Notes under the pieces: generated by a model
Database searches by the model: none
What the model was told of the DNA's origin: nothing
What the model saw: only the letters and a program-made list of their open reading frames with translations
Assembly (NCBI RefSeq): GCF_033472595.1
Contig: NZ_CP137642.1
Location: 310,001 to 374,000, forward strand
DNA length: 64,000 nucleotides
Source: Methanoculleus receptaculi
GTDB lineage: Archaea; Halobacteriota; Methanomicrobia; Methanomicrobiales; Methanoculleaceae
Reading direction: 5' to 3'
Position numbers and translations under genes: made by a program
Part shown: one piece after another, positions 1 through 64,000 of the stretch
How the letters are laid out: the number at the start of each line of letters is the position of its first letter
Numbering within the stretch: position 1 is the stretch's first letter

Positions 1-93
1 ACCCGCATATCAGAGATGGGGGTGAGTCATACGTGAATAATCGGTTAAATCCTAATACCACTGATCCCATCCACCCGGGGGAACACTCCTGAC

Positions 94-906
94 ATGATCG
101 ATCTTTTCCTATCCCTCCCTCCGGTAGTGCAGGCACTTCTTGGCGGATGTTTCACCTGGAGCTTTACTGCGCTTGGTGCTGCAGTCGTCTTCATGACCAG
201 GAGATTTAACCAGCGTCTCCTCGACGGAATGATGGGTTTTGCCGGCGGAGTGATGGTTGCGGCCAGTTTCTGGTCACTCCTGATACCTGCTCTCGACCTG
301 GCGGAGGAGATGGAGTTTATCCCGTGGCTTCCCGTCGCTTCCGGGTTTGCAGCGGGATGGATATTTCTGATGCTCCTGGACCGGATAATTCCCCACCTCC
401 ATATAGGTTTTCCAGTAGAAGAGGCAGAGGGGATGAAGTCTTCCTTACATCACACAACGCTTCTTGTGCTTGCCATCACCATGCACAACATACCGGAGGG
501 GCTGGCAATCGGGGTGGCATTCGGGGCTGTTGCGCTGGCGATTCCACAGGCCACGATCGCTGGTGCAATGGCGTTGACCATCGGTATAGCCATCCAGAAT
601 TTCCCGGAGGGCCTCGCCGTATCGATGCCGCTCCGGAGGGAGGGTATATCCAGGCTCCGCTGTTTCTGGTATGGCCAGCTATCGGCCGTTGTTGAGCCGG
701 TGATGGCCGTGATCGGTGCCGCGGTCGTTATCTTGGCCCGACCTGCACTTCCTGTGGCCCTGGCCTTTGCAGCAGGTGCCATGGTCTTTGTCGTGATCGA
801 AGAAGTCATTCCGGAATCGCTTAAGAACGGTTTTGAAGCGACAGCAACCTCGGGATTCCTTGCAGGGTTCCTGGTCATGATGATCCTGGATGTGGGCCTT
901 GGATGA
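94..906 (+). CDS. ZIP family divalent metal transporter
   Basis: This is a 270-residue integral membrane protein of the ZIP (GufA-like) family, which moves Zn2+ or other divalent metals into the cytoplasm. Two signature helices are visible: one carries HNIPEG near residue 132 and the next QNFPEG near residue 169. These supply the paired metal-site His/Asn/Glu residues typical of the family. Hydrophobic segments cover almost the whole length, and the length is normal. The ATG at 94 follows GGGGG by about 10 bases. It stands alone; the next gene on the strand is truncated. Metal specificity cannot be read from the sequence. Confidence 0.9.
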   Translation: MIDLFLSLPPVVQALLGGCFTWSFTALGAAVVFMTRRFNQRLLDGMMGFAGGVMVAASFWSLLIPALDLAEEMEFIPWLPVASGFAAGWIFLMLLDRIIPHLHIGFPVEEAEGMKSSLHHTTLLVLAITMHNIPEGLAIGVAFGAVALAIPQATIAGAMALTIGIAIQNFPEGLAVSMPLRREGISRLRCFWYGQLSAVVEPVMAVIGAAVVILARPALPVALAFAAGAMVFVVIEEVIPESLKNGFEATATSGFLAGFLVMMILDVGLG

Positions 907-979
907 GGGCGCAAGACCAGTTCCTCTATAATTCCCAAAGATTTCGCAAATACTATCTGTTCCGGGTTGCACAGTGTTG

Positions 980-1158
980 TTAATGAATTTCCGTCTCTTA
1001 ATTCCGATAATCGTAGCCGTTTTTGCAGTGATTGCAGCGGTTCTATTCTCCTTCTGGCCGCAATCACCATCCGGGGATGAGTCGCTCACTATGGTTATCA
1101 TTGCGACCTCAGATCTCCAGAGCCTGGTGGAGCCGTTCAAACCCAAACTCCTCATACA
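980..1158 (+). pseudogene. 5' fragment of a membrane-anchored or secreted protein, cut by an IS element
   Basis: The open frame begins at ATG 980 (an upstream in-frame TTG lies at 974). It encodes an N-terminal hydrophobic segment (residues about 3-25), then a polar linker and a stretch reading IIATSDLQSLVEPF. That last motif weakly recalls the start of metallophosphoesterase or 5'-nucleotidase domains, but this is a guess. The reading frame runs straight into the left end of the insertion sequence at about 1159 and stops there. The rest of the gene is not on the other side of the element, so DNA was also lost. Non-functional remnant. Confidence 0.6.
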
Positions 1159-2577
1159 TTAGGGAATATATTCAGTTCAAGCCTCTCTGCGATCTTCCGT
1201 ACCTGCTTTGGCACCTCGGTGATCGCTCTCTCCTCCCCGCTCCTCACTGCATACACCTTTGAAAGTTTCAGGAGGAGACCATGCGGTGAGAGATGAGCGG
1301 TCATTCCCACTTTCTTGATCCTATTCAGGATCCTGCAGTAGAGGTAGAGACACAGGAACCCCACAAAGACGTGGCCAAAGACCGCCGTTGCATCGCGGAG
1401 GTATAGTTTATCCGCCTGGATTAAACTGTTGAACACAAGCATTATGTTCTTCCACCAGGCTTCTGGACTTGTAGAGGTCGTAGACCTCCCGGGGTTCTGC
1501 CGCGAGGGATGAGACGATCAGGATCCGGCCAGCGCGCTTCAGTCGCTTATTCAGCGTCTCTCGGTCGATCACCCCCTCTTCCAGCAACCGGTAGAGCGTC
1601 TTCTCCTCCTCCGCCACCAGATCGACATCCTCATAGAGGTAGAGCGTCACCCCCTCCACCTCACGTTTCCCCGCATGGATCAGCCGTTTGTGGTAGAAGA
1701 AGTGGTCGGTGAGGTGGATCCGGGTCTCATACCGGGTGCTGTTGCGGCGCTGGGGGAGGACGAACTGGAGTCCTGACTCTCGCAGCAGGTTCTCGTTTGC
1801 CTCCGAGACGAAACCCCTATCGAGAACGAGGGTCGCGCCAGGGGCATCGATCTCGGCGAGGGACCGGACAAGCGTGGCGACATCCCGGACCGAGCCTGGC
1901 AGGCCCCGGATCATCACAGGAAGTCCTGTATCGGTCGCACTGAAGAGCGCGATGTTGACCTGCGGGAGCCAGATATCATCGGCGTTGTAGCCGAACTCGG
2001 CCAGGTTCACGGTATCGGAGCAGGAGAAGACAAATGAGAGGTCATAGACGAGGTGCTGTGCACGTGAGGAGAGATGCTGGAAGACCGTCTGTTGAGCGGT
2101 GCGGTCACCGCCGACCGCTGTTAGTACCCGGGAGAGCGTTCTTGGGTCACAGTCAGGTTTGATATCAAGGATGTTGTCAAGTTTATCCCACACATCCGCA
2201 ACCCGCGAGAGCGGTGTGTAACCGGTGACCCGGGTGAATGTCAGTACAACGAGTTCCTGCCAGTAGTCTGGGAAAGCGTCCTGGAGAACCGGTAACAGGT
2301 CCGTGAACTCCTCTGTCATGAGGGCGGCGTTCCCATACTCCCTGACCGTCCTGAAAGAATGGAGGGGACGGCTACCACGCGATCCTTTCGGGATGAGACC
2401 AGCTTCTTTTGTGAGACGGCCAAGATACGTGCTCACCTTCTTCGGCGATTTGGTGGTCCTGTCGTAGACACTCGTTGAGCGGTAGACGTAGGGTTTGTTC
2501 TGGATGTATTTGATCTCCAGGCACTTCTCACCCTTCCGGCGCTGCTCTTCCAGCCAGGCACGAACCCAGTCTTCCAT
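1152..2577 (-). pseudogene. IS1634-family transposase, frameshifted near its C terminus
   Basis: The main frame (2577 to 1408) encodes 389 residues. It begins with the N-terminal stretch typical of IS1634 transposases (IQNKPYVYRSTSVYDRTT) and carries a DDE-type core (VLDRGFVSEANENLL near residue 250, then a region ending SLVEEH). At about 1430 the frame breaks. The remaining conserved C-terminal part (FNSLIQADKLYLRD, VFGHVFVGFLCLYLY) continues in another frame, 1442 to 1152. One base gained or lost explains it, and no slippery heptamer is evident. The second frame reads through the left terminal repeat and stops just outside it, at 1152. The ATG lies at 2577, about 80 bases inside the right end. 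Confidence 0.8.
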
Positions 2578-2671
2578 ATGATATAATATTAGGGATTATA
2601 AGTATATAGATCTTGCGATTTGAGTGGCGGGATTGGAAAAATGAGGATGATTTGAAGAGTATAATCCCTAA
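1159..2671 (-). mobile_element. IS1634-like insertion sequence (IS4 superfamily), degenerate
   Basis: A 1.5-kb element carries one transposase gene on the minus strand. Imperfect terminal inverted repeats are visible: the left end reads TTAGGGAATATATTC from 1159, and the reverse complement of the right end reads TTAGGGATTATACTC at 2671-2657. The core TTAGGGA is shared. I see no convincing target-site duplication. Left of it lies an interrupted gene and right of it a truncated IS21 istA, so it sits at a rearranged junction. The transposase is frameshifted, so the copy is probably inactive unless served in trans. Family assignment rests on the transposase sequence. Confidence 0.75.
2589..2671. 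repeat. Inverted repeat at the right end of the IS1634-like element
   Basis: TTAGGGATTATAAGTA begins at 2589, and its near-perfect inverse GAGTATAATCCCTAA occupies 2657-2671, which is the outer terminal repeat. The inner copy has the same orientation as the element's left end. The right end therefore contains an extra terminal-repeat-like sequence that could form a hairpin around the transposase promoter. Confidence 0.6.
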
Positions 2672-3690
2672 ATCATGCGGTGTTTGGGCTGAAATACTCT
2701 CCCGACACCGTTGAACTTGTCGGCGGCAATGAGTTGCTTGCACGCCACAAACGCCGATTCGGAAAAGGAGAACTGGCCTACGACCTCACGCACTTTCTCA
2801 AAACCTTCTCACGAAAACCAGGTGCCCTCCCGCACTCCCGGGTATTCCGGCAGTTGGACGAGTCGATTCAGCACCTATTGCATCATCACTATGCAGGAAG
2901 ACACAAAGACTTCCTGCCGATTCTCTCGCTGTTCCATGAAGTAGCTGAAGAGGAACTTGTTGCCGCGATCCGGTTCCTGGAAGACCGGGGTATGGTTCCC
3001 ACCTACGAGGCATTGCGGTGGATCATCATGCACCAAGAAGTTCAGGTGCCGGACACCCCGCTTCCTCTGGACCGTCTCATCATGGAGGAACCGAATTTCT
3101 CTCACTATGATGACTATCTCCGGGGTGTTCTCTGATGCCTGCCGGAATTGAAGATCTCTGTCATACCCTGCGTCTCTCGGGGCTTGCTGCGGCAGTACGG
3201 GAACTTGAACCGGGTCCGTGCTCCGAGGAGATTTTGGGGTTTCTCCTTCGTGCTCTGGAGTCTGAATACGAGTTGAGATTAGCACGAAAACGGTTGAATG
3301 CCATCCGAATAGCGGGGTTTCCCACGATGAAGCGGTTTGATGAGGTGGTGGTTGATCTGTTGCCGGATGATGGACGAGCGTATCTTTCGGTTCTGAAACA
3401 GTTACAGTTCATCGAAGAGCATCAGAATATCCTGATGATCGGGAACTCGGGAACCGGGAAGACCCATCTTGCGATCGCCACGGGGGTCCTGGCCTGTGAA
3501 CAGTGGTATCGGGTGATGTTCAAGACGACGGCGGGACTTGTCAACGAGCTGGTTGAAGCGAAACAGGAGCGGCGGTTGACGTATCTTCTCCGGCAGTTGA
3601 AACGAGTGGATCTCCTGATCCTGGATGAATTGGGGTATATTACCTTTGACCTGGCAGGAGCTGAACTGCTCTTCCAGTTGCTCACCTTTT
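2672..3690 (+). mobile_element. IS21-family element remnant (both ends missing)
   Basis: The interval contains only the end of istA and most of istB. Its left boundary is the IS1634-like right end and its right boundary falls exactly at the stop codon of the SMC-like gene. No IS21 terminal repeats are visible on either side, so the remnant cannot transpose. Confidence 0.7.
2680..3135 (+). pseudogene. istA: IS21-family transposase IstA, C-terminal fragment
   Basis: The 151 residues correspond to the C-terminal third of an IS21-type IstA transposase. The stretch around LARHKRRFGKGE, followed by an extended helical tail, is typical. The catalytic DDE core and the N-terminal helix-turn-helix are missing. 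The frame starts directly beside the right end of the IS1634-like element at 2671, so the 5' part was removed by that insertion and/or an associated deletion. The apparent GTG start at 2680 is fortuitous. Its stop at 3135 touches the istB start in the usual IS21 istA-istB coupling. Confidence 0.75.
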
Positions 3691-3767
3691 TTACTCCAGC
3701 CTCCCATCCCCTGGCACCTGAATCACCTTCCCCGGGACGCCGGCATACGGCGTGTCGTTGCAGGTAG
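3135..3767 (+). pseudogene. istB: IS21-family helper ATPase IstB, 3' truncated
   Basis: IstB is the AAA+ helper that works with IstA in target capture. The N-terminal helical region, Walker A GNSGTGKTH near residue 102 and Walker B LLILDELGY near residue 165 are intact. Homology stops after AELLFQLL at about 3690. The last roughly 25 codons before the stop at 3767 are foreign and lie antisense to the neighbouring SMC-like gene, whose stop codon is at 3691. The sensor and C-terminal part of IstB is therefore lost. With istA also cut, this IS21 copy is dead. Translation was once coupled to istA (the stop and start overlap at 3135). Confidence 0.8.
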
Positions 3768-5931
3768 CGACGATGACCTGGCAATGGTTCGCAACCTCCT
3801 TAAGGATCCGGCAGAGGCGCCGCATCCGGATCGGGTCGGCGTTCACCAGCCGGTCATCGATGACGATGAGGTTGCGCTCGTCTTTGCTCAAGAGGACACC
3901 CATAGCAAGACGCAGGAGGACGATGATCTGTTCGTGGGTTCCATAACTCAGGCAATCCAGGGGCAACGTTGCGTCATACTGTGGATTTGACACTTCAACC
4001 GGGAAGATATTCTCATTCATCCCGACCGAATCGTATGATCCATCGGTGAGCTGTGTGAGCCAGCGGTTCACCAGGTTGGCCACCGGGCCGGAAAGCGCCG
4101 TGGACTGCTCTTCCTTGAATGCCTGCATCAACTCATACAGAAGTTTCGCGGCTTCGGCCTGCCGGGTGACCCGATCGAGGTTGCGCTTCGTGGCCTCGAG
4201 CGATGCTTCCAGGTCCCCGATCCTGGAGTAGAAGCCCTCGGAAACAGCCTCCTCGATCCGGGCTTTTCTATCCACGATCTCCTTCTCAACGGACTGCATC
4301 TGCGTTCCAAGATCCTGGACAACAGTCAGAGCATCCGCATACTGCGCCTTCGGCTCTTCGACCCGGATCTTATACTCAACAAGGATGGCTGCAAGACCCT
4401 CACGTGCCTGCTCAAGTGCTACGAGCTCGTTCGCAAGCGTCTCCTGCAGGCGCTCGTAGGTGCCGTACGACCTCAATAGATCGGCATTCTGCTGCTCGAA
4501 TCCTTTCACCTGTGTTCGAAGTTCGACCAGGTGAGTGGATGCTTTCTGCGCTTTATCGAGCGCCTTCTCATGAGCGTCGCGAGCCTCTTTCTCCCCCTGC
4601 TGTTCATGCTCAATCTTTCGATTGAGACCTTTTTTCTCCGCGGTAAGACCTTCAGACATATCTTGAATAGCATCATCTGAGAGTTGCTGCCATTCGGGAG
4701 GGGCAGCACCGATCTTGCTTTTCTCCTTAGTAATTTTCTGCTGAATCAGGGTAATGTCTTCTCTGTGCTGCTCAAGCCCTTTTTCGGAAGTGAGTTCTTT
4801 ACGCGTCTTCTTGAGCCGCTTGATCTCCTGCTCAAGCTCCTGGCGGAGCTGCTGGAGGCCATAAAGTTCCTGCTCATCTGTCACCCCAAAGCGTTCGAAG
4901 AGCGAATCACGTTCAGCAGATAGAGATTGTAAGTTTGTCTGCAGTTCTTCAAGCGAAGATCCACCGCCCCGCAGATGAATTGTTCCAAGGTCACCGACTG
5001 TGAATGTGGTCGGGCCGAGAACAAGATACTCATTTTCCTCGGCGAGGTATTCTGCATCCGGGTCTGCTGTTATCGATAGATTTTCGATCTGCAGATCGAA
5101 CCCGATACGGATGGCAGCCTGCTCAATCTGGCCGAGAAGAGTGGCCAGTTCCAGTTGTTGCTCCTGATACTTCTCCAGATCCTTCTTTGAGGGGAGGGGG
5201 GTTGTGGAGAGGACCTGTTTTTGCTCCCACAGGTCTTTTTCGGTGGTCTGGATACGCTCGATCTGCTCCTGAACACCCGCCATCTGCTCTTCGATCCGCC
5301 GGGTTCGCTCTATCGCCTGGAGGATATCAAGTTCCTTCTCCACCTGTTGTAACCGGGGGGCATGGGCATCTTTCCAGGATGCGTGATACTTCTCAGCCGC
5401 TATCTGCTCCATGCGTGATTCGGCCTGAAGTTCTTCGGCCTCACGCTGTGTCCCTGCAAGACGCGTATTTATCTCGTCGATCTGTGTGAGGCGGCGTTCT
5501 ATCGCCGTACGATCGTCCGCGATCTTCTTCCAGGCCGCTTCAGCCTGTTGAACAGTCTCTTCTTTCTGCCTCTTCTCCGCCTCCAGAGCGGCCCCCTCGG
5601 AGATCTTTTGCTTGAGGTCCTCAACCTCTGCGCGGGCGGTTTTGAGCGCTTTGGCTTTCAGCCGCTGCTGTTCGGCGAAACCTTCCAGTTCCAGGCGGTG
5701 CCCTTCCACACCTCAGTCACGCTCATAGAGAATCTGCAGTTCTGCTTCGATCCCCGGGATCACCTTCTGGAGTTGATCCGGCTGGCTTCCTGCCTTTATC
5801 TTGCCCTTTGGAGTGCAGAACGATCCATATTCAGCTTCAATTTCCTTGAGAATCCGGTCTTCGTCGGGCGATCTCGCGGCGGGGAGACCCCGGACCAGGA
5901 GACCGGCAGGGTCGTCTCGTTCCGGAAGCAC
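3691..5931 (-). pseudogene. SMC/Rad50-like coiled-coil ATPase, 5' truncated and with an internal stop
   Basis: Reading from about 5931 down, the frame gives a coiled-coil segment, then an in-frame TGA at 5713-5715, then 672 more residues to the TAA at 3691. The long body is glutamate/lysine/glutamine-rich heptad sequence. The C-terminal head carries a signature-like LSYGTHEQIIVLLRLAMG and a Walker B-like LIVIDDRLVNADP. This layout fits SMC/Rad50/YhaN-type ATPases that act on DNA. The N-terminal head with Walker A is absent: upstream of about 5880 the frame is no longer recognisable. Such ATPases are common in defence and repair islands, but this copy should not fold an ATPase. A GTG three bases after the stop could still start a headless protein. 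Confidence 0.7.
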
Positions 5932-6000
5932 TCCATGCTGGTCATCGACTACCGGGACCGGGGCGGGACCGCGGGATAGCCGCCACCCCCCCGCAGGTCC

Positions 6001-6660
6001 TCACGCCGGCGGCCGCCCGCCCATCCGGTCCCCCAGATACCGGACATCACAGAGGCGGGTCTCCGAAAGAATGAGCTCCCGGTTGGCGACGATGTGGCGA
6101 TAATCCCCGGTATAGAGCACCGTGCCGTCGATCGCCGCGGCGACGTCGTGGGCGTCGAGGAGCACCTCGCAGTCGTCGTAGTCCTCGATGACCGCACTGA
6201 ACCGGTCCCAGATCTCGCGGTAAGGCTCCGTTCGTGCATGAAGCGCCAGCACCTTCCGGTCCTCGAGGGCGGAGCGCCGCCGCCGGCAGAGCGCTTCATA
6301 CCGCTCTTTCACCGCGAGAAGCGTCACCAGGGCCGCTGCCGGCTGCTCGCGACAGAGTTCGGCAACATGCCGGAGAAGCGGGACGGTCTTCCACCCCCGG
6401 CTCTCGGCCTCGGCGAGGAGGGTCTCCGCCGACCCGTCCCGCTTCAGGTGCGCAACCGCCCGCCGGAACTCGCGGACGAGATTCTGCTGGATGGTGTGGC
6501 ACCGCCCGCCCGTCCCGTCCCCGAAACACTCGGCCCAGACCCCTGTGCTGGAGTGGTTCGGCTCCGGGTCCTCAAAGACATCCGCGGCCCCGGTGCCCCA
6601 GGTGTCGGCGGCGTGAAAATAGTACCCGATGAGGACGTTGCTGTCGAGGAAATAGGGCAG
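6001..6660 (-). CDS. PIN-domain protein, likely ribonuclease toxin of a Panacea/PIN pair
   Basis: About 219 residues form a PIN-type nuclease. The start reads YFLDSNVLIGYY with the first conserved Asp, and the end reads DAHDVAAAIDGTVLYTGDYRHI, the usual late acidic PIN motif. The middle is helical. The long open frame upstream to 6861 is a shadow of the next gene. The likely start is a CTG at 6660-6658: GGGAGGAGG lies just before it, no ATG, GTG or TTG suits the domain boundary, and the stop of the upstream gene (6662) abuts it. PIN proteins cleave RNA in many toxin-antitoxin modules. Toxicity here is inferred from pairing with the Panacea gene. Confidence 0.7.
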   Translation of the reverse strand: MPYFLDSNVLIGYYFHAADTWGTGAADVFEDPEPNHSSTGVWAECFGDGTGGRCHTIQQNLVREFRRAVAHLKRDGSAETLLAEAESRGWKTVPLLRHVAELCREQPAAALVTLLAVKERYEALCRRRRSALEDRKVLALHARTEPYREIWDRFSAVIEDYDDCEVLLDAHDVAAAIDGTVLYTGDYRHIVANRELILSETRLCDVRYLGDRMGGRPPA

Positions 6661-6661
6661 G

Positions 6662-7687
6662 TTACCTCCTCCCTGCCGGAGACTCGCTGCACGCGAGATC
6701 GCGAGAGATGCGCATTGCCATATCGACAAGAGCCGAGACCTCGCCGTCGGAATCCGGGGGGAGCGAAGGCGGATTATCGCGGGTGATCGCGTCCCGCTCG
6801 GCGTTGAAGCGCCGCTCCGCGGTGTCGCAGAAATCCTGCAACTGCTCCTCCTGATACACAATCGGGATCATCTGCGTTGCGACGACGTGCGAGACGAAAC
6901 AGAGGGCATCGCAGCCTTCGGTCGCAAGTGCGGGGGCGTGCGAAGGGTTGTGGCGGAGCATCGAGCGGTAGGCGTCGTCCCATGCCAGGTACGCGTCATA
7001 GAAGATCTCCAGGGCGGGCAGGGGATACGCCGCGATGAAGCTGTCCAGGACCTCCTCGACGGTGGCAATCCGCTCCGCATTCAGCGGGTGGAGCGCGTTG
7101 CTAACCTCCGTAGAGAGAGGGAGGATGCCGGTGCAGAACGTGCGCTCGAAGCCGTCGGCGTGCAGGCCGCAACGCTCCAGGTACGCCAGCTCGCTTGAAT
7201 CCAACCGGAAGCGTTCAAGCGGGATCTCCTCACCGTCGGAAAACTCCTTCCAGAGGCGGAACTGGTGGGTTATATCGCTGATACGGTCTGCGCTTTTTTC
7301 CTTCATCCACTGGAGCACGGTCCAGAGAAGCACCCGCTCGTAGGGGGTAAAGAGCGAAAGATCCGCCTGAACTTTGGGGTAGTATGCGTAGGGTTCGTAA
7401 CTCCTGCTCCGGGAACGGCTGCCCGACGTCCGTCTGCCCGGATACGCCTTTGCTGTCGGTGCCTTCACGTCCAGGTAGGCGCTCGGCTCAAACGTCAACT
7501 GGAACGCCGCAGCCTCGGCAGGTCCCTTCGGCATGCGGATATAGGTCGTCCCGCAGAGTGTTGTTCCCCGCTGGTTGTAGTAGATGAGGTCCACAAAGAA
7601 GATGAACTTCAGGAGTTTCGTCCGGCCGATGCGGCCGTTGTGCTCCACCGCGTATAGCAACGCATTGATCAACTTCTGCTTCCGCAT
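6662..7687 (-). CDS. Panacea (DUF4065/SocA-like) domain protein, candidate antitoxin
   Basis: The 341-residue protein begins with a Panacea-type domain: TKLLKFIFFVDLIYYNQRG, then TTYIRMPKGP near residue 53. After a basic insert it closes with the hallmark ISDITHQFRLWKE near residue 140. The remaining roughly 190 residues form a helical domain I do not recognise. Panacea domains are known as versatile antitoxin modules that neutralise different partner toxins. The gene lies immediately upstream of a PIN-domain gene, and its last codons contain that gene's ribosome-binding site, so the two are translationally linked. It is intact, unlike most of its neighbours in the island. Antitoxin function is inferred. 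Confidence 0.75.
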   Translation of the reverse strand: MRKQKLINALLYAVEHNGRIGRTKLLKFIFFVDLIYYNQRGTTLCGTTYIRMPKGPAEAAAFQLTFEPSAYLDVKAPTAKAYPGRRTSGSRSRSRSYEPYAYYPKVQADLSLFTPYERVLLWTVLQWMKEKSADRISDITHQFRLWKEFSDGEEIPLERFRLDSSELAYLERCGLHADGFERTFCTGILPLSTEVSNALHPLNAERIATVEEVLDSFIAAYPLPALEIFYDAYLAWDDAYRSMLRHNPSHAPALATEGCDALCFVSHVVATQMIPIVYQEEQLQDFCDTAERRFNAERDAITRDNPPSLPPDSDGEVSALVDMAMRISRDLACSESPAGRR

Positions 7688-7691
7688 CCTA

Positions 7692-8285
7692 TCACCCTGA
7701 CCCTGAAGCTTCCGCTATAACCGGGGAAACAAGTCTGTATGTGTGCGTATTACAGGTAATAAAAGATAACCCTTTCTGAACGCAGGGATGAAGGCGCGAT
7801 TCACGACGGGCCGAAGGGTGCGAGTGCAGGTCGGCCAGGTCATCAAGGGCCAGGTATCTCCCCTCGCAGAGGCGGAGAATCGTTACCTCAACTGCCTTCC
7901 TCGACGCTTTCCGCATAGAACTGACAGGCCCTGCAATCTCGTGCAACGTATCCAAATGTTCGGATCTTGCGATCAAATGTTCGAAGCTTTCTGGCAAATG
8001 TTCGGAACTCCCCGGCAAATGTTCGGAGCTCGGCTTCGAACAGATCCCAGGAGCTCCGAACATTTCACCTTCCATCGGGTGGTGACCAGGACGGTAGTAG
8101 AACGTGCTCCTGCCCGACCCCTCGCTCATCAGAAGCCCTTTCTCGACCGGGCCGCCAAGAGCTACGGTGGTGTCGTGCGGGTGCTCTTTCGTCACCTCTT
8201 TGAGCTTGCTGCGGTTAACGCATCCTCCGGAAGGAGGTGACGACCCGCTCCTACGTGAGACGCTCACGCTCGCCGAGGTGCTCAT
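7692..8285 (-). pseudogene. C-terminal remnant of an AlbA/RecG-like ATP-binding regulator with EHL repeats
   Basis: The 197-residue frame opens with about 25 poor-quality residues. It then reads like the C-terminal winged-helix part of AlbA_2/RecG-like transcriptional regulators (KLKEVTKEHP, GLLMSEGSGRSTFYYRPG). Next come at least four Ser-Glu-His-Leu type units between about 8040 and 7940; their DNA repeats CAAATGTTCGGA. A last winged-helix-like segment follows (LRLCEGRYLALDDLADL). The N-terminal ATP-binding part is missing. Its ATG at 8285 overlaps the stop of the next remnant (ATGA). It may be expressed as a small protein, but it looks like debris. Confidence 0.5.
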
Positions 8286-9660
8286 AACGTATCTCCTCCG
8301 GAACCTTTCGCGAGTGCAGCCCGGCCTTGCCCGGTGAGGCGGTACTTCTGGTGCCGGCTGTTCGGTTTTTCAGGGATGGTGTACTCGATCATCCGGTCTG
8401 CCAGAAGTTTGCGGACGACCTTGTTGAGCTGACCTGAGATCTCTTTCTGTCCGAGCCCCAGCGAGAGTTCCGCTTTGGACTTCGGTTCGTCCTCAAGGAG
8501 CCGGAGGACTCTCGTCTCTAGCGACTCTGGCTGTGATTCTGGCTGCGGAGCCAGACTGGGGGCCAGAGTCCGGCGGATGATCGTCTGGAACCCGTCGCTG
8601 ACAGCGAACTCCGGCTCCGGCAGCCAGGCCTCATTACAGTGTCGGATCATGTCCCGCGTTCCTGTGCCCATCCGCTCGATGTAGCCGGTGAGGTACATCG
8701 GTTCGGCGAGGAGCGGGTTCGTCGGCACCGACCCGTGGGCCTGTCGGAGTTTCTCGAGCGTCAGGGACGGCGGGAGCCTGCCCGGGTTCCAGATCTCCAG
8801 GCGGTCCGAAAAGAGCATCACCTGGACGCTGCCGTTGCTCGTGTAGTCGCGGTACGCAACCGCGTTGACGATCGCCTCCGCCACCACCTCATTGGGGATC
8901 TCGTAGCGCACCGGCGCCTGCGGGCCGGCTTCGCGGATCCCGACCGAGAGGGCGATCTTGCTGAGGACGAAGTCCACAGCCGCGTCCACGAGATCGAAGA
9001 CCGTACCCTTGTAGACCTGGTAGGAGGGGATCGGTTTGGCCACCTCGGTGCCGTGGAAGTGGGCGCACTTGATCTCGGAGGAGATCAGGAACCGTTGCGG
9101 CTGTTTACCGAAGAGGAGGACCGCCGCGTTCGTCACCCGTCCATCGTCGAGCAGGTTCAGGTGCTCCAGCAGGTCCGTGGAAGATGCATCGGGGGCGATG
9201 GGGAACCGGCGGGTCGCCCTGGCCGTGCGGAGGAACCACGCCATACGCTCAGGATCCAGGTGTTCGAGTGTCGCCTTCGTGCACGGGGCCGCGTCGAAGG
9301 GACCTGAGCGGATGAGCTGCCTCTCCTCCAGGTACTCGACGAGCACCGCATACAACCCGGTGACCAGTTCGGAGGGGGTGCTGAACCGCTTCCGGATCAG
9401 CCCGGCCTCGGCCCTGCCGACGAGCGCACGCACCTTCGGGTGGCGGGCGGCGTCGTCTCTGCCCCTGACGTAGATGAGCCGGCACTTCCTTTCGGCGGCG
9501 GCGAGATCGAACTCTCGCCCGGTCGGCGAGACCACGCCAGCGTTCTCGGAGCCGTAGTCATTCCCGAACAGCCCGACATGGAATATCGCAGTGCCGGATC
9601 TCATCGAGGTACAGGTCGTCGGCACGACGGCGATCGGCGGCAGGGCATCTGCCGAACCGG
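8282..9660 (-). pseudogene. DUF4062-AlbA-type ATP-binding transcriptional regulator, frameshifted and 5' truncated
   Basis: The frame 9625-8282 (447 residues) begins inside a DUF4062 domain (VGLFGNDYG, SPTGREFDLAAAERKCRLIYV). It continues into a RecG-like/HATPase_c_4 module (NEVVAEAIVNAVAYRDYTSNG near residue 250, MYLTGYIERMGTGTRDMI near 320) and ends with a winged helix. The preceding DUF4062 piece, ADRRRADDLYLDEIRHCDI, is present but in a different frame (about 9650-9590). One frameshift therefore separates them, and everything before about 9660 is lost. Proteins with this architecture are common in archaeal and bacterial accessory regions. An internal start could still yield the ATP-binding half. 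Confidence 0.65.
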
Positions 9661-9721
9661 CATCCCTGCCCCATGTACCTAAAAATTGAGGGAATTAAGG
9701 ATTTACAGAAGATTCGTTGCG

Positions 9722-10741
9722 TTACCCCCGCCTGCCGGCGATAACCGCAGCGACCCCGAGCGCCGCAACGGCCAGAGTGACCGGGAGCGGGGTTGCGGTC
9801 GGCGTGGGCGTTGCCGGTTCCGTCGTCTCGGTCGCGGTCGCTGTGGCGGTCTCCTCCGTCGGCGGGGTTGTTTCCGCCGGTGCAGGGGTGGTGGGCGCGG
9901 GTGTGGTGCGGGTCACCGTCGGTCTCACGGTCGCGGTCGCTGTGGGTGTCGGGGTCGCGGTCGTCTCGACCCCGATGCGGTTTGCGACCGTGAACGTCAC
10001 AGGTTCGGAGTCCGGTGCGTAGGCATCGAAACTTTCCGGCGTCCTCCATACAGCACGGACGGAGTATATCCCGGGCTCCCCGATCTCACCGAGCCTTACC
10101 GCCCCCGGCCTCCCCGGATCATCGGTATAGAACCGGGGCGAACTGACGTTTAAGCCAGCGAAATTTATCCCGCCGATGACGGTCGTCTCGGCACCGGACG
10201 GGGTTGTCAACACAAGGTCTATAGTCGCCGGGTAGAGATCGCCAACCCTGTAGGACGCCCCGACCTCAGGAGCGGATATCCTGAAGGCTATCCGCGTGTT
10301 CGGCGAGACGGTAAGCCCTTCCAGAGGCTCGTTGTGGTAGGGGTGTGCCAGCACCACGTCCAGGAAGACCTCGGGTTTACGGACAAAGACATATGCAGTC
10401 GCCCCATCGGTGGGGTTGAAGGCGTAGTACGTCCCGTAATCGTCACCGACAAAGAAATCCAGCAGATCAAAATCTGTATCATCAGCAACCGGTATGGTCT
10501 TCGTGATCCCCTCACCGGGCCTGTCATTCTGGTACTTATGGAGCGCCGTTATGGGGTTATTTGTCGTTGCGTTGCGCAACCCTGAGAGGTTAAGCCCCTC
10601 TTCATAGACAAAGATCGTGTCGTAGGGCTGGATGTCGCGGATGGTCGGGCCACGGGCTCCAGCCGGCCCCGCAAAGAGGGCAGCGATGCAGATGGCAAGG
10701 AGTATGATGGCGCCTTGCCTTCGGGTCCACGACGATAACAT
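9722..10741 (-). CDS. DUF3821-type secreted surface protein with C-terminal anchor
   Basis: About 339 residues from the ATG at 10741. A signal peptide covers residues 1-29 (AIILLAICIAALFAGPAGA). The body resembles DUF3821 proteins of Methanomicrobiales, with an N-terminal strand-rich domain starting IRDIQPYDTIFVYE and an Ig-like region. A long Thr/Pro/Ala linker follows, rich in TATP repeats and typical of glycosylated wall stalks. A final hydrophobic helix and RRG tail anchor the protein in the membrane. The upstream in-frame codons to 10840 precede the signal peptide and were not used. The protein sits outside the cell, probably as part of the surface layer. No enzymatic motif is seen. Confidence 0.75.
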   Translation of the reverse strand: MLSSWTRRQGAIILLAICIAALFAGPAGARGPTIRDIQPYDTIFVYEEGLNLSGLRNATTNNPITALHKYQNDRPGEGITKTIPVADDTDFDLLDFFVGDDYGTYYAFNPTDGATAYVFVRKPEVFLDVVLAHPYHNEPLEGLTVSPNTRIAFRISAPEVGASYRVGDLYPATIDLVLTTPSGAETTVIGGINFAGLNVSSPRFYTDDPGRPGAVRLGEIGEPGIYSVRAVWRTPESFDAYAPDSEPVTFTVANRIGVETTATPTPTATATVRPTVTRTTPAPTTPAPAETTPPTEETATATATETTEPATPTPTATPLPVTLAVAALGVAAVIAGRRG

Positions 10742-10910
10742 GATACCCCTTTGTATGACCATCGAGATATAAAAATTCCTCCCAGCCTTCGAGATCCCTC
10801 CGGGTTTGGTCGCCTCGGCAACATGAAGAGGCAACCGCAACGACAGAATCTATAGAGAAAACGTGAATTCGACGGGCACGCCCCCGTTGACGCCCAATTT
10901 GATCCATCTA

Positions 10911-10925
10911 CACTTAAATAATTCC
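10911..10925 (+). promoter_or_regulatory. TATA box of the SLC13 carrier gene
   Basis: CTTAAATAATT is centred about 26 bases before the ATG at 10943. Archaeal transcription would begin at or next to the start codon, giving a leaderless message; no ribosome-binding site is seen. Confidence 0.6.
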
Positions 10926-10942
10926 CTCACCCATTTCTAGCA

Positions 10943-12451
10943 ATGAAACGGGTCGGCTTCATCATAGCATCACTCCTCATCTTCTTCGCGATTCTGGCGA
11001 TTCCCGTCGATCCTACAATCCTCGCACCAGGGGCAAAGGCCGTTGCTGCCGTGACCGTCCTTATGGTTCTCTTCTGGGTCACGGGTGTAATACCTCTTGA
11101 GGCGACCGCCCTCCTTCCGCTGGTCCTTTTCCCGCTGCTTGGCGTTCTTTCGCCGGTGAAGGTTGCTGAATCATACGGCAACGAGGTGATCTTCCTCTTC
11201 CTCGGCGGGTTCATCATCGCCATGTCGATGCAGCGATGGAACCTCCACCGCCGTATCGCCCTGCACATCATCCGTCTCGTCGGGACTAGCCCGAGACGCC
11301 TCGTCCTCGGGTTCATGGTCGCCACCGCCTTCCTCTCGATGTGGATCTCAAACACAGCCACCGCGATGATGATGATCCCGATCGCGGTCGCGATCATACT
11401 GACGATCATACCGGGGACGGAGCAGTCTCTTGTAAACCTGGGGGGGAGGGATCGGGATCTTGCACGCTGCCTAGTCCTCTCCATACCCTACGCCGCGAGC
11501 ATCGGTGGCATTGCAACGATCATCGGCACACCCCCAAACGGGATCTTCATCTCCCAGCTTCCAGCGATCTTTCCCGAAGCACCAACCATCGATTTCTTCA
11601 CCTGGATGAAGTTCGGTGTCCCGTTCGCCGCCGTATTCCTCATAATCACCTGGATATGGCTCACAATGGTCTCCTACAGACATATAGAGACGACGCTGCC
11701 GAGCGCAAAGGGGCTCATCCGCAAGGAACTCGATAAACTCGGCCCCCTGTCAACGGGCGAACGATGGACGCTTATCGTCTTTGCCCTGACCGCATTCGCC
11801 TGGATATTTGCGCAGACGAAAGATATCGGGGGATTCATCATCCCTGGCCTGGACATGATCTTTCCCGGGATCAAGGACTCCACGATCGCAATATTCGGGG
11901 CGCTTCTCCTCTTTCTCCTCCCGGTAGATGCAAAGAAGGGTATATTCACCATGGACTGGGAGTGGGCGGTGAAGATCCCCTGGGGGATCCTCCTCCTCTT
12001 CGGCGGGGGTATCGCCCTATCAAACGGCTTTATCCAGAGCGGGCTTGCCGCGACGATCGTCAATTCTCTCACCCCGCTCCACACGCTCCCGATCGTCATC
12101 CTGATCTTTGTGATAGCGCTTGGCGTCTCGCTTGCAACAGAGGTCTCATCAAACACCGCCGTTGCCGCTGTGCTGATGCCGATCATGGCGGTCATGGCCA
12201 TCAGTGTTGAGGTAAACCCGCTCTTCCTGATGATGACCGCCGCTGTCTGCGCCTCGCTGGCATTCATGCTCCCTGTCGCCACCCCGCCAAACGCCGTCGC
12301 ATACGGGAGCGGCTACATCGAAGCAAAAGAACTTCTCCGGTCCGGCTGGGCGCTCGATATAATGGGTACCGCACTATGGACGCTATTTCTCTTCACCGTC
12401 GTCATCTGGGCGCTCGGTATCCCGCTCGACCTTCCCGCCTGGGCGCTCTGA
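10943..12451 (+). CDS. SLC13/DASS family sodium:anion symporter
   Basis: This 502-residue membrane protein has about 12 hydrophobic segments and the two inverted-repeat signatures of the DASS family. The first is SNTATAMMMIPIAV near residue 138 and the second SSNTAVAAVLMPIMAVMA near residue 400. MLPVATPPNAVAYGSG follows near 440. These SNT motifs bind Na+ and the carboxylate or anion. Substrates in the family are di/tricarboxylates, sulfate or phosphate; the exact one cannot be told here. Length is normal. The gene is monocistronic and its ATG follows a TATA box at leaderless distance. Confidence 0.9.
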   Translation: MKRVGFIIASLLIFFAILAIPVDPTILAPGAKAVAAVTVLMVLFWVTGVIPLEATALLPLVLFPLLGVLSPVKVAESYGNEVIFLFLGGFIIAMSMQRWNLHRRIALHIIRLVGTSPRRLVLGFMVATAFLSMWISNTATAMMMIPIAVAIILTIIPGTEQSLVNLGGRDRDLARCLVLSIPYAASIGGIATIIGTPPNGIFISQLPAIFPEAPTIDFFTWMKFGVPFAAVFLIITWIWLTMVSYRHIETTLPSAKGLIRKELDKLGPLSTGERWTLIVFALTAFAWIFAQTKDIGGFIIPGLDMIFPGIKDSTIAIFGALLLFLLPVDAKKGIFTMDWEWAVKIPWGILLLFGGGIALSNGFIQSGLAATIVNSLTPLHTLPIVILIFVIALGVSLATEVSSNTAVAAVLMPIMAVMAISVEVNPLFLMMTAAVCASLAFMLPVATPPNAVAYGSGYIEAKELLRSGWALDIMGTALWTLFLFTVVIWALGIPLDLPAWAL

Positions 12452-12466
12452 ACCCCCCGGGAACCT

Positions 12467-12600
12467 CTATTTTTTACCGGCGCACCGCATCAGGAGAAGA
12501 GTGATTCCTGCCGCAAGAAGCGCTTGAGAGAGGCACCGCTGCAGCGGTGGCGATGGGGGTCATCGGCAGCGGGGCTGTTATGGCTGCCGGGGTCATCCCG
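12467..12600 (-). pseudogene. Possible C-terminal anchor remnant of a surface protein
   Basis: The 12452-12743 gap has no convincing intact gene. On the minus strand a frame ending in TAG at 12467 reads QALLAAGITLLLMRCAGKK, like the final membrane helix of Methanomicrobiales surface proteins. The alanine/proline-rich codons before it continue only in another frame. It looks like the decayed end of a surface-protein gene. The plus-strand frame over the same bases is low complexity and was not called. Confidence 0.3.
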
Positions 12601-12812
12601 GGTATGGCCGCGGCCTCTGCCGCCTCTCCGCGTCTCACCCGGATACCCTATCTCCCTGGACGATGGACACCCACACCTCCATCCGTGCCGGGGTTCATCG
12701 AGCCTGGAGAGAGAGCCTGAATGAACCGGTTTGATGACCTGAGATGGCGCTGGCTGAGGGTAAGTTACTTACCCCTGCTGATCGCAACTACGAATCAAAT
12801 GGAGGAACCCGT

Positions 12813-13097
12813 GTGGTAGAGATGCAGTACGTGCCCGGTGACGACCACCACAAGGTGGTGCTCTACGCCCTGAGCACCTGTGGATGGTGCGCCCGAACAA
12901 AACAACTTCTCACCGACCTGGGTGTGGAGTTCTCCTACGTCTATGTTGACCTGCTAACAGGCGATGAACAGGGCACCGTGGTAAAGGAGGTCGAAAAGTG
13001 GAACCCCCGACTCTCGTTCCCGACAATCGTCATCGACGGCTCAAAGGTGATTGTGGGGTTCAGAGAAGAGGAGATCCGCAAGGCGGTGGGTGCTTGA
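12813..13097 (+). CDS. Glutaredoxin-family thiol oxidoreductase
   Basis: A 94-residue thioredoxin-fold protein with the redox motif CGWC (STCGWCARTK) in the first third. The cis-Pro loop is FPTIVIDG and the C-terminal helix reads GFREEEIRKAV. The longer frame from 12744 is less likely: GGAGG at 12801-12805 is seven bases before the GTG at 12813, which begins VVEMQYV. It lies one base upstream of an FTR-rubredoxin gene. The pair probably forms a cytoplasmic disulfide relay, with the neighbour supplying electrons to this glutaredoxin. That relay is inferred from context. Confidence 0.85.
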   Translation: MVEMQYVPGDDHHKVVLYALSTCGWCARTKQLLTDLGVEFSYVYVDLLTGDEQGTVVKEVEKWNPRLSFPTIVIDGSKVIVGFREEEIRKAVGA

Positions 13098-13098
13098 G

Positions 13099-13602
13099 AT
13101 GGTAAGCGATGAGGATGTTGACCGGCTCGTCCAGGACCTGGCGCGCGAGGCGGAGGCCGGGGGCTACCGCCTCAACCCTGACCGGGTGTTTACCCGGGCG
13201 CTTGTCCGCGGCCTGCTTTCAAACCGTGAGCGTTACGGCTATATCTCCTGTCCATGCCGGCTCGCTTCAGGAAACAGGGAAGATGACCTCGATATCATCT
13301 GCCCCTGCGACTACCGTGACCTGGATCTCACCGAATACGGCGCCTGCTACTGCGGCCTGTACGTCACCGCCGACGTGGAAGCGGGGGTGCGCACCGCCGC
13401 TCCCGTGCCGGAGCGCCGGCCATCGCCGGCAGAGCGCCGCCAGAAGAAGGAGGAGCGCCCCGGGACAGTCGGCGCACCTCGAGACCTGAAATACCCGGTA
13501 TGGCGGTGCCGGGTCTGCGGCTACCTCTGCGCAAGGGGCGAACCGCCTGATACATGTCCGATCTGCCGGGTCTCCCGTGACCGGTTCGAGCGGTTCGTGT
13601 GA
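13099..13602 (+). CDS. Ferredoxin:thioredoxin reductase catalytic subunit fused to rubredoxin
   Basis: The 167-residue protein has two parts. Residues about 1-100 are the FTR catalytic chain, with CPC (SCPCR), CPC (ICPCDY) and CYC (ACYCGLY) motifs that bind a 4Fe-4S cluster and an adjacent active disulfide. After a charged linker, the C-terminal 35 residues form a rubredoxin-like iron site: WRCRVCGY and later DTCPICRV. FTR reduces thioredoxin- or glutaredoxin-type disulfides with ferredoxin electrons. The start is ATG 13099, one base after the glutaredoxin stop. The rubredoxin tail could relay electrons. Plant FTR needs a second subunit; none is seen here. Confidence 0.85.
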   Translation: MVSDEDVDRLVQDLAREAEAGGYRLNPDRVFTRALVRGLLSNRERYGYISCPCRLASGNREDDLDIICPCDYRDLDLTEYGACYCGLYVTADVEAGVRTAAPVPERRPSPAERRQKKEERPGTVGAPRDLKYPVWRCRVCGYLCARGEPPDTCPICRVSRDRFERFV

Positions 13603-13725
13603 ACCAGCAAGACACTGCACCGCAGGCGGTTTTCCGATCGGTGTAGCCACGGCAGTGCGGAGGGAATCCATATAGCCGGGGATCCAGAGGTCTCATATAT
13701 ATAGCGGGAGGACAACTATCCAGTT

Positions 13726-13944
13726 ATGCCGAGCATACGGATAAAGAACGGCGACCTCCCCTCCGGAGCCGGTGTTGAAGGGGGGCGAAAAAAGAGACGA
13801 GATGAGAGCCAGGGTTCCCAGGCCGGGCAGGAGGAGCCCACGCCGGCGACCACAAAGAAAGAGAAGATGCCGCGAAAATCCCGGGGACAACCGCAGTTCG
13901 AGGATACCGGGAACGCCGATATATTCTATACGAAGACAAAGTAG
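13726..13944 (+). CDS. Small basic hypothetical protein
   Basis: A possible 72-residue protein, rich in Lys, Arg, Gly and Gln, probably disordered, with no recognisable domain. GGGAGG lies about 14 bases before the ATG, rather far. A TATATATAG stretch at 13696-13704 could be a promoter. The frame ends exactly where the converging OB-fold gene ends. It may be real or a chance frame. Confidence 0.35.
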   Translation: MPSIRIKNGDLPSGAGVEGGRKKRRDESQGSQAGQEEPTPATTKKEKMPRKSRGQPQFEDTGNADIFYTKTK

Positions 13945-14310
13945 TCATTCGAGCACCTCGAGATCGCCGGCAGCGTTCACCACCACCTCCCTTTCTCCGC
14001 GGTACGTCTGGACGAGACCATACATTGAGACACTCTCATTCTCGTGAAGGTCAAGACCGGCAGCGACGTTCGAAGGGAGGAAGACCCGCGTCCCATTGAC
14101 GGTGAGGATCAGGTGACCGCCGGTCGAGGTCTCTTTGATCGACTCGATCTTGCCTTCAAGGAGCACCAGCGCCCCGTCCGGCACCTCCGGTGAGTAGGGT
14201 TTTGCGACCAGAGATCGCCCGCCAGCGCCAAGGATGATCTGCGCTGCAAGCACGACCGCGACAACACATACCAGCAGTGCAAGTGCCTGCCTCTCCTGCC
14301 GCTCAAGCAT
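13945..14310 (-). CDS. Membrane-anchored OB-fold-like protein
   Basis: About 121 residues from the ATG at 14310. An N-terminal membrane helix (LALLVCVVAVVLAAQIILGAG) is followed by a beta-rich domain (VLLEGKIESIKETSTGGH, then TVNGTRVFLPSNVAAGL and VSMYGLVQTYRGEREVVV). The pattern is that of an OB-fold, as in tRNA_anti-type domains, here facing outward if the helix is an anchor. The longer frame to a TTG at 14349 is less likely. It diverges from the winged-helix regulator at 14381, so the two may share a promoter region. The function is unknown; I recognise only the fold type. Confidence 0.6.
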   Translation of the reverse strand: MLERQERQALALLVCVVAVVLAAQIILGAGGRSLVAKPYSPEVPDGALVLLEGKIESIKETSTGGHLILTVNGTRVFLPSNVAAGLDLHENESVSMYGLVQTYRGEREVVVNAAGDLEVLE

Positions 14311-14355
14311 GGTTATATTCTCTACGTCCGGAGAGATAACTTCCGTCAAATTGAT

Positions 14356-14371
14356 ATGTTAACAGTGTTAA
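14356..14371. promoter_or_regulatory. Candidate operator between divergent genes
   Basis: The bases TGTTAACAGTGTTAAC contain two TGTTAAC half-sites in direct repeat, each itself near-palindromic (GTTAAC). They lie in the roughly 70-base gap between the OB-fold gene and the winged-helix gene, just upstream of the latter. A role as binding site for the encoded regulator is inferred. Confidence 0.4.
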
Positions 14372-14380
14372 CTGTCCTGC

Positions 14381-14614
14381 ATGGATGATATAAATCTCCC
14401 CCCCTCCTCGCAAAAAATCCTCCACCTGCTTGAGAATGGGGGTGCCCTGACGCACAAGGAACTCGTCCACCTCAGTTCTCTTGCACCCCGCACCGTCCGG
14501 TATGCACTAAAGAGGCTCAAGGATAACGACATGATCGTGGAGAAGTTCAACTTCAGGGACGCAAGGCAGATCCTCTATGAGTACAAAGACCCCCAGACGG
14601 TGTCCACACGATGA
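14381..14614 (+). CDS. Small winged-helix transcriptional regulator (MarR-like)
   Basis: A 77-residue single-domain DNA-binding protein. SSQKILHLLENGGALTHKEL and LAPRTVRYALKRLKDNDMI form the helix-turn-helix and recognition helix, followed by a beta wing (VEKFNFRDARQILYEY). No ligand domain is present. It overlaps the next gene by four bases (ATGA), so they are co-translated. A nearby TGTTAACAGTGTTAACTG stretch (about 14356-14371) is an inverted repeat that could be its operator, giving autoregulation together with the divergent OB-fold gene. Confidence 0.75.
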   Translation: MDDINLPPSSQKILHLLENGGALTHKELVHLSSLAPRTVRYALKRLKDNDMIVEKFNFRDARQILYEYKDPQTVSTR

Positions 14615-14928
14615 CAGAACCATTCCACTGCGACATAATGCGATGTGACAACCTTGTCAGGAGACTGCTCCCCGCGATGCGGGCCGAGATGGTATACCGT
14701 CTGGTGAACGAGCGGGGTATCAGCCAGAGTGAGGTCTCAAAGCGCCTCGGGGTCAGCAGGGCGGCGATATCCCAGTATATGAGCCGGAAACGCGGGTGCA
14801 ACAGGGAAGAGTTCCCCGAGAACCTGGACATGGTCATCGAGCGATGGGTATCCGCCGTCGCCTCTGGCGAGGGCACGATAACCCTCTGCGACATCTGCCG
14901 CTCCACCGAACCCTCCGACCAGCTATGA
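14611..14928 (+). CDS. Helix-turn-helix regulator with cysteine tail
   Basis: A 105-residue archaeal regulator. The helix-turn-helix reads ISQSEVSKRLGVSRAAISQY (residues about 37-56), followed by a short helical region. Cysteines occur near the start (CDIMRC) and end (LCDIC), a pattern seen in archaeal COG2522-type predicted regulators and possibly a metal site. It is translationally coupled to the preceding winged-helix gene. The target is unknown. Confidence 0.75.
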   Translation: MTEPFHCDIMRCDNLVRRLLPAMRAEMVYRLVNERGISQSEVSKRLGVSRAAISQYMSRKRGCNREEFPENLDMVIERWVSAVASGEGTITLCDICRSTEPSDQL

Positions 14929-14932
14929 GACT

Positions 14933-16609
14933 TCAGGTGCGTCTCGACCTGTAGAGGTAGAGCACTCCAAGCGCGGCGATTATGCAGACCGCGAACACCG
15001 GTTTGAGTCGATCGAATCGGTGTATCCCCGCCGCGCCAGCCTCATCCGCGGCGTTCCAGTCGTCGTCAAAGACTGCGAGATAGTAGGCGGCGATGGCCGG
15101 ATGCTCGATGATCACGCCTGCTTCCCGGTTGAACGCCGGAGAGTTGGCGTTCCAGTTGATGCTGCTGACAAGCACCGCCCGGTCGTCGACGATTACACCC
15201 TTGTTGTGGGCCTTAACCAGGTTGTTTGCCTCGAGATCGACGAGTCGCGCCTCGAGCGGGAGCCCTTCGGCCGTGGCGATCCGGTTGATCACATCCACCA
15301 TCTCGTCGTTGTCAGCCGTATCCTCGATGTTGAACCAGGCTGAGTCCAGGAGCACCCTGACGCTGACACCGCGCCGTGAGGCGTTGATCGCGGCAGCAAG
15401 GTAAGGGTTCAGGACGGTTCCGGTCTCGTTTGTGATGTAGGCCTGCTCGATCGCGATACTCTCCCCAGCACCATCGATCAGCCCGAGGACGAGAAAACTC
15501 GTGTCGGGTGATATCACCGGGGTCACCCGCGCCCCATCCGCGCGGCAGGGGGCGAACTCAACCCTGTAGGTGGACGACCAGGAAGTGCCCGGTTCGGCCG
15601 CCGTGCCCTCCACCGGGACGATGTCCCCGCCAGCAACATCATGGAGGAAGACCTTCACGAAATAGCCCGCAAGCCCCGGGTGCTCAAGCCTTACACCCCA
15701 GCCCCGGTTCCCTCGCAGCCCCGGTTCCGGGTAGCCGTCGGGTTTGAAGTTCTCGCTCCCGAGCAGGACGGTATTCCCATCGACGACCAGGTACTTGGCA
15801 TGGTCAAAACGGTACTTCGCGTGGGCAGCATCCGTCGTCGTCATCGAGGAAACAGGGATACCGCTCCGGTTGAGCGCACCAGCAACCGCTCTCCCTTCCG
15901 CTGAGATTCCGCCCACGGGGCCGCCCTCGATGAGAACGGTCACGTTAACGCCACGTTCCCTGGCGCGGATGAGGTCTTCTGCCATCTTACTGTCGGTGAA
16001 CTCGTAGACGTTGACCAGGATATCGCGTTCTGCGCCTGCTACCGTATCAGAGAAGACCTCGTATGAGCAGTCGGGAGCGACAAACGCGGTCACGGCCACG
16101 CCTTCGAATGTCGCGGGCTCAAACCGCGACTGGCCGATGAAGAGCGGGCGGGGGTCCCAGACTCCGTCCACAAGGTAGTGGATCTGCCCTTCCCGCGGCC
16201 GGACGTCGGCGGGCCAGGCGACCTGCTGGACAAGGGTCGTCCCGTGGTAGAGGAGGAGTTCGTCCGCCCGGTTTGCCATCAGGAGGTTTCCGTTGGGGAT
16301 CACATCAGGGACTGCCGGTGTACGTTCCTCGGTCTCAAAATCGGGCAGGTAACCGTGCGCCTGCTCAAACGCCGCCCCGCTCCTCGCGACAACCAGCCGG
16401 CCGTCGATCCGCGTTCCGGGCGGGAACCGGTAACCCCCCTCCCCGTCCGAGATAACATACCCGTCGAGCAACCCCGTCCCCTCCAGCATCAGGTACTCGT
16501 CGGGGTCACCGGGCTGGTAGGGGTCGGGGCAGAACTCAACGATCTGGATACCGGCAACTGTGCCGGCAAGGAGACAGAGGAAGAAGATCGCGGCGACGAT
16601 CCGGCGCAT
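14933..16609 (-). CDS. Secreted phospholipase D-like protein with LTD-like domain and membrane anchor
   Basis: About 558 residues. A signal peptide (residues 1-20, VAAIFFLCLLAGTVAG) is followed by a lamin-tail-like beta domain (IQIVEFCPDPYQPGDPDEYL). Two phospholipase D/HKD domains come next, with HAKYLVVDGNTVLLGSENF near residue 265 and HNKGVIVDDRAVLVSSINW near residue 480. A C-terminal membrane helix ends in RSRRT. PLD-family enzymes attack phosphodiester bonds in lipids or nucleic acids. An extracellular, wall-tethered enzyme is implied by the signal and anchor. The start at 16609 is supported by the signal peptide and by a TATA box 27 bases upstream; the frame to 16900 is antisense to mfnE. 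Confidence 0.8.
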   Translation of the reverse strand: MRRIVAAIFFLCLLAGTVAGIQIVEFCPDPYQPGDPDEYLMLEGTGLLDGYVISDGEGGYRFPPGTRIDGRLVVARSGAAFEQAHGYLPDFETEERTPAVPDVIPNGNLLMANRADELLLYHGTTLVQQVAWPADVRPREGQIHYLVDGVWDPRPLFIGQSRFEPATFEGVAVTAFVAPDCSYEVFSDTVAGAERDILVNVYEFTDSKMAEDLIRARERGVNVTVLIEGGPVGGISAEGRAVAGALNRSGIPVSSMTTTDAAHAKYRFDHAKYLVVDGNTVLLGSENFKPDGYPEPGLRGNRGWGVRLEHPGLAGYFVKVFLHDVAGGDIVPVEGTAAEPGTSWSSTYRVEFAPCRADGARVTPVISPDTSFLVLGLIDGAGESIAIEQAYITNETGTVLNPYLAAAINASRRGVSVRVLLDSAWFNIEDTADNDEMVDVINRIATAEGLPLEARLVDLEANNLVKAHNKGVIVDDRAVLVSSINWNANSPAFNREAGVIIEHPAIAAYYLAVFDDDWNAADEAGAAGIHRFDRLKPVFAVCIIAALGVLYLYRSRRT

Positions 16610-16632
16610 GCGCAAAATTATGTCTTCGAGGG

Positions 16633-16639
16633 TTAAATA
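16633..16639 (-). promoter_or_regulatory. TATA box of the secreted PLD-like gene
   Basis: Read on the minus strand, TATTTAA is centred 27 bases before the start codon at 16609, giving a leaderless message. It lies between divergent genes. Confidence 0.5.
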
Positions 16640-16649
16640 GCAGAGTGAT

Positions 16650-17252
16650 ATGACCCCGTCTGCTGAACCGCTGGTGGTCAAGGTTGGAGGAAGCCTGTTT
16701 GACCGGGTCGCGTCGCTGCTCGAGATCTTTCTGGAGGCAGGAAGACCGGTGCTTATCGTGCCCGGCGGCGGTATGTTTGCCGACCTCGTCCGTGACCTTG
16801 GGGTCTCCGGGACACCTGCCCACTGGATGGCGGTTGCCGGGATGGAGCAGTTCGGGTGGTACATCGCCTCGCACGGAGTCCAGCCCATATCCTTTGTCAC
16901 GCCGCCGGAGGGGGTTGAGGTTCTCCTCCCCTACTCTGCGCTCCGCGAGACCGATCCCCTCCCCCACACCTGGGACGTCACCTCCGATACCGTCGCCGCC
17001 TGGGTCGCGCAACGTCTCAAGACCGACCTTCTCCTCCTTAAATCGGTCGATGGCATCCAGCGCCGCGGGAGGATTCTGCCCGCTGTCCAGGACCCCTCCC
17101 TTGCCTGTGATGAGGTAGATCCCCTATTCCTCCCCTTCGTCTTCGAGCACGGTCTGCGGGCACTGGTGATCAACGGCAGACACGACGACCGCGTCAGGCA
17201 CGCACTCCGCGGCGAGAGCGTTCTGGGGACGCTCATTGATCCGAGATTTTAA
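16650..17252 (+). CDS. mfnE: Amino acid kinase family protein, probable MfnE of methanofuran synthesis
   Basis: A 200-residue aspartokinase/uridylate kinase-fold protein. VVKVGGSLFD at the N terminus is the phosphate loop. VPGGGMFADLVRD near residue 38, HTWDVTSDTVAAWVAQ near residue 105 and LLLLKSVDGI near 128 complete the nucleotide and substrate pocket. The D-V-T-S-D motif followed by LLLKxVDGI matches my recollection of MfnE, which phosphorylates aminomethyl-furanmethanol phosphate on the way to methanofuran. It is shorter than uridylate kinase. The assignment among amino acid kinases is by motif only. It reads away from the PLD-like gene. Confidence 0.65.
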   Translation: MTPSAEPLVVKVGGSLFDRVASLLEIFLEAGRPVLIVPGGGMFADLVRDLGVSGTPAHWMAVAGMEQFGWYIASHGVQPISFVTPPEGVEVLLPYSALRETDPLPHTWDVTSDTVAAWVAQRLKTDLLLLKSVDGIQRRGRILPAVQDPSLACDEVDPLFLPFVFEHGLRALVINGRHDDRVRHALRGESVLGTLIDPRF

Positions 17253-17297
17253 CTTCCGTGGCGGCGACATGATAGGATAAGATTCGAGGAAACAACG

Positions 17298-17462
17298 ATG
17301 ACAGCAAGAGATCGATGCACCTCCTGCAACGCCACGCTGGCCGAACCGGGTTCCACCTGGTTCCCCTGCCCCGTGTGCGGCTACGAGATCAACCGGTGCC
17401 ACCGGTGCAGGGAGCAGAGCATAGAGTATGTATGCCCGAAATGCGGGTTCCGGGGGCCATAA
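17298..17462 (+). CDS. Short zinc-ribbon protein preceding EF-1 beta
   Basis: A 54-residue protein with four CxxC-type knuckles: CTSC, CPVC, CHRC and CPKC. These suggest two zinc sites. Haloarchaea and methanogens carry this kind of small zinc-finger gene directly before the translation elongation factor 1-beta gene, as here: the stop TAA (17460-17462) is two bases before the next ATG. It likely works with translation or RNA, but its role is not known to me. The ATG follows GAGGAAAC by a few bases. Confidence 0.85.
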   Translation: MTARDRCTSCNATLAEPGSTWFPCPVCGYEINRCHRCREQSIEYVCPKCGFRGP

Positions 17463-17464
17463 CA

Positions 17465-17719
17465 ATGGGAAACGTAGCTCTCATACTGAAGCTAATGCCA
17501 GAATCTCCCGACGTCGACCGCGAAGCGCTCAAAGAAGCCATCAGGGCGGCTGTGACCGTCGATGATATCCAGGAAGAGCCGATCGGGTTCGGGCTTGTGG
17601 CGCTGAAAGTCGCCGTCGTTGTTCCGGACAGGGGTGGGGCACCCGATGAGGTCGAGGCAGTGCTCCGGAAGATAGAGGGCGTCGGAAGCGCCGATATCAT
17701 CGAATCCACACTTGTGTGA
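17465..17719 (+). CDS. ef1b: Translation elongation factor 1-beta (aEF-1B)
   Basis: An 84-residue guanine nucleotide exchange factor for EF-1alpha. It matches the archaeal stand-alone domain: VALILKLMPESPDVD at the start, EEPIGFGLVALKVAVVVPD in the middle, and the VLRKIEGVGSADIIE helix-strand near the end. The length is typical. ATG 17465 was chosen because the longer frame belongs to the zinc-ribbon gene in another frame. It is the second gene of a two-gene unit. Confidence 0.92.
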   Translation: MGNVALILKLMPESPDVDREALKEAIRAAVTVDDIQEEPIGFGLVALKVAVVVPDRGGAPDEVEAVLRKIEGVGSADIIESTLV

Positions 17720-17740
17720 GTGCGGGCTCCTGAAAAACTC

Positions 17741-18706
17741 CTATTTTAACGGTTTAAGGTCTGCCTCAAGCCGCTCCATCACCTCGTCGGTGAGGTTGCG
17801 GATCTTCTCGACAGACTCGCGGAACCCGGCAACCTCGTCCTCCTCGATTCGGATAGGCACCGGAAAGACACCTTCACGGTTTATGCGAGCCGGAACACCT
17901 ATGCAGACGTCGCCGATCCCGTGGATCTCACTTCTGATGTAACTTGAGACAGTGAGGATACGGTTCTCGTTCCCAAGGATCGTCCTTACGAGGGTTGCTA
18001 TTGCTTCCCCGGGCCCGTAGACGGTGGCGCCCTTGTCCCTGATGATTGCTTCGCCGCTTGTCCTTACGGTCTCGATCATCTCCTGCTTTGGCAAACCGGA
18101 GAAGGTGGGCAGGTTACTTATCTGGATACCGCCGATTGTCGTGGCCGACCAGAGCGGGACCATGCTGTTGCCGTGCTCGCCGATGATACGTGTATGCACT
18201 TCGCTGACGTGAACCCGGAAATAGTGTGCAATCAGCGATTTCAGGCGCATGGAGTCCAGATGCGTCCCGAGGCCAAAGACCTGCCTTGGCTGGAGACCCG
18301 AGTACTTCAGGGCAACGGCGGTCATGACATCTACGGGGTTTGTGACCAGGAATAGAATGGTATCGGGCGATGAACGGCCGATGGTCGCGGCGGCGTCAGC
18401 AACGATCTTTGCGTTCTCAAACGCGAGATCGTTCCTGTCCTGACCGGGACGGCGAGGCACCCCTGCTGCACAGATGACTATATCAGAACCCTTTGCATCA
18501 AAAAGGCCTGTACTGTACGAGAGATGGACATCGTTTCCCCGTGCAGCGAACGAATCAGACAGATCCCGGCAACACCCGGCCAGGAAGTTTTCACGGCCGG
18601 GCCTCCCGACAAGCAGCATCTCGCTGACGTGCGGGATCTCGGATATGGCGTGTGCTGCAAACATCCCGACGTTCCCTGTAGCCCCGAGAATCGTTACTTT
18701 TGCCAT
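17741..18706 (-). CDS. mdh: Malate dehydrogenase (LDH/MDH superfamily)
   Basis: A 321-residue NAD(P)-dependent dehydrogenase interconverting malate and oxaloacetate. VTILGATGNVGMFAA is the dinucleotide loop. VGRPGR near residue 40, LFLVTNPVDVMTAVAL near 120 and IIGEHGNSMVPLWSA near 175 (catalytic His) follow. The GRPGR substrate-loop context fits archaeal MDH better than lactate dehydrogenase. The ATG at 18706 was chosen because the fold begins there; the frame upstream runs through the SRP RNA gene and is not coding. The start is only 13 bases after the SRP RNA 3' end, and no clear ribosome-binding site precedes it. It may be read from the same transcript. Confidence 0.88.
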   Translation of the reverse strand: MAKVTILGATGNVGMFAAHAISEIPHVSEMLLVGRPGRENFLAGCCRDLSDSFAARGNDVHLSYSTGLFDAKGSDIVICAAGVPRRPGQDRNDLAFENAKIVADAAATIGRSSPDTILFLVTNPVDVMTAVALKYSGLQPRQVFGLGTHLDSMRLKSLIAHYFRVHVSEVHTRIIGEHGNSMVPLWSATTIGGIQISNLPTFSGLPKQEMIETVRTSGEAIIRDKGATVYGPGEAIATLVRTILGNENRILTVSSYIRSEIHGIGDVCIGVPARINREGVFPVPIRIEEDEVAGFRESVEKIRNLTDEVMERLEADLKPLK

Positions 18707-18719
18707 AGAGATCGCCGCT

Positions 18720-19026
18720 GGGGACACGTCCTCGGTCGACCGTGCGCGCAAGCATTCACCGCTGCATCCCTTCTCCACCCCGCAACCCCATGGGCGCCGA
18801 ACGTCCGCGGTAAGTCTGCTCCCTTCCGGGCCTGGACCGGTGCCCGCGGCAAAAGGTCGCCGCCCCCTCCGGGGCTTTGATCCCTTTCCGCCGACCTCAT
18901 GGGACGAGGCTTCTACGTCGGGATACAGCGGATCCTGCAGGCCGCTGCGGCCTTCCTCGGACTTCGCCCCCCGCTTGACGGCGGTTTCGGGTAACAGGTG
19001 ACGCCGAGCCACCCGGGCTAGTCCCC
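18720..19026 (-). ncRNA. ffs: Signal recognition particle 7S RNA
   Basis: About 307 nucleotides on the minus strand. The SRP54-binding helix 8 is clear at 18838-18814: GGTCCAGGCCCGGAAGGGAG carries the GGAA tetraloop, followed by GCAGAC. The Alu-domain sequence GGCTCGGCGTCACCTGTTAC is near the 5' end, at about 19010-18990. The ends are set by pairing of 5' GGGGAC (19026-19021) with 3' GTCCCC (18725-18720), the archaeal helix 1. A TATA box lies 26 bases upstream. The RNA scaffolds SRP19 and SRP54 for co-translational membrane targeting. Exact ends are approximate. Confidence 0.93.
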
Positions 19027-19040
19027 GTAGGTAGTTGAGT

Positions 19041-20057
19041 CTACGGGATAAAAATACCTCCGCCCACCCTGCTCTGCCAGGCACGTGCAATCCGCGCAAC
19101 CCTGCTGGAATCCTCTTTCCCGAAGAGATCGAGGGCGGTAAGATCGATCTCTGGCGGCAGGACGGCCGGAAGGCATCGCAGATCCGCCTGGTAGACCCTG
19201 GAACCTTCCGCACTCGCAACAGGGACTGGTTCCCTGGCTACAGGAGACCTCCGGAGGTCATTGTAGGAGCGGTAGAACTTAACCTCCCCGATCCCGAGCG
19301 CCTCTCGGTTGACCTGGATGTTGTGGGCGGTCCAGTAAGCCGCGGCGTACCAGGCATCGCTGTAGATTACGCACTCCACACCAGCGAGAGAGGCTGCAAG
19401 CCCGAGTGTCCCTGGCCCGGAGCAGGCGTCGACGAACGTCCGGGGGTGTTGACGGCTGATCTGGCGTTCAAGCGAGAGAATCTTCTCGTTGCGGTCCCGC
19501 GGAAACTCGATGTGCAGCACCGACTGCTGTTTGTAGACAACTATTGGTCCCGCCCTGGTGGGGAAGACATCTGCCCGGACGTCGCATCCTGCAAGAAGGG
19601 TATGCTCGAGGGGCTCCAGGCCGGTGTCCCTGATCCCCGGCGTCCCGTCCGCCGTCCGGACGACTCCCCGAACCTCCGGGACACCGGATACCAGACGTCT
19701 GGCCGTCCGCTCCCCGACCTCTCGGGAGAGGAGGAGGAGCGAGCCCGGCGAGAGGTAAGGCGGGTTTCTCATGGCGAATCCGGGGTTTACGAGCGGCGTT
19801 CCGAGAGCTGCGAGCGGTTCGGTGCCGGCAAGATCGCCCTCATCTACCATCACACGATATATATGGGCAAAGACCTCATCGATGAACCGCCGCCCGCAGG
19901 TCGGGCAGGGTTCTGCTGTATCGATATCTGGCGGCGGGCTCCGCTTGTCGTAGATGAGACCCATACAGTCGGGGCAGGGGTCAAACCGCCCTGGCAGTTT
20001 CGCAAGAACCGTCGATGCGTCTTCGACGCAGTCGTGCCCGCAGACGGGGCAACTCAT
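19041..20057 (-). CDS. SAM-dependent methyltransferase-like protein with N-terminal zinc knuckles
   Basis: A 338-residue protein. The N-terminal 60 residues contain four CxxC pairs (CPVC, CPDC and CPTC among them) that should bind zinc. The C-terminal half has a glycine-rich motif, FVDACSGPGTLGLAASLAGV, like motif I of class I SAM methyltransferases, followed by YSDAWYAAAYWTAHNIQVN (motif II/III region). No NPPY catalytic motif follows in the C-terminal half, though MRNPPYLSPGS occurs near residue 96. It looks like a Methanomicrobiales-specific family; the substrate is unknown. Its 3' end contains the SRP RNA promoter. Confidence 0.65.
   Translation of the reverse strand: MSCPVCGHDCVEDASTVLAKLPGRFDPCPDCMGLIYDKRSPPPDIDTAEPCPTCGRRFIDEVFAHIYRVMVDEGDLAGTEPLAALGTPLVNPGFAMRNPPYLSPGSLLLLSREVGERTARRLVSGVPEVRGVVRTADGTPGIRDTGLEPLEHTLLAGCDVRADVFPTRAGPIVVYKQQSVLHIEFPRDRNEKILSLERQISRQHPRTFVDACSGPGTLGLAASLAGVECVIYSDAWYAAAYWTAHNIQVNREALGIGEVKFYRSYNDLRRSPVAREPVPVASAEGSRVYQADLRCLPAVLPPEIDLTALDLFGKEDSSRVARIARAWQSRVGGGIFIP
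19048..19056 (-). promoter_or_regulatory. TATA box of the SRP RNA gene
   Basis: On the minus strand TATTTTTAT is centred 26 bases before the predicted RNA 5' end at 19026. It lies inside the last codons (Gly-Ile-Phe-Ile-Pro) of the upstream methyltransferase-like gene. Confidence 0.65.
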
Positions 20058-20179
20058 ACCGATGCATTGGAACTCCCGCTATATAGGTGTTTCAGGGATG
20101 AGTCTGCCGCGCGGGTATAGTTATACCTCCAGGGGGAGAGATAGATGGAAGAATTCCTGTTCCGGCAGGGGGCCTGTGA

Positions 20180-21613
20180 GTGGATCTATCGGTATTGAGA
20201 TGGATTATCCTTCCCCTAAACGTCATATTCGCCATAATCATCGTCTTCTTCGAGCGCAAGGAGCCAACGGAGACTATAGCCTGGCTGGTTGTCCTCTTCC
20301 TTCTGCCCCCTGTCGGGTTCGTGCTCTACCTGCTGCTCGGCCAGAACTATACCCGGCAGAGGATGTTCGTAGTAAAGGAGCGCGAGGACCGCTCCTTTCT
20401 CCAGGAGATCTTCGCAGAACAGCAGAGGACATTTGTCGGCGACAATTACCGGTGCACCTCACCCGAGGTAGAGAGATTCAATAAAACCGTATCCCTCCTG
20501 CTCCAGAATAGCCAGGCCTACCTGACCGGTGGGAACCGGGTGGGTGTATTCACGCGGGGCGAGGATAAGTTCGAGGCGCTCTTTGCCGCGATCGGAGAGG
20601 CGCGTCACCACATCCATATGGAGTACTTCATCATCAACAACGATGACCTGGGGCGGGCGGTTGTCCACGCGCTTGCAGAGAAGGCGCGACAGGGTGTTGA
20701 GGTCCGTCTCCTGATCGATACCATGGGGTCGCTCCGGGGAGGCGGGTCACGGGCGGCATTCAGGGAACTGACAGACGCAGGAGGGAAGATCGGGGAGTTC
20801 TTCCCATCAATCTACCGTGTCAACTACCGTAATCACCGCAAAATCGCCGTCATCGACGGTGTTGCGGGGTTTATAGGGGGTTTCAACATTGGAAACGATT
20901 ACCTGGGTGATGGCCCGCTCGGCTACTGGCGCGACACGACGCTCCAGATCAGCGGGCCGGCCGCCTGGGCGCTCCAGCTCAGGTTCGTTCTCGACTGGAA
21001 CTACACAACCGGCGAGGGGCTGAGACTGAACCCCCGCTACTTCCCCTCTCCTGGCGCTCCTGGCAGGACACCCGTCCAGATCGCCTCCAGCGGCCCGGAT
21101 ACCCGGTGGAGCCCGATTAAAGAGGGTTACATCAGCCTGATCAACTCCGCCAGGAAGTCCGTGTACATCCAGACACCCTACTTCATACCGGACGAGAGCG
21201 TCATCGATGCGCTCAGGATAGCGGCGCTCTCGGGGGTCGATGTCCGGATCATGATCCCCTGCAAGCCCGACCATATCTTCGTCTACTGGGCAACCCTCTC
21301 GTTCATCGGGGAGATCCTCGAGGCGGGGGGGCGGGCCTACACCTACGATGCCGGGTTTCTCCACGCAAAGACGATCGTCGTCGATGGGGAAGCGGGCTCT
21401 GTCGGGAGCGCGAACTGGGATGTCCGGAGTTTCCGTCTGAACTTCGAGGCAAACGCGTTCTTCTACGACGCGGCCGTTGGCGCCCGGCTTGCAGCGGCGT
21501 TTGAGGCGGATCTCAACGTCAGCACCGAGATCACGCTGGAAGGCTACCGGGCGCGCCCTCTCGGCGTCCGGATGAAGGAATCGATCTCACGTCTCTTCTC
21601 ACCGCTGGCATGA
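20180..21613 (+). CDS. cls: Cardiolipin synthase (bacterial-type, PLD superfamily)
   Basis: The 477-residue protein has two N-terminal membrane helices (residues 6-25 and 36-55), typical of bacterial Cls. Two HKD phospholipase D motifs follow: NHRKIAVIDGVAGFIGGFNI near residue 218 and HAKTIVVDGEAGSVGSANWD near residue 395. It would join phospholipid headgroups with glycerol; in methanogens the product would be an archaeal cardiolipin analogue. The GTG at 20180 follows GGGGG by about seven bases. The gene lies apart from other lipid genes. The bacterial form suggests old transfer, as in several archaeal lineages. Confidence 0.87.
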   Translation: MDLSVLRWIILPLNVIFAIIIVFFERKEPTETIAWLVVLFLLPPVGFVLYLLLGQNYTRQRMFVVKEREDRSFLQEIFAEQQRTFVGDNYRCTSPEVERFNKTVSLLLQNSQAYLTGGNRVGVFTRGEDKFEALFAAIGEARHHIHMEYFIINNDDLGRAVVHALAEKARQGVEVRLLIDTMGSLRGGGSRAAFRELTDAGGKIGEFFPSIYRVNYRNHRKIAVIDGVAGFIGGFNIGNDYLGDGPLGYWRDTTLQISGPAAWALQLRFVLDWNYTTGEGLRLNPRYFPSPGAPGRTPVQIASSGPDTRWSPIKEGYISLINSARKSVYIQTPYFIPDESVIDALRIAALSGVDVRIMIPCKPDHIFVYWATLSFIGEILEAGGRAYTYDAGFLHAKTIVVDGEAGSVGSANWDVRSFRLNFEANAFFYDAAVGARLAAAFEADLNVSTEITLEGYRARPLGVRMKESISRLFSPLA

Positions 21614-21621
21614 GATGCCGC

Positions 21622-22488
21622 TCAACGACCCAGTCGCTCCTGGACGAAGTTCCGGATCCTGGGGAGTTCCTGCTCCCACCGGGCCTGAAGGATGGGGAGG
21701 GTGTAGGGGAGGTGGTGCGGGAGGACAGCGGTCGCCATTATTGCTTTCTCGGCGAGCGGACGTTCACGCCCGATGACGACCGTCTCTCTATTCCGGATTG
21801 CGTCAAGGAACTCATCGACGGTATCGGCCTCAGCACAGGTGACGACCCCGCCCAGTTCGTGGAGGAGATGCCCGTCAGTCCCCCCCGTCCGCCCCAGACC
21901 ATGGGTGGCGGCAAGCCTCACAGCCTTCAGGTTATGGGTCCTGGCCATCCCGCCGCAGATCACCTCGAACGCATCCAGGCGGGAGAAGACCTCTTCCCCG
22001 ATACAACTGCCCATCACACAACGTTCGACCCCCCTGTTCAGGAAAGAGTAGCCGCAGGGGTGCGCCTCGGCGGCAATACAGGCGTAGTCTTCCCGGCGAT
22101 CCAGGATCTCCTGCGTATCGAGGCGTATCGCTGTGAAAGGACCATCTCTTCGGCTTCTCTCGATGTGCCGCCGGTAGAAGTCCCGAAGATCGGATACCGA
22201 GTAGAAGTAGAGGAGGATGTGCGGGCCGTCGTTGGCGCTGACCTCGATCCCGGGGATCAGGGGGACTCCCATACCCTCTCGTTGTGCCTCGACAACGCCA
22301 CCTATCTGGTTGTGGTCGGTGATCGCAAGCCCGATACCCTGCTCTGCCGCAAGTCTCAGCGCATCCTGCACACGGGTGGCGGAGTCGGAGTAGCAGGTGT
22401 GGAAGTGGAGGTCTGCCGGGAGATACCCGAGACGCCGGATCTCCCGGGGCAGGGGTCTTTCGAATACGATGTCCCTGTAGTAAAGCAT
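21622..22488 (-). CDS. PHP-domain metal-dependent phosphoesterase
   Basis: A 288-residue PHP protein. The first metal motif DLHFHTCYSD is at residues 26-35, ITDHNQ near 55, GIEVSANDG near 80, an AHPCG motif near 145 and GGTDGHLL near 205. These match the four PHP metal-binding motifs. Family members hydrolyse phosphate esters or 3'-phosphoadenosine nucleotides, but the substrate cannot be told here. It converges on cls, with eight bases between the stops. The start ATG at 22488 follows an upstream TATA-poor region. Confidence 0.82.
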   Translation of the reverse strand: MLYYRDIVFERPLPREIRRLGYLPADLHFHTCYSDSATRVQDALRLAAEQGIGLAITDHNQIGGVVEAQREGMGVPLIPGIEVSANDGPHILLYFYSVSDLRDFYRRHIERSRRDGPFTAIRLDTQEILDRREDYACIAAEAHPCGYSFLNRGVERCVMGSCIGEEVFSRLDAFEVICGGMARTHNLKAVRLAATHGLGRTGGTDGHLLHELGGVVTCAEADTVDEFLDAIRNRETVVIGRERPLAEKAIMATAVLPHHLPYTLPILQARWEQELPRIRNFVQERLGR

Positions 22489-22580
22489 GGGTGGTCTATC
22501 TGATCAGCGTTAGGTGCTCCAGGACGAAAAAATGTTCCCCTGATAGAGTAGAGGGTGGAGGCGGGCGTTACCCGAACCTC

Positions 22581-23222
22581 TCAGTCGGTCTGAGACTCCT
22601 CAGGTGCCACCAATTTCTCTGTGATATCCTCCTTCGATGACCTGGAGAGGTAGCGATCCCCGGCAATTGCAACGATGATCGCGCCGATCAGGACGAAGAT
22701 CATATCCAGCATGGTGTCATCAAGCCCGTGCTGGAGGTCTGTCCCCAGGAAGGTGTCAAAGACCCATTCATAGATCTCCCAGAACGCCCCCGTCGCCATC
22801 GCGGCGATGACTATGAACCCGACGATCATCCAGCGGGAGAGGTTCAGCCTGCTGAACCGGTCGAGCAGCAGAACGGCGACAAAGGCGAGCACCGAGACGG
22901 TCATCCCCGAGACAAAGTGGGCAACCTTGTCATAGTAGGGGTAGTAGAGCATGTAGAACCCCCGGATCTCGCCGGCGATATGAAGGTAGAGCGAGATTGC
23001 AATCAGTAGATTGACCTGCCAGGGGAGGGTGATGCTCAACCGGCGGGTGACAATGGTTGGAACCAGCGTTAAACCAAGCCCAAGTGCACCGGTGAAGACC
23101 TGCGAGTATTCCCCGAGCGAGAGCGCTATTAGAACGTTCACTGCTATGAGCGACTGGAAGAGATAGGCGAGGTACAGCCCGAGAGGCCTCTTCATAGAGA
23201 TCATTTTTGGACGGGGTTTCAT
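22581..23222 (-). CDS. DUF2238/YjdF-like integral membrane protein
   Basis: About 205-213 residues with six hydrophobic segments. The conserved family signature is visible: YDKVAHFVSGMTVSV near residue 100 and GAFWEIYEWVFDTFLGTDLQ near 147, followed by GLDDTMLDMIF, which together place His, Glu and Asp at the membrane face. The function of this family is unknown. Starts at 23222, 23204 or 23195 are all possible; the last gives MKRPLGLYL. It is followed in the same direction from 23816 by another small membrane gene, so they may form a unit. Confidence 0.7.
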   Translation of the reverse strand: MKPRPKMISMKRPLGLYLAYLFQSLIAVNVLIALSLGEYSQVFTGALGLGLTLVPTIVTRRLSITLPWQVNLLIAISLYLHIAGEIRGFYMLYYPYYDKVAHFVSGMTVSVLAFVAVLLLDRFSRLNLSRWMIVGFIVIAAMATGAFWEIYEWVFDTFLGTDLQHGLDDTMLDMIFVLIGAIIVAIAGDRYLSRSSKEDITEKLVAPEESQTD

Positions 23223-23255
23223 AAAAACACCTTCGCCATCCCGAACCGACTGGAT

Positions 23256-23816
23256 CTACCACTCAAAAAACCGGATATCGATCTCCGCAAGTTTCCGGTA
23301 GATTAGGTATTTTCGTAACCCGTGGCGGTAGTCGTACACAATGTACTCGTAGGTGTCCCAGATCGTCACCCAGTTAAGGATCGTAAGGAGACCGGCAAGC
23401 ATCGTCATGATGAAACCCCGGAAGTAACCTATAAAGACATAGAAGAAGAGGATGGCTATACCGGCGTTTATCGCGGCGATGAGAATACTGGCCTTGCCCT
23501 CGCGGCGTGATACCCTTCTCTCGTTCTCGAGGTCGCGCAACCGGAATGTGTAGTGGTGGCGCACCGCCTCCGGGATGAGGAAGGCCTCTTCCGGGGAGAG
23601 AGAACCACGCGGCAGGCCCACGGCAATACCGGCGACCCTCCTCGGATCATGGCCGTCGATGTATCTGACGATGAACAATTCAGCAAATTCGGTGAGTTCC
23701 TGCGCGGGGAGGGGGTATGGATCGCCAGCGTCCAGGAGCTGGTCCTTTGACTTGAAATGAAACTCTATCTCTGCCCCCAGATCCATCTCATTCGTGACAA
23801 CACGGACTTCCTGCAT
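23256..23816 (-). CDS. Hypothetical protein with two membrane helices
   Basis: A 186-residue protein. The N-terminal half is soluble and mixed (residues 1-105, including a pattern ELFIVRYIDGHDPRRVAGIA). Two adjacent membrane helices follow at about 110-150 (ILIAAINAGIAILFFYVFI, then FIMTMLAGLLTILNWVTIW) with a basic tail containing DYRHGLRKYLIYRKL. I do not recognise a family. It precedes the DUF2238-like gene by 33 bases and may be co-transcribed. The start at 23816 gives MQEVRVVTNE. Confidence 0.6.
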   Translation of the reverse strand: MQEVRVVTNEMDLGAEIEFHFKSKDQLLDAGDPYPLPAQELTEFAELFIVRYIDGHDPRRVAGIAVGLPRGSLSPEEAFLIPEAVRHHYTFRLRDLENERRVSRREGKASILIAAINAGIAILFFYVFIGYFRGFIMTMLAGLLTILNWVTIWDTYEYIVYDYRHGLRKYLIYRKLAEIDIRFFEW

Positions 23817-24326
23817 CCCCCACCCCGGACAGCCGGTGATCCCGGCAGAGACTCTACCCGAAGATAACTGAGTTGCTATCGGATATATCTATGATTCCGG
23901 ACACAGTGCTTGCGAGGCAGTAGAAGAGATTCTCACATCACCAGGCATTGATTGATCGTTGAGCGCGCGCAATCCTGCCTGGATGGAGTCCATCAGGTCA
24001 GAGATCAGGACTGTAAACTCGCCGCATTTTCCCGGCAGTATCTCCGGCGCCTATCAAACCTCTTCAGCGGCAGCCTCGAGTGCGTGAGGGGGCGGGTGGC
24101 AGTGAGTGGAGATCCCCCCACAAACGCCCTGCCGGTGCCGGAAACAGCGTCCCGCGGGACAGTTAGATGAGACCGCAACAGGACCGCCCGCTCCCCCGAG
24201 ACTGTATCGATGGAGAATCACCATCCGGGGTGGGGCTGACGGGGAAGGAGCGTTTCATCCCCTCCCTGGCGGTTGGGCCCCTTCTATCGACCAACCCCGC
24301 CAGCCGACCGCACCAGGACCCGGCAT
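23817..24326. other. Intergenic region without recognised content
   Basis: About 510 bases between the two membrane-protein genes. Open frames here are short, shift between strands and show no motif. No tRNA-like T-loop, CRISPR repeat or IS terminal repeat is seen. The proximal part (23875-23895) is AT-rich and may hold the promoter of the gene ending at 23256. Confidence 0.4.
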
Positions 24327-25352
24327 TCACTCCTCCGCGCTGCTGTTCCCGATCAGCTCCCCCATCCACCGGGTCTCCTCCCAGCTCTCAAGGAAGAGTT
24401 TCACCGCGATGGTCAGCGGTATCGCAAGGAAGACCCCGACCGCCCCCAGGATGAAACCCCAGAAGACAACCGAGAAGAGGACGACGAACGGTGAGAGGTT
24501 GAGTTCGCGCCCGGCCATCCGGGGAAGAACCAGGTTCTCGGCAGCGGAGTCTATGAGGGATATGACGACGATGACCGTCGCCGCTCCGGCCGGCCCGAAC
24601 TCGATCAGGGCAAGAAGGGTGGGAGGGATCGCCGCGATGACCAGACCGATATAAGGGACGTAACTCAGGATGAAGGCGATGAAACCCCAGAGCACGGCAA
24701 AGTCGACCCCGAGGACGGCCAGGAATAGCCCGGTCCCCACGCCGGTGATGAGGTTCACCTTTGTCCTGACAAGGACGTAGTCGATGAGGAAACTGCCAGA
24801 CTGTGCCAGGTGCCGGTAGAGAGAGGTATCCGCGCCAATGTATCGCTCGAGAGCACCCGCAAGACGCGGCGCCTCGAGGAGGAGGAAACCCATCCCGACA
24901 AAGATCAGGAAAACATCGATGGCGATGTTGCCGACCCCGCGGGCGATCCCGGCCACCTGCTGGATCAGGAAACCCTGGTCGATGTAGTCCCATATCGTGA
25001 AACTGCCGATATCGATGCCGTAATCGGCCAGGACGGTCATCTGCTCGAGGAGGCTCTCCCTGTACTGTGGCAGGGAACGGATAAACCCGGCAAACGCCAC
25101 ACCCAGAAAGGCTACCGCCGCGGCGAAGAGCCCGATCAGACCGGCGACCACCGCGGCGGCGGCGATGACCGGAGGGGCGCCGCGGCGGGTCAGCCACTTC
25201 ATCAGGGGCGCGGTGATCATGGCAAAGAAGATAGCGACGAGAAGCGGCGCAAGGATGGGGGTTGCCGCACGGATTCCCGCAAGCACTATAACAACAGCCG
25301 CCGCGATCATCGCGATACGGGCTGGGGGGGGGAGGTTTCCAGCAGTCTTCAC
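24327..25352 (-). CDS. AI-2E family (PerM-type) transporter
   Basis: A 341-residue membrane protein of the AI-2E transporter superfamily. N-terminal helices (IAMIAAAVVIVLAGI, ILAPLLVAIFFAMITAPL) and the C-terminal conserved block SYVPYIGLVIAAIPPTLLAL near residue 235 are characteristic. So is ENLVLPRMAGRELNLSPFVV near 278. The family includes exporters and Na+/H+ antiporters; despite the name, autoinducer transport is not implied. The length is normal. Its 5' side faces a thiC fragment at 25396. Confidence 0.85.
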   Translation of the reverse strand: MKTAGNLPPPARIAMIAAAVVIVLAGIRAATPILAPLLVAIFFAMITAPLMKWLTRRGAPPVIAAAAVVAGLIGLFAAAVAFLGVAFAGFIRSLPQYRESLLEQMTVLADYGIDIGSFTIWDYIDQGFLIQQVAGIARGVGNIAIDVFLIFVGMGFLLLEAPRLAGALERYIGADTSLYRHLAQSGSFLIDYVLVRTKVNLITGVGTGLFLAVLGVDFAVLWGFIAFILSYVPYIGLVIAAIPPTLLALIEFGPAGAATVIVVISLIDSAAENLVLPRMAGRELNLSPFVVLFSVVFWGFILGAVGVFLAIPLTIAVKLFLESWEETRWMGELIGNSSAEE

Positions 25353-25395
25353 AGGAACGGTATAAGCGCTCCAGGAAGAAAGACCTTTTCAGACG

Positions 25396-25690
25396 CACCT
25401 GGGTCTTCCAACCCCCGAACAGGTGCGGGATGGTCTGATTGCTTTCAGGATTGCCGCTCACACAGGTGATACAATCAACTACGGCCTGGACGATGCAGAT
25501 CTCGCCCTCGCCCGTTCCAGGTCACGCCTCGATCGGGAGGGGCAGATCGCCCATGCCATTGATCCGGAGACTGCACGGGATCTCGTCCCTCCGTCCGGGC
25601 CATGTACGATGTGCGGAGATTTTTGTGTGGTTGCCATGATGAAACGGCTCAGAAGGGAGAGGCAGGCTGGGGCAAAACGGTACAAAAGTA
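25396..25690 (+). pseudogene. thiC: thiC 3' fragment (phosphomethylpyrimidine synthase)
   Basis: From 25396 the frame reads HLGLPTPEQVRDGLIAFRIA and then, after an acidic stretch, CTMCGDFC. These are the C-terminal features of ThiC, including the CxxCxxxxC motif that holds its 4Fe-4S cluster. Everything upstream (at least 330 residues) is missing; the homology starts abruptly about 45 bases from the AI-2E gene start. Downstream it runs in frame into the transposase remnant. A dead fragment: a functional thiamine-pyrimidine enzyme would have to be elsewhere in the genome. Confidence 0.75.
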
Positions 25691-25716
25691 CTATATCGTA
25701 TAAAGGGGACAACCAT

Positions 25717-26620
25717 ATGGTCAATAATCTCCGATCTGAGAACTCAGCGGTGTTATTTATGGTTCAGAAAGATGGCTTCAAACCATACCACCAGGGGCAG
25801 ACCTTTCTGCTCCTACTCTCTCTTGAAGAATTCGTCCCTCCGAATCACAGTGCACGGATCATCAGTGCTGTTGTCGACAAACTGGATCTCACCAACCTTT
25901 ACAACATGTATAACACAAACGTTTGTCAGAATGCATTTGATCCTCAGATGCTGGTCAAGGTCCTCTTTTATTCCACATTTGAGGGTATTTTCAGCAGCAA
26001 AGAGATTGAAAATAAACTTCACACCGACCTACCGAACCTTCAGCCGTTTCCGAACTCGATTCTTTGACGAACTGGCCTCTCTACTTGAACAGATCGTCAT
26101 GATCTGCCAGGAACCTGGTTTAGTTGGTCTGAACCATATCGCATTTGACGGCTCAAAGGTCAAAGCAAACGCCTCTCCAAAGAAATCTATGACCAGGGGA
26201 GAACTCAAGCGCAGGATCAAGAAACTCCTTGAGACGGTGAAAAAGGTTGATGAAGAAGAGGACGAGTTATTTGGAACCGGTTCCCCGCTCACCATTCCAG
26301 AGGAATGTGCCGATGATCCTGACCTGATGAAGAAGATCGAGGAACTTGTATCAGCCTACAACCGTCTTGTTAAATTCGGTGAAAGACGCATTAACCTCAC
26401 CGATGAAGATGCCAACCTATGATATGCAAGACGTCCTGTCTTGCTGCGTATAATGTTCAGACGGCGGTGGGTGATAGAGCCAATCTCATCGTTGCTGTTG
26501 ATCTCACGACCGAAGAAACCGATTACCATCAACTCATTCATTCCAATGGTTGAACAGGTCGTGAAGAATACTTCCAGTGCGCCTGCTGTCATCAGTGCCG
26601 ATCCCGGTTATTCGTGTGGA
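25717..26620 (+). pseudogene. IS1182-like transposase, decayed
   Basis: The N-terminal part from ATG 25717 carries the IS1182 hallmark stretch FKPYHQGQTFLLLLSLEEF, and later YSTFEGIFSSKEIENKLHTD. At about 26030 the frame changes, with an apparent internal deletion, to SRFRTRFFDELASLLEQ and HIAFDGSKVKANAS. It ends at a stop near 26422. Further pieces (YNVQTAVGDRANLIVAVDLT and MVEQVVKNTSSAPAVISADP) continue in two more frames to about 26620. The rest of the catalytic domain is absent. A TATA-like stretch at 25691-25703 may be its own promoter. Terminal repeats were not found. Confidence 0.8.
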
Positions 26621-26759
26621 GGTTGGTATCGGCGCCACCGGGGTGGGGCAGATGATGGATCTGAACATTTAAGGATCAGGTTTGGTGCTCAGGGATGGGG
26701 TGGTGGGGTAACATGCTCATGACAAAACGGGGAAGTCTGTCCCAGCCTGAGGGGTGATT

Positions 26760-27599
26760 TTACCCATCCAGCGGTTTGTACCAGACGTTCATGCTCTCGA
26801 ACCCGCCACAGATGTTGGTGTTGTTCGTGAGCGTCCCTCCATAGAGATACCCCGCTCTGGCAAACGTGGCGTTGATGGGATAGGAGAGACCTCTGGCGAT
26901 GGTGAAGGCAGTCTTCATCCCGGCCGCCCGCATCTCCTCCTCCATCCGGGCGAGGAGGCAGGCCGCAAGGTTCCGGCCCCGGTACCCGGGATGGGTTGCG
27001 AAGTCCGTCATCTCAACGTTCTCGTCCTCCCGGTAGATCTCCGCCGAGGAGGCCGCAGCAACCCGGCCGTCATCTGCACGAATGATGAAGTAGCGGTAGT
27101 CGCCCTCCATCTTCTCCCGCAGGTAGTACGGATCGGTTATGGGGAAGGGATAGGTCGAGAAGACTGCGCTGTAGAGCGCGGCAAGATCGTCGGCATCGTC
27201 CTGATTCGCAGGCGCACACGTCCAGCCGGGAGGGAGGCAGGCCGCTGGGGCATCGCCGGCCTTCTCCCGGACGGCTGCCAGGATTGAATCGAGATCCCCG
27301 TGCTCCCGCCGGCGTTTTGGGTCGAGGAACTTTGCCACGAAGTAACCGTCCTCCCTGCCCCGGAAGAACCGGGGGAGATGAGCCTCGATGACGTAACCCC
27401 TGCCAGGAAACCGGGAGAGAGCAGAAGCGGGCACCTTTGCAGAGATCTTTGAGTAACCTTCAGAATCGGCGAGTGCATCCAGATCGTCCAGGATACCGGG
27501 CAGATCGCCCACCGATAGATGCATCACGTAGATCCGGTCGCTCAACCGCCCGTGCTGGATGAGGGTCTCGCCGATCCTTGTGACCGTATCAGCAACCAT
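26760..27599 (-). CDS. ablB: Beta-lysine N-acetyltransferase
   Basis: A 279-residue GNAT acetyltransferase. The C-terminal half has the acetyl-CoA fold: [20 protein letters not shown] near residue 205 is the pyrophosphate loop. It is followed by [20 protein letters not shown] and [20 protein letters not shown], a tail I associate with AblB. AblB acetylates beta-lysine to N-epsilon-acetyl-beta-lysine, an osmolyte of methanogens. ATG 27599 is chosen because the fold begins there. It overlaps the end of ablA by 11 bases, so the two are one operon. Confidence 0.92.
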
Positions 27600-28902
27600 T
27601 TCTCCTCTCGAACCTCTCGGTGTGCTCCGGGACGAGCGCGGTCGTCGGATCCTCCCCGGAGAGGAGTTTGGCGATCCCGACCGCCTTGGACTCGTCCGCA
27701 CCATCGAGTTTCAGGTAGAGGTCGCAGTTTGCGCATTTTCGGTCGCACCAGACAGGTTCGTATGAGTCGGGCTCCCGGTACGTTGTTATCACACCCTCAA
27801 AGTTGCGCAGCACAACCCGGTTCGTTGCCCATGAGATGATGTACTGCGGCATCACCGGGATCTTTCCGCCGCCGCCTGGAGCATCGATGACATAGGTCGG
27901 GACCGCAAACCCGCTTGTATGGCCGATGAGGTTCTCGATGATCTCGATCCCCTTGGAGACCGGGGTGCGGAAATGGGCAAGCCCCTCGGAGAGGTCGCAC
28001 TGGTAGAGGTAATAGGGGCGGACCCGGTTCTTAACGAGTTTGTGCACCAGGGTCTTCATGATCCTGGGGCAATCGTTCACCCCTGCGAGCAGGACGGTCT
28101 GGTTGCCTAGCGGTATGCCCGCATCCGCGAGCCGTGCAAGGGCCTTCTCGGAGGAGTCGGTGATCTCCGCCGGGTGGTTGAAATGGGTGTTCACCCAGAG
28201 CGGATGGTGACGGGCAAGCATATCGGTGAGGTCCTCTGTGACCCGGTAAGGAAGGGTGACCGGAATACGGGTACCGATCCTGACTACCTCGACGTGCTCG
28301 ATATCATCGAGCTCGGTGAGCACCCAGTCGAGACGATCGTCAGGGAGCATCAGCGGGTCGCCTCCCGAGAGGAGGACGTCACGGATCTGCGGGTTTTCAC
28401 GGATGTAGTCCAGGCTCTCGATGACCTCGGCTTCCGAGGGTATGTAGTCGACGTCCCCGACCTTCCGTTTCCGCGTGCAGTGCCGGCAGTACATGGCACA
28501 GACGTTGCTCACCAGAAACAGCACGCGATCCGGGTAACGGTGGGTGATACACGGGGCGGGGTGATCGGCGTCCTCGGCAAGCGGATCCTCCATATCGTCG
28601 GGCTCGACCTGCAGCTCCGCCGGAGAGGGGAAAGACTGCATAAAGATCGGATCGTTCCAGAGATCATTCGTATCGATGAGCGATAGGTAATAAGGGGTTA
28701 TCCGCATGGGAAACCTCTCCAGCGTCTCTTCCAGCTGCCGGCGCTCCTCATCCTCGAAGGATACGCCCAGCAGCCGCTCGAATGTCGAGATATCGGTGAT
28801 CGCGTGCCGGACATGCCATTTCCAGTCCCGCCAGACCTCATCAGCGTGGCCAGCATCGATCCGTTCTGCTATCTCCTGTTGGTTGTTTGATAAAATGGTC
28901 AT
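27589..28902 (-). CDS. ablA: Lysine 2,3-aminomutase
   Basis: A 437-residue radical SAM, PLP-dependent enzyme that turns L-lysine into L-beta-lysine. The cluster motif CAMYCRHC is near residue 134. [17 protein letters not shown] near 175, [14 protein letters not shown] near 212 and [10 protein letters not shown] near 240 are typical, and a C-terminal Cys-rich stretch ([14 protein letters not shown]) supports the zinc site. The length fits the family. It is first in the ablAB operon for osmolyte synthesis, expected to be salt-induced. A TATA box lies upstream and GGGAGG precedes the ATG. Confidence 0.95.
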
Positions 28903-28939
28903 TTGTATAGTTCCTCCCGGTCACACTGTAGCGCCAATC

Positions 28940-28948
28940 ATATATAAC
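28940..28948 (-). promoter_or_regulatory. TATA box of the ablAB operon
   Basis: On the minus strand TTATATATG lies about 40 bases before the ablA start, leaving a short leader that contains GGGAGG (28914-28919). Confidence 0.55.
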
Positions 28949-29223
28949 TGGATCGATCTCCATGAAAACGACCCTAAAACCAGAACAGGGGTGCTAAAAT
29001 CAAGATCCCTGAGAAGGAGGCAGTGCATATCACAACGTATCTCCGATCCTCTCCTGCAACAGTGATTGAAGGGCATTATGCCCCTGAAAAAGGCCCGCCT
29101 TCCGCCCGACGCGGCCAGAGAGGGAGTGAGATAAGAGGAATATTCGGAACGAATGTTCGAGCGGTCGGGCGATCATAGGTGCGTAGGTGCGCTGTCTCGG
29201 GATGTGAACTTCCAGGATGCGCC
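28949..29223. other. Intergenic region with short hairpin
   Basis: No gene is seen in this divergent gap. GGGCATTATGCCC at 29071-29083 is a perfect inverted repeat, and a less perfect GAACGAATGTTC lies at 29147-29158. Any regulatory role is unknown. Confidence 0.35.
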
Positions 29224-29233
29224 AATTTAATAG
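29224..29233 (+). promoter_or_regulatory. TATA box of the lipoprotein gene
   Basis: AATTTAATAG is centred about 28 bases before the ATG at 29256, so the message would start at or very near the start codon. Confidence 0.5.
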
Positions 29234-29255
29234 AGGGAGAGAATAAGAGAAGAGT

Positions 29256-29930
29256 ATGCACCGGCGCTACAACACCCTCCTCCTCGTCCTTTTAGCGGTC
29301 GCTGCAATCGCCGGCGGGTGCATGATGCCGGACGAGGAGAGCGCGGAGATGCAGCCAACCCCCCCCGCGACCGCGCCTCCGGCAGATGAGAGGCAGGCGG
29401 CCGGAGGGAGCCTGCCGGCACCAACACCCGCCGTGCCCACCCCGGGGGAGGAGGTCCCGCAGAGCCTGGGATTCGTTGACCCCGCGACGTACCGCATCCC
29501 AACTCCGACACCCATGCCAACGATGATGAGACCGCCAGACGATGTCCGTGTCTCCGAGAAGATGGTTGAGTATGCGGTGGTATCATGCGATTACCCACCC
29601 AGACTTCTCGCCACCGAGGTCTACCACATCCCCTTCCCCTACTGGGCGGTCGAGATCAGCACAACACCGATGAACGATTACCCCTGGCTCAGGATTGAGA
29701 TAAGGGATGCAAACGATCCAAACAGGGTGGTTGAGGAGATCCGCTACTCAAAGGGCGAACTTCTCTCGAGCATCTACGTTGATACCGATACCACGGAGGA
29801 TGATGAAGCAGGAAAGGCAGAGACACTAACCATCCGGGAAGGGTATGACGACTACTACTTCATAATCCGCTCGGAGTCGCTGGAGACACTCGATATCCGG
29901 ATCCTTGTTCCAGAGAAGTACCTTATCTAG
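29256..29930 (+). CDS. Secreted lipoprotein, hypothetical
   Basis: A 224-residue protein. The signal (residues 1-22) ends with a lipobox-like AIAGGC, so Cys22 may carry the lipid anchor. A long Pro/Thr/Ala-rich stalk (residues 30-95) leads to a C-terminal domain of about 120 residues with alternating strands (YAVVSCDYPPRLLATEVYHI, WAVEISTTPMNDYPWLRIEI, RILVPEKYLI). I do not recognise that domain. The protein is probably exposed on the cell surface. It ends in a 4-base overlap with the converging gene at 29927. Confidence 0.6.
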   Translation: MHRRYNTLLLVLLAVAAIAGGCMMPDEESAEMQPTPPATAPPADERQAAGGSLPAPTPAVPTPGEEVPQSLGFVDPATYRIPTPTPMPTMMRPPDDVRVSEKMVEYAVVSCDYPPRLLATEVYHIPFPYWAVEISTTPMNDYPWLRIEIRDANDPNRVVEEIRYSKGELLSSIYVDTDTTEDDEAGKAETLTIREGYDDYYFIIRSESLETLDIRILVPEKYLI

Positions 29931-30520
29931 GCGGGAGCGACCTCTCCTCCCTCTTCTGCTGCACGGAGTTCTGCCTCGTAGTCCCCGATCGCGGCTATGT
30001 ACTCCCGCCACGCCTCATCGGCGCGGGCGAGGTTCTGTTCTGCGGCGGCGTAATCGCGCATATCGTAGGCGGTCGCCGCAGATAGCCAGAAGGTGAACGC
30101 ACGGTTGAGGTTATCGAGCGCCCGCAGGTAGGCGGCCTGCGACTCGAAATAGGCTTCCGGGACGGTATCGGCCGCTATGATCTGGCGGTGGTAGGCTGTC
30201 ACCGCCCTCCCGTAGTCCGCGATGGCCGCAAACTCCCGCACGTAGGCATCGCATTCGGCAAGCGAGAAGTCATCTGTCGGGGTGCTCATGAGCTTGATGA
30301 TCTTCGCAGAGACCTGACCGAGATCGGCCTCAGACGCCGCGATGTGGTCGCGGAACACCTCGACCTGCCTCTCTTCGGTGTAACTCACAAACAGCGTCCA
30401 GCAACAGAACAGCAACAGCATCACGGCAATCACAACCCCGACAGCAAGGAGCGCCTTCTTCCGGTCAGGGGCGGTCTTCGGGATCTTCATGTGGGGGGGC
30501 GCAGGTATAGCCAGATCCAT
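29927..30520 (-). CDS. Hypothetical membrane-anchored helical protein
   Basis: A 197-residue protein with one membrane helix near the N terminus (LLAVGVVIAVMLLLFCCW, residues 24-41). A wholly helical, alanine-rich outer or inner domain follows, with repeated AAAYDMRDYAAAEQNLARAD-type helices. ATG 30520 (MDLAIP) is preferred over the internal ATG at 30490 because GAGG precedes it by about five bases. It follows the transglutaminase-like gene by six bases and is likely co-transcribed. No family recognised. Confidence 0.6.
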   Translation of the reverse strand: MDLAIPAPPHMKIPKTAPDRKKALLAVGVVIAVMLLLFCCWTLFVSYTEERQVEVFRDHIAASEADLGQVSAKIIKLMSTPTDDFSLAECDAYVREFAAIADYGRAVTAYHRQIIAADTVPEAYFESQAAYLRALDNLNRAFTFWLSAATAYDMRDYAAAEQNLARADEAWREYIAAIGDYEAELRAAEEGGEVAPA

Positions 30521-30526
30521 TCTGCC

Positions 30527-31489
30527 TCACGCTCCCCCGGATACCGCCGGTAGCCGGGCCTGGCGGATGCGGTACTCCTCCGGCAGGGGGAGATAGCGGA
30601 GCGGGATGATCTCTGGGGTCTCCGACCTCACGCTCGGGATAGGGATATCACGGGTATTCCCGATCGGATAGGGTCTCCCTATGATCGCTGTGGTGTATTC
30701 CGAGACGTTCTCCCACTCAAAATCCGTCCCCTCAACGTAGTAGTAGTGTTTCCCCTCATACTCAAAGTACCTCGGTGAGTAAGCCGCGTAGTAGGGGTTG
30801 AACTCGTTCATCCGGATACCGAGGGCCATATGGTCGGAGTATCTCAGCAGCACAGTATCGTAGCCCAGGGCGTCGAGGAGCCCTCCCATCAGTATGGCCG
30901 CGTCCTCGCAGTCCCCTCTCCCATCAACAAGCATCTCGGCGGGATATTTGGGATACTCAACACCGCCCTCTATGTACATGGCATGCGGCGGAAGGGTGCC
31001 CTCGATGTAGGAAGCCGCGCTGTCGTCCGTGTCATAGGGGATCTGCTGGACAAAGAAGACAAGGTTCATCAGCCGTAGGTAGTCTTCCTCCGGATTTCCG
31101 CTCGGTGGCGCGATACGCCAGGCAAGGTCCTCCAGGATTGGTCTGTCAGCGTCGGCCAGGGCATACCGCCCCCAGATGTGATAGTCGCTTAGCCGCGGCG
31201 TCTCCCGCTGTTCCTGGAACAGCGCCTCCGGAATCCTGACCACCGTCGTATGGACCCCACCATCGATCGCCGTCCACCGGAAACTCCGTGTGTAAGCCGG
31301 ACCGTCATCCGGATACGGTGTCGGTGTCGCCACCGGTTCAGGAGAAGCATAGACCGGCGGGTTTCGAACCACCACCGGTTCTGAGCCGGAGGTGATCGGC
31401 TCGCCGAGTAGCGCGGGTTTCACTACAAACGCGACGACCAGGATTATGATCGCACCCGCAAGAACCGGGACGACATCCTTCCACTCCAT
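30527..31489 (-). CDS. Membrane-anchored transglutaminase-like protein
   Basis: A 320-residue protein. An N-terminal helix (VLAGAIIILVVAFVV) anchors it, a Pro-rich stalk follows, and the core is transglutaminase-like. Cys in GRGDCEDAAILMGGLLDALG (near residue 190) and His in YSDHMALGI (near 218) fit two of the Cys-His-Asp triad. Such domains cleave or crosslink peptides. FEYEGKHYYYVEGTDFEW follows near 242. The protein probably acts outside the membrane. It is the first of two genes reading toward 29927. Confidence 0.75.
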   Translation of the reverse strand: MEWKDVVPVLAGAIIILVVAFVVKPALLGEPITSGSEPVVVRNPPVYASPEPVATPTPYPDDGPAYTRSFRWTAIDGGVHTTVVRIPEALFQEQRETPRLSDYHIWGRYALADADRPILEDLAWRIAPPSGNPEEDYLRLMNLVFFVQQIPYDTDDSAASYIEGTLPPHAMYIEGGVEYPKYPAEMLVDGRGDCEDAAILMGGLLDALGYDTVLLRYSDHMALGIRMNEFNPYYAAYSPRYFEYEGKHYYYVEGTDFEWENVSEYTTAIIGRPYPIGNTRDIPIPSVRSETPEIIPLRYLPLPEEYRIRQARLPAVSGGA

Positions 31490-31660
31490 ATCCCAGACCC
31501 CGGAGAGGTGGTCTTCCGGTAGTGATTGTTTATCACCGGGGTGTAGAAAACGTTAACCCCGGCGGGTCTGGAGAACTGGCCGTTCAGAAAGGTTCGATGC
31601 TGTGGTAGATCCGGTGGCGGAGACGCTACCCCCCGGCGTTGGTGCGCCGCCGACTCCAGA

Positions 31661-33874
31661 TCACTTCTTTTCAGGTGCCGGACCCGGCGGACATACCCCT
31701 TCAAGCCCTGCCATCTGCTCCCGCGACCCGACCGCAAACCTGCAGACGGTGGGGTAGTAGTTGGTGACGTACTCCTTGAGCATCCGGAGGGCGCAGTAAT
31801 GCGGGGCGATGCTCTTCATAGACTCTTTCATCATCTGGACCCACCTGTGCGGGACGTCGTCCATCATCCGCGAGTAGTAGAGCGGGGCGATCTCGTTCTC
31901 GATCAGGTCATAGATCGTCGCTGCGTCCTCATGGTTATTCCCCCGACTCTCAAAAGCCCAGCCGTTCCAGCCGTTGTAGCCCTCAACCCACCAGCCATCC
32001 AGAACCGAGAGGTTCAGCACGCCGTTCATCCCCGCCTTCATACCGCTCGTGCCGCACGCCTCCATAGGGGGGATGGGTGTGTTCAACCAGACGTCTACAC
32101 CCTGAACCAGGTAACGTGCAACCTGCTCGTCGTAATCCTCGACGAACGCTATCCTGCCGCCAAACCGTGGATCCTGGGAATACTGGTAGATCTTCTGGAG
32201 GATCCGTTTGCCCTGTTCGTCGGCGGGGTGGGCCTTCCCGGCAAAGATGAACTGCACCGGTCTCCAGCGGTTGTTCACGATCCGCTCAAGCCGGTCAGGG
32301 TCATCAAAGATCAGATCGGCGCGCTTGTACTCAGCAAACCGGCGGGCAAACCCGATCGTTAACGCAGCGGTGTCGAGCATGAGCCCCTCCGCCGCGAGGT
32401 TCTCAGGTTCGTCCCGGTGTCCCGCCCACTTGAGACGTTTTCGCTCTCTTATACGGGCAAAGAGTTTCATCTTCAGCCACTGGTGCTCACGCCAGAGGTC
32501 TTCATCGGGGATCTCGTCCACCACCTCCCAGATGATCGGGTTGTCATAATTCTCCCGCCAGTCCGGGTAGACGGGATCCACGTAACGGTCAAAGATAGAC
32601 TCGATCCGGTGGTTCAGCCAGGTCAGGAGGTGAACGCCGTTCGTGATATAGTCGATCGGCACTTCATCTACCGGCAGATCGGGCCAGAGTGGCTGCCACA
32701 TCTCCCTTGCAACCTGGCCGTGACGCCGTGAGACGGCGTTGTGGAATCGGCTCATCCGGAGAGCAAACGCGGTCATGTTGAAACCTGCGCCGGAGCTTAG
32801 CGGGTCCTTGCCGAGCGCCATGAAATCGTTCCAGGACAGTCCAAGCGACTCAGAATACCCGTGGAAATACTTCGCCATCAGGTCTTCTGGAAAGACGTCG
32901 TGGGCGGCGGCGACAGGGGTATGGGTCGTGAAGAGGGAGGTGTTCCGGACCTGCTCACGTGCCTCCTCGAAAGACATCCCCTCCTCGATCCGCTCCCGGA
33001 GCCGCTCGAGGAGGGCAAATGCGGAGTGCCCCTCGTTTAAGTGCATCGCCGAGTACTCAGCGCCAAGCATGTGAAGAACCTTCCGTCCACCGATGCCCAA
33101 CACAAGTTCCTGCCGGAGACGGTACTCGATCTCCGTTAAGTAGAGGCGGTGAGAGATGCTCCGGTTCTCAGGCAGGTTCTCATCGATATGGGTGTCAAGG
33201 AGGTAGAGGGGGACACGCCCCACCTGCACTTTCCAGACGGCAACGTAGATCGGCGGATCAACCTGTGGAACCCGCACCACAACCTGTTTGCCATCATCGT
33301 CCAGCACCCGGAGAACGGGGGCGGCATCACGGTCCAGGATCTCGGCGACGTTCCTCTGCCAGCCGTCCGCCTCGATGTGCTGATGGAGATACCCCTCGGC
33401 ATACATAAACCCTGCAGATACCGTCGGGACACCGAGGTCACTCGACGCCTTTATGTGGTCGCCCGCCAGGATCCCGAGCCCCCCTGCATAGAACGGGAGC
33501 GACTGATGCAGCCCGAACTCGCTTGAGAAGTAGGCGATCGTGAGGGGCTCCCGCACAGGGTAGTGCTGTGTAAACCAGCTCGTTCCCGGCACCATGTACT
33601 CCTGAAACCGGTTCATTATGATATCGTAGCGGCGGAGGAATTCAGGTGTCGCCGCCGCCCGCTCAAGGAAACTCGGCGGGGTATCCAGGAGCATCCTGAC
33701 AGGGTTGTGACGGCTCATCTTCCATTCCGCCCGGTTCAGCATCTTGAATAGCACGCTGGCCGAGGAGTGCCAGCTCCACCATAGGTTGTAGGCGAGGTCG
33801 ACAAGACCGAAGATCCGCTCCGGGACATGGGCGAACCGGTCATAGGGTATCTCCGTCTTCATCTCGTGAGGCAT
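31661..33874 (-). CDS. glgP: Alpha-glucan phosphorylase (GT35)
   Basis: About 737 residues from ATG 33874; an alternative ATG lies at 33862, and longer starts to 33985 are less likely. It belongs to the archaeal/bacterial short-type glycogen phosphorylases, which release glucose 1-phosphate from alpha-1,4-glucans. Visible are YFSSEFGLHQSLPFYAGGLG near residue 115, HLNEGHSAFALLE near 285, and the PLP-lysine region EACGTSGMKAGMNGVLNLS near 610. The long linker region between domains is normal. It stands alone, opposite an ABC exporter. It would support glycogen use together with the ROK kinase at 36391. Confidence 0.9.
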   Translation of the reverse strand: MPHEMKTEIPYDRFAHVPERIFGLVDLAYNLWWSWHSSASVLFKMLNRAEWKMSRHNPVRMLLDTPPSFLERAAATPEFLRRYDIIMNRFQEYMVPGTSWFTQHYPVREPLTIAYFSSEFGLHQSLPFYAGGLGILAGDHIKASSDLGVPTVSAGFMYAEGYLHQHIEADGWQRNVAEILDRDAAPVLRVLDDDGKQVVVRVPQVDPPIYVAVWKVQVGRVPLYLLDTHIDENLPENRSISHRLYLTEIEYRLRQELVLGIGGRKVLHMLGAEYSAMHLNEGHSAFALLERLRERIEEGMSFEEAREQVRNTSLFTTHTPVAAAHDVFPEDLMAKYFHGYSESLGLSWNDFMALGKDPLSSGAGFNMTAFALRMSRFHNAVSRRHGQVAREMWQPLWPDLPVDEVPIDYITNGVHLLTWLNHRIESIFDRYVDPVYPDWRENYDNPIIWEVVDEIPDEDLWREHQWLKMKLFARIRERKRLKWAGHRDEPENLAAEGLMLDTAALTIGFARRFAEYKRADLIFDDPDRLERIVNNRWRPVQFIFAGKAHPADEQGKRILQKIYQYSQDPRFGGRIAFVEDYDEQVARYLVQGVDVWLNTPIPPMEACGTSGMKAGMNGVLNLSVLDGWWVEGYNGWNGWAFESRGNNHEDAATIYDLIENEIAPLYYSRMMDDVPHRWVQMMKESMKSIAPHYCALRMLKEYVTNYYPTVCRFAVGSREQMAGLEGVCPPGPAPEKK

Positions 33875-34065
33875 TGAGTGTTGCACCACATAAGGTCTTC
33901 TGTCGGTGGGGCCGGCGCGCACGGATAAAGATGCTGTAAGAGCCGTCTGGCTCATGACGCGCCCGGCCAGGGGGGGTAGCCCCACCAGAGGGTTACTGGA
34001 AGTTATTATAGATATCTCCAGCCGACATTCTTTTCACTGAAAGAACAGGTGGTGGAGAATTGGGC

Positions 34066-34794
34066 ATGCGGCATATGATCGAGGCAGAGAACCTCTCCAG
34101 GGATTACGGCAACGTCGTCGCTGTGAACAGCGTCTCGCTCTCCGTTGTGGAGGGAGAACTCTTCGGGCTTCTCGGGCCGAACGGCTCGGGAAAGACAACG
34201 ATGATCAGGATGCTCACCGGGCAGGTGCGGCCGACATCCGGTTCGGCCAGGGTGATGGGGGTAGATGTGACAAAAGATCCTGTAGAAGTCAGGAGACTGG
34301 TCGGGATCATCCCCGAGCAGGAGACACCGCCAAGCTTCCTCACCGCAGAAGAGTACCTCCATTTCGTGGCCCGCATCCGCAACCTGGATTCGATCGAGGA
34401 GCGGTGTGATCGCTGGTTTGACCTGCTGGAGTTCAGGGATAAGCGGGACGTACTGTGCAAGGACCTCTCGCGGGGAACCCGGCAGAAACTGATGTTTGCG
34501 CAGGCCTTCCTGCACGAACCTCCGCTTGCTCTCATCGACGAACCTCTGATCAACCTTGACCCCATCATGCAGAGGACGGTAAAGGACTTCCTGCGCCGTT
34601 ACGTCCGGGAGGGTGGGACAATCTTCTTCTCCACCCATATCCTCGAGATCGCCGAAGAGATCTGCGACCGGGTCGGGATCATCCACAACGGCAGGCTCCT
34701 CCACACCGGTCGTCTTGACGAGATCACCGCGTCTGGCGGCAGGAGCCTGGAGGACTTCTTCCTCGAACTGGTTCGGGGTGGTGCCGGTGCCTGA
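34066..34794 (+). CDS. ABC exporter ATP-binding protein
   Basis: A 242-residue ABC-2-type ATPase. Walker A is GPNGSGKTT near residue 36, the signature is LSRGTRQKL near 138, Walker B is LALIDEPLINLD near 155, and STHILEIAEEICDRVG includes the switch His. ATG 34066 follows GGTGGAG at a normal distance; the TTG at 34060 is less likely. The 3' end overlaps the permease start, so both subunits are made together. Substrate unknown. Confidence 0.9.
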   Translation: MRHMIEAENLSRDYGNVVAVNSVSLSVVEGELFGLLGPNGSGKTTMIRMLTGQVRPTSGSARVMGVDVTKDPVEVRRLVGIIPEQETPPSFLTAEEYLHFVARIRNLDSIEERCDRWFDLLEFRDKRDVLCKDLSRGTRQKLMFAQAFLHEPPLALIDEPLINLDPIMQRTVKDFLRRYVREGGTIFFSTHILEIAEEICDRVGIIHNGRLLHTGRLDEITASGGRSLEDFFLELVRGGAGA

Positions 34795-36184
34795 ACTCTT
34801 CGTCGCGATGATGAAGGAAGAGTGGCGGATCCACTCGACGATCTTCGGAAACCTGGGATTCGCGCTATTTCCGGTGGTGATCGCGGTCTTTGCATTCCTG
34901 GGGTCGCTCACCCTCCCCATCTTTGCAGACGTTCTCCCCTATGACGTCGTCGCGCTGCTTGCGCACATCATCTTCCTGCTCATGGGCGTGATGGTGGGTT
35001 CGTTTGGCCTCATGGGCCGGGAGGTCATGAACCGCAGGTTCGGGCAGGCCAGTCTGGTAGCCTACGCATCACGGAGCCTGCCGGTCTCGGAGAGACGGAT
35101 ATTCGCCGCGTTCCTGGCAAAAGACACGTTATACTACATCCTGCTCTACGTCCTTCCGTTCTCGATCGGGTTTGCCGCAGCGGCACCGTTCATCTCGCTC
35201 GACCCGGGCTACCCTCTCCTGGCATTTATATCGCTCACGCTCGCCTTCCTCCTCGGTCTTGCTATTGTCTGTTTCCTCTCGACGCTCTACGCGCGCTCTG
35301 CTGCGCTCCTGGCCGGAACGATGGCGGTGCTCGGCGTCGCCGGGGTGGCGGCCTCGCGGCTCGGGATGCCCCTCCTCCCGCCGTACGCCTTCTTCCTCGA
35401 CCCGGCAGCGGAACCGCTTATCCTCTCTCTGGTCCTCATCCTGGCTCCGGCAGCCGTATCGGTGCTGTTTGTCACTGTGGAATACCCTGACCGGACAAAA
35501 CGTTTCAGAAACCGGCTCGAACCCCTGGCCGAAGACCTGAAAGGCCTCGGAAACGCGCACTTCATCGCAAAGGACGTCCTCGACCTCGTCAGGAGCGAGG
35601 GGGGCGTCGGGAAGGTGATCTTCTCGTTTCTCCTCCCGCTCGCTCTGGTCTGGGTCTGCCTCCAGGTCATGATTCGGTTCATCCCGGGGATCGATCCGCT
35701 GGTGGTCTTTGCCGTTCTGCTCGGTGTGTTATCGGCCACGATCTACAACTGGCTGACCGAGTTCGACTCTTTCACGTCCTACGCATTCCTGCCGGTGGAA
35801 GTCAGCGAGGTGATCGACGCGAAACTGAAGGCCTACGCCCTTGCAAACCTGCTCCCGCTCGCGGTGCTCGTGATCGCCGCGGCGACAACGGGGTGGACGG
35901 TGGCGTTCTTCCCGGCCCTTGCCGCCTTCGTCTCGGTCTCGGCATACACCCTGGCGGTGACGGTCTGCCTATGTGGGCTCCACCCGAACGTGATGCTCTA
36001 TCACGCCCGGGTCTTCCTTCGATACATACTCGCTATAAGCCCGGCGCTCCTGCTCCTCATCTTCGCGTCGATCGTCGACCCGGGATACGCGTTCTTAAGT
36101 CTTTTTCTCGTCGCGCCGGCGGCGCTCCTCCTATCCAGAGCGCGGAAGAAGTGGCAGACCTGGGATATGCCGGCAACCGGATAA
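34787..36184 (+). CDS. ABC-2-type exporter permease
   Basis: About 465 residues with roughly 12 hydrophobic segments, larger than classical single-domain permeases. The GTG at 34787 begins VPELFVAMMKEEWRIHST, the amphipathic helix common before the first membrane helix. It overlaps the ATPase gene by eight bases. The frame extending back to 34613 is antisense-like and rejected. Together with the ATPase it forms a two-component exporter of unknown substrate. Confidence 0.8.
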   Translation: MPELFVAMMKEEWRIHSTIFGNLGFALFPVVIAVFAFLGSLTLPIFADVLPYDVVALLAHIIFLLMGVMVGSFGLMGREVMNRRFGQASLVAYASRSLPVSERRIFAAFLAKDTLYYILLYVLPFSIGFAAAAPFISLDPGYPLLAFISLTLAFLLGLAIVCFLSTLYARSAALLAGTMAVLGVAGVAASRLGMPLLPPYAFFLDPAAEPLILSLVLILAPAAVSVLFVTVEYPDRTKRFRNRLEPLAEDLKGLGNAHFIAKDVLDLVRSEGGVGKVIFSFLLPLALVWVCLQVMIRFIPGIDPLVVFAVLLGVLSATIYNWLTEFDSFTSYAFLPVEVSEVIDAKLKAYALANLLPLAVLVIAAATTGWTVAFFPALAAFVSVSAYTLAVTVCLCGLHPNVMLYHARVFLRYILAISPALLLLIFASIVDPGYAFLSLFLVAPAALLLSRARKKWQTWDMPATG

Positions 36185-36216
36185 TTTTTAGCCGGGCACG
36201 GTGGACGCGGCCGATC

Positions 36217-36390
36217 TCAGGAGCGGGTGATCCTCCGTGAGGGCGGCACCGTGTCGAGCGAGGAATGGGTGACCGCCAGGCATGCAACCGCGCACCAGGT
36301 CTCGTGAGCCTCCACGACGACCTCGTAGTCCTCCTGCGACCCGATGTATAGATTCGGGTAGATTCTCGATCGTTCGTCTAACCCGGACAC
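36217..36390 (-). pseudogene. Short remnant resembling a dual-specificity phosphatase N terminus
   Basis: Directly after the ROK kinase stop, in the same frame and starting with GTG 36390, 57 codons read SRIYPNLYIGSQEDYEVVVE and then a Trp/Cys segment before a stop at 36217. The YPNLYIGSQEDYE stretch recalls the opening of small dual-specificity phosphatases seen in methanogens. The catalytic HCxxGxxR part is absent. I read it as a truncated gene end or decayed gene. It could also be a short coupled protein. Confidence 0.4.
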
Positions 36391-37329
36391 TCAAAGCGCC
36401 TCAAGCGCGTATACCGCCGCACCAAAGAGCGGTGCTTTACCATCGAGTGAGGAGACTGCCAGCCGGGGAAGGGTCAGGTAGCGGTCGATGAACGGCTCCA
36501 TGTACCTGATCACGATATCGCCGTGATAGCGCGCGAGTGGGCCGTCAAACACGATTATCTCAGGGTTATAGGCTACAATGACTGCAGAGACCCCACGGGC
36601 GTTCACCTCTCCGAGAGCCTCCATAAAGGCAAGGGCAACCACGTCCTCCTCCTTGGCCGCCTCGAAGATCGCCCGCGTGGATGAGGCGTCGAAACCCACC
36701 CGCCGGAGATCCGCCGCCTCCCGCCAGGCCGCAAAGAACCCGGGGATGTTCTTTGCGGAGGCGTAGGCCTCCCAGTGGCCGGCAAACCCGCACCCGCAGA
36801 CGAGGCTGTAGCGGGTATCAACGGGTATATGCCCGATCTCCCCGGCGTTCCCGTCCTTCCCGAGGAGGAGAGAGCCGTTCACCACAGCACCGCCACCTAT
36901 GCCGGTAGAGAGGGTGACGTAGACGACGTTATCGGATCCGCGGGCGGCGCCAGCCCACCGCTCGCCGAGGACGCCGGCCCGGGCGTCGTTGATGAGGAAG
37001 ACAGGCAGCCCGAACCGCTCCCGGAGCGGCTCGACGATCTCGACGAGAGGGAAGGCGATGTTCGGCGAGTTGATGACACACCCGCGACCCAGGTCCAGCG
37101 GGCCCGCCGATGCAACACCTATGGCCAGAGCATCCTTCCCCTCCGGCAACGTGAGGAGAGTCTCAACCCGGGCGACGATCGCGGCGGTGATCACCTCTCC
37201 GGAAGGCCCCGTGGTCGGCGTCGGAACTATTTCGTGGGCGAGAATATTCGCATCGGAATCCACCAGGGCAGCGCGCAGGTTGGTTCCGCCGAGGTCAACG
37301 GCAATCACGGTCGTCACAGGGGCATTCAA
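36391..37329 (-). CDS. ROK-family sugar kinase (probable glucokinase)
   Basis: A 312-residue ROK protein without the DNA-binding extension, hence an enzyme. VIAVDLGGTNLRAALVD is the phosphate-1 motif and NDARAGVLGE near residue 117 holds the catalytic Asp. STGIGGGAVVNG near residue 143 and GEIGHIPVDTRY, with the Cys-rich CGCGFAGHWEAYAS, form the zinc-binding ROK signature. It phosphorylates glucose or a related hexose with ATP. A role with glgP in glycogen use is plausible. Start ATG 37329 (MNAPVTTV). Confidence 0.87.
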   Translation of the reverse strand: MNAPVTTVIAVDLGGTNLRAALVDSDANILAHEIVPTPTTGPSGEVITAAIVARVETLLTLPEGKDALAIGVASAGPLDLGRGCVINSPNIAFPLVEIVEPLRERFGLPVFLINDARAGVLGERWAGAARGSDNVVYVTLSTGIGGGAVVNGSLLLGKDGNAGEIGHIPVDTRYSLVCGCGFAGHWEAYASAKNIPGFFAAWREAADLRRVGFDASSTRAIFEAAKEEDVVALAFMEALGEVNARGVSAVIVAYNPEIIVFDGPLARYHGDIVIRYMEPFIDRYLTLPRLAVSSLDGKAPLFGAAVYALEAL

Positions 37330-37513
37330 CTCCTCTCGGTGAGTGTGCTACTCTTCTCGGAATATGCGAACAACCGGCATAAACCTTACTTCTGGGCCGC
37401 TGGATATGATTTGAGGCGTTCGAGACGGCCCAACAGCGGCGGGGGGTGGGATGGATACCCTTTCCGTCAGGCTCTTAACCCTGCGAAGAGACCATTCGAG
37501 ATGGAGATACCCA

Positions 37514-37795
37514 ATGGCACGAAGAGACGTAACACTGGATGAGGCAAAGACAATGGGTGAGAAGCTCGGCATCACATGGGATGAGTTCGATATCGAGGAG
37601 TTCCGGCGGGGAATGGTAGTCGAACTCGAGCATGGGCTTCGGGACCCGGTGACAAACGTCACTGACGACGATCTCCTCACCACAGCAAAGATCGCGCTTG
37701 CGCACTTGAACGAGTTCCCGGACTACTATGAGAGACTTGAGGAGATGGAGGAAGAGGCGGAGGCCTACTGGGCTGAGAGAAAGCCAAAACAATAG
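37514..37795 (+). CDS. Small acidic DUF5661-like protein
   Basis: A 93-residue protein starting at ATG 37514 (GGAG about eight bases upstream). TLDEAKTMGEKLGITWDEFD, RRGMVVELEHGLRDPVTNVT and KIALAHLNEFPDYYERLEEM match the conserved blocks of the DUF5661 family as I recall it. It is alpha-helical and acidic. The function is unknown. The longer frame from 37451 lacks support. Confidence 0.6.
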   Translation: MARRDVTLDEAKTMGEKLGITWDEFDIEEFRRGMVVELEHGLRDPVTNVTDDDLLTTAKIALAHLNEFPDYYERLEEMEEEAEAYWAERKPKQ

Positions 37796-37856
37796 ATCCT
37801 GGGAGATACCCCGGATGCGCAACATCTATCATCATTTCACCTGTAAGAACTAAACC

Positions 37857-38075
37857 ATGGATCGGGGCTCGAGGACTGATTGGATCAGGATACGGCAGCG
37901 GCGGGTAATCGAGGGGCAGGACTACTACGCCGACAGGCTCTACGAGACGCAGCAGGCCGCGTGGGCATACGCCAGACAACTGAAGATGCGGGGTGCTGCC
38001 GACGTCCGCGTCTTTAGAACCGCCACCGAGGGCGGTTACCACGGTTATGCCGCGTTCGTCAGACAGGAGCGATAA
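37857..38075 (+). CDS. Small hypothetical protein
   Basis: A 72-residue basic protein from ATG 37857. The middle (AAWAYARQLKMRGAADVRVF) is helix then strand, and aromatic residues cluster at the end (GGYHGYAAFV). No family recognised. No clear ribosome-binding site; an open frame of even codon use supports a real gene moderately. Confidence 0.45.
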   Translation: MDRGSRTDWIRIRQRRVIEGQDYYADRLYETQQAAWAYARQLKMRGAADVRVFRTATEGGYHGYAAFVRQER

Positions 38076-38528
38076 ATAACCCGCGGTCCATCCGGCAAAA
38101 GATCGGATTTAAGAGGGGTGGATGCCTTTTGAGTCACGGGTAAAAGAGTGAGGGGTGAACCCTCTGTCCACATTCCCCCATACTTTCTCAAACGGCAGTG
38201 TAATACATCTTCAGGATGGCAGAGGTGCATTGGTTGAACCGGGTGGATAAAGGTTCCAGCCATCCATTATGTATACACCAGCAAGACTGGCGACCCGCGG
38301 TGATTCACCGCGGTCGAGTGTCTGGGAGGGTGACCGTCCCGCTGGCTCCCGCTGAACAATCGCCACACACTGCCTGCCCACCTCTCGATGGTGAGGCGGC
38401 CTCTGTTGAGCGGACGGGCGGTGGGGGCGGTGGTCACCGGGCAGACTGACGGGAAATGGTGAATGGTCTATAGCCCGGATCATTGATTCGAGGGTTCACC
38501 CCGTCTTCCTTCCTTGCGGACCAGCAAC
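38076..38528. other. Intergenic region with a perfect palindrome
   Basis: About 450 bases without a convincing gene. At 38295-38313, CCGCGGTGATTCACCGCGG is a perfect inverted repeat (nine-base arms). No uridine run follows, so it is not an obvious terminator. An unannotated RNA or regulator site is possible. Confidence 0.4.
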
Positions 38529-38537
38529 CTTTATTAA
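38529..38537 (+). promoter_or_regulatory. TATA box of the GAPDH gene
   Basis: CTTTATTAA is centred about 29 bases before the ATG at 38562, suggesting a leaderless or nearly leaderless message. Confidence 0.55.
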
Positions 38538-38561
38538 TTCTTGTTCTGTATTCCCTCTTGC

Positions 38562-39587
38562 ATGATCAAAGTTGCTGTCAACGGTTACGGCACCATCGGC
38601 AAACGGGTCGCCGATGCAGTCGCCGCACAGCCCGACATGGAGGTTATCGGGGTATCCAAGACCAGTGTATCTGCCGAGGCATACATCGCAAAAGAGCGCG
38701 GCTACCCACTCTACATCGCAGACCTCAGCAGGAAGCCGGCATTCGAGAAGGCCGGTCTTGAGGTTGTCGGCGATGTCGAGGCCATGATCAGGGCCGCCGA
38801 TATCGTCGTGGATGCCACTCCCGGAGGGGTCGGGGCGAAGAACCGGCCGATCTATGAACGTCTCGGTAAAAAAGCAATCTTTCAGGGCGGCGAGGAACAC
38901 GAGGTTGCCGGCTTCTCCTTCAACGCCCACGCAAACTACCGTGAGGCCGAAGGAAAACAGTTCGCCCGGGTCGTCTCGTGCAACTCCACCGGACTCGTCC
39001 GGCTCATCCACGCCCTGGATCAGGCCTTCGGGGTCGAGCGCGTCCGGGCGGTGATGGTTAGGCGGGCCGCAGACCCAGACGACATTAAAAGGGGACCGGT
39101 TGATGCCATTGTCCTCAACCCGGCGACCATCCCGAGCCATCACGGGCCCGATGTCCGGACCGTCCTCCCGCAGATCGATATAGTCACACTGGCGATGATC
39201 GTCCCTACGACGTTCATGCACATGCACGTGGTACAGATGGACCTCAAGTCCGGGACAACGCGCGAAGAGGTGCTGAAGGTCTTTGAGAGGCACAACAGGA
39301 TCGGGCTCATCCGCAAGGCGACCGGGATCGTAAGCAACGCCCAGCTCCGTGAGTATACCCAGGACCTCGGCCGGCCAAGAACCGACCTCTGGGAGAACGG
39401 TGTCTTTGAAGAGTCGGTTGCCGTTCTGAACGGGAAGGAGTTCTACTGCTTCCAGGCGATCCACCAGGAGGCGGATGTCGTTCCCGAGAACATCGACTGC
39501 ATCCGTGCGATGCTCGGGACGGTGAAGGATCCGGAAGAATCCATCCGGATGACCAACGAAGCGCTCGGTCTCGTTCCCATAGGCTGA
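38562..39587 (+). CDS. gap: Archaeal glyceraldehyde-3-phosphate dehydrogenase (type II)
   Basis: A 341-residue phosphorylating GAPDH of the archaeal type. VAVNGYGTIGKRVADAV begins the NAD(P) fold, VVSCNSTGLVRL holds the catalytic Cys near residue 140, and FMHMHVVQMDLK near 220 and FYCFQAIHQEADVVPENIDC near the end are family features. In methanogens it mainly serves gluconeogenesis. ATG 38562 is chosen by the start of the fold and by the TATA distance; the frame to 38541 is not needed. Single gene. Confidence 0.95.
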   Translation: MIKVAVNGYGTIGKRVADAVAAQPDMEVIGVSKTSVSAEAYIAKERGYPLYIADLSRKPAFEKAGLEVVGDVEAMIRAADIVVDATPGGVGAKNRPIYERLGKKAIFQGGEEHEVAGFSFNAHANYREAEGKQFARVVSCNSTGLVRLIHALDQAFGVERVRAVMVRRAADPDDIKRGPVDAIVLNPATIPSHHGPDVRTVLPQIDIVTLAMIVPTTFMHMHVVQMDLKSGTTREEVLKVFERHNRIGLIRKATGIVSNAQLREYTQDLGRPRTDLWENGVFEESVAVLNGKEFYCFQAIHQEADVVPENIDCIRAMLGTVKDPEESIRMTNEALGLVPIG

Positions 39588-39724
39588 ACGGAGGCCATCA
39601 AATCAACGGTAACGGTTCTGTGATATAAACTCTCCATATTTTCCCGGTAATATGTGCAGAGCCCATCAAACCAGTGAGGCTATTGGGAAGAAGGATTAAC
39701 TCCCTGGCAGACCAAGTTTTCCTA

Positions 39725-40672
39725 ATGGATCCATACGAACTGGCGACCCGTAATACTGTTGAGGTCGTAACCGAGGAGGAACTTCGGGCGCTCCTCGACC
39801 GCCCTGTTAGGCGGGTCTACACCGGCTACGAGCCGAGCGGGGAGATCCACCTCGGCCACATGGTGACGGTGAACAAACTGATGGACCTGCAGCAGGCGGG
39901 GTTTGAGGTGACCGTGCTTATCGCCGACCTCCATGCGTTCCTGAACCGCAAGGGGACGATGGAGAAGATCCGGGAGATAGCCGAGTACAACCGCCGATGT
40001 TTTGAGGGGCTCGGGCTTTCGGGCGCAAGATACGTCCTGGGCTCGGAGGTGCAGTTAACATCGGACTACGAACTTGCCGTCCTCGAACTCTCCCAGAGAG
40101 TCACCCTCAACCGCGCAAAGAGAAGTATGGACGAGGTCGGGCGGCAGATGGAGAACCCGATGGTCTCCCAGATGGTATACCCGATCATGCAGATGGTCGA
40201 TATAGCGACGCTGGCGGTGGATGCCGCTGTGGGCGGGATCGACCAGCGGAAGATCCACATGCTCGCGCGGGAGCACCTCCCCTCGATCGGGTATCCGGCA
40301 CCAGTATGTATCCATACACCGATCATAAACGGCCTTGATGGCAAGAAGATGTCATCGTCAGCCGGGAACGTGATATCGGTCGCCGATTCTGAGGAGGAGA
40401 TCCAGCGAAAGATTAAGAAAGCGTTCTGCCCGCCAGAGATCGAGAACAATCCGGTGCTTGAGATCCTGCGCTACCACGTCTTACCGCGGAGCGGAAAGGT
40501 CACCATCCGCCGGCCCGCGAAGTTCGGCGGTGATCGGGAGTTTGACGCCTACGAAGACCTCGAACGCGCCTACGCCGCCGGGGAGATCCATCCAATGGAC
40601 CTTAAGACGGCCACCGCCAGCCATCTCATAGAGATCCTCGCCCCAGTGCACGATTACGTCTTCAGCAGGTGA
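39725..40672 (+). CDS. tyrS: Tyrosyl-tRNA synthetase (archaeal)
   Basis: A 315-residue class I synthetase charging tRNA-Tyr. The HIGH-type motif is HLGHM (GEIHLGHMVTVNKL) near residue 41, and the KMSKS-type motif is KKMSSSAGNV near 209. VYTGYEPSG precedes the first motif as in archaeal TyrRS. There is no C-terminal S4 domain, as expected for archaea. ATG 39725 begins the protein; the frame from 39674 adds an unlikely leader. RIO1 follows after seven bases. Confidence 0.95.
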   Translation: MDPYELATRNTVEVVTEEELRALLDRPVRRVYTGYEPSGEIHLGHMVTVNKLMDLQQAGFEVTVLIADLHAFLNRKGTMEKIREIAEYNRRCFEGLGLSGARYVLGSEVQLTSDYELAVLELSQRVTLNRAKRSMDEVGRQMENPMVSQMVYPIMQMVDIATLAVDAAVGGIDQRKIHMLAREHLPSIGYPAPVCIHTPIINGLDGKKMSSSAGNVISVADSEEEIQRKIKKAFCPPEIENNPVLEILRYHVLPRSGKVTIRRPAKFGGDREFDAYEDLERAYAAGEIHPMDLKTATASHLIEILAPVHDYVFSR

Positions 40673-40679
40673 TTCGGCC

Positions 40680-41450
40680 GTGAGCCGCAACGAAGAGTAT
40701 GAACGATTCGACCGCGAGATCGCGGAGATGGGAGTCAAAATAAAAGACGCAGACTCCCTGAAGGTACGCGACGACGTCTTCGACGAGGTCACCCTTATCG
40801 CGCTCTACAAACTCGTCCACAGGAAACTGATCTCAAGCATCGGCGGGCCTATCAGCACCGGGAAAGAGGCAAACGTCTTCTACGGTGAACGTGGCGCGCA
40901 GGGGATAGCGATCAAGATCTACCGGATCCAGACCGGGAACTTCAAGGCGATGACCAACTACCTGGCAGGAGACCGGCGGTTCTCAAGCGTCCGGGGGACG
41001 CGCAAGGGTATAATCTTCGCCTGGACGAAGAAGGAGTTCAGCAACCTGGCCAGGGCACACGAGGCCGGGGTTCCAACCCCTGAACCGCTGGCGTTCGACC
41101 GAAACATACTCCTGATGGAGTTCCTGGGTGAAGACGAGATCCCATACCCGCAACTCCGGAACGCCGAAGTTGAGGACTACGGGGCGGTCTACAACGAGAT
41201 ACTCGCTTATGTGGATCTACTATACAGGGAGGCCCGTCTGGTTCACGCCGACCTATCCGAATACAATATCCTCTACCACGAGAAACCATATCTGATCGAC
41301 ATGGGGCAGGCGGTAACCCTGGATCACTCGCAGGCGCACGCGTTTCTGGTCAGGGACATCAGAAACCTGAATCGCTACTTCTCCCGCTACTGTGATGTGG
41401 GGGATGAAGAAGAGATAATTGCGGAAATAGTCAGCAGAGAGCAGCCTTGA
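40680..41450 (+). CDS. rio1: RIO1 serine protein kinase
   Basis: A 256-residue atypical kinase of the RIO1 family, which helps final maturation of the small ribosomal subunit. STGKEANVFYGE near residue 60 is the nucleotide loop, IKIYRIQTGNFKAM the catalytic-Lys region, HADLSEYNIL near 183 the catalytic loop, and LIDMGQAV near 202 the metal motif. The GTG at 40680 begins VSRNEEYERF. It continues directly into a KH gene (coupled), a partnership also known from other archaea. Confidence 0.93.
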   Translation: MSRNEEYERFDREIAEMGVKIKDADSLKVRDDVFDEVTLIALYKLVHRKLISSIGGPISTGKEANVFYGERGAQGIAIKIYRIQTGNFKAMTNYLAGDRRFSSVRGTRKGIIFAWTKKEFSNLARAHEAGVPTPEPLAFDRNILLMEFLGEDEIPYPQLRNAEVEDYGAVYNEILAYVDLLYREARLVHADLSEYNILYHEKPYLIDMGQAVTLDHSQAHAFLVRDIRNLNRYFSRYCDVGDEEEIIAEIVSREQP

Positions 41451-41473
41451 AGGCCGGAGGACGGATCAATACC

Positions 41474-42016
41474 ATGGTAACACAGGAGATAAAAGTTTCA
41501 ACATCAAGGATCGGCGCGCTCATCGGGAAAGGGGGATCCACGAAACGCGAGATCGAGGATAGGACAGGAATAGCCCTCCAGATCGACAGCGAAGAAGGTC
41601 TGGTGAAGATCGAGGGGGATGACCCGGTCGCGGTCATGACAGCGACGAGCGTTGTCTCTGCGATAGGTCGGGGCTTCTCGCCTGAGCGTGCATTCAGACT
41701 CCTCGATGAGGAGGACATGATCCTCGTTCTCATCGATCTCACCGACCTGGCGGGGACAACCCAACACCTCGAACGACTGCGGGGCCGGATCATAGGGAGG
41801 TCCGGCACCTCCAGGACCCAGATCGAGGATATGACCGGGACAGAGATCTCGGTCCACGGCAAGACGGTGGCGATCATCGGGCTTCCAGAACAGGTTGAGA
41901 CCGCGAGGAAAGCAGTGGAAATGCTGATCCAGGGCGTACCTCACGAGAATGTCTACGCTTTCCTCGACCGGAAAAAGAAGGAAGCCAGGCAGGAGATGCT
42001 GGAATATTACTCGTGA
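41474..42016 (+). CDS. KH-domain RNA-binding protein (Dim2/Pno1-like)
   Basis: About 180 residues with two KH domains: one with IGALIGKGGSTKREIEDRTG near residue 15, and one with GRIIGRSGTSRTQIEDMTG near 105. Dim2-like proteins bind the 3' end of 16S rRNA during late ribosome assembly. The RIO1 neighbour supports this. ATG 41474 (MVTQEIKV) is preceded by GGAGG at 13 bases; the TTG at 41447, overlapping the RIO1 stop, is an alternative. Confidence 0.9.
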   Translation: MVTQEIKVSTSRIGALIGKGGSTKREIEDRTGIALQIDSEEGLVKIEGDDPVAVMTATSVVSAIGRGFSPERAFRLLDEEDMILVLIDLTDLAGTTQHLERLRGRIIGRSGTSRTQIEDMTGTEISVHGKTVAIIGLPEQVETARKAVEMLIQGVPHENVYAFLDRKKKEARQEMLEYYS

Positions 42017-42074
42017 TACTGGAGCGGCGAACCCCTCTCCATCCGGGGTTGTAACGATACAGGGAGTTATACAG

Positions 42075-42096
42075 TTTGCAGTGGAAATGAAGGGGT
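42075..42096 (+). promoter_or_regulatory. ORB-like box in the hel308 leader
   Basis: TTTGCAGTGGAAATGAAGGG followed by GT differs from the archaeal origin-recognition-box form CTCCAGTGGAAATGAAGGGG + T at only about two positions. It lies immediately before the hel308 start at 42101, overlapping the ribosome-binding region, and 3.3 kb from the main cluster. Binding by Orc1/Cdc6 is inferred. Confidence 0.55.
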
Positions 42097-42100
42097 GTAT

Positions 42101-44239
42101 ATGGAGATAGCCGACCTCCCTCTCCCGGCGCAACTTGCAGCCAGTTACACCGACCACGGGATCAGAGAGTTATACCCGCCGCAGGCGGCCTGCGTCGAGG
42201 CAGGGCTTTTCTCGGGCAAAAACCTCCTCATCGCCATCCCCACCGCGAGCGGAAAGACCCTGGTAGCCGAGATGGCGATGCACCACCAGGTGGCAAATGG
42301 CGGTAAATGCCTCTACATAGTTCCACTCCGGGCTCTGGCAAGCGAGAAGTTCGAAGAGTTCTCGGGGAAAGGGCTCCGTGTCGGGATCGCCACAGGGGAC
42401 TTCGACCGGCGGGACGAGTACCTGGGGCGAAACGATATCATAGTTGCAACAAGCGAGAAGGTCGACTCACTCCTGCGTAACCAAACACCCTGGCTCTCGG
42501 AGATCAGCCTCCTGGTTATCGATGAGGTTCACCTGATCGACGACCCATCCCGGGGAGCGACGCTTGAGATGGTTATTACAAAACTCCGGCATAAAAACGA
42601 GGGGCTGCAGATCATCGCCCTCTCGGCGACCATCGGAAACCCGGGGGATCTCGCCGGATGGCTGGACGCCGAACTCGTAGAGAGCGACTGGCGGCCGGTC
42701 GAACTCCGGGAGGGGGCCTTCCTTCTCGACACTATCCACTTCACCGACAGCATCCGCCGGATCGAGCGCAGGAGCAAACACGAGGACCTGGACCTTGTCC
42801 TCGACACGGTTGCTGAGGGGGGGCAGTGTCTGGTCTTTGTCAGTTCCCGCAAGAACGCGGAGGCGTTTGCAAAACGCGCAGCATCGGGACTTAAACTTTC
42901 AAACCCCATCCTTGCCGGATACGCAGACTGGATCCGCTCGAACGCCACAACCGATATGGGGAGGACGCTGGCCGCCTGTGTGGGTATGGGTGCGGCGTTC
43001 CATCACGCTGGGCTTCCACGGGAAGAGCGCCAGATCGTCGAGCAGGGGTTCAGGGAGGGGCAGATCAAGGTGATTGCCTCCACCCCTACCCTCGCCGCCG
43101 GGCTGAATCTCCCTGCAAGAAGGGTTATCATCCGCGACTACCTCCGGTTCAACGCCGGCGAGGGTATGGTCCCCATCCCCGTCCGGGAGTACCGGCAGAT
43201 GGCCGGACGTGCCGGGCGGCCGCACCTCGACCCTTACGGCGAGGCCATCCTGATCGCGAAGTCCGACGATATGGTCGACGAACTCTTTGATTGTTACATC
43301 GAGGCACCACCGGAGGATGTCCGGAGTCGCTGTGCCGATGAGGCTATCCTATGCACTCACGTACTCTCGCTCATCGCGACGGGTTTTGCCCGCGAACGTA
43401 ACGAGGTTCTGGGTTTCATGGACGGTACGTTCTATGCAAACCAGGGCGAGAACCCACTCGCATTAAAGAGGGTCGTCGATCGGGTGCTCGACTTCCTGCT
43501 GGAAGCCGAGATGATCACCGATGTTGGAGGATGGCTCGAGGCCACGGAGTATGGTTCTCTCGTCTCCCGCCTCTACATCGACCCCAGGAGCGCCGAGTTG
43601 ATCGTGACAGCGATGACCGGCCGGAAGGAGTACACCGAGATCGGGCTCCTGCATCTACTCTGCTCGACACCGGATATGTCGACGCTCTATGTTAGGCAGA
43701 AAGATATCTACCTCCTCGACCGGTTCCTGGCCGACCACCAGGACGAACTCTGGCTGGAGATCCCGTGGGACGGCGGCGAGGGGTTCGACCGGAGCCTCAA
43801 GACCGCGCTCCTCCTCGCCGACTGGGTCAACGAGACGGGGGAGGATACGATCTGCGAACGCTACAACGTCGGCCCGGGGGACATCCACGGGATGGTGGAG
43901 AGCGTGACATGGCTGGTCCATGCAGCCCAACGCCTGGCGGGCCTCTTTGCCCCGCACCTTCTGCACCCCATCGAGGAGATGGAACTCCGTGTCCAGCACG
44001 GTGTCAGGAGGGAGGTCCTCCCACTCATCAGGCTCCGCGGGATCGGGAGGGTCCGCGCCCGCCGGCTTTTCAACAACGGGATCGACTCGATCGAGGCGCT
44101 CCGTGCGGCGGGACCCGAGAGGGTTGGGAACATCCTTGGGAGCGGGATCGCCGCCCGGATCTTCGAGCAACTAGATGGTGGCGGCGGGGAGATCGGGGAG
44201 CCGGCTGAAACGCAGTCGACGCTCTCCAGGTTTGGGTGA
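42101..44239 (+). CDS. hel308: ATP-dependent DNA helicase Hel308
   Basis: A 712-residue superfamily 2 helicase for stalled-fork repair. [17 protein letters not shown] near residue 43 is Walker [13 protein letters not shown] near 143 the DEVH box, and [13 protein letters not shown] motif [21 protein letters not shown] near 327 and [18 protein letters not shown] near 366 are motifs V and VI. The C-terminal helix-hairpin-helix region ([20 protein letters not shown]) follows. ATG 42101 was chosen over GTG 42095. An ORB-like box sits right before it. It is followed by Cgi121 after three bases. Confidence 0.95.
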
Positions 44240-44242
44240 GAT

Positions 44243-44764
44243 ATGATGAGAGGGGTGCGATGTGAGATCTACACCGCGGTCTTCACCGTTGAGGATACCA
44301 GAGAGTTCTTAAACAACGTTCGGAAGGTCGCCGATGATTGTGGAACAAACATCATCCTCTTTGACGCTGGGCGTCTGGCGGGGCGCGAGCATGTGGAGGC
44401 GGCGCTCCTGCACGCCTGGCGGGCCTGGGAGAGCGGTGATGCGGTATCAAACTCGTTTGAGATGGAAACCCTCCTCTACGCCGCGGGGACACGACAGTGC
44501 CACCTGGCCGGGTCATATGGTGTCCACACCGGTGAGAACCACGCCTATGTTGCCATCTGCCCCCCGGCACCCGGTGCCAGGGAGAGGCTTGCCGATCTCG
44601 TGGAGTTTGTTGATACGGACCCGGAGGAGGGGATCGATCCCGCGAAACGCGAGCGTCTTGCGGAACTTTTCGGTATCACCCCCGAGGAGATAGGTGTGGT
44701 CGGCGAGGAGCGGTTCCGCGAACTGGTGCTCGAACGGGTGGCCCTCCTTGAGGTCTACCGCTGA
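44243..44764 (+). CDS. cgi121: KEOPS complex subunit Cgi121
   Basis: A 173-residue protein of the CGI121/TPRKB family, which is part of KEOPS and helps recruit tRNA for t6A37 synthesis. NIILFDAGRLAGREHVEAAL near residue 37, FEMETLLYAAGTRQCHLA near 75 and the C-terminal FRELVLERVALLEVYR are family-like. Hel308 is its upstream neighbour, as in other methanogens. Two ATGs (44243, 44246) are possible. It overlaps the end of moaB by 10 bases, tail to tail. Confidence 0.88.
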   Translation: MMRGVRCEIYTAVFTVEDTREFLNNVRKVADDCGTNIILFDAGRLAGREHVEAALLHAWRAWESGDAVSNSFEMETLLYAAGTRQCHLAGSYGVHTGENHAYVAICPPAPGARERLADLVEFVDTDPEEGIDPAKRERLAELFGITPEEIGVVGEERFRELVLERVALLEVYR

Positions 44765-45255
44765 GGTTTGCTCGAGGCGTGGCTGAGGATATGCCTGATC
44801 TCCGGGATGATGATCTCCCGCGCGGCAAGGGTCACGGCTCCGGTCGACCCCGGGATGCAGAAGACCGCGCGGCCCTCGATAACCCCGGCGATCGCACGTG
44901 AGAGTATAGCGGCCGTCCCCACCTCTTCGTAACTCTTCAGTCTGAAAAGTTCCCCAAAACCGTCGATCGTCTTCTCTAGCAGCGGCGCGATGGCTTCTAT
45001 CGTGACATCGTCCGGCGTGAGACCGGTACCCCCGGTAACGAGAACACAGTTTGCACGTGATAGCGCTCCGCTGACCTCCGCGCGGATCCTTTCCCGGTCG
45101 TCCGGGATCAGGGCATAGTGGGTCACCTCAATGCCTGCGCCGGTAAGGAGGTCGATGAGAACCTTCCCGCTGGTATCGGTCTCGGAGTTCCGGGTCGAGG
45201 AGACTGTTATAACCGCGGCGGTCACTGTGATTGGTTTATAGTGACTCTTGTCCAT
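44755..45255 (-). CDS. moaB: Molybdenum/tungsten cofactor protein MoaB
   Basis: A 166-residue MogA/MoaB-fold protein for adenylylation of molybdopterin. VITVSSTRNSETDTSGKVL near the start, VLVTGGTGLTPDDVTIEAI near residue 75 and FCIPGSTGAVTLAAREII near 125 are the conserved loops, the second containing the GGTG motif. ATG 45255 (MDKSHY) has AAAGGT nearby; an upstream ATG gives nine extra residues. It is on the far side of the replication origin and fits the tungsten enzyme at 52659. Confidence 0.9.
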   Translation of the reverse strand: MDKSHYKPITVTAAVITVSSTRNSETDTSGKVLIDLLTGAGIEVTHYALIPDDRERIRAEVSGALSRANCVLVTGGTGLTPDDVTIEAIAPLLEKTIDGFGELFRLKSYEEVGTAAILSRAIAGVIEGRAVFCIPGSTGAVTLAAREIIIPEIRHILSHASSKPQR

Positions 45256-45389
45256 GTGAGTACCTTTTTCGCGGGGCATTGATTTGACTTCTTCTTTTAA
45301 TCGATTATTGGGTTGATGGTTGAGAATACTTATCGAAAAAAAAAGAGTCCTGGTAAAAAAGAGCTCCGCCAGGGGCACCGTGAACCCCT

Positions 45390-45410
45390 ACCCCTTTATT
45401 TCGAGTGGAA
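45390..45410 (-). promoter_or_regulatory. ORB-like box A (inverted)
   Basis: ACCCCTTTATTTCGAGTGGA reads, on the minus strand, as TCCACTCGAAATAAAGGGGT, matching the ORB form with about four mismatches. It lies on the moaB side of the AT-rich block. Confidence 0.6.
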
Positions 45411-45422
45411 CCTGGAGAGAGT

Positions 45423-45471
45423 GGTGGCTAGGTGGTGATGGTGGCTAGGTGGTGATGGTGGCTAGGTGGTC
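45423..45471. repeat. 17-bp tandem repeat, nearly three copies
   Basis: The unit GGTGGCTAGGTGGTGAT occurs at 45423-45439 and 45440-45456, with a 14-base partial third copy ending by 45471. It lies between ORB-like box A and the AT-rich block of the putative origin. Confidence 0.85.
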
Positions 45472-45626
45472 AAGATCCTGTAGCCCGACACCGGACAGAG
45501 TTCAACGATCTGAAGAGTGAGACAAGTGAACAAAAAAGATACATTTTTATATTATCAATAAGAGAGTTACAGATGAATATTGTCATCAGTTCTACAGACG
45601 ATACAGCGGGTTGTATCGTCATCGCT

Positions 45627-45647
45627 CTCCACTGGAAATGAAAGGGT
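45627..45647 (+). promoter_or_regulatory. ORB-like box B
   Basis: CTCCACTGGAAATGAAAGGG + T matches the ORB form CTCCAGTGGAAATGAAGGGG + T at 19 of 21 positions. It lies on the cdc6 side of the AT-rich block. Confidence 0.75.
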
Positions 45648-45741
45648 GGGGTCCGGGGAAAACCTCCTTTTAAATGCTCGTTCACGAGATCAAGTTTCGC
45701 TCCCAGAAGCGGACAGTCAGCCTGAGATCCCGGGGTTTGGG

Positions 45742-45763
45742 TTTCCACTGGAAACAAAGGGGT
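45742..45763 (+). promoter_or_regulatory. ORB-like box C
   Basis: TTTCCACTGGAAACAAAGGG followed by GT is a close ORB match in the same direction as box B. It is about 75 bases before the cdc6 start and may also let Cdc6 act on its own promoter. Confidence 0.75.
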
Positions 45764-45836
45764 TATCTTCTAACAGGACGATCGTATTAAGAGTTCTCAG
45801 CACGAAAATTCTCATCCCTGCCAACCTCCCGGTGAA

Positions 45837-47123
45837 ATGATGCCTGACGATAAATCCAGCCCTATGGGATTATTCAAGAAATACCTGGCCAATAAACGGA
45901 TTTTCAAGAATAGAGAAGTTCTCAGGCATAATTATCGCCCCCAGATCCTTCCTCACCGGAAGCCCCAGATCGATGAACTGGCCTCAATACTTGCGCCGGC
46001 ACTAACAAACGAGACCCCTTCAAACATTCTTATCTACGGGAAGACGGGAACAGGGAAGACGGCGTCTGTACACTATGTGGGAGCAGAACTCGAGAATGCC
46101 AGTTCCCTCTCCGCGACAAAGTGCAGGGTCGTTCACCTGAACTGTGAGGTGATCGATACCCAGTACCGCGTTCTTGCCCAGATCGCAAACAGCCTGGATG
46201 ATCTTGATGCCCACCCGAGCGACAGCGCCAGGAATCTCATCCCTATGACCGGTTGGCCGACCGACCAGGTCTACGCCGAACTCAAGAAGCAACTGGAGAA
46301 CAGTGGGGGGGTCGTGGTAATCGTCCTGGACGAGATCGACAAACTTGTCAAGAAGAGCGGGGATGACACCCTCTATAACCTCACCCGGATCAACTCTGAC
46401 CTCCGACTTGCAAAGGTCAGCATCATCGGGATCTCAAACGACCTCCGTTTCACCGATTTTCTCGATCCGCGTGTCCTATCCTCCCTCTCTGAGGAGGAGA
46501 TCGTCTTTCCCCCATATAACGCCCCTCAACTCTGCGACATCCTCCAGCAGAGGGCGGATTTGGCTTTCATCGACGGGGTGCTTGACGGTGCGGTCATCCC
46601 TCTCTGCGCGGCGCTTGCTGCACAGGAGCACGGTGATGCCCGGCGAGCGCTTGACCTCCTCCGGGTCTCAGGCGAGCTTGCGGACCGCGAGAATGGAGAC
46701 CGCGTGACCGAGAAGCATGTCCGGATGGCCCAGGAGAAGATCGAGACCGATAGCATGGTCGAGTGCATCTCAACCCTACCCACACAGAGCAAGGTGGTCC
46801 TTTACGCTATGCTGATCCTCGAGAGGATGGGGAAACGGATCTTCACGAGCGGGGAGGTCACCGTGGTCTACCGTGAGATCGCCCGGATCATCGATCTCGA
46901 TGTCCTGACGCACCGCCGGATCACGGATCTCATATCCGAGCTCAATATGCTCGGCGTGATAAACACCCGGGTCGTCTCGCGGGGGCGTTACGGCAGGACG
47001 AAGGAGATGTGGTTTGATGCGGCAACGAGCAAGATCGAGGAGGTCGTTACGCGCGACCCCCGGCTTGATGATGAGAGGCTCAAACAACTCGATATCAATC
47101 GACTCAGAGTAATGTTAAGGTGA
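45837..47123 (+). CDS. cdc6: Orc1/Cdc6 replication initiator
   Basis: A 428-residue AAA+ initiator that binds ORB boxes and loads MCM. Walker A GKTGTGKT near residue 68, Walker B VIVLDEIDKL near 162, sensor 1 IIGISNDLRF near 198 and sensor 2 GDARRALDLLR near 280 are present. A C-terminal winged helix (TSGEVTVVYREIARIIDLDV) follows. The start is ATG 45837 or the adjacent ATG. It is next to the ORB cluster that it should recognise and is followed closely by an Lrp-type gene. Confidence 0.95.
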   Translation: MMPDDKSSPMGLFKKYLANKRIFKNREVLRHNYRPQILPHRKPQIDELASILAPALTNETPSNILIYGKTGTGKTASVHYVGAELENASSLSATKCRVVHLNCEVIDTQYRVLAQIANSLDDLDAHPSDSARNLIPMTGWPTDQVYAELKKQLENSGGVVVIVLDEIDKLVKKSGDDTLYNLTRINSDLRLAKVSIIGISNDLRFTDFLDPRVLSSLSEEEIVFPPYNAPQLCDILQQRADLAFIDGVLDGAVIPLCAALAAQEHGDARRALDLLRVSGELADRENGDRVTEKHVRMAQEKIETDSMVECISTLPTQSKVVLYAMLILERMGKRIFTSGEVTVVYREIARIIDLDVLTHRRITDLISELNMLGVINTRVVSRGRYGRTKEMWFDAATSKIEEVVTRDPRLDDERLKQLDINRLRVMLR

Positions 47124-47128
47124 AACTC

Positions 47129-47620
47129 ATGGACGAGAAGGATCGTATCCTCCTCCATCTGCTGGAGGAGAACTGCCGCACTCCGATAACCGAACTTGCG
47201 GTGCTGGCTGAGATGAGCGAGCAGGATGTAAAGGACAGGATCACCTGGCTGGAATCTACAGGTGTCATACGTCGTTATGGGGCGGTCATCGACTGGGAAC
47301 GGGCAGGCGACGGCAACGTAACCTCGGTGATCGATCTGAAGGTCTCACCCGAGCGCGACTTCGGTTATGACAGGATTGCCGAGCGGATCGCGCGGTTCCC
47401 TCAGGTCCGTTCGCTTCGACTGATGACCGGTGTATACGACCTCCAGCTCCTGGTAACAGGATCGAGCATGCATGAGATCGCCAGGTTCGTGGCCGAGGAG
47501 ATCGCCCCCATGGATCGGATCCGGGAGACGGCGACACACATCACGATGAAGACCTACAAGGAGAACGGCACCACCTTCGCCGAGCGCGAAGGGGTCGAAC
47601 GCCTCCCATACTCCTTCTGA
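47129..47620 (+). CDS. Lrp/AsnC-family transcriptional regulator
   Basis: A 163-residue regulator. The N-terminal helix-turn-helix (RILLHLLEENCRTPITELAV, then MSEQDVKDRITWLESTGVI) is followed by an Lrp-type ligand/oligomer domain: GAVIDWERAG, IDLKVSPERDFGYD and FPQVRSLRLMTGVYDLQLLV. ATG 47129 follows AAGGTGA, which contains the cdc6 stop. The next gene is an aminotransferase that starts two bases after its stop; regulation of amino acid metabolism by this Lrp is likely but inferred. Confidence 0.88.
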   Translation: MDEKDRILLHLLEENCRTPITELAVLAEMSEQDVKDRITWLESTGVIRRYGAVIDWERAGDGNVTSVIDLKVSPERDFGYDRIAERIARFPQVRSLRLMTGVYDLQLLVTGSSMHEIARFVAEEIAPMDRIRETATHITMKTYKENGTTFAEREGVERLPYSF

Positions 47621-47621
47621 G

Positions 47622-48791
47622 GTGAGGCCGTTGCGGAGTTTTGTCTCGGAACGGGCCAGCGCCATACCGCCGTCGGGCATACGGAAGTTCTTTGATATAG
47701 CCCAGACGATGGAGGACGTCATATCACTTGGCGTCGGCGAACCGGACTTTGTGACACCCTGGTGTGTCTGCGAGGCTGCCATATACTCTATCGAGCAGGG
47801 GTCGACCGCCTATACCTCGAACAAGGGGACGCCCCAGCTCAGGGGTGCCATAAGCCATTACCTTGATGCCAGATTCGGTACCACCTACGATCCGGAGGAA
47901 GAGATCATCGTGACCTGCGGCGTCTCGGAGGCGGCCGATGTTGCAATTCGGGCTGTCGTTGATCCCGGCGACGAGGTGCTTGTCGCCGAACCCTGTTACG
48001 TCTCCTATATCCCCTGTGTCACACTTGCCGGCGGGACGCCGGTGCCTGTTCCGTGCCGGGCAGAGGATGAGTTCCGGATGGCGGCCGATGCGCTTGCAGA
48101 GAAGATCACGCCACGGACGAAGATCCTGATCGCAAACTTCCCTAACAACCCGACCGGTGGGGTGATGGGGGAATCGGACTGGCGGGCCATCGCCGATCTC
48201 CTGGTTGACCATGACCTGCTCCTGATCAGCGACGAGGTCTACGCCGAGTTAACCTATGAAGGCGACCACTTCTCACCTGCGAGGATCCCGGAGATCCGCG
48301 ACCGGACGATCACCCTAAATGGGTTCTCAAAGGCTTTTGCCATGACCGGGTGGAGGATCGGCTACCTCTGCGCCCCGCAGGAGATCACAGCGGCGGCGTT
48401 GAAGATCCACCAGTACGTCGCGCTCTGTGCTCCTGTCATGGGGCAGGTCGCGGCCTACGAGGCGCTCCGGATCGGGAATGAAGAGAAGGACGCAATGGTC
48501 CGGGAGTATCGTCTCAGGCGCAACCTCTTTGTTGACGGGCTGAACAAACTCGGTCTCCCCTGCCACCTCCCTAAGGGTGCATTCTATGCTTTCCCCTCGG
48601 TGGAGAGCACTGGTATGAGCGATACGGAGTTTGCAGAGGCGCTTCTGCGTGAGCAGCATGTGGCGGTCGTCCCCGGAAGCGTTCTCGGCGCCTCCGGTGC
48701 CGGGCATGTGCGGTGCGCCTATGCGGTCTCCCGCGACGACCTCAAGGAGGCCCTTTCCCGGATGGGGGCCTTCATTGAATCACATAAGTGA
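47622..48791 (+). CDS. Class I/II PLP-dependent aminotransferase
   Basis: A 389-residue fold-type I aminotransferase. VISLGVGEPDFVTP near residue 32, ANFPNNPTGGVM near 170, and the PLP-lysine motif LNGFSKAFAMTGWRIGYL near 230 (Lys in SKAF) are evident, with the end RCAYAVSRDDLKEAL. It transfers amino groups between an amino acid (aspartate or aromatic type) and 2-oxoacids; the donor cannot be resolved. GTG 47622 directly follows the Lrp gene, so they are coupled. Confidence 0.88.
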   Translation: MRPLRSFVSERASAIPPSGIRKFFDIAQTMEDVISLGVGEPDFVTPWCVCEAAIYSIEQGSTAYTSNKGTPQLRGAISHYLDARFGTTYDPEEEIIVTCGVSEAADVAIRAVVDPGDEVLVAEPCYVSYIPCVTLAGGTPVPVPCRAEDEFRMAADALAEKITPRTKILIANFPNNPTGGVMGESDWRAIADLLVDHDLLLISDEVYAELTYEGDHFSPARIPEIRDRTITLNGFSKAFAMTGWRIGYLCAPQEITAAALKIHQYVALCAPVMGQVAAYEALRIGNEEKDAMVREYRLRRNLFVDGLNKLGLPCHLPKGAFYAFPSVESTGMSDTEFAEALLREQHVAVVPGSVLGASGAGHVRCAYAVSRDDLKEALSRMGAFIESHK

Positions 48792-49047
48792 ACTACCCCG
48801 CGCCTCTCGGGCGGGGGGGCTTCCCGGCTATCATGGCCGACACTTGCACCACAGAGATGTGATGTAGAGGTCTTGGCTCCACAGGCTCAAAGGGCGGCTC
48901 CGCTTTCATCCCCGCTGCTCCTCTCGGCCGGGACTTCCCGCTCCGCCCCCTTCACCCCCCGCAAGTTAAAATCGAAACTTTTTTAGGAGAGATCCCTGAA
49001 TCTGCAACTCACAATATGCTGTCCGACGTGGGAATGACGCCTGCGGA

Positions 49048-49068
49048 ACCCCTTTGTTTCCACTGGAG
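49048..49068 (-). promoter_or_regulatory. ORB-like box D (inverted)
   Basis: ACCCCTTTGTTTCCACTGGA + G is, on the minus strand, CTCCAGTGGAAACAAAGGGG + T, a full ORB match. It lies 3.3 kb past box C and points back toward cdc6. Confidence 0.75.
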
Positions 49069-49266
49069 ATGTGAATTTATTCCTGGATCACGGTGGGTGT
49101 GGTTCGCGCTGTTGTCTTACCCGAAGTATGCCTTCAGGTTGGAGGACGGCGGGTAGAACTCCGATCTTTTATCTGTCTACCAGGCGGGTGATCTTGCTGT
49201 AATTCAGTCTCCTCTTCGGAGCTGGAGATCCCTGTATGCGCTCGGCGCCAGGCGCAGGGAGGAGAT

Positions 49267-49284
49267 CTCCAGTGGAAACGGAAG
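49267..49284 (+). promoter_or_regulatory. ORB-like box E (partial)
   Basis: CTCCAGTGGAAACGGAAG keeps the first 14 positions of the ORB form but lacks the G-run, so it resembles a mini-ORB. Confidence 0.45.
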
Positions 49285-49325
49285 CGTCATGGCGGCGCAG
49301 GCCTCCTGCGGTGGGAGGAAAAAAG

Positions 49326-49901
49326 TTATCGTTTGATCCCCTTTCCGACAGAGAAGGCTTTTCCAAGCGTTTTCCCATGCCCATAGTACTCCTGCCGCAG
49401 GGAGTCATAGGCAATGGGTCGGATCTTCTCGAGATCGGGTCTGCCATCCTCCCCAACGACACCCTCCTCCATTTTCACGTCCAGGATCTCGCCGATGAAC
49501 TGGGTGTGCACGCCGATCTCGACCGTCTGGAGAAGGCGGCATTCGAGGACGACGGGGAACTCCCCCACGTAGGGGGCGTTCACCAGGTCGCCTTTAACCG
49601 GTGTGAGGCCTGTAGCGGCAAACTTGTCCTCGTCCCGGCCGGAGACGATACCGAAATAGTCGGTCTCCCTGATGTAGTTGACGGATGGGATACTGATCGT
49701 GAACTCGCGCTGCTTGACCAGGTTTTCGTAGGTCTGCCTGGCCTTCTGCACCGAGACCGCCACCGCTGGCGGACGCGATGAGCAGATCCCGCCCCACGCC
49801 GCGACCATGGCGTTTGGTCGGCCGCTGGCATCGTAGGTTCCGATCACCAGTACCGGATGAGGATAGAGGACAGTACGTGGGCCGAGTGATTGTTTCTTCA
49901 T
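49326..49901 (-). CDS. Flavin reductase-like (flavoredoxin) protein
   Basis: A 191-residue FMN-binding split-barrel protein. VLVIGTYDASGRPNAMVAAW near residue 15 and PPAVAVSVQKARQTYEN near 40 are typical, as are EFTISIP and TDYFGIVSGRDEDKF. Such proteins reduce flavin or pass electrons to iron proteins. The start is ATG 49901 (MKKQSLG); the longer frame to 49988 has no fold support. It converges with the aminotransferase across a noncoding stretch. Confidence 0.85.
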   Translation of the reverse strand: MKKQSLGPRTVLYPHPVLVIGTYDASGRPNAMVAAWGGICSSRPPAVAVSVQKARQTYENLVKQREFTISIPSVNYIRETDYFGIVSGRDEDKFAATGLTPVKGDLVNAPYVGEFPVVLECRLLQTVEIGVHTQFIGEILDVKMEEGVVGEDGRPDLEKIRPIAYDSLRQEYYGHGKTLGKAFSVGKGIKR

Positions 49902-49980
49902 GGGAATACGGTTCGTCTCCCGACCTGGATAAACCTTTTCGAACCCGGCGAGGCGTGTCCTGCTGGTGAACTGTCTCATC

Positions 49981-50908
49981 TCACGCACTACCCACCGCTC
50001 CTTTATTCTGTTGCTGCACCGAGCGGAAGAGGAAAAACCCTACGATTATAAACGTTGCTATAGGCGAGAGCCAGGCGGGGATACGGAACCCGAAACTGTC
50101 CGCGAGCATGATCGTCCCCAGCACCAGGATGGAATACATCGCCCCGTTTTTGAGGTAACAGAATTTCCTGATCTGGTCGACGCCCCAGACGGTAGGTTCC
50201 CTTACTACGAATGCCCCGACACCGTTTCCTATCAGGATAAGAGGGATAGAAAGGGTGAAAGCAAACGCCCTGATGACTCCATCGATTGAGAACGTTGCAT
50301 CAAGTACCTCGAGGTAGGCAAGTTTAGAAACATCAGACATACCTGACCCCATCATACGGGCCTCCTGCACCTCGGCGTTCTTTCGGAAACCGTGGACGGT
50401 GAAGAAAGACGGTGGAACCGAGCACGGCTGCGAAACCCATCATGGTGTTGATCTGGAGGGCAAACCAGACTATAACAGAAAGCAGGATCGAGGCGATGGC
50501 ATAGAACCAGACGGCCTGCCTGGAGAAGAAACGCTCGCTCCCGAGGTAGCAGTTCTTCTCCTCCGCAAAAAGCCAGTGAAAGAAGAGGAGAATAAGGAAC
50601 ATCCCACCAAATATAGGGAGGATCGGGGCGGACTCTTCGACCGCGGACACTACGGCAGGATCGCTTGAGAAGGTTGCGAGCAGCGCTTCAATGGGCCCAA
50701 GCGAGGGTGTCGTCATCCAGACGATCAACCACGGCAACAACCCGCGGACAACAAAGACAGCAATGATCAGACCCCAGACAAGAAACCACCTGCGGGCTCT
50801 TTGGCTCATCGTTGCGAGGACGTCGGCGTTCAGTGGATCCCCGGTGCCTTTCAGTTGATGGGCGGTGCGGCGACTCAAAAGATGGAGCCGCGAGAGGCTG
50901 GCCGCCAT
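49981..50908 (-). pseudogene. DUF475/TerC-like membrane protein, frameshifted
   Basis: The first frame (50908-50333) encodes NADVLATMSQRARRWFLVWG, then several membrane helices to MGFAAVLGSTVF. The family sequence then continues in another frame as TVHGFRKNAEVQEARMMGSG and LAYLEVLDATFSIDGVIRAF (50370-49981). The break is at about 50393-50400, in GTCTTTCTTCACC: one base too many would explain it. The expected N-terminal helix before NADVL is also poor. TerC-like proteins are linked to metal or tellurite resistance and membrane metal handling. Broken here, unless frameshifting restores it. Confidence 0.75.
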
Positions 50909-50950
50909 CTCGCTTGAAGATCATTTTCCTGTATCCCCGCAGCAAGCCAC

Positions 50951-51406
50951 CTACTCTTCAGCAAAGGCTATGGCCTCACCGACCTGTTTTATCGACCTGC
51001 GAATAGCCATGACCATCTCATCCCAGGTCGAGCCTGCTTCGATCTCAACCTCACGGTCAAGCGCATACACCCGGAATAGGTAGGCCTCAGGTTTACCGGC
51101 GTCTGGCGCGGGCCCCCGGTAACCGAGGGTGCCGAAATCGTTCTCGCCCTGAACGGCATGAAGCGGTGAGTCCACCTCACCGCCGGGAGGGAACCCTTCC
51201 GGGATCTGGGGGACCGCAGGGAGGTTCCAGATGACCCATGCCACCCGTGAGGCCCCCTCCTCCGGGCATGCCATCACCATGATCGCAAGCGACCTGATCT
51301 CCGGGAGAAGCCCCTCAACCCGGATCGGCGGTGAACGGTTTGCCCCTCTGCTGGTGTATTCCTCGGGAAAAACCTCAAAATCCAGTTTCACAATTAGTTT
51401 CTCCAT
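50951..51406 (-). CDS. PEBP (YbhB/YbcL) family protein
   Basis: A 151-residue phosphatidylethanolamine-binding-protein-like domain. FEVFPEEYTSRGANRSPPIR near the start, VAWVIWNLPAVPQIPEGFPP near residue 60, and YRGPAPDAGKPEAYLFRVYA near 105 are the conserved PEBP segments. ATG 51406 was chosen. Family members are small cytosolic proteins of uncertain function in prokaryotes, possibly ligand-binding. Confidence 0.88.
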   Translation of the reverse strand: MEKLIVKLDFEVFPEEYTSRGANRSPPIRVEGLLPEIRSLAIMVMACPEEGASRVAWVIWNLPAVPQIPEGFPPGGEVDSPLHAVQGENDFGTLGYRGPAPDAGKPEAYLFRVYALDREVEIEAGSTWDEMVMAIRRSIKQVGEAIAFAEE

Positions 51407-51775
51407 AATGCTCGGCTCCGTTGATACTCTTTCTGGAAGCAGGAGATAAAAAGGTTCGTAACACTTCATCTTGAGCAGTGGCAGTGGTCTCGCTGAATCC
51501 TAGGACGTGCCCGCGCATAGCGTTGATGGTGTCCTGCTTCAGAGCGCCTGCAGGCAGATTCGAGCAATCCCGTCAAGCCCGTTATCGTGGACCTTGAAGA
51601 GGTAGCGATGAATCTCGCCACGCAGCAGGCAGGGGCCACGCGCAGGCCGATGGCCTCATAATCGTTTGAGAACCTCATGTCTTCTGGAGCGGTGGGGGCG
51701 ATACCAATAACTTCCGGGAGATCGATGATCAACCGGAAGATGACGAAAAATGGTGAGGTACCGGGGGATACGGCC
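51407..51775. other. Intergenic region
   Basis: About 370 bases without a supported gene. Open frames on both strands end or shift at random and carry no motif. The RNase HI frame extends back into it to 51677, but the fold does not need those codons. Confidence 0.4.
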
Positions 51776-52207
51776 ATGACCCCCGGTGCGGATGCGCTGA
51801 TAGTCTACACCGACGGCGCTTCCAGGGGGAACCCTGGAGATGCCGCGTGGGCTTACGTGGTCGTGCGTGACGGTTCCGTCGTGGCCTGGCGTTCGGGCTA
51901 CCTGGGTAAGACGACCAACAACGTTGCCGAGTACCATGCCATCATCAACGCTCTTCGCGCCGCCCGGGAGTTCACCACCGGCAGCGTCGTGGTAAGGTCG
52001 GACTCGGAACTTGTCGTTCGCCAGGTCACCGGCCGCTACCGCATCAGAAAGGAGCACCTTGCCGGTCTTGCCGAGGAGGTGTGGCGGCTGATGCGGGATT
52101 TCACCGAGGTCCAGTTCGAGAACGTCCCGCGTGAACACCCCTGTATCCAGGTGGTGGACCGTCTCTGCAACGAGACTCTCGATGCAAGGCCGCAGGTAAA
52201 GGAGTGA
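51776..52207 (+). CDS. rnhA: Ribonuclease HI
   Basis: A 143-residue RNase H fold. VYTDGASRGNPGDAAWAYVV carries the first catalytic Asp near residue 12, NNVAEYHAIINALRAA near 48 the Glu, VVRSDSELVVRQVTGRY near 73 the second Asp. The late Asp lies in CIQVVDRLCNE. It degrades RNA in RNA/DNA hybrids. The type resembles the short archaeal/bacterial RNase HI without the basic handle. ATG 51776 is used; ATG 51737 is an alternative. TrmO follows after seven bases. Confidence 0.9.
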   Translation: MTPGADALIVYTDGASRGNPGDAAWAYVVVRDGSVVAWRSGYLGKTTNNVAEYHAIINALRAAREFTTGSVVVRSDSELVVRQVTGRYRIRKEHLAGLAEEVWRLMRDFTEVQFENVPREHPCIQVVDRLCNETLDARPQVKE

Positions 52208-52214
52208 GCGCGGC

Positions 52215-52652
52215 ATGGAAAGGATGGAGTGCATCCCGATAGGGATAGTCCGCTCTCCCTACACAGAGCCAGGTGACGCCCCCCGGCAGGGACGGCTGGT
52301 GGATGTCGTCGCGGAGATCCACGTCCATGACGCCTACGTCCCGGGGCTCGAAGGCGTGGAGCGGAGCAGCCACCTCATAATCCTCTACTGGCTCGACCGG
52401 GCGGAGCGTGGGCAACTCTACGCAAGGCCCCCGGGAGAGTCCCGGGAGAGGGGGGTCTTTTCCACCCGCTCGCCTGCCCGGCCGAACCCTATCGGCCTCG
52501 GGATCGTCGACCTCGTCCGCCGGGAGGGCAACGTCCTCCTGGTCAGGGGGCTCGACGCCCTGGATGGGACACCGGTGCTCGACATCAAACCCTACTCCCC
52601 CGAGATCGACTGTGTCCCGGAGGCAACGGGCGGGTGGCGCATCAAAAAATAG
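52215..52652 (+). CDS. trmO: tRNA (m6t6A37) methyltransferase TrmO-like
   Basis: A 145-residue UPF0066/TsaA protein. IPIGIVRSPYTEPGDAPRQG, then VEGL-like SSHLIILYWLDRAERGQL, then FSTRSPARPNPIGLGIVDLV near residue 80 and DIKPYSPEIDCVPEA near the end are the defining blocks. TrmO-type enzymes methylate t6A37 in tRNA with SAM. Cgi121 of KEOPS, at 44243, makes part of the t6A substrate. ATG 52215. Confidence 0.88.
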   Translation: MERMECIPIGIVRSPYTEPGDAPRQGRLVDVVAEIHVHDAYVPGLEGVERSSHLIILYWLDRAERGQLYARPPGESRERGVFSTRSPARPNPIGLGIVDLVRREGNVLLVRGLDALDGTPVLDIKPYSPEIDCVPEATGGWRIKK

Positions 52653-52658
52653 GCCCGG

Positions 52659-54458
52659 TCAGGGGATGGCCACCCCGTCCTCCCCTATGCCGAGTTCGCG
52701 GAGTTTCTCGGGCGTGGGACGCCCCTCCCGGTCCCATCCCCTGACCTGGTAATACTCATCCAGGAGTGGCTCGCGTTCCCAGACCCGGCCGCTCGGAGCG
52801 CCTTCGGTGAGCGGCTCCCTGAGAAGCCTTGGCGGCAGCGTATCGTCCTCCCGGCTGCACCCTGCTTTCAGGTTGAAGATCTTCTGGATGTTCCAGATCC
52901 GTTCACCTATCCGGAGCACCTCCGCGGCATCGATATCGTAACCGGTGACCGCCGAGACCATCGCCCCATAATCTGCCGCACCGAGCGGGAAAGAGGTAAA
53001 GAGGCAGCTACCCGAAGAGTCGATGAAAGCCGTGAGGTCCTGGAACGTCTTTGTCCAGACCGCCTTCCCCTCACTTGAGTAAGGATCGAGTTTCTCCGGA
53101 GATCCCAGCACCTCCGGGGCGATCAGGTAGGCATAGACGTGGTCACCGCCCCTGACTGAGGTCGCGTAGGCAAGGCCGTGCCCCTGCAGCCCCCGGGGGT
53201 CGTAGGCCGGGAGTTCCTGCCGCTTGACACTCATTGAGAGTTCCGGGTGCCCGTGTTTTCTCGCGAACCGGAACGAGCCTTCGGCAAGTTCGTCGCCGAT
53301 ACCCTCGCGGCAACCTATCCTCTGGACAAGGTCGAGCATCAGTTCCGCGTCGCCGAACCGGATCTCATCCTGGATGTAGCCCCTTTCCGAGAGTTCCATG
53401 GCGCATGCGATCGTCGATCCGGTAGAGATCGTGTCAAGCCCGAGATCGTTGCAGAGGTTGTTTGCCTCCACAACGGCAGCCAGGTCGTCGATCCCGCAGT
53501 CCGGGCCGAACGCCCAGATAGTCTCGTACTCGGGCCCGGCCGTCCGCTTCCCCTCAACCTCGACGTCGCGGCCGCACCGGATGATACAGCCATGGCACCC
53601 CATCTTCCCGACAAGGATGCTTTCGGCCATCCGCTCGCCAGAGACCTTCTCCGCGGCAGGGAAATGCGCTGTCTGGAAGTTCCTGGTCGGCAGGATGTAG
53701 TTCTCGTTGATGATGTTGACAAGGACGGCGGTCCCGAAACCCGGCAGCCCCTCGCCCGAGATGGGGTTCTCGCGGATCCTATCCGCTATCTCTCTCTTCA
53801 GGGCGGTGAAACGGTCGTGGTCGGCGACGGTGATCCGGCTGTTTCCGCTTGCGGTGACGGCTTTCAGGTTCTTCGACCCCATCACCGCACCGAGACCTCC
53901 GCGCCCAGCGGCCCGCGAGGTCTCGTTGATGATGGCGGCGAACCGGACGAGGCGTTCACCGGCGGGGCCTATACAGGCCACGCTGAGAGCGGGATCGCCC
54001 ATCTCTTTCTGGAGAGCTGCGGTGGCCTCGCCAGTCGTCATCCCCCAGAGGTCAGATGCGTCCCGGATCCAGGCTTCTCCATCATCGATGTGGATGTAGA
54101 CCGGCTTATCTGCCCGACCATGGATCACGATTGCATCGTAGCCGGCGTGTTTCAGGCTGGTGCCAAACTTTCCGCCGGAGTTCGAGCTGCTCAGCGTCCC
54201 GGTCAGTGGAGATTTTGCTATGACACCGTAGCGCGACCCCACCGGAAGACCGCTGCCGGCAAGCGGCCCGGTGGCGATCACCAGGACGTTCTCCGGGCTG
54301 AGCGGGTCGATGCCAGGGTCGACCAGATCCTGGAGGATCCGGACGCCGAGCCCTCTCCCTCCGATGTATGCCCGTCTCCATCCCTCTGGAAACGGTTCCT
54401 CTCTCATCTCCCCGGTCTCCAGGTTGGCGTGGAGGATCTTCTCTGCGTATCCGTTCAT
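52659..54458 (-). CDS. Tungsten-dependent aldehyde:ferredoxin oxidoreductase
   Basis: A 599-residue AOR family enzyme oxidising aldehydes to acids with ferredoxin. The N-terminal domain has YIGGRGLGVRILQDLVDPG near residue 30 and TGTLSSSNSGGKFGTSLKHA near 88. CHGCIIRC near residue 285 holds three of the four cluster cysteines, and the fourth is likely in the C-terminal DSSGSCLFTS. Tungstopterin ligands are in the two AxxDxxG-like regions. The length is normal. It diverges from a MoaD-like gene, fitting a shared need for the pterin cofactor. Confidence 0.92.
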   Translation of the reverse strand: MNGYAEKILHANLETGEMREEPFPEGWRRAYIGGRGLGVRILQDLVDPGIDPLSPENVLVIATGPLAGSGLPVGSRYGVIAKSPLTGTLSSSNSGGKFGTSLKHAGYDAIVIHGRADKPVYIHIDDGEAWIRDASDLWGMTTGEATAALQKEMGDPALSVACIGPAGERLVRFAAIINETSRAAGRGGLGAVMGSKNLKAVTASGNSRITVADHDRFTALKREIADRIRENPISGEGLPGFGTAVLVNIINENYILPTRNFQTAHFPAAEKVSGERMAESILVGKMGCHGCIIRCGRDVEVEGKRTAGPEYETIWAFGPDCGIDDLAAVVEANNLCNDLGLDTISTGSTIACAMELSERGYIQDEIRFGDAELMLDLVQRIGCREGIGDELAEGSFRFARKHGHPELSMSVKRQELPAYDPRGLQGHGLAYATSVRGGDHVYAYLIAPEVLGSPEKLDPYSSEGKAVWTKTFQDLTAFIDSSGSCLFTSFPLGAADYGAMVSAVTGYDIDAAEVLRIGERIWNIQKIFNLKAGCSREDDTLPPRLLREPLTEGAPSGRVWEREPLLDEYYQVRGWDREGRPTPEKLRELGIGEDGVAIP

Positions 54459-54664
54459 GGGTTTTCACAAACCCAGATGACTCTTTACAGGGATATAAGG
54501 CTGCTGGACGCGGAAAAGGGTTAACTCTTGCATGAAAGAAATGAGATCTTTCACACCTGGCTAGCGGGAGCGATACCGATAAGACCAATGGATCTTCTAC
54601 CACCATTGTAAAGCAGGGGAGTGGATCTGGTTTGCAGACTACGGGAGAGGGAGGCACCATAACC

Positions 54665-54937
54665 GTGAGGGTCAGGACGTTTGCAATGCTCAGGAAGGCC
54701 CTCCCGGCGGAGGAGGATCTCGTCCTGCCAGCAGGATCGAATCTCGGCGATCTGCTCGATCAACTCACCGCCAGGTGTCCCGGGGCCGCGGATCTTATAT
54801 TCGCCCCCGAAGGCGGGCTCAGGCGGTACATCAACATCCTGAAGAACGGCAGGAACATCCATTTCAGTGGGGGTCTCGAGACACCGCTTGAGGACGGCGA
54901 TACAGTTGCCATATTCCCGCCCGCCGGTGGCGGGTAG
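54665..54937 (+). CDS. MoaD/ThiS-family sulfur carrier
   Basis: A 90-residue ubiquitin-like sulfur carrier. The beta-grasp pattern (VRVRTFAMLRKALPAEED, then GDLLDQLTARCPGAADLIF) ends in AIFPPAGGG, with the C-terminal Gly-Gly used for thiocarboxylate formation; the extra Gly may be trimmed or tolerated. GTG 54665 is preferred over TTG 54632 because GGGAGG precedes it by nine bases. It probably gives sulfur to the molybdopterin/tungstopterin of the divergent aldehyde oxidoreductase. Confidence 0.85.
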   Translation: MRVRTFAMLRKALPAEEDLVLPAGSNLGDLLDQLTARCPGAADLIFAPEGGLRRYINILKNGRNIHFSGGLETPLEDGDTVAIFPPAGGG

Positions 54938-55065
54938 ACTATATTCGAAGCACCACCCTGGCGGCAGAACTGGAAAAATTGCCAGCACCTATACCTTTTT
55001 GTTGCATTTGACGCTAACAATATAAGGTACTTTTAGACCCTTTTCACGAAGAGAGGATACCTGGC

Positions 55066-55968
55066 ATGACTCAGACAAACGAACCCACTAACGAGACCTG
55101 CGCGGGAAACTGCACCGCCTGCCCGTCCGCGACGAAGTGCGACGACCCGAGGAACACTGCCGAACCAAAGGGTCTCCCTCCGAAAGCCGAGATCAGCGTC
55201 AAGCACGTCGTCCTGGTCCTCTCCGGGAAGGGCGGTGTCGGGAAGAGCACGGTCTCGGCAAACCTCGCCTACGCACTTGCCAACCGCGGCTATGCCACAG
55301 GGCTTATCGACCTTGATATTCACGGTCCGGACATCCCGAAGATGCTCGGGATCGAAGATGCCAGACTTCAGTCTTACGATGGTAAGGTCATCGAGCCAGT
55401 CAGGGTCACCGGAAACCTGGCAGTTGTTTCGATGGCATTCCTGCTTCCTGAGCGCAACACTCCCGTGATCTGGCGCGGCCCGATGAAGATGACGGTCATC
55501 CGGCAGTTCCTCGAGGACGTCAACTGGGGCGACCTTGACTACCTGATCGTCGACCTCCCACCGGGAACCGGTGATGAGGCGCTCACCATCGCCCAGCTCG
55601 CCCCGAACATAGCCGGCGCGGTCATCGTCACCACGCCGCAGGACGTTGCGATCCTTGACTCGAGCAAGGCGGTCGAGTTTGTTAAGAAACTCGAACTTCC
55701 GGTGCTCGGGATAGTCGAGAACATGAGCGGATTTGTCTGCCCCCACTGCAAGGCGGAGATAGATATCTTTGGCAGGGGTGGCGGGAAGAGAGAGGCGGAG
55801 AACCTGGGTGTGCCTTTCCTCGGGTCCATCCCACTGGATCTGGAAATGCGACAGGCGGCAGACGAGGGAAGACCGTTTATCATCCGCAGGACCGGCGCGG
55901 CAGAGAGCCCGACCTGGAAGAGTTTTGATGCCATCATGCAGTCTCTGGTCGACCAGATCGGCGATTAA
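55066..55968 (+). CDS. Mrp/NBP35-type iron-sulfur cluster carrier ATPase
   Basis: A 300-residue P-loop protein. The deviant Walker A GKGGVGKST is near residue 54. An N-terminal Cys cluster (CAGNCTACPSATKC) resembles Nbp35, and CPHC near residue 225 is the cluster-binding CxxC. The protein binds and hands over Fe-S clusters. ATG 55066 follows GAGAGGA. The small gene at 55970 follows after one base, so they form a pair. Fe-S supply would suit the oxidoreductases nearby. Confidence 0.92.
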   Translation: MTQTNEPTNETCAGNCTACPSATKCDDPRNTAEPKGLPPKAEISVKHVVLVLSGKGGVGKSTVSANLAYALANRGYATGLIDLDIHGPDIPKMLGIEDARLQSYDGKVIEPVRVTGNLAVVSMAFLLPERNTPVIWRGPMKMTVIRQFLEDVNWGDLDYLIVDLPPGTGDEALTIAQLAPNIAGAVIVTTPQDVAILDSSKAVEFVKKLELPVLGIVENMSGFVCPHCKAEIDIFGRGGGKREAENLGVPFLGSIPLDLEMRQAADEGRPFIIRRTGAAESPTWKSFDAIMQSLVDQIGD

Positions 55969-55969
55969 G

Positions 55970-56281
55970 ATGGATTACTCGAGGGTTCTCGCTGGACGGG
56001 AGGCTCCTCTCCCGATCTTTGCGCAGATTGTTGAGGCGCTCGAGGAGTTTGAGGAGTTCCCCTTCCTGCTCGAACCAATCTACCGCGAGGCCTCAAAACT
56101 CGAGGAGGAAGATCTCGACCGTCTCCGGTTCGGTCTTCTCCGCCTCCAGGTATACGCTGATATCCACCGTTACGAAGATGTGGAGGTGGCGCAGCGGATG
56201 AAGTATGTGGGCACAACTCTTGAGGGGCTTCTCTTTGGCAGGCTTCTCCTGGAGGGAGAGGTTGAGATGCAGCAGTGCTGA
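55970..56281 (+). CDS. Small acidic helical protein coupled to Mrp
   Basis: A 103-residue acidic protein made of helices (IFAQIVEALEEFEEFPFLLE, ASKLEEEDLDRLRFGLLRLQ). No domain recognised. It begins one base after the Mrp stop, so it is translationally linked; a role with Mrp is possible but not shown. Confidence 0.65.
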   Translation: MDYSRVLAGREAPLPIFAQIVEALEEFEEFPFLLEPIYREASKLEEEDLDRLRFGLLRLQVYADIHRYEDVEVAQRMKYVGTTLEGLLFGRLLLEGEVEMQQC

Positions 56282-56878
56282 CGACCCGAGACTCCCGGCA
56301 CTTGAAGTAACCCCAGACATCCTTTATCAGTCGGGGCAATCAAACCAGTAACTTCTGGCTGTGCCCTGGTTTGATGGCCACCGCGGGTGGTTTCGGGGGC
56401 GAGAAAGGATTTTCATCTTGGGTTCCCGGCTGGATACACATAGATCTCATCTGCGCCCCCGGCAAAGGTTTGGTTTGAGGGGGCGGGAGGAGGCCGCGGT
56501 AGCGGCCGGACGGCGGGGGGTGGTCGACGAAAGATGTTTAGTAGAGGGTGTGTAGAGACAGGGAGTGGACGTTTCCGTTCCATTTCCCGGCACACCCCCC
56601 GGATGGCGATTCCTCCCTCGATACACTATTATGGCGCGGGTTTTCGCATGAAAATACAATCGAGATCGGAAACGGTGTCCGCAGGCTGTTGCGTTCCAGA
56701 CGCGACATACCAGCGGCGATCGCACCCCGGTGTTTCTCATCAGTTGAGACAGTAGCCGCCTCTCGGCCTCATAGCGGTTTTCATCAGAACGCATAAAAAA
56801 CCACATGATGCCCACAAGGCCACATGCATACCAGATGAAGATATCTAGAGGGCCATTTTCATACGAAAAAAAGAGTTT
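56282..56878. other. Long intergenic region downstream of glnA
   Basis: About 600 bases. On the minus strand, a frame reads IFIWYACGLVGIMWFF and continues MRSDENRYEAERRLLS (about 56845-56700), like a small membrane protein, but it has no clear start and loses character farther on. It could be a remnant gene. G-rich runs (56480-56525) carry no recognised element. Confidence 0.35.
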
Positions 56879-58207
56879 TCAGTATGTCGCCAGGTACCGG
56901 TCAAGTTCCCAGGGGTGGACCGCTGTCCTGTATGCGTCCCACTCGGCGTTGGTGACGCTCGTTAAGGCTTCCAGAACGTGAGGGCCAAGAGCCTCACAGA
57001 TCAGGTCGTCGGCGAGCAGCGCCTGGTGCGCTTCATAGAGATCGCATGGCAGAGTATCGATCCCGGCATAACCCCGCTCAGCGGATGTCATCTGGTAGAT
57101 GTTCTTATCAACACCGTTAGGGGGTTCGATCTTGTTGCGCACACCATCCATCCCGGCCGCGAGCATCGCGGCGAAGGCGAGGTAGGGGTTGCAGGTAGGA
57201 TCGGGGCTGCGGAACTCGACCCTGGTGCTGTTGCCGCGCGGCGCCGGAACCCGGACCAGGGCCGACCGGTTGCTTGCGCTCCAGCTGACATAGCATGGCG
57301 CCTCGTAGCCCGGGACGAGCCTCTTGTATGAGTTGATCGTCGGGTTCGCGAGCCGGGTGATGGCACGGGCATGTTTTAGCAGCCCGCCGATGAAGTGGAG
57401 ACAGGTCTCTGAGATCTGGATTGGAGCGTCCGGGTCAAAGAACGCGTTTACCCCATCTTTGGCAAGCGAGCAGTTGGTGTGCATCCCGCTCCCGCAGATG
57501 CCGTGTATGGGCTTTGCCATGAAAGAGGCGTGCAGGCCGCGCATCAGCGCAATCGTCTTTGCGGCGAACTTGAATGTGATGACGTTGTCCGCCGTGTGGA
57601 GCGCGTCGCTGTACTTGAAGTCGATCTCGTGCTGGCTCTCGGCGACCTCGTGGTGCGAGGCCTCGATCTCGAACCCCATCTCGGTGAGTGCGAGGATTAT
57701 CTCGCGCCTGACATCCTCGGCAAGGTCGGTCGGCGCGAGGTCGAAGTAGCCCCCGACATCCTGGAACCGCGTGGTCGGCCGGCCATCGATCATCTTGAAG
57801 AGGAAGAACTCCAGTTCCGGGCCGGTGTTGAAGACGAAACCGTCCTTTGCGGCGTCCTCCATCGCCCGCCGGAGCACGTAGCGCGGGTCACCCTCAAACG
57901 GTCTGCCGCTGGCCTTGTAGACATCGCAGATGAAACGCGCCTCCGCGTAATCCTCTGGCTGCCAGGGCAGCAGGGTGTAGGTTGAGAGGTCTGGTTTGAG
58001 GATCATGTCGGACTCCTCTATCCTGACGAACCCCTCAATCGACGACCCGTCAAACCCTATACCGCCGGTCAGCGCCTTCTCGGCCTGTTTTATCGGGATC
58101 GCCACGTTCTTGGGCATGCCCAGGAGGTCGGTAAACTGCAGGCGGAGGAATCGGACGTTATCCTGCTCGATGCGCTCGAGCATCGCTGAAGTGGCATCAC
58201 GGGACAT
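56879..58207 (-). CDS. glnA: Glutamine synthetase (type I)
   Basis: A 442-residue enzyme joining ammonia to glutamate with ATP. IGFDGSSIEGFVRIEESDM near residue 50, GPELEFFLF near 127, CGSGMHTNCSLAKDG near 242, NRSALVRVPAPRGNSTRVEF near 317 and ANPTINSYKRLVPGYEAP are conserved. The length and lack of the adenylylation loop fit the type I-alpha of archaea. ATG 58207. The divergent upstream gap may hold its promoter with nitrogen control; no operator is certain. Confidence 0.95.
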   Translation of the reverse strand: MSRDATSAMLERIEQDNVRFLRLQFTDLLGMPKNVAIPIKQAEKALTGGIGFDGSSIEGFVRIEESDMILKPDLSTYTLLPWQPEDYAEARFICDVYKASGRPFEGDPRYVLRRAMEDAAKDGFVFNTGPELEFFLFKMIDGRPTTRFQDVGGYFDLAPTDLAEDVRREIILALTEMGFEIEASHHEVAESQHEIDFKYSDALHTADNVITFKFAAKTIALMRGLHASFMAKPIHGICGSGMHTNCSLAKDGVNAFFDPDAPIQISETCLHFIGGLLKHARAITRLANPTINSYKRLVPGYEAPCYVSWSASNRSALVRVPAPRGNSTRVEFRSPDPTCNPYLAFAAMLAAGMDGVRNKIEPPNGVDKNIYQMTSAERGYAGIDTLPCDLYEAHQALLADDLICEALGPHVLEALTSVTNAEWDAYRTAVHPWELDRYLATY

Positions 58208-58622
58208 GTGGAAATCAACTTCTACCCGATGGAGTAAATACCTGTTGACTCCACAGCACAACGAAGAGAATGGTATCAGCCGGTGGCAGGGAGATCGTCA
58301 GGATCGCCCCCCTTTGACCCTTTCAGGTCTCAACCAAGTCCCCAGCGTCATCATCTCCCGCAAAAATCCGTGCCGCCCTCTGAGAGGTTTACCAGACCTG
58401 GTTACAGCAGCCAGATGATATTGTTCGATAGCCTCCTGCTGGAGCGCAGCGGTTCAGGGTGTGATCAAATTAAATAGATCTAATAACAATATACTTGTGT
58501 TACACACCGGCCACCGCTCCCCTCCTGCGGCTCCGCAGGATAATGCTCCGGCATGTGGGTGATGGGCGGCCGTGGGATCTGTAACGTCACCGGCAAAGAC
58601 ACAACCGGAGGTAAGGTTAAGA
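58208..58622. other. Divergent intergenic region between glnA and a small gene
   Basis: About 415 bases. An AT-rich stretch at 58466-58498 (AATTAAATAGATCTAATAAC followed by AATATA) may be promoter DNA. No gene or recognised operator is seen. Confidence 0.4.
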
Positions 58623-58991
58623 ATGGCACGTTATTATGGATACTCTCCGAAAGGCACCGTGAATAGTGCCGTGGACTCATTTGAATCGAGAACGCAGATT
58701 CCTGGCCCCGGCGGGATGCTGTTAGGGACGGTCTACGTGGACATAAGCGACGAAGAGTGGGCTGTTGCAATCGCTTATGGCAGAGCGCACCACCCCGGCA
58801 TTCGGGGTCCCGAACCCGTCTATGAGGTCAGGTACACCTACCGGCCGGAAGGGGAAGGCGCGATAAAGAGGCTTGACACGCGGAAGGGTACTCCGTCCAC
58901 CGTTACGGTCGGCCCCCTCCCCTCGGTGGACGAGTTTGTGGTCATGACTCTTGACTACGAGAAGAAGCAGATCGGCGGAACGGGCCTGTAA
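58623..58991 (+). CDS. Hypothetical protein
   Basis: A 122-residue soluble, strand-rich protein from ATG 58623, preceded by GGAGGT at about 10-15 bases. MLLGTVYVDISDEEWAVAIA and YEVRYTYRPEGEGAIKRLD form regular strands. I recognise no domain. It is not in an obvious operon. Confidence 0.6.
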   Translation: MARYYGYSPKGTVNSAVDSFESRTQIPGPGGMLLGTVYVDISDEEWAVAIAYGRAHHPGIRGPEPVYEVRYTYRPEGEGAIKRLDTRKGTPSTVTVGPLPSVDEFVVMTLDYEKKQIGGTGL

Positions 58992-59097
58992 AGCAATCTC
59001 CTGCGCGGCATAGGCGGCGCACCCTCGAGGATCATGGCGTCTTCGGGGTGTGACCGCTCTGGAGAACCCGCAGGTTCGGGACGGTGGGGAGAGTCCC

Positions 59098-60474
59098 TCA
59101 CCTCCGTGTTGCCATCCTCTTTATCCTGGCAAGAGGCGATGCGCGGTCCAGGAACCGTGAGAGGAAGACGGCAAACTCCTCGTCCCAGCACTCAGCGTCG
59201 GTCCCCACACTCCACCCCTCTTCCATAGAGCGCCGGACGTGCTTTCCAAGCGCGATGTCAAGGATGACGTTTGACCGCAGCAGATCGATGGCCCGGGTAA
59301 ACCTGCGGCCCACCTCAACCACGTATCGCCCCTCCTCGATGTATGGCCCGGCAAAGACCTCTCTCCTTACATACTTCTCCAGGAACTTCCGGGAGTTCTC
59401 CCTCGACCAGAGCGGCGGGCCGATATGCCTGCGCATAACCGGCACGGTTTCTGCCATCAGTTCAAAGAGCAGCATGCACCGCTTCTCCCTCATGCAGACG
59501 TCGGTACGGTTCACCGGAAACCCGCTCCTCTCCAGGAGGTCGCGTATGGACTCGGCAGATTTCCGTAGTTGAGGCACCACCGTATCAGGGGTGAGATCGG
59601 GTGTTTTGAAGGTGATAGAATATAGGTAGGTCCCCCTGGCAGAGAGGAGGCGGGAGAAGACCACCGGGGTTAGCGCCGGTGCGGGCGGGCGGCAGAAGAA
59701 CGCCTCCGAGGGCTCCTCGAGGTAACCGCGTGCAACCTCCACAAATTCAAACATCCGCGAGAGCGATAGCGCCGCCGCGACGTTCCTCTCCGGGTCGACC
59801 GGATCGATCACCACAAGCGGATCGTCAAACTCCTTCGTCCCGTGCCCCTCGATATCTATCACCTCCCCCGGTTTCCAGCTGGCTGCGGCTTCGAGGAGAG
59901 GGTGGAACCCGCCGTAGTAGATCGTCAGGATCTCGCAGAGATAACCGGAGAACCCGCCTGTCATATGGTCCGAACCGTAGACCCCGCTGGCCTTTGCAAA
60001 CTGCTTTAATAGGAGGACGTCGTCGACGTAACCATCGATATGAGCAAGGACATAGCGTGTATGGAACGGCGTCCGGTCAACGGCGCTCTTGATCTCGGTG
60101 GCGCTCGCCACTGCGTAGCAGGGGACGAGATCGATATCCAGAGAGTCTATCGTTGCGTTGAGATACGGGTGTTCTGCGTACTTCTCGCGCCACGTTGCGC
60201 CGAACTCTTCCGCGATCCGGCGCGCGAGCGATAGCCCCTCATCCTGCAGTTCCTGGCGGGAGAGGGAGGTGTCAAAGAGAATGAAGATGTCCAGGTCACG
60301 GTCACCCCGGACGAAGGTATCCCTGGCGACCGAACCCACCATCATCGCTTTCGCCTTCCCCGACCGTTCAACCGCCTCGATCAGGCGCTCTCCCATCGCC
60401 CGGATGTAGGTCCGCTCCTCAGGTGTTGGACGGATCCTCCTGAGCACCTCCTCTTCACAGGGGAACCGCGTCAA
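59098..60474 (-). CDS. cca: CCA-adding tRNA nucleotidyltransferase (archaeal class I)
   Basis: A 458-residue enzyme completing tRNA 3' ends. The nucleotidyltransferase motif GSVARDTFVRGDRDLDIF near residue 47 has the DxD metal residues, and DSLDIDLVPCYAV near 110 the third Asp. The central SDHMTGGFSGYLCEIL near 168 is typical of archaeal CCA enzymes. The start at 60474 overlaps the end of thpR by four bases, so the two RNA enzymes are co-translated. Confidence 0.94.
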   Translation of the reverse strand: MTRFPCEEEVLRRIRPTPEERTYIRAMGERLIEAVERSGKAKAMMVGSVARDTFVRGDRDLDIFILFDTSLSRQELQDEGLSLARRIAEEFGATWREKYAEHPYLNATIDSLDIDLVPCYAVASATEIKSAVDRTPFHTRYVLAHIDGYVDDVLLLKQFAKASGVYGSDHMTGGFSGYLCEILTIYYGGFHPLLEAAASWKPGEVIDIEGHGTKEFDDPLVVIDPVDPERNVAAALSLSRMFEFVEVARGYLEEPSEAFFCRPPAPALTPVVFSRLLSARGTYLYSITFKTPDLTPDTVVPQLRKSAESIRDLLERSGFPVNRTDVCMREKRCMLLFELMAETVPVMRRHIGPPLWSRENSRKFLEKYVRREVFAGPYIEEGRYVVEVGRRFTRAIDLLRSNVILDIALGKHVRRSMEEGWSVGTDAECWDEEFAVFLSRFLDRASPLARIKRMATRR

Positions 60475-61013
60475 AGCGTGACCTCCGCAAGGTCATCGTA
60501 GATCGGACCACCGGATGTCAGCGTGCTCTTCTTGAGTTTTATGGCGCTCACCAGACACCTGCCGAGCGGTTCGCGGGGTATACGACGCTCCACCTCCTTT
60601 GGGAGCGCGGGGTGGAGATCTTTTACACGTGCAAGTGTTACATGGGGACGGAATGGACGCTTCTCCCTGGGGAACCCGAGCGGCTCGAGGAGGTCGTCCA
60701 CCTGCCGTGCGAGGGCAGCGCTCTCCCCTGAGTCGGTGACGTCGCACCAGATCACCCGCGGTCTCCGCGGGTGGTTGCAGACAGCATAACCGAGAGTTAT
60801 CTCAAAGGGTTCGGCGTTCGTCGCCCGGAGCGCCCCGATGATCGGCTCGATCTGCGCCTGATCGACCTCTCCAAGGAACTTGAGCGTAATATGGAGATTT
60901 TCGGGCTCGACTATGGCGAGTCGGCCGGGGGCCTCTCTCAGGATCTCCAGCGACTGGCGTGCGCTTTCGCGGATCTCCTCCGTCAGATCGATTGCAACGA
61001 ACGTCCTGACCAT
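60471..61013 (-). CDS. thpR: RNA 2',3'-cyclic phosphodiesterase (ThpR/LigT)
   Basis: A 180-residue 2H phosphoesterase. The two HxTx motifs are HITLKFLGEV near residue 43 and HVTLARVKD near 127. It opens 2',3'-cyclic phosphates to 2'-phosphate in RNA processing. It is upstream of cca with a 4-base overlap, a common archaeal pair. ATG 61013 (MVRTFVAIDL). Confidence 0.93.
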   Translation of the reverse strand: MVRTFVAIDLTEEIRESARQSLEILREAPGRLAIVEPENLHITLKFLGEVDQAQIEPIIGALRATNAEPFEITLGYAVCNHPRRPRVIWCDVTDSGESAALARQVDDLLEPLGFPREKRPFRPHVTLARVKDLHPALPKEVERRIPREPLGRCLVSAIKLKKSTLTSGGPIYDDLAEVTL

Positions 61014-61220
61014 ACTATACCGTATTATCTTGCCTCACCATACAAAAGGTGATTGCCTATCCCTGCAAAACCAGCTTGAAGGAGGATGGGAGGCTGCAAG
61101 TCCACCGGCGTTCAGGATACCGGGTTTTGCCGTCCCACCAGCACTGCTCCGAAATGAATGATACCTGTTATAACACTCCAGAACGAACCTATAATGACCG
61201 AATGATCCGGGGGTATCATC

Positions 61221-61490
61221 ATTTCCAATACAACGCAATTCATCGTATATACACTGGAATCCTGCCCGAATTGCGAGATCCTGAAAGAGTTTCTGGCCTC
61301 GAGAGGCGTGCCCTTCATCGAGTGCGACATGGCATCCGCTGAAGCGCTGACCGAGCTTCGCATGAACGGGGTATTCGTTCAGGAGGCGCCGGTGCTGCAG
61401 AAAGGTGACGCTTTCTATACGTCAGCCGACCTATTTCCCGGGGGTGTCTTCCAGGAAGACCTGGTTGCCGGTCTGATCGCGGAGGTATGA
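61221..61490 (+). CDS. NrdH-like glutaredoxin, apparent ATT start
   Basis: An 89-residue glutaredoxin. TTQFIVYTLESCPNCEILKE contains the CPNC redox site near residue 14, and YTSADLFPGGVFQEDLVAGL ends the protein. No ATG, GTG or TTG precedes the redox motif after the in-frame TGA at 61203. The first usable codons are ATC/ATT at 61218-61223, with GGGGG at 61209-61213. I place the start at ATT 61221. It overlaps the nrdD start and so likely reduces this anaerobic ribonucleotide reductase. Confidence 0.75.
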   Translation: MSNTTQFIVYTLESCPNCEILKEFLASRGVPFIECDMASAEALTELRMNGVFVQEAPVLQKGDAFYTSADLFPGGVFQEDLVAGLIAEV

Positions 61491-64000
61491 GGTTGAGCCG
61501 TAAGTCAACACAGACGACGCTGTTCGGGGAGTTTGTCCCCACATTCCCGAAGGTCAGGACGTCGCGGGGCTACCTTCTTGACTGGGACAGGAACCGGATC
61601 ATCAGACAGATCGTGGAGGAGACCCGGCTTGTCGAGGTCTTCTACGGCTACAAGGGGGCCGATGAGGAGACGGCAAAGGAGATTGCCCGACTGGTCGAGA
61701 AGAAGATCCAGATGCTGGGACTCCAGTCGCTCTCAGGGCCGCTGATCCGCGAGATCGTCAACATGACGCTCCTTGAGCGCGGCCTGATCCCCTACCGCAA
61801 CGTCTGCACAAGGGTGGGAACCCCTGTTTTCGATGCTCACCTCATCGATGTAGGGCGGGGGTTTGAGGCGCACGACAACGCCAACCTCCAGGAGAATGCA
61901 GAGACCTCACACAAGAAGAAGGCTGACAAGATCAGCAAGGAGCAGTACCTCCTGCAACTCCCCCCCGACCTTGCGGACCACCACCTCCGGGGAGATCTCC
62001 ACATCCACGACCTGGAATACTTTGGGACCCGCCCGTTCTGTATAGACGGGAGCACGGTCATACCCGCGCGGATGGCGGGCCGCACCCGAAGCATCCGTCC
62101 CGACGAACTCCCGATCGACGGTGATGAATGGCGCCCGGATGACCTCTCCGTGCTCACCCCAAAGGGCTGGAGACGCGTTACGAAGGTGACCCGTCGCCGG
62201 GTGAACCCGGGCGAGATGCTCAGGATCCGGACGTCGGGCGGGCGGTCGCTGATGGTCACCGGCGAGCACCGGATCCCGGTGCAGACCGCCGAAGGGATGA
62301 CCATCCGCCGTGCCGACGAAGTACGCACCGGGGACACCCTCTACAGGATCTCCGCGACCGACGCCCTCCGCGGGGAGACGATCGAGGCGATCGATCTCGT
62401 GCGGGAACTGCCCGTCTCGGTGCCGGCCCACCTCCTCGAGAACGTCTACGTCCGCGGCGCTCAGGAGATCTTTGCCGATACGATCCGGAGCGGGCAGGCA
62501 GCTTCCTACGCCGCTATCTCGCGGGTGCTCGGCGTCGAGCACCGGAAACAGTGGTACACACGCGGAATCATGCCCATCGCACTCTTCAGCACGTTCTGCA
62601 GCCGTTACGGCGTCGAGGACTATGCCGGGGTCACAATCGGAGTCACCGGGAGCGAGCACGAGCTGCCCGCCCTTCTCGCGCTTACGCCTGAACTCATCCG
62701 TCTCCTGGGGTTCTTCGTCTCGGAAGGCAACTACAACGTCGCCCCGGAGGTCGGACAGTACAACCTCGCGATAACCGAGAACAATCAGGCGCCTGCGATC
62801 CAGGCCGCGGCATGCGCTGTCCTGAACACCTATGCAACGATCACCGGCGGCACCCCCGACACCACGACCATCTACGGGGTCGAGGCGGAGCGCAACCGGG
62901 CCCTGCAGGTCTACTTCGGCGGAAAAGCAGGTTACCTGCTCTTCCGCTACGTATTCGGCATCCCGGAGAGGGCAGTCGAAAAACGCCTTCCCTGGATCGT
63001 CTACCACTTAAACGATGTGCTCCTCCACGAGTTCCTCTCCGCCCTCTTCACCGCCGGCGGCTCGGTATACTACCGTCCTGAAAAGTCAGACTGCATCGTC
63101 AACTACACCACCGCATCGCCGACACTCCGACAGGAACTCTCGCTCCTCCTCACCGCACTCGGGATGAAACCCCACATCGTCGAACTCTACGCCGATAACG
63201 AGGACAGGGGGACGCTCTACCGCCTCCAGATCAACGGGCGCAAGAACGTCGAGGCGTTCGCCCGGTACGCCACGTTCCTTGACTCGCGGCAGGACCACAT
63301 CGACGGGTTCCTCTCCGCAGTGAAGGGAGGGCGGACTGCCGAGCGGGAGGAGACCGCCGTCGAGATCGCTCCGGCGGACCCCACCGGTGCGTACGTCTAC
63401 GATCTCTTCATCGACGGCGACGGGGCTGAGGAGAGCCACACGTTTTTCGCATCCGACGGCCTCTTAATCCACAACTGCCAGGACTGGGACCTGCGCTACT
63501 TCTTCTACTACGGTCTGATGCCTGATGGCAACGGTACAAAAGCCTCTGTTGCCGGCCCGGCAAAGAGGGCGGAGGTGGCGGTTCTCCACGCGGTCAAGGC
63601 GCTCGGCTCCGCCCAGACAAACTTCGCCGGCGGCCAGGGCTACTACAACTTCCTGACGTTCCTGGCGCCATACTTTGAGGGGATGGACTACGACGGGATC
63701 AAGCAGCTGATGCAGATGTTCGTCTACGAGATGACCCAGATGATGGTTGCCCGGGGCGGTCAGGTGGTCTTCTCGTCGGTCCAGCTCTCCCCCGGCGTTC
63801 CCACCCTCTGGAAGGACAAGCCCTGCGTCTTCCGCGGCAAGGTCTGGGACGGAAACCAGGCGCCGCTCCGGACATACGGCGAGTTCGAGCGTGAGGTCAG
63901 GCTCCTCTTCAAGGCGCTGATGGAGGTGATGCTCGAGGGTGACTACTGGGGCAAACCGTTCTCCTTCCCGAAACCCGAGATCAGCATCGAGCCCGATTTC
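61487..64000 (+). CDS. nrdD: Anaerobic ribonucleoside-triphosphate reductase with intein (partial at window end)
   Basis: Class III reductase making deoxyribonucleotides from NTPs by a glycyl radical. The N-extein has 184 residues and ends at DLHIHDLEYFGTRPF; the C-extein resumes CQDWDLRYFFYYGLMPDG and goes on with SAQTNFAGGQGYYNFLTFLA and SSVQLSPGVPTL. An intein (62039-63475) interrupts it. No ATP-cone is seen before residue 100. ATG 61487 overlaps the glutaredoxin stop; a TTG at 61493 has better spacing to GGAGG. The gene runs past the window, so the glycyl-radical motif is not seen. Confidence 0.92.
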   Translation, partial: MRLSRKSTQTTLFGEFVPTFPKVRTSRGYLLDWDRNRIIRQIVEETRLVEVFYGYKGADEETAKEIARLVEKKIQMLGLQSLSGPLIREIVNMTLLERGLIPYRNVCTRVGTPVFDAHLIDVGRGFEAHDNANLQENAETSHKKKADKISKEQYLLQLPPDLADHHLRGDLHIHDLEYFGTRPFCIDGSTVIPARMAGRTRSIRPDELPIDGDEWRPDDLSVLTPKGWRRVTKVTRRRVNPGEMLRIRTSGGRSLMVTGEHRIPVQTAEGMTIRRADEVRTGDTLYRISATDALRGETIEAIDLVRELPVSVPAHLLENVYVRGAQEIFADTIRSGQAASYAAISRVLGVEHRKQWYTRGIMPIALFSTFCSRYGVEDYAGVTIGVTGSEHELPALLALTPELIRLLGFFVSEGNYNVAPEVGQYNLAITENNQAPAIQAAACAVLNTYATITGGTPDTTTIYGVEAERNRALQVYFGGKAGYLLFRYVFGIPERAVEKRLPWIVYHLNDVLLHEFLSALFTAGGSVYYRPEKSDCIVNYTTASPTLRQELSLLLTALGMKPHIVELYADNEDRGTLYRLQINGRKNVEAFARYATFLDSRQDHIDGFLSAVKGGRTAEREETAVEIAPADPTGAYVYDLFIDGDGAEESHTFFASDGLLIHNCQDWDLRYFFYYGLMPDGNGTKASVAGPAKRAEVAVLHAVKALGSAQTNFAGGQGYYNFLTFLAPYFEGMDYDGIKQLMQMFVYEMTQMMVARGGQVVFSSVQLSPGVPTLWKDKPCVFRGKVWDGNQAPLRTYGEFEREVRLLFKALMEVMLEGDYWGKPFSFPKPEISIEPDF
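62039..63475 (+). other. Intein with LAGLIDADG-type endonuclease in NrdD
   Basis: A 479-residue in-frame insertion that splices out of the protein. Block A begins with Cys (CIDGSTVIPARM). Block B is LMVTGEHRIPVQT, with T-x-x-H. Two LAGLIDADG-like blocks, LIRLLGFFVSEGNY and FLSALFTAGGSVYY, are relaxed forms. Block F/G is AYVYDLFIDGDG and SHTFFASDGLLIHN, followed by Cys of the C-extein. All splice residues (Cys1, penultimate His, terminal Asn, Cys+1) are present, so it should splice. Endonuclease activity is uncertain: the usual acidic residues at the LAGLIDADG ends are a Glu and a Gly. Confidence 0.93.

Follow-up and report, generated by a model that had tools for sequence, protein, structure and literature searches.

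A putative mobile Panacea–PIN toxin–antitoxin cassette in Methanoculleus receptaculi with a candidate PIN-specific C-terminal domain and an apparent CUG-started toxin gene

The PanAT toxin–antitoxin systems, built on the Panacea (DUF4065) domain, have been defined in two surveys (Kurata 2022, PMC8832971; Ernits 2023, PMC10440598). Their multidomain antitoxins neutralise toxins via added domains such as PAD1, ZBD and Phd-C, and Panacea has been suggested to be a sensor (PMC8832971, PMC10440598). The toxin–antitoxin field has yet to settle whether Panacea acts as sensor or as neutraliser. A PIN toxin paired with Panacea and the C-terminal domain (CTD) considered here are both absent from the main texts of PMC8832971 and PMC10440598, while the datasets may include them as an unlabelled cluster. 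The initial annotation of the present locus supposed that such a combination may be undescribed; this agrees with those main texts, but a Panacea antitoxin with an added domain is in itself an already known type.

The window, meaning the whole 64,000-nucleotide stretch analysed, is G000:C1:310001-374000 of the single-contig, 1.98 Mb genome of M. receptaculi. The G and L labels denote genomes and loci compared with it, and the relatives are Methanoculleus and other Methanomicrobiales. The window carries panA, which encodes the candidate antitoxin, followed by the gene of a PIN-fold toxin candidate (Table 1).

Table 1. Features of the window cassette (window coordinates) and proteins with the alternative N-terminus (locus coordinates).
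Feature	Position	Strand	Basis
Conserved leader/promoter block, moving with the cassette	7688..7780	-	aligned in 12 genus/family copies
panA, Panacea antitoxin candidate, 341 aa	6662..7687	-	intact frame, Pfam SocA_Panacea
Panacea domain, residues 25-147	7247..7615	-	Pfam match
Exchanged Panacea segment, residues 67-170	7178..7489	-	sliding identity, distance correlations, conflicting trees
Helical CTD, residues 172-341, candidate PIN-neutralising module	6665..7174	-	occurs with PIN under another N-terminal domain too
PIN gene ribosome-binding site GGAGGAGG in the last panA codons	6665..6673	-	sequence; kept in relatives
PIN-fold toxin candidate, 219 codons, intact	6001..6660	-	structure model, acidic residues
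CTG start codon of the PIN gene	6658..6660	-	NTG in 32/32 relatives
Catalytic Asp D6 codon	6643..6645	-	invariant, 18 diverse members
Catalytic Glu E44 codon	6529..6531	-	invariant, 18 diverse members
Catalytic Asp D169 codon	6154..6156	-	invariant, 18 diverse members
Catalytic Asp D186 codon	6103..6105	-	at least 90% conserved, 18 diverse members
Protein with alternative N-terminus	L079:4082-4993		
Protein with alternative N-terminus	L081:3952-4995		
Protein with alternative N-terminus	L082:3910-4992		
Protein with alternative N-terminus	L086:3678-4604		
Protein with alternative N-terminus	L105:548-1492		
Protein with alternative N-terminus	L099:2118-3017	-	

The surroundings of panA are broken, as was noticed at the outset. 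They comprise a DDE transposase, a 3′-truncated IstB, an SMC-like ATPase with an internal stop and a RecG-like ORF, and the island is largely degraded. The SMC-like ATPase gene (3691-5931, minus strand) has its in-frame stop near 5710 and overlaps the IstB remnant. Purifying selection appears to act on both cassette frames, as initially proposed, with an omega of 0.19 for the Panacea protein and 0.165 for PIN between the window and its nearest relative. Against the relatives, the panA values range over 0.15-0.26, and those of PIN reach up to 0.4 in two comparisons. Elsewhere in the window, an archaeal signal recognition particle RNA lies at 18718-19028 on the minus strand (Rfam RF01857, 190.8 bits).

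The first protein is an intact Panacea protein as originally named, matching SocA_Panacea (PF13274) with an E-value of 6.5e-10 and 40.4 bits versus the curated Pfam cut-off of 25.7. Its unrecognised C-terminal domain, first put at 190 residues, spans about 170 (residues 172-341) and matches no Pfam family. No DNA-binding family in Pfam or NCBIfam was matched by PanA, and neither PanA nor PIN matches any NCBIfam model or any catalogued defence protein in PADLOC. Structurally, the PanA model is predicted with a pLDDT of 84, its CTD helices span 180-335, and the CTD bears the motif YDxYLxWDDxxR. The whole model found no usable match in the PDB by Foldseek, and a sequence-only search of solved-structure sequences returned helical noise alone. 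Panacea matches are present among viral models.

The second protein, initially called a PIN nuclease, matches no Pfam PIN model. Only 2 of 23 relatives touch Pfam PIN, at an E-value of 0.097 at best, and the remote relative L100 touches PIN_8 at 0.0025, all below the cut-off. A profile search of solved-structure sequences gave helical noise alone for this protein too, and the PIN identity is carried by the predicted structure (pLDDT 88). The best nine Foldseek matches of the model are VapC-type toxins, with poor E-values. VIA-align superimposes VapC/FitB toxins on its whole length with Z-scores of 9.4-11.5, those of VapC being 10-11.5, and an rmsd of about 3-4 over about 125 residues. The acidic residues are retained, numbered from the CTG codon: D6, E44 and D169 are invariant and D186 is nearly so among 18 diverse aligned members. 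The PIN assignment is supported by the model and the acidic residues, though not by Pfam.

Next after VapC/FitB come the RNase P-like (HARP/PRORP), Nob1 and exosome PIN proteins with Z-scores of 7-9.4, so PIN might instead have a housekeeping or processing role as an RNase, with PanA adapting or regulating it. We hold this to be very improbable, as toxins are the best structural matches, the distribution is patchy and mobile with decaying copies, and Panacea belongs to a toxin–antitoxin family (PMC8832971). A toxin remains the preferred identity of the PIN protein. A second, very distant PIN-profile match lies outside the window at G000:C1:949794-950228 on the plus strand (E 3e-6), covers profile positions 57-197 in a 278-codon frame, and is seen in G036, G049 and G112 too.

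The two genes keep company. In searches over 150 related genomes, panA and PIN adjoin in the same genomes, and the Panacea–PIN adjacency is conserved in about 25 genomes from several family groups of the order. Profile searches across 232 genomes of the order located CTD at 37 loci, and at 35 of these the next gene downstream is PIN or what is left of it, so the pairing suspected from the window alone is a conserved one. Neither outcome that the initial annotation named as refuting it, absence of co-occurrence elsewhere or loss of the PIN acidic residues, was seen. The other two loci, in G040 and G065, match CTD weakly. These two genomes encode Panacea proteins of about 325 aa whose CTD is very divergent and which lack a PIN neighbour (L167:1718-2695, minus strand, and L168), and a 259-aa ORF without a Pfam match lies near them.

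Conversely, where a strong PIN match has no CTD beside it, it is either a fragment missing D6 (G009, G011:C12, G127 and G017) or part of a divergent Panacea pair (G110 and G124). Such orphan pieces, lacking the predicted first catalytic Asp, are the remains to be expected of a toxin. Across 84,980 species genomes, PIN relatives turned up only in Methanomicrobiales-type archaea and one Methanothrix bin, and not in bacteria. Within the genus, the cassette is patchy and decayed copies exist. Searches for its viral, plasmid and phage homes ended without matches.

Eight divergent PIN genes (L058, L079, L081, L082, L086, L087, L099 and L105) are preceded by the gene of a roughly 300-aa protein with a CTD-like C-terminus. 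The C-terminal 150 aa or so of these partners align with the PanA CTD at an hhalign probability of 98.9% and an E-value of 3.7e-17, and the CTD motif is common to both. Between their N-terminal 135 aa or so and Panacea, homology was undetected by hhalign (probability 2.9% and 0.4%). This alternative N-terminal domain, KNPLLKYSVEALL...LPYCWYLHGPLIE, stands in place of Panacea and has no Pfam match. Its weak alignment with Panacea is colinear around a T-x3-K...GP pattern, and it is possibly a very divergent Panacea. Along the PIN tree, a single N-terminal swap suffices (p-AU 0.49).

Reciprocally, the nearest Panaceas of the order are about 42% identical and have other tails with no CTD and PemK/MazF genes next to them. 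At L027, L029, L030, L031 and L169, Panacea antitoxins of about 200 aa are directly followed by the MazF/PemK-like toxin genes.

Within the genus, sliding identity to the window copy is about 80-95% along most of the cassette; in Panacea residues 67-170, which occur as two allelic types, it drops to about 62-76% for one type. Within Methanoculleus, the CTD and PIN distances correlate with r=0.97, a value that the linkage of these two adjacent regions would raise by itself, while those of Panacea 67-170 and PIN correlate with r=0.22. The Panacea-segment tree splits the copies into two types with 100/100 support, and the CTD and PIN data reject this split (p-AU 0.012). The CTD and PIN grouping of the window with L063, L064 and L065, chosen for the test with the distances already in view, is rejected in turn by the Panacea segment (p-AU 2e-40).

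The evidence therefore points to CTD, rather than Panacea, as the constant and PIN-specific partner of the putative toxin, and to Panacea as an exchangeable part. That CTD stays with PIN while the front half of PanA swaps suggests which part restrains and which part senses. The initial annotation had cast Panacea as the neutraliser. Stand-alone Panacea does neutralise some toxins directly (PMC10440598) and is found in most genus copies, so Panacea could likewise neutralise PIN here with CTD as an accessory, for example in dimerisation or stability. This is rather unlikely, because eight PIN-relative loci keep CTD without a recognisable Panacea, the Panacea segment is exchanged with no matching change in PIN, and an unrelated toxin stands opposite the nearest Panaceas.

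Two altered copies bear on the same division of labour, one for it and one against it. In G025, Panacea is lost and the CTD and PIN ORFs remain, but at conserved positions this PIN carries Y13C and W21G (CTG-based numbering) and could be inactive, so that G025 counts for less as a natural experiment. In G029, panA stops about 35 residues short of its normal end and PIN is open, so either the last PanA helix may be dispensable or the copy may be dead. A short ORF upstream of the G025 CTD remnant (L071:1894-2283, plus strand) has a RAYYGAYRH stretch recalling HEPN-type proteins and no Pfam match.

The PIN frame opens at its CTG one base past the panA TAA, and a Shine–Dalgarno-like GGGAGGAGG, conserved in relatives, lies within the last panA codons, confirming the reported overlap of the panA end with the PIN ribosome-binding region. 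PIN position 1 is NTG in all 32 relatives checked, with 23 CTG, 7 TTG and 2 GTG, while CTG and TTG make only 29% of the Leu codons in the same PIN genes. The start lies 1-5 nt beyond the panA stop in most copies, and a distant relative in G420 appears to start with ATG.

Other ways of translating PIN were considered and rejected. Gene callers restricted to ATG, GTG and TTG stretch the frame up to TTG 6861, but this and other upstream starts are not conserved among relatives, and L079, L054 and L047 have none of these three codons in the open frame above the CTG/NTG. A frameshift fusion of panA and PIN disagrees with the spacing to the panA stop: taxa differ in it (1 nt in most, but 2 nt in L077 and G057), yet the NTG is kept, which argues for initiation there. 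An RNA hairpin over the ribosome-binding site has no support (z -0.76, with relatives scattered).

Hence, judging from sequence conservation, the toxin candidate starts at a conserved, mostly CUG codon over several archaeal families. This is very unusual: prokaryotes very rarely start genes with CUG, and only 2 switches to it were counted among 61,358 ancestral AUG starts (Belinky 2017, PMC5622118). Since its ribosome-binding site consists of the last panA codons, PIN translation would be coupled to that of panA, and we infer that the toxin is deliberately under-translated. Practically, gene callers limited to ATG, GTG and TTG will mis-start this gene.

Homology between the copies extends from about 93-95 bp ahead of panA to a little beyond PIN, and their flanks differ except for one shared site behind a DsbH-like gene. 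The cassette thus appears to move with its leader of about 93 bp. A type IIG restriction–methylation gene lies within about 3 kb of it in G005, G008, G012:C10, G016, G024 and G025, while genomes of the genus have about one strong type IIG-family hit each. Chance alone is unlikely to account for this adjacency, although some of the sites have a common ancestry. As an uncontrolled observation, Type I methylases are repeatedly found near the cassettes too. The window copy has the transposase, IstB, SMC-like and RecG-like remnants in place of type IIG genes.

A plain addiction module, persisting by post-segregational killing with no defence role, would also suit a cassette that moves with its own leader and occupies different sites, an intact pair inside a degraded island and orphan toxins existing only as catalytically dead pieces. 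We find it quite unlikely, as no plasmid or virus home was found in the searches, and the Panacea exchange and the type IIG neighbours fit sensing and defence better. The initial annotation took addiction for the cause of survival of the pair, but the patchy occurrence, the decayed copies and the type IIG neighbours fit defence at least equally. The two roles are not exclusive.

We consider it fairly probable that this is a compact, mobile type II toxin–antitoxin cassette of methanogenic archaea, probably directed against viruses, in which CTD neutralises and Panacea senses. From one leader, panA and then the CUG-started PIN gene would be expressed, and the weak start codon would keep PIN scarcer than PanA. 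The helical CTD would bind PIN and cover its acidic active site. A trigger such as a viral product might be sensed by the Panacea half and relayed to CTD, freeing PIN to cut cellular RNA and stop growth.

It is a more tentative thought, short of an even chance, that the cassette represents a new antitoxin architecture, in which an undescribed CTD as a dedicated PIN inhibitor, a recombining Panacea sensor and a CUG-initiated RNase toxin would together serve archaeal antiviral defence. In the natural swap, two Panacea segments occur with a CTD and PIN that are almost unchanged, and another N-terminal domain occurs with a related CTD and PIN. These alleles could separate sensing from neutralising.

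Among the known systems, the Panacea–MazF/PemK pairs (L027-L031, L169) share a colinear Panacea half of about 42% identity, but theirs has a short tail without CTD and a PemK-like toxin (Pfam about 2e-9). VapBC and FitAB share the toxin fold and the acidic active site, whereas the window PIN has about 85 extra helical residues between its second and third acidic residues, and its antitoxin is Panacea plus CTD instead of a small DNA-binding VapB/FitA protein. The PanAT systems are alike in the Panacea domain above the cut-off, the antitoxin-first two-gene locus and an extra antitoxin domain linked to a single type of toxin, comparable to PAD1, ZBD and Phd-C. The window system differs from them by its apparently CUG-started toxin and documented exchange of the Panacea segment.

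Follow-up and report, generated by a model that had tools for sequence, protein, structure and literature searches.

Methanoredoxin is reportedly reduced by ferredoxin-dependent disulfide reductase (FDR), an enzyme in which a tyrosine replaces the active-site histidine of ferredoxin-thioredoxin reductase (FTR). The Methanosarcina acetivorans structure that bears the title ferredoxin-dependent disulfide reductase (PDB 4tpu) joins an FTR catalytic domain and a rubredoxin domain in one chain, and in a Desulfotalea psychrophila protein (7pwe) a glutaredoxin and a ferredoxin disulfide reductase are fused. The FTR of plants and cyanobacteria (1dj7, 7bzk) shares the catalytic-chain fold and the six-cysteine pattern, but it has a separate variable chain and a CHC motif. 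The Methanoculleus receptaculi gene pair analyzed here is, by its sequence, of an already described kind: an FDR with a methanoredoxin-type partner, known from other methanogens. We consider it very probable that this FDR and its dedicated glutaredoxin form a ferredoxin-driven relay to protein disulfides, with clients that probably include the class III ribonucleotide reductase (RNR). The first-pass annotation had proposed that electrons pass from rubredoxin or ferredoxin to the glutaredoxin in a variant of the ferredoxin-thioredoxin system. That direction of electron flow fits our results, but the variant is not new, because it is the known FDR represented by 4tpu and 7pwe.

The gene pair and its products

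The two genes lie on the plus strand of the window, the whole 64,000-nucleotide stretch that was analyzed, in a genome assembled as one contig of 1,980,381 bases (1.98 Mb). The glutaredoxin open reading frame (positions 12813 to 13097) encodes 94 amino acids with the active site TCGWC. It starts with GTG at 12813, 7 nucleotides after a GGAGG (12801 to 12805) that is a putative ribosome-binding site; an alternative ATG at 12822 is 16 nucleotides from the same element. A single base, 13098, separates this frame from the 167-residue fusion (13099 to 13602). The fusion comprises an FTR catalytic domain (residues 13 to 95, positions 13135 to 13383) with the motifs C51-P-C53, C68-P-C70, and C83-Y-C85, a linker (residues 96 to 134, positions 13384 to 13500) that is partly disordered in the predicted model, and a rubredoxin domain (residues 135 to 164, positions 13501 to 13590) with iron ligands C137, C140, C153, and C156. 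Thus, open reading frames and Pfam matches bear out the earlier description of an FTR catalytic chain fused to rubredoxin one base after a glutaredoxin gene.

Relatives of the fusion were collected with a genome-collection scan that returned at least 546, of which the best 80 were kept, a sample that leans to close relatives. A promoter-like element, AAGTTACTTACC (12762 to 12773, plus strand), lies about 40 nucleotides upstream of the glutaredoxin start, and its core, TACTTACC, is found upstream of the glutaredoxin gene in five of six other Methanoculleus-type loci compared (L011, L012, L014, L016, and L020, not L023). A sigma-70 scan of the locus yielded no site, and the sigma-70 consensus is uninformative for archaeal promoters. 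An operon with the flanking genes was rejected because the six neighbors tested were present in only 0 to 14 of the 80 best loci; all except one of the loci sharing them were of the Methanoculleus type (L011 to L023).

Sequence and predicted fold both place the fusion in the FDR family. Pfam matches were to PF02943, FeThRed_B (5.8e-22, residues 13 to 95), and to PF21349, rubredoxin-like (2.6e-14, residues 135 to 164), and 4tpu matched the protein at full length, over residues 3 to 167 (2.5e-57). In an AlphaFold model built from 30 sequences (mean pLDDT, 82.8; pTM, 0.62; residues 121 to 126 below a pLDDT of 50), 4tpu was the first structural match (4.1e-20) and 7pwe the next, with true FTR chains well behind. 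Full-length superposition on 4tpu gave a root mean square deviation of 17.4 Å and a TM score of 0.61, so the relative position that the model gives to the FTR and rubredoxin domains is unreliable. The protein and 4tpu have the same domain order, similar lengths, CPC/CPC/CYC motifs, and rubredoxin cysteines, with 51% identity in the fold alignment. The Methanoculleus linker, in contrast, is shorter and unlike that of 4tpu, and no functional difference was detected. Thus, the chain has the FTR catalytic and rubredoxin domains in that order, six FTR-type and four rubredoxin cysteines, and a tyrosine (Tyr84) at the FTR active-site histidine position. The comparison with 7pwe covers only FDR residues 6 to 109, the rubredoxin part being outside the match; both partners are present in the same order, but they are one chain in 7pwe and two genes here. 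The nearest FDR among the best 80 of at least 546 relatives, L011, is 87% identical.

The CPC-CPC-CxC pattern is common to FTR, and the protein might in principle be the catalytic subunit of a classical FTR with a variable chain that escaped notice at another locus, the rubredoxin being a side domain. This is very improbable. The first-pass annotation had seen no variable subunit, and a search of the one-contig 1.98-Mb genome with the variable-chain profile PF02941 likewise gave no match, with a positive Synechococcus control. In addition, residue 84, where an FTR has the active-site histidine of CHC, was tyrosine in 74 and phenylalanine in 7 of the 81 aligned FDRs and histidine in none, and the closest solved proteins are FDRs, with true FTR chains scoring far worse. 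Classical FTR was therefore rejected, and we continue to treat the protein as an FDR. In all, the genome encodes three FTR catalytic chains: the fusion and two that stand alone. One of the stand-alone chains (genome positions 1778019 to 1778234, L095) looks frameshifted near its N terminus, by assembly error or decay.

The glutaredoxin matched PF00462 (1.4e-12), and its best solved matches, over residues 5 to 93, were 3nzn (6.2e-31) and 5cax (1.3e-30), both titled Glutaredoxin, which we take to be methanoredoxin-type glutaredoxins. The glutaredoxin half of 7pwe matched at 2.8e-16, and outside 7pwe the next structure was 3ic4 (8.5e-13), so that 5cax and 3nzn are the closest structures to this dithiol glutaredoxin. 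It shares the LSTCxWCxxTKxLLTDLGV region with both but has CGWC where they have CVWC. An identity as NrdH was rejected: the protein scored 22.7 bits against the NrdH model TIGR02194 (cutoff, 85.75), and its gene is about 48 kb from nrdD rather than in an nrd operon.

Conservation and pairing

The FDR alignment (n = 81) consists of the best 80 of at least 546 relatives and the window sequence. The first-pass annotation had asked whether the fusion is unique to this genome and whether its cysteines vary in relatives. It is not unique, and the cysteines are constant except at one position in two sequences. Cysteines 51, 53, 68, 70, and 83 and the rubredoxin cysteines 137, 140, 153, and 156 are present in 81 of 81 FDRs, and an additional Cys144 is present in 74. 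Cys85 is a cysteine in 79 FDRs and a TGA codon in two.

The TGA codons are at the last active-site cysteine codon of FDR genes from two Dehalococcoidia metagenome-assembled genomes (MAGs) (L065:6250-6252 and L066:4616-4618). The tRNA-Sec matches of these genomes scored 70.5 and 69 bits against a cutoff of 47, which was exceeded in 24 of 37 genomes searched. Hairpins with an AGGUC loop 3' of the TGA had z scores of -2.30 and -1.63, compared with +0.74 and -1.12 for the cysteine-type control loci L028 and L071. On this sequence evidence, the TGA is a probable selenocysteine codon. Selenocysteine in FtrB-type proteins (CxU) is already tabulated in an earlier study (PMC9312934), and NCBIfam includes an FtrB double-selenoprotein model.

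A glutaredoxin open reading frame directly precedes the FDR gene in 77 of these 80 loci. Adjacency was similar for loci labeled archaeal (42 of 44) and bacterial (35 of 36). In two exceptions (L036 and L067) the glutaredoxin gene is about 0.6 to 1 kb upstream of the FDR gene; in the third (L031) the contig starts just before it. Within the order Methanomicrobiales, 149 of 150 genomes matched the FDR profile in some way, and 113 had a one-piece full-length FDR (best E value below 1e-50), the remaining matches being mostly stand-alone FTR chains. A glutaredoxin gene adjoined the FDR gene, on the same strand with no more than 66 bases between matches, in all of the 113 except G090. These frequencies, 77 of the 80 best-kept loci and 112 of 113 genomes of the order, demonstrate that the adjacency is not due to chance. 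Open reading frames of more than 250 amino acids without the motif, which the iterated glutaredoxin profile also drew in, were left out of the counts. The aligned glutaredoxins were preselected by their TCxWC motif, which makes any conservation of those cysteines circular, and none is claimed.

The adjacency, together with the natural fusion in 7pwe, makes the neighboring glutaredoxin the most likely first acceptor of electrons from the FDR, by analogy with that protein. Another possibility is that the glutaredoxin is reduced by the thiol of coenzyme M (CoM-SH), that the FDR serves other redoxins, and that adjacency reflects a shared stress regulon instead of electron transfer between the two proteins. 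According to two reviews, the methanoredoxin of M. acetivorans used CoM-SH as the reductant in an insulin disulfide assay (PMC7278568), and a thioredoxin from the same organism is a substrate of FDR (PMC6262447). The use of CoM-SH means that FDR need not be the sole reductant of methanoredoxin. However, the glutaredoxin and the FDR are one polypeptide in 7pwe, and the pair is just as constant in the loci labeled bacterial. To our knowledge, bacteria as a rule do not carry out coenzyme M methanogenesis. We therefore regard the explanation based on coenzyme M as improbable and retain the glutaredoxin as the probable first acceptor.

The distance matrices of FDR and glutaredoxin were correlated (r = 0.67 for 80 rows, the window included), and they remained so when L011 to L023 and the window were removed (r = 0.52 for 66 rows); none of 2,000 permutations gave so high a correlation. 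This agreement is not proof of contact because the co-inheritance of neighbors would give the same result. In the FDR tree, archaeal and bacterial labels are mixed, with 12 label changes, 2 of which are forced by well-supported branches. As far as the sequences indicate, the pair may have been exchanged between archaea and bacteria, though mislabeled MAGs add noise. The FDR sequences of a MAG with a Firmicutes name (L081) and of a Euryarchaeota MAG next to Methanofastidiosum (L037) differ very little (branch lengths, 0.011 and 0.026), and L081 is, judged from this likeness, probably a mislabeled archaeal MAG.

The genome also encodes a glutaredoxin-thioredoxin reductase fusion (genome positions 165457 to 166635; L093:1458-2636) downstream of, and co-oriented with, a rubrerythrin gene. 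This is a separate redoxin system, probably driven by pyridine nucleotide.

Class III RNR as a possible client

A gene for an intein-interrupted class III RNR, NrdD, starts at 61487 on the plus strand and runs beyond the end of the window at 64000 to genome position 376523. It matched PF13597 (4.2e-123), TIGR02487 (over the cutoff), and intein domains. The stop codon of a small redoxin reading frame (61206 to 61490, plus strand; active site, ESCPNC) overlaps the NrdD ATG at 61487. This redoxin, detected as a PF00462 match at genome positions 371242 to 371355, is NrdH-like by position; it scored 22.1 bits against the NrdH model (cutoff, 85.75), and no in-frame ATG, GTG, or TTG precedes the active site in 61206 to 61490. 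It may be a second client of the FDR.

The main NrdD frame (genome positions 371487 to 376523) matches PF13597 only to position 510. The zinc- and glycyl-radical-bearing C terminus (RVTGY) is a separate 120-amino-acid frame at genome positions 282246 to 282608 (L092:1247-1609), about 89 kb away, and from these sequences NrdD appears to be split into two open reading frames. Most of the main NrdD matches listed for the order end at 510 to 516. At least three genomes of the order (G016, G044, and G047) have separate NrdD C-terminal frames of 126 to 131 amino acids, and G001 has a full-length NrdD copy as well. No description of a split NrdD was found in the available portions of the literature considered.

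In a sample of the phylum (n = 294), NrdD was present in 77 of 78 genomes with an FDR, the exception being G328, versus 114 of 216 genomes without one (Fisher's exact test, P of about 2e-16, with kinship ignored). In M. barkeri, FDR reportedly delivers electrons to the class III RNR. The co-occurrence makes it plausible that this RNR is one client of the relay. A stronger reading, in which the glutaredoxin-FDR pair of this lineage mainly serves to reduce NrdD as a dedicated reductant, could draw on the same findings and on genus g20. NrdD is present in 126 of the 150 genomes of the order, that is, in 126 of 126 outside g20 and in none of the 24 genomes sampled from it. These 24 small genomes (e.g., G042 and G054) also have no full-length FDR and no strong match to the glutaredoxin profile, and 23 of the 24 keep a PF02867 class I/II-type RNR large chain. 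Weak glutaredoxin matches (about 1e-8 to 1e-10) occurred in eight of them, and the six with listed positions are in open reading frames of 405 to 444 amino acids that resemble the glutaredoxin-thioredoxin reductase fusion of M. receptaculi. The absence of the pair and of NrdD in g20 may represent a single evolutionary loss.

Several observations make the stronger reading doubtful. In the genomes of 50 of the 80 FDR loci, some of which may be incomplete, NrdD was found in 28 (in 27 over the cutoff); of the 22 without it, 19 are labeled bacterial and 3 archaeal. On this basis, FDR as the exclusive reductant of class III RNR was rejected. Conversely, 13 of the 126 NrdD genomes of the order do not have a one-piece FDR, one of which (G055) has an FDR split over two contigs. 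Furthermore, nrdD in M. receptaculi is about 48 kb from the pair and has a small redoxin of its own, and a PF02867 chain also occurs in 135 of the 150 genomes of the order, which means that NrdD is rarely the only RNR. Four of the 13 genomes, which are 74 to 91% complete (G087, G091, G110, and G127), have NrdD with no full-length FDR, glutaredoxin match, or PF02867 chain. From this gene content, NrdD seems to run there without the glutaredoxin-FDR pair; if that is real, NrdD uses another reductant in these organisms.

A more speculative and rather unlikely scenario is that Methanomicrobiales keep the pair chiefly for an unusual two-polypeptide class III RNR, an NrdD body and a separate glycyl-radical and zinc protein, with which it would be lost together. 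Elsewhere, the pair would have been recruited to other clients, including those of the probable selenocysteine forms in Dehalococcoidia. The reading that we prefer remains that of a more general relay to protein disulfides, with class III RNR as one probable client.

Proposed electron relay

The proposed electron path, cluster, donor, and clients are modeled on characterized relatives and on FTR. Reduced ferredoxin would donate electrons one at a time to the iron of the C-terminal rubredoxin domain, which would thereby stand in for the absent variable chain. The rubredoxin would pass the electrons to a [4Fe-4S] cluster on Cys51, Cys68, Cys70, and Cys83, which by homology with FTR are presumably the ligands, as Cys53 and Cys85 presumably form the active disulfide. 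With two such electrons, the cluster would open the Cys53-Cys85 disulfide, and the FDR would then reduce the CGWC disulfide of the neighboring glutaredoxin. The glutaredoxin would transfer the reducing power to protein disulfides. Its clients probably include class III RNR, either directly or through the NrdH-like redoxin encoded beside nrdD, and there would be others too.

The FDR gene is nearly always directly behind a gene for the same kind of glutaredoxin, in loci labeled archaeal as well as bacterial (77 of the best 80 of at least 546 relatives). Given this constant pairing, the glutaredoxin is the substrate of FDR to consider first, and the co-occurrence with NrdD suggests that class III RNR is one client of the system rather than a universal one. 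The M. receptaculi locus thus adds a further methanogen gene pair to the FDR system; it is not a new kind of system.
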